The notes beneath the pieces were generated by a model. That model was given only the letters and a program-made list of their open reading frames with translations. It made no database searches and was not told the origin of the DNA. A program made the position numbers and the translations under genes. This document shows positions 1 through 14,545 of a stretch of DNA of 14,545 nt, in pieces (the stretch's first letter is position 1; every line of letters begins with the position of its first letter). The DNA comes from Pirellulaceae bacterium (GTDB taxonomy: Bacteria > Planctomycetota > Planctomycetia > Pirellulales > Pirellulaceae). The DNA lies in NCBI GenBank assembly GCA_020846515.1, contig JADLDX010000566.1, positions 1-14,545 on the forward strand. Direction: 5' to 3'.

Positions 1-2
1 GT

Positions 3-1178
3 TTTCGCCAGTTCTATGTCAGCATGCTCTGCTCACCCACTCGAACCTCGGTAATTACGGGCCAGTTTCCACCGCGCTGGCGTATCTTCGGTCACTTGGC
101 TGCTTTGGCGGAAAATCAACGACGCGGGATGCCTGACTGGCTCGACCCGCATGCACCGTCCATGCCGCGCGCCTTGCAACAGGCGGGGTATCACACGGCG
201 CATTTCGGCAAATGGCACTTGGGTGGCGGCAGCGGTTCCTTTCGAAACGGCAAGTTATTCATCAATCACCCAGACGCACCGCCCGTTACCTCTTATGGCT
301 TCGACATCGCTAGGGCCGACTTCGGCAACGCACCAACTTGGAAACAGGCATTGCCTGTGGATAAGCCCCACGAACTCTATCCCTATGACGAACCCGAGTG
401 GCAGACCTGGTCCAGTCGCGCCATCAGCGATGCCACCATCGAGTTCCTAGAGAATCATGCGCGCCAGCAGACGGACCAACCATTTTTGGTGCACGCGTTC
501 TTCAAAGACCCGCATACGCCGATGAAACCGACCGACGAAATGCGCGCACCCTATACCGATGTCAAGGAACCGGCGCAGACCCATTTTCCCATGGTGAGTT
601 TCATGGACGAACAGATCGGCAGAATTCTGAGCAAACTCGATGAATTGCAAATGCGCAGCAATACACTGGTGGTGTTTGCCAGCGACAACGGTGCGGTGCT
701 GAACCGCGGTGGCCTCAATGGCCAATTGCGAGGAGAGAAATGGACTCTATATGAAGGCGGTATTCGTGTGCCCTTTATTGCGCGTTGGCCCGGGCATGTA
801 CCGGCCGGCCGAGTCGATGACACCTCCGTTCTGAATGTATGCGATCTAGTGCCTACGTTCTGCCAACTCGCCGGTGCACAGATGCCCGCTGGCTATACCA
901 GTGATGGTGTGGATGCCACTGCTGCCTTGAGTGGTACAGCGTTTCTCAGGCAGTCACCGATGATGTGGTACCATCCGACGGGAGCTGGGCGTAGTCCCAC
1001 GCTGGCCATACGCGATGGAGATTGGAAGTTGCTGATGAATGTGGACGGTTCAAAACTCGCGCTCTACAACCTCGCCACGGATCTATCGGAAGAGCATGAT
1101 GTTTCAGCCGGCCACAGCCAGATTGTCGATTCACTCAAGAGCAAATTGGTTTTGTTTCAACAGTCCGTACGCGAATAA
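3..1178 (+). CDS. Formylglycine-dependent sulfatase, 5'-truncated by window edge
   Basis: The reading frame is open from the window edge, so the gene starts upstream; the ATG at 24 lies inside the active-site region and is not the start. The sulfatase signature CSPTRTSVITG begins at base 30; its Cys is the residue that sulfatases convert to formylglycine. Further family motifs, numbered from the codon at 24, are HFGKWHLG (about 60-67), the DPHTP box (about 162-166), the metal ligands in ASDNG (D221/N222) and the lysine in RGEKWTLYEGGIRVPF (K239). The N-terminal metal-binding aspartates are outside the window. Sulfatases hydrolyse sulfate esters, in planctomycetes often on algal polysaccharides, and are commonly exported; the signal peptide cannot be seen here. 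The substrate cannot be predicted. About 390 codons are visible of a usual 450-500. It converges on the DAHP synthase gene across a hairpin-repeat block. Confidence 0.95.
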   Translation, partial: FRQFYVSMLCSPTRTSVITGQFPPRWRIFGHLAALAENQRRGMPDWLDPHAPSMPRALQQAGYHTAHFGKWHLGGGSGSFRNGKLFINHPDAPPVTSYGFDIARADFGNAPTWKQALPVDKPHELYPYDEPEWQTWSSRAISDATIEFLENHARQQTDQPFLVHAFFKDPHTPMKPTDEMRAPYTDVKEPAQTHFPMVSFMDEQIGRILSKLDELQMRSNTLVVFASDNGAVLNRGGLNGQLRGEKWTLYEGGIRVPFIARWPGHVPAGRVDDTSVLNVCDLVPTFCQLAGAQMPAGYTSDGVDATAALSGTAFLRQSPMMWYHPTGAGRSPTLAIRDGDWKLLMNVDGSKLALYNLATDLSEEHDVSAGHSQIVDSLKSKLVLFQQSVRE

Positions 1179-1191
1179 CATCGCGGATGCT

Positions 1192-1404
1192 CGTAGCCAC
1201 CGCTGCCAAGCGGTGGAGACTTACCTGAAACGTTTCCACCGCGCTCGTAGCCACCCGCTGCCAAGCGGTGGAGAGTCACCTGCAATGCTTCCACCGTCTG
1301 GCGCGGTAGCCACCCGCTGCCAAGCGGTGGTAGATCCACCTGTAACGCTTCCACCGTCTGGCGACAGTGGCTACGGTTCCACTGTCTGGCGACAGTGGCT
1401 ACGG
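1192..1404. repeat. Cluster of GC-rich hairpin repeats between convergent genes
   Basis: Three direct copies of a unit resembling CGTAGCCACCCGCTGCCAAG followed by CGGTGG start at about 1192, 1246 and 1305, so the period is 54-59 bp. Each core contains a small stem CCGC-TGCCAA-GCGG. Downstream, two diverged inverted copies (TCCACYGTCTGGCGACAGTG then GCTACGG) lie at about 1349-1376 and 1378-1404. The whole block can fold into nested hairpins. It fills the gap between the sulfatase stop and the DAHP synthase stop, so it could act as a bidirectional terminator or mRNA 3'-end stabiliser. No T-tract follows the stems, so ordinary intrinsic termination is not shown. Confidence 0.8.
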
Positions 1405-1413
1405 GTCGGCGGC

Positions 1414-2754
1414 TTACTTTTTGCGAATCTCGTCCGCGATCGAAAAAGCGATCTCCATGGCTTGTTCGTAGTTCAAGCGTGGGTCGCAGTGCGTTTGATA
1501 AGCGGTGTGCAAGTCGTCTTCGGTCAGACCGGCGGCTCCACCGACGCATTCGGTGACGTTTTCACCGGTCAGTTCCAGGTGTACGCCGCCTAAGTGCGAG
1601 CCGACATCCTTGTGGATTTGGATGGATTGCCGGAGCTCACCTAAAACGTCATCGAAGCGACGAGTCTTGTGGCCGGAACTGGTTGAACGCGTATTGCCAT
1701 GCATCGGATCGCAGATCCACAACACTTGCTTGCCAGCGGACTGAATTGCCTCCAGCAACGGCGGTAACTTGGCAGCGATATGTGCGGCGCCCAGTCGATG
1801 GATCAGCGTGAGTCGTCCTGGTTCATTGCTCGGGTTGAGCACACGGGCCAGTTCACAAACTTCGTCGGCGGACATACTCGGACCGACCTTCACGCCAATA
1901 GGGTTGCGAATTCCTCGCAGGTACTCGATGTGAGCGCCATCCAATGCGCGCGTGCGATCACCCAGCCAAGGCATGTGCGTACCCAGGTTGTACCAGCCAC
2001 ATCCTCGGACGCTTTCACGTGTGAGAGCTTGCTCGTAATGCAAATGCAAGGCTTCATGCGACGTAAAGAAATCGACTCGGCGCAGTTCTTCTAACGGCGT
2101 ATTGGAGATGGCTTCGATGAAGCGAACAGCTTCACTCAGAGAATTGACCAATTGCCGATAGCGCGTGGATTCATCCGAACCGGCCGCAAACAGGAGCTTC
2201 CAGTTTTCTGGATGATGCAGGTCTGCAAAGCCACCTTGGCTGAGTGCACGAATAAAATTCAATGTCAGCGCCGAGCGTTCATAGCCGCGCAGCAATAATT
2301 GAGGATCAGCCCGCCGATGCGATTCCGAAAATCCACGACGGTTGATCAAGTCACCTCGATAGGTAGGTAACGTCACGCCATCTTGTTCTTCGACATCGCT
2401 GCTTCGCGGTTTCGCATACTGGCCGGCGATTCGGCCGACTCGAATAATGCGTTGACGTGAGCTGTAGACCAGTACCAGACTCATTTGCAACAAGACTTTC
2501 AGCTTGCTGGCGATTGGTTCCGCCTGACAGTCCTCGAAACTCTCCGCGCAATCACCACCTTGCAGTAACCAGGCTGTGCCAGCCTGGGCTTCGCCTATGA
2601 GCGATTTGAGATGATCGATTTCCCAACTGGTGACCAGCGGCGGCATCAAGCGCAGCACCGCCAGCACTTCTCGCAATGCCGACATGTCAGCATAAGTTGG
2701 TTGTTGATTTGCGTGGCGATCCTTCCAGGATTCTACGCTCCAGGTCTTCGTCAT
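1414..2754 (-). CDS. Class II 3-deoxy-7-phosphoheptulonate synthase (DAHP synthase)
   Basis: This enzyme condenses phosphoenolpyruvate and erythrose-4-phosphate, the first step of the cytoplasmic shikimate pathway to aromatic amino acids. The protein is 446 aa from the ATG at 2754, the normal length for the class II (plant/Mycobacterium AroG) type. Class motifs run in order: WSVESW and QQPTY at the N-terminus, LLQGGDCAESF (C69), GRIAGQYAKPRS, YRGD, FFTSHEALHL, DGAHIEYLRGIRNPIGVKVG, NEPGRLTLI, CDPMHGNT (H352), HLELTGENVTEC (E394) and CDPRLN (D424). C69, H352, E394 and D424 match the metal-binding set of the family. An in-frame TTG at 2760 would add two residues; I prefer the ATG because homologues typically begin close to the WSxxSW motif. 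No clear Shine-Dalgarno is seen. The gap to the upstream asparaginase gene is about 150 bp, so co-transcription is uncertain. No long N-terminal regulatory extension is present. Confidence 0.97.
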   Translation of the reverse strand: MTKTWSVESWKDRHANQQPTYADMSALREVLAVLRLMPPLVTSWEIDHLKSLIGEAQAGTAWLLQGGDCAESFEDCQAEPIASKLKVLLQMSLVLVYSSRQRIIRVGRIAGQYAKPRSSDVEEQDGVTLPTYRGDLINRRGFSESHRRADPQLLLRGYERSALTLNFIRALSQGGFADLHHPENWKLLFAAGSDESTRYRQLVNSLSEAVRFIEAISNTPLEELRRVDFFTSHEALHLHYEQALTRESVRGCGWYNLGTHMPWLGDRTRALDGAHIEYLRGIRNPIGVKVGPSMSADEVCELARVLNPSNEPGRLTLIHRLGAAHIAAKLPPLLEAIQSAGKQVLWICDPMHGNTRSTSSGHKTRRFDDVLGELRQSIQIHKDVGSHLGGVHLELTGENVTECVGGAAGLTEDDLHTAYQTHCDPRLNYEQAMEIAFSIADEIRKK

Positions 2755-2904
2755 GTCCAAGTGGTTTCGTCAGAGAGTTAATGGGTAGATAGTGGGTGAT
2801 GTTTGCTGCCATGCCAATCGTTCGGCGAGCTTCCGCGACTGCGCGGCGGCTCATTGATTGATTCGTCTGCGCGAGTGGCTTCAGCGAATGACCGACGGCA
2901 AATG

Positions 2905-3930
2905 CTATTCGCGAGCCAGTCGAATCTCGCGTCGGCCACTGGAATCGGCCAGGGCACGCGCGAGAGCGGCTGTGTTGAATTGAGCTGCGATGTTGTACTG
3001 CTTGTCGATAGCGATCAGGCCACCGCAATCGTCGGGCAGGATCTTTTGGATGATCGTATCAGCGGCTGCGGACAAGGATTGGTTGGCGTAACGCAGTCGA
3101 GCGGACAAGTCGGCCGCCACGTTATGGCGAATGAATTCTTCTCCGGTACCGGTACACGAGACTCCGCATGTATCGTTGGCGGCGTAGGTGCCAGCACCGA
3201 TCACTGGGCTATCCCCCACCCTGCCCCAGCGTTTGCCCATGAGCCCACCGGTGCTTGTGCCGGCCGCTATATTCCCTTGGGAATCGATGGCGACACAACC
3301 GACCGTGCCGAGATAACGCGGTTGTGCGATTTGAGCACCTTTCTTACGGTCTGCCTCGCGAGCCTGCCAACTCTTCCATGCACTGCGTTGTTCTTCGGTG
3401 ATGAAGTAATCCGCCGATACTAATTCCAGCCCGATACTTTCCGCAAACTTATCCGCGCCGACACCGCTGAGCAAAACATGGCGGGTATCGGTCATCACAC
3501 GGCGGGCGGCAGTGATGGGGTTTTTAGCACGCTTTACTCCGGCTACTGCACCGCAGGCCAAATTGCGTCCGTCCATGATCGAAGCATCCAGTTCGTGCTC
3601 ACCCTGCTCGTTGAGAACGCAACCGCGACCTGCATTGAACATTGGATCGTCCTCCAAGACACGGACGACGGCTTCGACGGCAGCCAGCGAGCTACCGCCA
3701 CCTTCGAGCAACTTGACGCCCACATCCAAAGCCTGGCCCAAACTTTCGCGGCGGGCTTGCTTGTACTGTTCGGTCCACTTATCGGGCTCGCCGCCTGCTC
3801 CACCATGCAAAATGATGGCGAAACGTGGCTTCGATGCCAAATTTTGTTGAGCTTGCATACGCGGAGTTGAGGTCATCAAAATGATTAGAGTAAGTAGGCC
3901 GATCGACAGTGGGTGGCTAGATTTCATCAT
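2905..3930 (-). CDS. Secreted isoaspartyl peptidase / plant-type L-asparaginase (Ntn hydrolase)
   Basis: The family hydrolyses L-asparagine and isoaspartyl dipeptides. The precursor self-cleaves into alpha and beta subunits at a Gly-Thr bond, and the freed Thr is the nucleophile. From the ATG at 3930 the protein is 341 aa. Residues 1-28 form a signal peptide (LSIGLLTLIILM core, then a small-residue MQAQ site), so it acts outside the cytoplasm. Motifs are LHGGAGG (41-47), MFNAGRG (97-103), LDASIMDG (114-121), the cleavage site LGTVGCVAID with T209 as predicted nucleophile, STGGLMGKRWGRVGDSP (substrate pocket) and CTGTGE (259-264). ATGs at 3948, 3930 and 3927 are all possible. The shorter ones put the lysine-hydrophobic signal peptide at the N-terminus, and no SD distinguishes them. 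The gene follows the NHL-repeat gene by about 30-50 bp and is probably in its operon. Confidence 0.93.
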   Translation of the reverse strand: MMKSSHPLSIGLLTLIILMTSTPRMQAQQNLASKPRFAIILHGGAGGEPDKWTEQYKQARRESLGQALDVGVKLLEGGGSSLAAVEAVVRVLEDDPMFNAGRGCVLNEQGEHELDASIMDGRNLACGAVAGVKRAKNPITAARRVMTDTRHVLLSGVGADKFAESIGLELVSADYFITEEQRSAWKSWQAREADRKKGAQIAQPRYLGTVGCVAIDSQGNIAAGTSTGGLMGKRWGRVGDSPVIGAGTYAANDTCGVSCTGTGEEFIRHNVAADLSARLRYANQSLSAAADTIIQKILPDDCGGLIAIDKQYNIAAQFNTAALARALADSSGRREIRLARE

Positions 3931-3978
3931 GGATACGCAGTGCGTCATAGGTGGGGGAATACAGGTTAGTGGTTGAGT

Positions 3979-5112
3979 TTAGCGTTTAACGATTCGCACG
4001 CGGTGATTTTCACTATCGCCGATCCAGATGGTGCCATCTGAATCAACGAAGACACCATGGGGTCGCGCTAAACGACAAGTCAAAGCTGGGCCATCGGGAC
4101 CATCGCCTAGCTTGCCGTCGCCGACAATCAATTCTAATTTGCCGGTCGCGATATCGATCATGCGAATCGTATGCGATTCGGTATCGGCCAGGTAAACATT
4201 GCCTTTGGCATCCAAGCCAACGCACTTGGGGCCGGAAAGCGTAGCCTCCAGAGCGGGTCCGCCGTTTCCGGTGAAGCCTGACTTGCCCGTACCGGCGATG
4301 CGTTTCAATGTCTTGGCGGCCGGATCCAACTGCAAAACGGCATTGCCTTCGCGTAATGCCAACCAAATTTTGCCATCGGGCGCCAAAGCCATAGCCCGAG
4401 GGCCATTGAGAGCGGAACCAGTGATGGGGGAACCGTCGGCAGCGGTCTTCTTTTCGCCAGTGCCGCTCCAGGTGGTGATCGTGCCTGTGGATAGATCAAT
4501 TTTGCGCACGCGATGGTTGGCAATGTCACACACCAGTAGTTGGCCTTGAGCATCAAACGCCAAGCTGTGCGGTTGGCTGAGCTGTGCCTGGATGGCCGGA
4601 CCACCGTCGCCTCCAAAGCCAGGTTTGCCGACGCCGGCCACCGTGGAAATCGTGCGTGTTTTGGCATCCACGCGGCGCACGATATGGTTCATTCGCTCGA
4701 CAAAATAGAGATTGCCAGCTTTATCCCAAGCCATTTCGTAGGGTTCGAACAACGCTGCAGAAGTGGCCGGTCCACCGTCGCCAGCGTAGCCCTTTACGCC
4801 ATTGCCCGCGTACGTCGTAATAGTGCCATCTTTTTCAATGCGGCGAATGCGTTGATTATCGACGTCGCAGATGTAGATCAGACCATCAGGTCCGCGCGCC
4901 ACGGCGTAGGGGTTGTTGACCTGAGCGGCGGCGGCTGGTCCACCATCACCGGAATAGCCTTTTACGCCGTTGCCCACGACCGTCACAACGCTTTGCGCTT
5001 GAGCCCAGATGCTCGACAGGACCAGCACACTTAGCGCGGTCGAAATGCCAAGCCATCGGTTTGCATTACAAGCAGGTAAGAATGGACGATTTTGATAGGT
5101 GAGAGTCGACAT
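3979..5112 (-). CDS. Secreted NHL-repeat six-bladed beta-propeller protein
   Basis: The 377-aa protein has a signal peptide at about 17-40 (WLGISTALSVLVLSSIWAQA core), then six repeats of about 55 residues. Each has a linker like GVKGYSGDGGPA, a segment such as NPYAVARGPDGLIYICD, and NQRIRRI. Linkers are at about 48-60, 104-116, 161-173, 217-230, 275-287 and 332-343; the fourth (KKTAADGSP) is most diverged. This is the pattern of a six-bladed NHL propeller, a protein- or ligand-binding scaffold. No catalytic residues can be named. In planctomycetes such proteins are abundant and exported, but the partner here is unknown. It is the first gene of the minus-strand group and the asparaginase follows 30-50 bp after its stop. 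No SD precedes the ATG at 5112. The internal repetition is at protein level; linkers 1 and 2 are nearly identical. Confidence 0.92.
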   Translation of the reverse strand: MSTLTYQNRPFLPACNANRWLGISTALSVLVLSSIWAQAQSVVTVVGNGVKGYSGDGGPAAAAQVNNPYAVARGPDGLIYICDVDNQRIRRIEKDGTITTYAGNGVKGYAGDGGPATSAALFEPYEMAWDKAGNLYFVERMNHIVRRVDAKTRTISTVAGVGKPGFGGDGGPAIQAQLSQPHSLAFDAQGQLLVCDIANHRVRKIDLSTGTITTWSGTGEKKTAADGSPITGSALNGPRAMALAPDGKIWLALREGNAVLQLDPAAKTLKRIAGTGKSGFTGNGGPALEATLSGPKCVGLDAKGNVYLADTESHTIRMIDIATGKLELIVGDGKLGDGPDGPALTCRLARPHGVFVDSDGTIWIGDSENHRVRIVKR

Positions 5113-5269
5113 AAGTCACGATCTGTTTGGAGAGGATGGGAGACGGAATGAGGGAGTCCAAGCTGGCTTTTCTGGCGACCACGGTCTGGTCTAATGATAA
5201 CCAGTTTGTCGTCGCCAGGGGGCCCGGCCAACTTGACATAGGGCATGGCCGCGGGTACCGTCATTTTAT

Positions 5270-5590
5270 ATGCACACACGAACATCTTACGAGTATCCGT
5301 CGAAACTCGTGGCCATCGCCTGGTTGCTAATCGGGCTGATGGTGGCTGGTTCGCTGGTTGATTATTGGGCAGCGCGTGCCACGTCAAGTATGTGCGCCGA
5401 GTCTCGCGTGTTGGAACTGGAAGATGACCGGTCCGACGTTCAGGATGTGCTTTCTCTCCAGCCCGGTGGTACTCTGTGGCTATCTCCGCCCACTTTCTTC
5501 GGAGATGTACCAAGATGTCGGTACGTTGATTTCTGGTCGGCTCTTCAGGCGGCGCATCTCGAGCGCGGGCCACCAGCGAGATTTTGTTAG
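5270..5590 (+). CDS. Possible small single-pass membrane protein, unrecognised
   Basis: A 106-aa open frame with an ATG at 5270. Residues 12-32 (KLVAIAWLLIGLMVAGSLVDYW) form an uncharged stretch long enough for one transmembrane helix. It is preceded by YPSK and followed by a more polar tail with two acidic clusters (ELEDDRSDVQD). I do not recognise the family. There is no SD and no conserved motif, and a minus-strand open frame overlaps most of it, so it may be chance. In its favour is the clean helix near the N-terminus in a region otherwise without genes. It would lie about 290 bp upstream of the SulP gene on the same strand. Confidence 0.3.
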   Translation: MHTRTSYEYPSKLVAIAWLLIGLMVAGSLVDYWAARATSSMCAESRVLELEDDRSDVQDVLSLQPGGTLWLSPPTFFGDVPRCRYVDFWSALQAAHLERGPPARFC

Positions 5591-5634
5591 TGCATGTTTA
5601 TTCATGTTCATCCATGTTCATGAATATTGATGCA
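5591..5634. repeat. AT-rich palindromic cluster with CATGTTCAT repeats
   Basis: ATTCATG (5600-5606) and CATGAAT (5619-5625) form inverted arms around a 12-nt loop. Outer arms TGCAT (5591-5595) and ATGCA (5630-5634) are also complementary. CATGTTCAT occurs twice in direct orientation (5603-5611 and 5613-5621), with a related CATGTTTAT at 5593-5601. It sits about 245 bp upstream of the SulP start. It could be an operator with several half-sites or a simple repeat; the sequence alone does not decide. Confidence 0.6.
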
Positions 5635-5877
5635 TTGGCGTTGTGGTGTTGTTCTCTTTGAAGAATCGGGTTGGGTTGGGAATGAATCCACAGCCTGCTT
5701 GAATCGCGCCGGTTCCATGGTGGCCGGACGGTTACAGGCCAACGATTTTTTTGATGTCCAATTACTAAGCGGGCTTCGCTCGTCCGCCGCCTGATCGTTG
5801 CCAGGACCCTTTGGTTCGCCGGCCGATCCCAATCGTTACTCGATCCAAAGCCCATCTGAAAAAAGCACGTTTGAACA

Positions 5878-7890
5878 ATGTCGGAAACTCAACTATCGGC
5901 CGCTGGCGATGTGCCTCGTGGCGATGCGAGCGGTTTTTTTAAGTATATGAAGCACGATCTCTTATCGGGCTTTTTTGTTTTTCTGATTGCCCTACCGTTG
6001 TGTTTGGGTATATCGTTGGCCAGCGGTTATCCGGTGATGGCTGGGATCTTTACGGCGATCATTGGTGCGATTGTCACCACGCTGATCAGCAATTCCGAGT
6101 TGACGATCAAAGGTCCGGCCGCCGGTTTGATTGTGATTGCGGTCGGATGTATCGAAGACTTTGGTGGCAACGGCATCATCGACGGTTTTTCAGCCGCCGA
6201 CACCGCGGCCTATCGGGCGGCTTTAGCCGTCGGTGTGGCGGCCGCCATCTTGCAAATACTGTTCGGTATCTTCAAAGCCGGGATCTTGGGCGAGTTTTTT
6301 CCGCGAGCAGCGATCCACGGTATGCTGGCTGCGATCGGCATCATTATCATCGCCAAGCAGATCCCGGTGGCGCTGGGTGTTAGCGCCAAAGGCGAACCAC
6401 TGCACCTACTGGCGCACATCCCTCACTACATCTCGGAAGCCAATCCGGCCATCGCCCTGATCGGCCTGGTCAGTTTGGCCATTCTGTTTTCATGGCCTTC
6501 GGTACGTAAACGCATCAAGCCGATGGCCGCCGTACCGCCGCAGATTATCGTCTTAGTCGTGGCTGTCATTCTGGGATGGGGTTTGGATCTCTTGCACGAT
6601 CACAGCTATGTCTTGCAAGGGCATAAGTATCAATTGGGTGAGCAATTTCTGGTCAGTATGCCCAAGCAAATCTTGGGAATGTTCAAGGAAATCACGCTAC
6701 CAGACTTTACGGTGCTTATGGAACTGCGCGCCTGGAAGTGGGTGTTCATGTTCTTTATGATTGGTACGCTGGAATCCATCTTGAGCGCCAAGGCTATCGA
6801 TTCGCTGGACCCTTGGCGACGCAAAACGAATATGGACCGTGACGTGCTGGGCGTGGGCATCGCCAATTTGTGCTCGGCGATGGTCGGTGGTCTGCCGATG
6901 ATCTCTGAGATCGTGCGCAGTAAAGCCAATATCGATAATGGAGCCCGCACACGATTTGCGGATATGTGGCACGGCGTGTTCCTGCTGGTATGTGTGGCGT
7001 TGTTGCCCACTACATTGCACTTAATTCCTTTGGCAGCCCTGGCCGCCATGCTAGTGTATACCGGTTCGCGCTTGGCGCACCCCACCGAGTTTGTGCATGT
7101 GTATCACAGTGGTCGCGAGCAATTGATGATCTTCGTGGTCACGCTCATAGTGACCTTGGCCACCGACTTGTTGATCGGTATTGGTGCCGGGATTGCGCTC
7201 AAGTTCTTTATTCACGTCATCAATGGTGTACCACTGCACTCGTTCTTCAAAGCCTTCTTGAACACGGAGCAACTGGACGATAACACCACGCTGATTCGTG
7301 CCCAAGAGTCGGCGGTGTTCAGCAATTGGATTCCTTTCCGTCGTCAATTGGAACAGATCGCCTTGGTGCAACGACAAAACATCGTGCTCGATGTGTCGGA
7401 CGCCAAGTTGATCGACCACACGGTGATGGAAAAACTGCATGAAATGCAGCAAGAACTGGAGACCGAAGGTTTGAAGTTGGAGATCGTTGGCTTGGAAAGC
7501 CATCGTCCGTTAGCAGACCATCAGCAGGCGGCGCGAACGCGCGGCATGGCCCGTATGCGTCGCGTGACGGTGATCGCAGAAGAGCATTTGGAGGAGCAGT
7601 TTGAACGTGGATTTGTAGGCTTAGGTGCCACTGGATTTACCGTCATCGCCTGTCGCGGCGCCGGGCGCCGACAGGTGACCGAAAACTCCATCGCTACTGG
7701 CAGCAATATTCGCATCGAAGTCGTCGTGCCCTTTGACGTGTGCGATAAAATTCTCACATTTTTGCGTAAAGAGATGATGCCTCATCATCGAGTTACGGCG
7801 GTGGTCGAAACGATCGAAGTTGTTTTGGCTGAACAATTCCTGCCGCTGCCGGAACTGATCCAGCAGGGCAAGTCGCTAACGCATGTGTGA
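5878..7890 (+). CDS. SulP-family anion transporter with STAS and C-terminal PII-like domains
   Basis: A 670-aa inner-membrane protein. Residues about 20-450 are the SulP transport domain with many hydrophobic helices; landmarks are the early [19 protein letters not shown] segment, [28 protein letters not shown] (299-312), the [10 protein letters not shown] box (318-327) and [16 protein letters not shown] (337-352). Residues about 470-555 resemble a STAS domain ([19 protein letters not shown]). Residues about 561-652 resemble a PII-like/SbtB domain: [36 protein letters not shown] (583-599), a flexible loop, then [18 protein letters not shown] and a final strand VETIEVV. SulP proteins carry sulfate, bicarbonate or other anions. 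A PII/SbtB-like module points to control by adenyl nucleotides and makes bicarbonate an attractive but unproven substrate. No CGPxGC-type redox tail is present. It starts at ATG 5878 without an SD and ends 4 bp from the convergent aldolase gene. Confidence 0.9.
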
Positions 7891-7894
7891 GTGC

Positions 7895-8803
7895 TTACTG
7901 CGATTGTTTCAATGATTCAATGATGGCCTGAACGCGTTGGCGTTCGGGTTGGCGGAAGCGATGAAACGGTTCAGCCATAAAGTCATCGCAGATGCCTAGC
8001 AGCGACAAAGCACACTTGGTGGCTTTGATGAACCGAGATGCGTATTTGCCGATGTCGTAGATCGCTTGCAGTTGGGCGACCTGCGTTTGAGCCCGAGCCA
8101 GGCGGGCCGGGTCGCCTGACAAGCAGGCTTCGTAGAGTTCGACGAATAGTTTCGGAAAGGGGTTGGCGCCTCCCGTGACACCACCGTTCCCGCCGGCGGC
8201 CATGGCTTCGGGCAACATGGCTTCGGGGCCCATCATGATTGACCAATCGGGACGCTGATTTCGCAAGCTCATCAGGCTGCGAAAGTAGTCCAGGTCGCCG
8301 CTGCTATCTTTGATGCCGATGATTTGCTCACAACTGGTCAATGCTTGCAGCGTTGGCAATTCGAACCAGACCTTGGTCAGGCTGGGCATGTTGTAGAGGA
8401 CCAGTGGCAATGGCAACTCGGCGACCAGATGCTGGACATAGTCGAGTAGTTCGGTTTGGCCGGCTGGGAAGTAATAGGGTGTGGCCAACACCAGCGCGTC
8501 GGCGCCGGCCTGGGCAGCGTGTCGAGCCAGTTCGACCGATTCGACAAAGGCCGTGTCGGTAATGCCTACCAACACCGGCACCCGCCCCGCAACTTGTTGG
8601 CAGACGCGGCTTACCAAGTCCCGACGTAAGCGATAGCTGAGACTGGGCGCTTCGCCGGTAGTGCCCAGCACAAATAAACCATGCACGCCACCGGCGAGCA
8701 TATGCTCCACTAGCCGTTCCAGTCCGGCGATGTCGAGTGTATCACGGTCCACCAGGGGTGTGACCATCGGCGGAACGATGCCTTTGAGTTGCTGAGCGGA
8801 CAT
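7895..8803 (-). CDS. DapA/NanA-superfamily class I aldolase (substrate uncertain)
   Basis: A 302-aa TIM-barrel lyase from the ATG at 8803. It shows GTTGEAPSL (47-55), ATPYYFPAG (107-115), YNMPSLT (Y137) and [10 protein letters not shown] with the Schiff-base lysine K165, so it should make a pyruvate-lysine imine like dihydrodipicolinate synthase and N-acetylneuraminate lyase. The motif after Y137 reads YNMPSLTK where true DapA has YNVPSRTG; the Arg that binds the aspartate-semialdehyde carboxylate is Leu142 here. A non-DapA role (another 2-keto acid aldolase or dehydratase) is therefore likelier than lysine synthesis. An open frame extends upstream to 9034, but its 77 extra residues are unlike the family, and [16 protein letters not shown] is the usual N-terminus. 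No strong SD is seen. The gene converges on the SulP gene with 4 bp between stops, so antisense transcription is possible. Confidence 0.92.
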
Positions 8804-9168
8804 GCGCTGGACCTGATTAGTACGGAAGGAGTCGAGAGATCGTCGAGAGCGAATTGCATACAGTAATCGCCTGGCAGGCACTTCGCGAGGGGTGGGGCAA
8901 ATCGAGTCCAAACGAGGAGGCATTCCGATGCTTCGCAGCCGTTCCTTAAGTTTCGCCCCCCATTGTGAGCCACACGTTATCCGACTTATAAAATTATGCG
9001 ATGAAGAGCAAGCACATGTTTTTATGTGCTGCACACTGCGTCTGTAATATCCTTGCAGACCGGATTATTGCGCGGGTCACTGCATAATTACACGTTCCCG
9101 ATGTCCAAATCGACATCCACGATTGTGTTGCCGCCAATAGTTTACGCGTAAACTAATGCTTGCTCTTG
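8804..9168. other. Palindrome-rich intergenic region upstream of the aldolase gene
   Basis: No convincing gene is present. Three separate perfect inverted repeats occur: AGCACAT/ATGTGCT (9011-9017 and 9024-9030, loop GTTTTT), GATGTC/GACATC (9100-9105 and 9112-9117, loop CAAATC), and the 18-bp palindrome listed separately (9138-9155). The promoter of the minus-strand aldolase gene should lie in the left part, but no clear -35/-10 pair is visible. The first hairpin, about 210 bp upstream of the aldolase start, might be an operator. Confidence 0.6.
9138..9155. repeat. Perfect 18-bp palindrome TAGTTTACGCGTAAACTA
   Basis: The sequence equals its own reverse complement over all 18 bases, without a loop. 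That is the form of a dimeric-regulator binding site or a recombinase/replication site rather than an RNA hairpin. It lies 13 bp before the large GTACTC inverted repeat and upstream of the PIN-toxin remnant. It could be the old operator of that toxin-antitoxin pair, since such operons are often autoregulated through palindromes, or the end of a repeat element. Function is inferred only from shape. Confidence 0.75.
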
Positions 9169-9278
9169 TTCGTACTCGTACTCAGCGCAGCGGTACTCGT
9201 ACTCCTACTCGATGAGGGAATGTGATGCATCGAGTACGAGTACGAGTACCGCCCTGAAGGGCTGAGTACGAGTACGAA
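9169..9278. repeat. Long GTACTC-type inverted repeat (~110 bp hairpin)
   Basis: The left arm (9169-9214) is built from TTCGTACTCGTACTCAGC, a short GCA bridge, then CGGTACTCGTACTCCTACTC and GATG. The right arm (9228-9278) is its near-perfect reverse complement, made of GAGTAC units, with a small internal stem GCCCT-GA-AGGGC replacing the bridge. The loop is 13 nt (9215-9227). Within each arm the hexamer GTACTC recurs, so the element combines a microsatellite and a cruciform. Translations of this stretch give only S/Y/T/V/L dipeptide runs and are not genes. The recognisable part of the PIN gene begins about 185 bp to its right. Confidence 0.9.
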
Positions 9279-9462
9279 ACTGCGCGATCCCAAATTGTTT
9301 GGCAGGTTCACTAGGACCGACGAAACTCGCGCTCGGCAATACTTAGTTGCGGCTTCGATGGCAGACCGGATATACTCCAAGCCGTATTCTCGGGTTCAAA
9401 AACATCGGGAACAAAACGATGGACCAAAGTCCTCAATAGCCCCAACTTTCAATGGATGCCCA

Positions 9463-9678
9463 ATCGCTTCGGCAAACAAACTGATGCCGGCCGACCCATT
9501 CGGAGACGCGTTGCATTTGGCACTAGCCTCGTACCATCGTTGCGACTTCCTCGTAACTTGGAACTGCCAGCACTTGGCAAACGCGAACAAATTTGGGCAA
9601 ATTCGCCGAATCAATGGTATACTTGGACTGTTCACTCCAGAACTAGTTACTCCAATGGAATTGCTCGGGGGAACGTAA
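9463..9678 (+). pseudogene. PIN-domain (VapC-like) toxin remnant, N-terminus missing
   Basis: From about 9463 the translation reads IASANKLMPADPFGDALHLA, then LASYHRCDFLVTWNCQHLANANKF, then IRRINGILGLFTPELVTPMELLGG. This is the C-terminal half of a PIN-domain protein. GDALH and CDFLVTWN hold the later acidic metal-binding residues and the typical TWN motif of PIN ribonucleases. The N-terminal half with the first catalytic Asp is absent: the same frame is open upstream to a TTG at 9295, but residues there look random and do not resemble a PIN fold. About 70 of the usual 130-150 residues remain, so it is probably inactive. It ends 4 bp before the next small gene, the usual toxin-antitoxin spacing. 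The upstream loss borders the GTACTC inverted repeat, which may have caused the rearrangement. Confidence 0.75.
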
Positions 9679-9682
9679 CACC

Positions 9683-9913
9683 ATGGCAACTCCGCCCATA
9701 CTCGAAGAAGTGCGAAGGGTTCGGCACGAGATCTCTGAAGAAGTCGGACACGATCCGAAACGACTGCGCGAGTATTACGCAAAAATACAGGAATCGGTTC
9801 GGTCGCGGACGATCAACCTGGCAGATCAAGGACCTTATGGACGAACCAAGGATTGCACCGAAGCCGACGATCAGCCGACTTCTGATGGAAGCTCTATCCC
9901 GTCGTCTCGATGA
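9683..9913 (+). CDS. Small conserved partner of PIN toxin (putative antitoxin)
   Basis: A 76-aa protein from the ATG at 9683, 4 bp after the PIN remnant. Residues 1-45 (PPILEEVRRVRHEISEEVGHDPKRLREYYAKIQE) form charged helices of the kind often encoded next to PIN genes as the putative antitoxin. The tail after about residue 50 (GPYGRTKDCTEADD onward) is polar and of low complexity, and may be disordered or altered. It probably bound and neutralised the PIN nuclease; with the toxin truncated it may now be an orphan. Its TGA overlaps the ATG of the exonuclease gene (ATGA at 9910-9913), which suggests translational coupling. I recognise the family by context and sequence style only. Confidence 0.6.
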   Translation: MATPPILEEVRRVRHEISEEVGHDPKRLREYYAKIQESVRSRTINLADQGPYGRTKDCTEADDQPTSDGSSIPSSR

Positions 9914-10473
9914 ATCCAGTCTTTCGTCCGCTCAACACACAGGAGCACACTTCATTGCCGTACGTCATGGTTGACATCGAATCTGATGGGCCAATTCCCG
10001 GCGACTACTCAATGATCTGCTTCGGCGCGGTCATCGTGGAACCCGAATTGAATCGCACCTTCTACGGGAAGCTCAAACCAGTATCAGATCAATTCATTCC
10101 GGACGCTCTCGCGGTCAGTGGGTTTACACGCGAAGAATGCCTCGCATTCGATGACCCGAAGCAGGTGATGGAACAGTTTCGAGAATGGCTGGCCTCCAAC
10201 AGCAAGGGCCGCATGATGTTTGTCTCGGACAACAACGGTTTCGATTGGCAATTCATCAACTGGTACTTTCATCATTTCATCGGAACGAATCCATTCGGCT
10301 TCAGCTCAACAAACCTCGGATCGCTGTACAAGGGCATGCAGAAAGATACCTTTGTGAACTTCAAACACCTCCGGAAGACGAAACACACCCACGATCCCGT
10401 TGATGATGCTCGCGGCAATGCCGAAGCACTATTGCAAATGAAAGAAATGGGGCTGAAAATCAGCTTCTCGTAA
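9910..10473 (+). CDS. DEDDh 3'-5' exonuclease domain protein
   Basis: A 187-aa protein with the RNase T/DnaQ exonuclease fold. YVMVDIESDGPIPGDYSMIC holds the first metal-binding pair (D22, E24). NNGFDWQFINWYF holds the second Asp (D112). HDPVDDARGNAEALL holds His161 and Asp166, giving the DEDDh set. Such enzymes remove nucleotides from the 3' end of DNA or RNA; which one here is not decidable. It resembles short stand-alone exonucleases of about 180 aa, with no polymerase or other fused domain. The ATG at 9910 overlaps the upstream stop. The first 17 residues lie outside the domain, and the ATG at 9967 (MVDIESDG) is an alternative start; neither has an SD. The coupling to a toxin-antitoxin remnant is likely accidental or an accessory-island arrangement. 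Confidence 0.88.
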   Translation: MNPVFRPLNTQEHTSLPYVMVDIESDGPIPGDYSMICFGAVIVEPELNRTFYGKLKPVSDQFIPDALAVSGFTREECLAFDDPKQVMEQFREWLASNSKGRMMFVSDNNGFDWQFINWYFHHFIGTNPFGFSSTNLGSLYKGMQKDTFVNFKHLRKTKHTHDPVDDARGNAEALLQMKEMGLKISFS

Positions 10474-10573
10474 CACAAGCGCGGACGAACAAAGCGATGC
10501 AGGTAAGTCGCCGCTCAGCCGCGAATTGGAATCATAGTTTTTGGCAGCGACTACGTGATCGCCGGCGTTCGTC

Positions 10574-10955
10574 CTAGTAAATCTTCTGCTTTGGGAGCAG
10601 TGTGAGCGCCAGATTGGTGTAGTCGACGACTAATTCTTTCGCCAATAGCAGTCCGACGCCCAATAGCGGTGTCGTGCCGGAATTTGCGATCACTTCTAGA
10701 CTCACTCTTTTAACCAAACCAATCGATCTCGCAATGGTACGTCGTGAGAACGGTTTGCGATCCATCAGCCCGTATCCCGTCGACAGTACCAGAGGGATTG
10801 AGCACCAACTCGTCAATTGTCTTTTGCGGCAAGACGAGGTCACCAGTGAATCCAGTATCAATCCAAACCGATATGCTTTGTAACGGATGGCTGTTATTGG
10901 ACCTCAACTGGATCTCTGGAATCGCGCGTCCTGCTTGATCTACGATTCCCTTCAT
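10574..10955 (-). pseudogene. Retropepsin-like aspartic protease, frameshifted
   Basis: The first frame (10955 to the TAA at 10712-10710) encodes 81 residues: MKGIVDQAGRAIPEI, then SVWIDTGFTGDLVLP with the catalytic D33-T34-G35 triad of clan AA aspartic proteases, then VDGIRADGSQTVLTTYHCEIDWFG. The second frame carries the missing end: KRVSLEVIANSGTTPLLGVG, then LLLAKELVVDYTNLALTLLP, stopping at 10574. It includes the hydrophobic-hydrophobic-Gly motif of the retropepsin fold. Removing one T at 10712/10713 restores a continuous protein of about 126 aa. So it is a recent single-base frameshift, a sequencing error, or rarely a programmed event. Such proteins act as homodimers with one DTG each. 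The start overlaps the stop of the small upstream gene (ATGA), so the two form one operon. Confidence 0.85.
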
Positions 10956-11197
10956 CGCTCTTGCATACCAAAATGGATTGCTGCGGGATGGCCTACGCGA
11001 AATGTATGGACCAATCTTTCTGCGTATCGCTCGCGTGCCTTCTCCGCAGCTTCGCTCAATGTCTGTGCGACAAAATGGTCCCCTGATTCGGGTTCGATGG
11101 CGACAAACGCGTTGGGGTCAGTCGACAACAAACTTGGTTGGATCCTCTCGAAGATCGGACGCGCTTCAGCAGCTACTTGCTCAAGTTCCAATGGCAT
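10952..11197 (-). CDS. Small conserved protein paired with retropepsin-like protease
   Basis: An 81-aa protein starting at the ATG at 11197. This start is fixed by a strong GAGGAG Shine-Dalgarno at 11209-11204, six bases upstream, although the frame is open to 11296. The N-terminal part (PLELEQVAAEARPIFERIQPS) is helical. The C-terminal part DPNAFVAIEPESGDHFVAQT, then LSEAAEKARERY and RLVHTFRVGHPAAIHFG looks like a compact alpha/beta fold, a pattern I associate with small proteins encoded directly upstream of clan AA proteases in other bacteria. Its stop overlaps the protease start by ATGA, so the two were translated together. It may be the protease's substrate, inhibitor or adaptor, by analogy with other tight two-gene modules; there is no direct evidence. 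Confidence 0.75.
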   Translation of the reverse strand: MPLELEQVAAEARPIFERIQPSLLSTDPNAFVAIEPESGDHFVAQTLSEAAEKARERYAERLVHTFRVGHPAAIHFGMQER

Positions 11198-11203
11198 TGA
11201 ATA

Positions 11204-11209
11204 CTCCTC
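11204..11209 (-). promoter_or_regulatory. Strong Shine-Dalgarno (GAGGAG) deciding the start at 11197
   Basis: On the minus strand GAGGAG lies six bases before the ATG at 11197. It is one of few clear Shine-Dalgarno sequences in this window, and it favours the shorter form of the small protein over the open frame reaching 11296. A TACAAT (11246-11241, minus strand) about 30 bp further upstream could be a -10 box, but no matching -35 is seen. Confidence 0.7.
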
Positions 11210-11580
11210 AAATTGACGGCATTCTAAATCGCCACTTACAATTGTAGCATGAAGGACGAACAAAGAGTTGCAGACCAAGCCCTCGATCATCCGCATTGGC
11301 TTGCGCCCGAGTCAACTGCTCGGGCTGGCTGAACCCAGCCGTTACCCGACTGGAATCCATGCGCGCCAGACTTGCAGCTCGCATCTGAATGCGAGTGATT
11401 TGAGTTGAACGCCCGGTTACAATCAAGGAGTGCGACATTCATTCGAGGAGAATCCTGCCAACCTGACGCATCGAGCAGGGACAACGTTAGATTCAAGGGC
11501 GGCTTTAGAATGCTGCAACGTTATGCAATCTTGCTCCACAATCTCGCTTCGAAACGTTGTCCGGTAATAGCAGTCGCCTT
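11210..11580. other. Intergenic region with three short perfect hairpins
   Basis: No convincing gene is present. Perfect stems are GCCCGAG/CTCGGGC (11305-11311 and 11319-11325), GGCTGG/CCAGCC (11323-11328 and 11335-11340) and CTCGCAT/ATGCGAG (11378-11384 and 11389-11395, 4-nt loop). None is followed by a T-run, so they are not ordinary terminators. AACGTTAGATTC (about 11484-11495) and AACGTTATGC (about 11518-11527) carry the GTTA-type cores also found near 12049 and 12122. The region separates the divergent protease module and the membrane-protein remnant, so promoters for both are expected here. Confidence 0.6.
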
Positions 11581-11912
11581 ATGTCTGAAGATCGCCATGA
11601 GCCCGAGCGTCCGCGACCGTTGCCCTTAGCTTATTTGTTCGCGTTTACATCGGCTGTAGCCCTTGTAATCGCCCTGCAGGCTGCGATTGCGATCGCAGCT
11701 TCGCGGGAAATGTACGAGCAATTCATAACCAACATGACTCCCCAAGTCGCAATTCTGTTTGCGCTGGATGCGATTTCAAAAGGTTTTGCGATTTGCGGGA
11801 TTTTTGCCTTTTGTGTGCACCGAAGTGCGGATGCGGCATCCTTTCTCAGGTCACGCGTACTTGGGTTACGATTATCTTTGTCTTGCTATTGTATCTTGGC
11901 ATGATGAAATGA
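11581..11912 (+). pseudogene. Small multi-pass membrane protein, frameshifted near 11850
   Basis: I do not recognise the family. From the ATG at 11581 the frame encodes a polar N-terminus (MSEDRHEPERPRPLP), a first hydrophobic helix LAYLFAFTSAVALVIALQAA, a loop with REMYEQF, and a second helix VAILFALDAISKGFAICGIF; it then runs out as RVLGLRLSLSCYCILA to a stop at 11904. Another frame from about 11850 gives TRTWVTIIFVLLLYLGMMK and a stop at 11912, a clean third transmembrane helix. This suggests one base was lost near 11850 and that the intact protein was about 110 aa with three helices. An in-frame TTG at 11557 is an alternative start; no SD is present. The frameshift reading is inference from hydrophobicity, not from homology. 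Confidence 0.45.
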
Positions 11913-11945
11913 GCGTTACATAGCCATTCACGCATCACAAACCAA

Positions 11946-12055
11946 TAACCCGGCATTTGTAGCGGTTGGGCGCAAGCCCTCCGGTTCCTATAACTACCGG
12001 GATACACCGGACGGCTTGCGCCGTTCCGCTTCTAAAATGCTTCACAGCGTTAGGT
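11946..12055. repeat. Long imperfect palindrome, GGCGCAAGCC/GGCTTGCGCC hairpin, copy 1
   Basis: The left arm has TAAC (11946), GCATTT (11953), AGCGG (11961), GGGCGCAAGCC (11968-11978) and CCGGT (11981-11985). The right arm mirrors it with ACCGG (12006), ACGGCTTGCGCC (12011-12022), CCGCT (12026), AAATGC (12035-12040) and GTTA (12049-12052). Overall this is about 105 bp with a 20-nt loop. The same core occurs in a second copy at 13681-13759. It lies in the 229-bp gap between the membrane-protein remnant and the SGNH hydrolase gene. The nested blocks and the terminal GTTAGGT resemble an integron attC in general shape, but the left end does not match the RYYYAAC consensus. Confidence 0.75.
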
Positions 12056-12141
12056 GAACGGGGAGCGGCGATGCCGCGGATTGTCAGAGCATAATTTTTG
12101 CGGTGCACAGTTAACAATTACGTTATGCGAAAGGTTGTGAA

Positions 12142-12768
12142 TTGACGCGACATATTGTCCTCTTGGGCGACTCCATCTTCGACAATGCACTTTACGTCCC
12201 CGGAGGACCGTCTGTCATTGAGCATTTGCGACGGGCGTTGCCGAAATCTGATAAGGCAACGCTCATTGCTTTGGATGGCGCGACCGTCACTTCTGTATTT
12301 CGTCAATTGGAACGGATACCACAGGATGCTACTCACATCGTGCTGAGCGCTGGCGGAAACGATGCACTCTGGATGGCCGGCAACATTTTTTCTCAACCCA
12401 CCACTGATATTCGATCGTCACTGCAACTGGTCGCACAAGCGGTGACGGAATTCAGGCTTCAATACCGGAAGCTGGTATCCGAACTTCGAGCACTGCGGCT
12501 TAGGTTGACCGTGTGCACAATTTACGATGCCGTTCCCGGGCTGGATTCATCTGAAATTGCCGGGCTGTGTGTGTTTAATGACACGATCACGCGGACCGCG
12601 TTTGAGAATGGTGCTACCCTGGTAGATCTGCGTGTCATTTGCAACGAAACGACAGATTACTCAACGATTTCCCCGATTGAACCATCGGCCAGTGGTGGTG
12701 GAAAAATTGCGCGTGCTATCGTGGAGGCCACATCTGAGGGCCAGTTTTTTCACCGAGTCATCGGGTAA
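12142..12768 (+). CDS. SGNH/GDSL-family hydrolase
   Basis: A 208-aa cytoplasmic protein (no signal peptide). Block I is VLLGDSIFDN with nucleophile Ser11, block II has Gly46 (LDGATVT), and block III is SAGGNDAL (G72, N73 for the oxyanion hole). The C-terminal block reads DYSTISPIEPSASGGGKIAR. The usual DxxH block V is not visible there, so the catalytic His is missing or placed differently; a close PIEPS variant seems normal for one subgroup, from memory only. The family cleaves esters or removes acyl groups; the substrate is unknown. The start is a TTG at 12142 with AAAGG about eight bases upstream; no in-frame ATG lies near the GDS motif. A hairpin repeat precedes the gene and the response regulator gene follows after 165 bp on the same strand. 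Confidence 0.85.
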   Translation: MTRHIVLLGDSIFDNALYVPGGPSVIEHLRRALPKSDKATLIALDGATVTSVFRQLERIPQDATHIVLSAGGNDALWMAGNIFSQPTTDIRSSLQLVAQAVTEFRLQYRKLVSELRALRLRLTVCTIYDAVPGLDSSEIAGLCVFNDTITRTAFENGATLVDLRVICNETTDYSTISPIEPSASGGGKIARAIVEATSEGQFFHRVIG

Positions 12769-12933
12769 CCCGAGCCAGACTCTGCCGGGTGGTTCCGGCG
12801 AATCTGAGCGACTCAGCGGCTTCGATTCCGTAACGCCCGAAAACATTGTAGAATGGGCGCACTCGATAAATAACGGAATTATCCGCGTGATTGAGCCAAC
12901 AACGTATCGATTTACCGCTGACGGACAGGAAGC

Positions 12934-13650
12934 ATGACAGTCTCGCGCCCAGTTTTCGTCGTGGATGATGAGCAGCCGGTATTGGACTCGCTGAGATGTT
13001 TGTTGCAATGCGATAAACATGAGGTCCACTGTTTCTCAACCGCCAAAGCCTTTCTGAGCACGATCACACCCGATCAGGTCGGTTGCCTGATTACCGACCT
13101 CGGGATGCCGGAAATTGATGGCTTCGAATTACAAGAACGGCTGATGGACATGCACTCGATGCTGTCGATCATCATCGTGACTGGTCGCGCTGATGTGAGC
13201 GCCACAGTGCGATTGATGAAAAATGGTGCCGTGACCCTGCTTGAGAAACCCTACCCGCCCGAAGTCTTGCTGAAGGAAGTCCAGCATTCGCTCGACCTGA
13301 GTCAGTGGCGAGCTGAACGACATCGCCAACGCCGAATGGCTCGTTCGCAACTGAAGTTGCTTGACGATGACGAACGCGCAGTCCTGGCGTTAGCTGCCGA
13401 TGGCCTACCCAATAAAGCCATCTCGCATCGATTAGCACTCAGCGCTCGCACGGTCGATCGTCGTCGACAATCGGCCTTGACCAAACTCGGAATATCCTCA
13501 CCGGCTGGTTTTACACGACTGCTATCCCAGGCCAGTGACGAAGCACTTGGCCAGGACACGCCGTGGATAGACGACCTACCCAAGCCACCGCGAAGTAATA
13601 AGGTTGACGACGATGATCAGCTGCCGCCCGTGGGTATGGCTCTGGTTTAA
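12934..13650 (+). CDS. FixJ/NarL-type response regulator (REC + LuxR HTH)
   Basis: A 238-aa transcription regulator. The receiver domain (about 6-122) has acidic pocket residues D11/D12 (FVVDDE), the phosphorylation site D55 in CLITDLGMP, T84 in IIIVTGRADV and K105 in LLEKPYPPE. A linker with many Arg (WRAERHRQRRMARS) leads to a LuxR-type helix-turn-helix (about 142-200): LLDDDERAVLALAADGLPNK then AISHRLALSARTVDRRRQSA. The C-terminal tail (205-238) is polar with a DDDD run. The receiver is most like FixJ, which is activated by a histidine kinase; no kinase is encoded nearby, so it is an orphan regulator in this window. The ATG at 12934 has GGAAG five bases upstream. The stop at 13648-13650 abuts a large hairpin repeat that may end its transcript. 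Confidence 0.93.
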   Translation: MTVSRPVFVVDDEQPVLDSLRCLLQCDKHEVHCFSTAKAFLSTITPDQVGCLITDLGMPEIDGFELQERLMDMHSMLSIIIVTGRADVSATVRLMKNGAVTLLEKPYPPEVLLKEVQHSLDLSQWRAERHRQRRMARSQLKLLDDDERAVLALAADGLPNKAISHRLALSARTVDRRRQSALTKLGISSPAGFTRLLSQASDEALGQDTPWIDDLPKPPRSNKVDDDDQLPPVGMALV

Positions 13651-13653
13651 CCG

Positions 13654-13776
13654 CAATACCGTTCAATTTTCCATCTACTTAAAGCGGAATCGGCGCGAGC
13701 CGTCCGGTTCCGCTTGGCTTTTCTCGGAGAAACACCGGGCAGCTTGCGCTGCTCCGCTTAAATTTGAACGGTATTG
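13654..13776. repeat. Nested inverted repeat, GGCGCRAGCC-type hairpin, copy 2
   Basis: Outer arms are CAATACCGTTCAA (13654-13666) and its exact complement TTGAACGGTATTG (13764-13776). Inside are AAGCGG (13682-13687), a GGCGCGAGCC core and CCGGT, paired with ACCGG, GCTTGCGC and CCGCTT (13754-13759). The inner part is a diverged copy of the element at 11961-12030, and the outer arms are specific to this copy. GGTTTAACC also flanks both sides (13644-13652 and 13777-13785); the left copy contains the response-regulator stop codon. It may act as a transcript end, but no T-run follows. Confidence 0.8.
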
Positions 13777-13793
13777 GGTTTAACCGGGCTTGA

Positions 13794-13820
13794 CCAGGTT
13801 TAACCGGAGGTTAACCCTGG
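13794..13820. repeat. Short strong hairpin CCAGGTTTAACC-GGA-GGTTAACCCTGG
   Basis: Two 12-base arms, complementary except for one T:C mismatch, surround a 3-nt loop. It reuses the GGTTTAACC word that flanks the preceding repeat. From here to the oxidoreductase start at 14033 (about 210 bp) I see no gene. A TTGACA at 13854-13859 has no matching -10 box at the right spacing. Confidence 0.65.
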
Positions 13821-14032
13821 GAATGATTGCCGACACGCAATGGTCTGCGGCATTGACAATCGACCCGACAGCAACCAGCGTTGCTCGATAGCGAGTCGTA
13901 GTTCCTACCGGCTGGTCAGAGTTGGCCCTACCCCCAGCTACTTGTAACACCCCGCCCTGCGTCGGCTTGGACCTGCGACATAGTGTTCGCCGTCTACCCA
14001 ATTTCGTTACCATTGCAGCGAGTGCCTACATA

Positions 14033-14545
14033 ATGACTGACATGCCGCAACTCACTCGACGAAAAATGCTTCAGGTAGCAGGTAGCGCTTGGCTGGCCAG
14101 TGGTGCGTTGTCTTCGGTCAATGCACAGTCACCCAAGTCACGCATAAAAGTCGGGCAGATCGGTGTGCAACATGCGCATGCCACGAAGCTGAGCGTTTAT
14201 CGCGACTCACCTGATTACGAGGTCGTGGGTGTGGTGGAGCGCGACGAGCAGGCGTGGGCTAAAGCCAAAGAGTTGCCCGCCTTTCGCGACCTGCCCTGGC
14301 TGAGCGAAGAGCAGTTGCTCAGCACGCCTGGTCTGGAAGTGGTGCTGGTCGAAACACCTGTTCGCGATTTACTGGCGGCAGCCGGTCGCGCGATTGATGC
14401 TGGCAAGCATGTGCATCTGGACAAGCCGGCCGGCAACGATCTGCCCCTGTACAAAAACCTCTTGGAGTCAGCTCGTCAAAAGCAACTCATGGTGCAGATG
14501 GGCTATATGTATCGCTACAATCCAGCCGTGCTTTTGCTACGCGAA
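14033..14545 (+). CDS. Tat-exported Gfo/Idh/MocA-family oxidoreductase, 3'-truncated by window edge
   Basis: 171 codons are visible and the frame is open at the window end. The N-terminus TRRKMLQVAGSAWLASGALS followed by SVNAQS is a twin-arginine signal with a likely cleavage site after NAQ, so the protein would be exported folded with its cofactor. The Rossmann fold follows: KVGQIGVQHAHATKLSVYRD (the usual glycine-rich loop is reduced to GxxGVQHAHA), DYEVVGVVERDE and VVLVETPVRDLLAAAGRAID. AGKHVHLDKPAG holds the family lysine in DKP (usually EKP), and MGYMYRYNPAV continues the domain. The family oxidises or rearranges sugars and inositols with NAD(P); the substrate is unknown. The start is ATG 14033, with ATG 14042 as an alternative; no SD is present. 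Such exported members are common in planctomycetes, often beside sulfatases. Confidence 0.9.
   Translation, partial: MTDMPQLTRRKMLQVAGSAWLASGALSSVNAQSPKSRIKVGQIGVQHAHATKLSVYRDSPDYEVVGVVERDEQAWAKAKELPAFRDLPWLSEEQLLSTPGLEVVLVETPVRDLLAAAGRAIDAGKHVHLDKPAGNDLPLYKNLLESARQKQLMVQMGYMYRYNPAVLLLRE

Follow-up and report, generated by a model that had tools for sequence, protein, structure and literature searches.

An SbtB-like PII domain behind the STAS domain of a planctomycete SulP transporter, probably a self-regulated bicarbonate transporter

A gene on the Pirellulaceae contig JADLDX010000566.1 (assembly GCA_020846515.1), whose full 14,545 nucleotides we call the window, encodes a SulP transporter that continues past its STAS domain into a domain of the PII superfamily. 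The gene occupies 5878..7890 on the plus strand (670 aa plus stop in the open reading frame list). The fusion itself is confirmed and its functional interpretation is partly supported. We favour, with somewhat more confidence than doubt, the reading that this SLC26/SulP anion transporter most likely carries bicarbonate and has an SbtB-like regulator built in; the fusion is probably a self-regulated bicarbonate transporter. We found no description of a SulP-STAS-PII fusion in the open-licence literature. Database domain tables do show the architecture, with the proteins entered as SulP family or sulfate permease-like.

The window protein was searched with Pfam, and all features given here lie on the plus strand. 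Residues 25-422 (5950..7143) are the SulP/SLC26 transmembrane domain (Sulfate_transp, PF00916, E 2.2e-56) and residues 468-540 (7279..7497) a STAS domain (PF01740), which together identify a SulP/SLC26 transporter; both exceed their cut-offs, STAS narrowly (23.6 bits against 22.6). In a full-length model the SulP part matches SLC26 and BicA structures, in an alignment (VIA-align) that covers residues 12-544 only. A linker with a conserved AAR motif follows (7498..7554), of which residues 543-556 have pLDDT below 50 in the full model, and then comes a PII-like domain of the SbtB/TTHA0516 type at residues 560-648 (7555..7821; PF00543, P-II, E 3.4e-11, 43.8 bits against a cut-off of 25). The first-pass annotation had placed this domain at residues 561-652, which is correct within a few residues. 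The flanking genes are of the sulfatase, DAHP synthase, asparaginase, NHL-repeat and DHDPS families.

The identity of the last domain was checked by sequence and by structure. A search of PDB sequences with the C-terminal 134 aa found TTHA0516 (2cz4, E 1.9e-13) and Cyanobium SbtB (4.5e-4). Modelled in isolation, the domain has the beta-alpha-beta-beta-alpha-beta order of the ferredoxin-like fold (mean pLDDT 83.5), which with the PF00543 match defines the PII superfamily, whose members form homotrimers that bind ligands between the subunits. Foldseek reported 215 matches to the model at E <=0.001, and the 50 listed were all TTHA0516, SbtB or CPII (best E 7.6e-12). Ferredoxin-like folds are common, and the C-terminal part could on that ground be a generic fold of this kind, or an extended STAS domain; we put this at next to no probability and reject it, given a PF00543 score above cut-off, the sequence match to TTHA0516 and SbtB and structural matches that are PII-like in 50/50 of those listed. 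The structural comparison with PII and SbtB folds proposed earlier therefore yielded a PII-like fold, and the order SulP, STAS, SbtB-like domain is borne out by profile, structure and tree.

With the PII part alone as query, 14 proteins were found, the window's own included. A profile search of the protein database gave 7848 relatives, and 118 of the 120 best ones listed bear PF00543 along with PF00916. SulP-family relatives are encoded at 455 places in the genome collection; the best 80 were kept, and a profile built from 15 fused domains scored a PII domain in 80/80 of them. By record title these best 80 of 455 loci are from planctomycetes, except one titled 'bacterium' (L132) and one titled Methylococcaceae (L129). 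The latter contig carries the fusion and clusters among planctomycetes in the SulP tree; its label is probably a binning error. Within the order of the window, 110/296 genomes have some relative of the PII domain at E 0.001, and in 63 of the 296 this relative lies in a frame of at least 500 aa, our proxy for the fusion. This tally leaves out two long frames, one a weak match (G238) and one stop-free (G165), and three frames of 324-388 aa. The 2935-residue frame in L222 is no more than a stop-free frame in which the PII match happens to lie. In a sample of the phylum, 42/392 genomes have a relative at E 1e-5, and a SulP profile confirmed fused copies, some of them highly divergent, in further families of both the class and the phylum. 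The search across planctomycetes that had been suggested thus shows the fusion to be widespread in Planctomycetota. The set examined below holds 124 fused loci (118 distinct), namely the 80 kept, 43 chosen from further genomes and the window.

Purifying selection acts on the PII domain, with dN/dS of 0.02-0.30 in 12/12 hand-picked close pairs. This range, PF00543 in 118 of the 120 listed relatives and the 80/80 kept loci argue that the fusion is not a chance one. Mean pairwise identity is lowest in the PII domain (0.48; STAS 0.61, SulP 0.72), which is degenerate in some lineages and missing in some relatives. Four unfused proteins (L019, L020, L022 and L032) fall among or next to fused ones in the SulP tree, a quick tree without bootstrap, which suggests that they have lost the domain. 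In the PII-domain tree, the 35 stand-alone rows and four reference fragments of the SbtB/TTHA0516 type stand on one side (100/96) and the fused rows on the other. Two canonical PII rows group weakly with one fused row (69/62), at a bootstrap that is not settled; we take their placement as a long-branch effect and the tree as leaving the root and the number of origins unsettled.

The ligand site differs from that of SbtB. Arginines R43 and R46 of SbtB, in the motif R43xxR46, are reported to hold the ATP phosphates, according to the excerpted text of PMC10117731. The motif is present in 2/118 distinct fused domains vs 19/35 stand-alone ones, and is incomplete in the window protein, where R598 and T601 stand at the two positions. 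The residue before it, SbtB position 42 (S42), aligns with R597 of the window protein and is R or K in 94/118 fused domains vs 2/35 stand-alone ones. R597 closes the G-A-G-R of residues 594-597 (7657..7668), located where the T-loop region begins; a G-x-G is retained in 99/118 distinct fused domains. In a 28-row alignment G594, R612 and E614 are invariant. The redox loop CGPxGC, which is found in some SbtB only, was sought through its CGP, and none occurs in the window protein or within the C-terminal 80 residues of any of the 124 fused frames. Given how rare R43xxR46 is and that R or K takes position 42 instead, the ligand or its mode of being held may differ from that of SbtB. The earlier proposal of direct adenyl-nucleotide control as in SbtB gains no support from these counts, nor from the T601 and the missing CGPxGC of the window protein.

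The same counts could also point to a domain that no longer senses a ligand and has a structural or assembly role, such as tying transporter dimers together or docking onto the DAB (DabA-DabB) carbon pump. The scarcity of R43xxR46 and the incomplete retention of G-x-G would fit such a role, as would the strong alteration of several lineages and the four near relatives that have no PII domain. Purifying selection in all 12 close pairs and the invariant R612 and E614 speak against it, and the R or K at position 42 gives the site the look of one replaced rather than erased. We consider a purely structural role unlikely and retain the SbtB-like regulator.

The 134-aa C-terminal piece found no close stand-alone relative at E 0.001 among 22 candidates in the protein database; stand-alone relatives turned up in the genome scans of the order and phylum. 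From the scan matches we chose 52 stand-alone loci, leaving out a number of weak matches and also L066, which by eye resembles a canonical PII with a GlnD-like neighbour. An SbtA gene adjoins the relative on the same strand in 44 of the 52 loci fetched, a raw neighbour count that uses a profile made from nine neighbours named Sbt_1 by Pfam. Of ten neighbours of stand-alone genes checked with Pfam, nine are Sbt_1 and the tenth comes from L055, a locus in which SbtA was looked for without a match; the SbtA of L214 was also confirmed by domain check. The count of 44 includes L221, where a single open frame (2303-3268) holds both matches. We rejected this as an SbtA-SbtB fusion: the intervening stretch looks frameshifted, and a frameshift has probably joined the two.

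Eight of the 52 have no adjoining SbtA (L047, L048, L055, L057, L218, L219, L226 and L230); among these, L218 is near dabA, and L226 and L230 are at contig ends. In L219 (5696-7842) a distant unfused SulP gene (29.6% identity to the window protein) precedes a stand-alone SbtB-like gene, with 87 bases between the two frames, so that SulP and the PII-like protein form a split pair. The genes in L047 and L048, among the best-scoring, lie by what look by eye like genes for magnesium-chelatase/MoxR-type ATPases, and neither locus has an SbtA or SulP match. No SbtA match was found in any of the 118 distinct fused loci.

The fused genes have other neighbours. Of the 104 distinct fused loci with at least 1.5 kb of upstream sequence, 70 have a dabB-like gene in the same orientation no more than 1.3 kb upstream. 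Where at least 4 kb is available upstream (84 distinct fused loci), dabA and dabB both precede the fusion in 59, and dabA occurs at any position of the locus in 64; six further loci have dab genes elsewhere than upstream, and 19, the window included, have no dab match. The typical order is dabA-dabB-dabB-sulP-PII, and Pfam confirmed the DabA (PF10070) and Proton_antipo domains in example loci. For comparison, a dabB match was found at 1/11 other SulP paralogues (flanks of 1.5 kb; two of the 11 share one contig), most of which end in an apparent carbonic anhydrase, verified by Pfam in one. One paralogue judged by eye to be of this carbonic-anhydrase type (L027) has a dabB-like gene upstream. 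Two unfused sister genes and a diverged fused one (L210-L212) show the order sulP-dabA-dabB-dabB.

In L214-L217, operons of the order dabA-dabB-dabB-sbtA-PII place an sbtA-sbtB pair in the slot of the fusion; since L214-L218 were picked for having DabA on the same contig, the share of stand-alone genes near dab genes is not a rate. Across the order, DabA is found in 55/63 genomes with the PII domain in a frame of at least 500 aa vs 89/233 others (Fisher p 1e-12, kinship ignored).

The window gene itself is outside such a cluster, as no dab match was found anywhere in the window. Its genome has dabA-dabB-dabB on another contig (C436), which ends 335 bases past the second dabB. Contig C564 of the same genome (L209) has two adjacent SulP genes, one checked to have a C-terminal carbonic anhydrase domain and the other apparently so by eye. 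No RuBisCO large subunit was found in this genome, which is 81% complete, and that argues against a classic autotrophic CCM.

The suggestion that the anion is possibly bicarbonate finds indirect support. Gene context favours it: stand-alone relatives lie by SbtA, the fusion is found in dab operons of many relatives and sbtA-sbtB takes the same slot. The substrate site does not. The ligands of HCO3- and Na+ in BicA, as given in section 13 of PMC13249358, are T69, D258, T262, G300, A301 and T302, and the window protein has A81, E299, S303, S343, E344 and I345 at these positions, so that 0/6 are identical. The bicarbonate assignment therefore rests on gene context and not on the site. The NCBIfam equivalog model for BicA (NF050096) scores the window protein at 127.2 bits, against a cut-off of 880.

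The protein might instead be a SulP for another anion (sulfate, chloride or a C4-dicarboxylate) under PII-like control, with the dab neighbourhood reflecting the homeostasis of pH or cations and not a supply of bicarbonate. The absence of the BicA ligand residues agrees with this, as do the database names (sulfate permease-like, C4-dicarboxylic acid transporter) and a match to the DauA model at 3.9e-50, though the last is far below that model's cut-off. Against it, the linked partners so far identified (DabA, DabB and SbtA as a swap) all belong to inorganic-carbon uptake; further recurring neighbour families lie outside that identification, and a sulfate link may be among them. We judge another anion improbable, if a serious contender, and continue with bicarbonate.

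For a bicarbonate transporter the following mechanism may be proposed. An SbtB-like domain would be fused behind the STAS domain in place of a separate regulator. It would bind a small cytoplasmic ligand and gate the transporter, opening or closing it by way of either the T-loop or the STAS domain; the gate would keep bicarbonate from leaking out or from being taken up when it is not needed. The model is SbtB, which inserts its T-loop into SbtA and responds to adenyl nucleotides (excerpts of PMC8352866, PMC10117731 and PMC10991534), and by analogy the fused domain could gate the SulP part. The fusion may also work jointly with the DAB carbon pump, as many relatives have its gene behind dabA-dabB-dabB in the same orientation. 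SulP transporters, BicA among them, form dimers, and SbtB forms a trimer (excerpts of PMC8438413 and PMC8352866), a mismatch that makes the geometry of the fusion an unsolved structural question.

A more far-reaching proposal, which we offer as speculative and rather doubtful, is that a third, covalently regulated arm of the DAB pump arose in planctomycetes. It would be a dimeric SLC26 transporter that senses its ligand at a rebuilt site of the PII-like domain (Arg at SbtB position 42, not R43xxR46) and serves, in bacteria lacking RuBisCO, as a valve for the bicarbonate that DAB produces; trimeric PII domains would cross-link the dimers, and the transporter would be interchangeable in the operon with sbtA-sbtB.

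As of 2021, SbtA was the only HCO3- transporter known to be controlled by a regulatory protein that interacts with it, according to the excerpted part of a review (PMC8438413). Should the favoured reading be true, PII control would extend to a second, unrelated transporter fold. The fusion would make it possible to test in a single chain how bicarbonate flow is gated by PII-like domains, and it would point to regulated inorganic-carbon uptake in a bacterium without detected RuBisCO, in an incomplete genome.

Several known systems resemble the fusion in part. TTHA0516 of Thermus thermophilus (2cz4) is the closest solved structure to the fused domain (36% identity over 99 columns), but is a stand-alone protein, annotated as hypothetical, that retains G-E-G-S-R-G-I-R. 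CPII of Thiomonas intermedia (5d4p, with ADP and bicarbonate bound), whose PII-like fold is among the structural matches listed, is also stand-alone, whereas the domain here is fused to SulP. BicA, a SulP-type Na+/HCO3- symporter, ends with STAS according to the excerpted text of PMC13249358, whereas here a PII domain comes after it. The SulP-carbonic anhydrase fusions are likewise SulP fusions linked to bicarbonate, and the window's own genome has one (Sulfate_transp + Pro_CA), but their C-terminal module is an enzyme and they occupy a separate side of the SulP tree. The genes of the DAB pump are neighbours of the fusion in many relatives; in the excerpted description the pump has one DabA and one DabB (PMC8438413), whereas here dabA and two dabB are followed by sulP-PII or sbtA-sbtB. 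The nearest parallel in regulation is SbtA-SbtB, in which SbtB shares both fold and sequence family with the fused domain, and the stand-alone planctomycete relatives adjoin SbtA; there, a separate small trimeric protein is made beside a bicarbonate transporter of another fold than SulP, whereas here the PII domain is covalently part of a SulP/SLC26 transporter.
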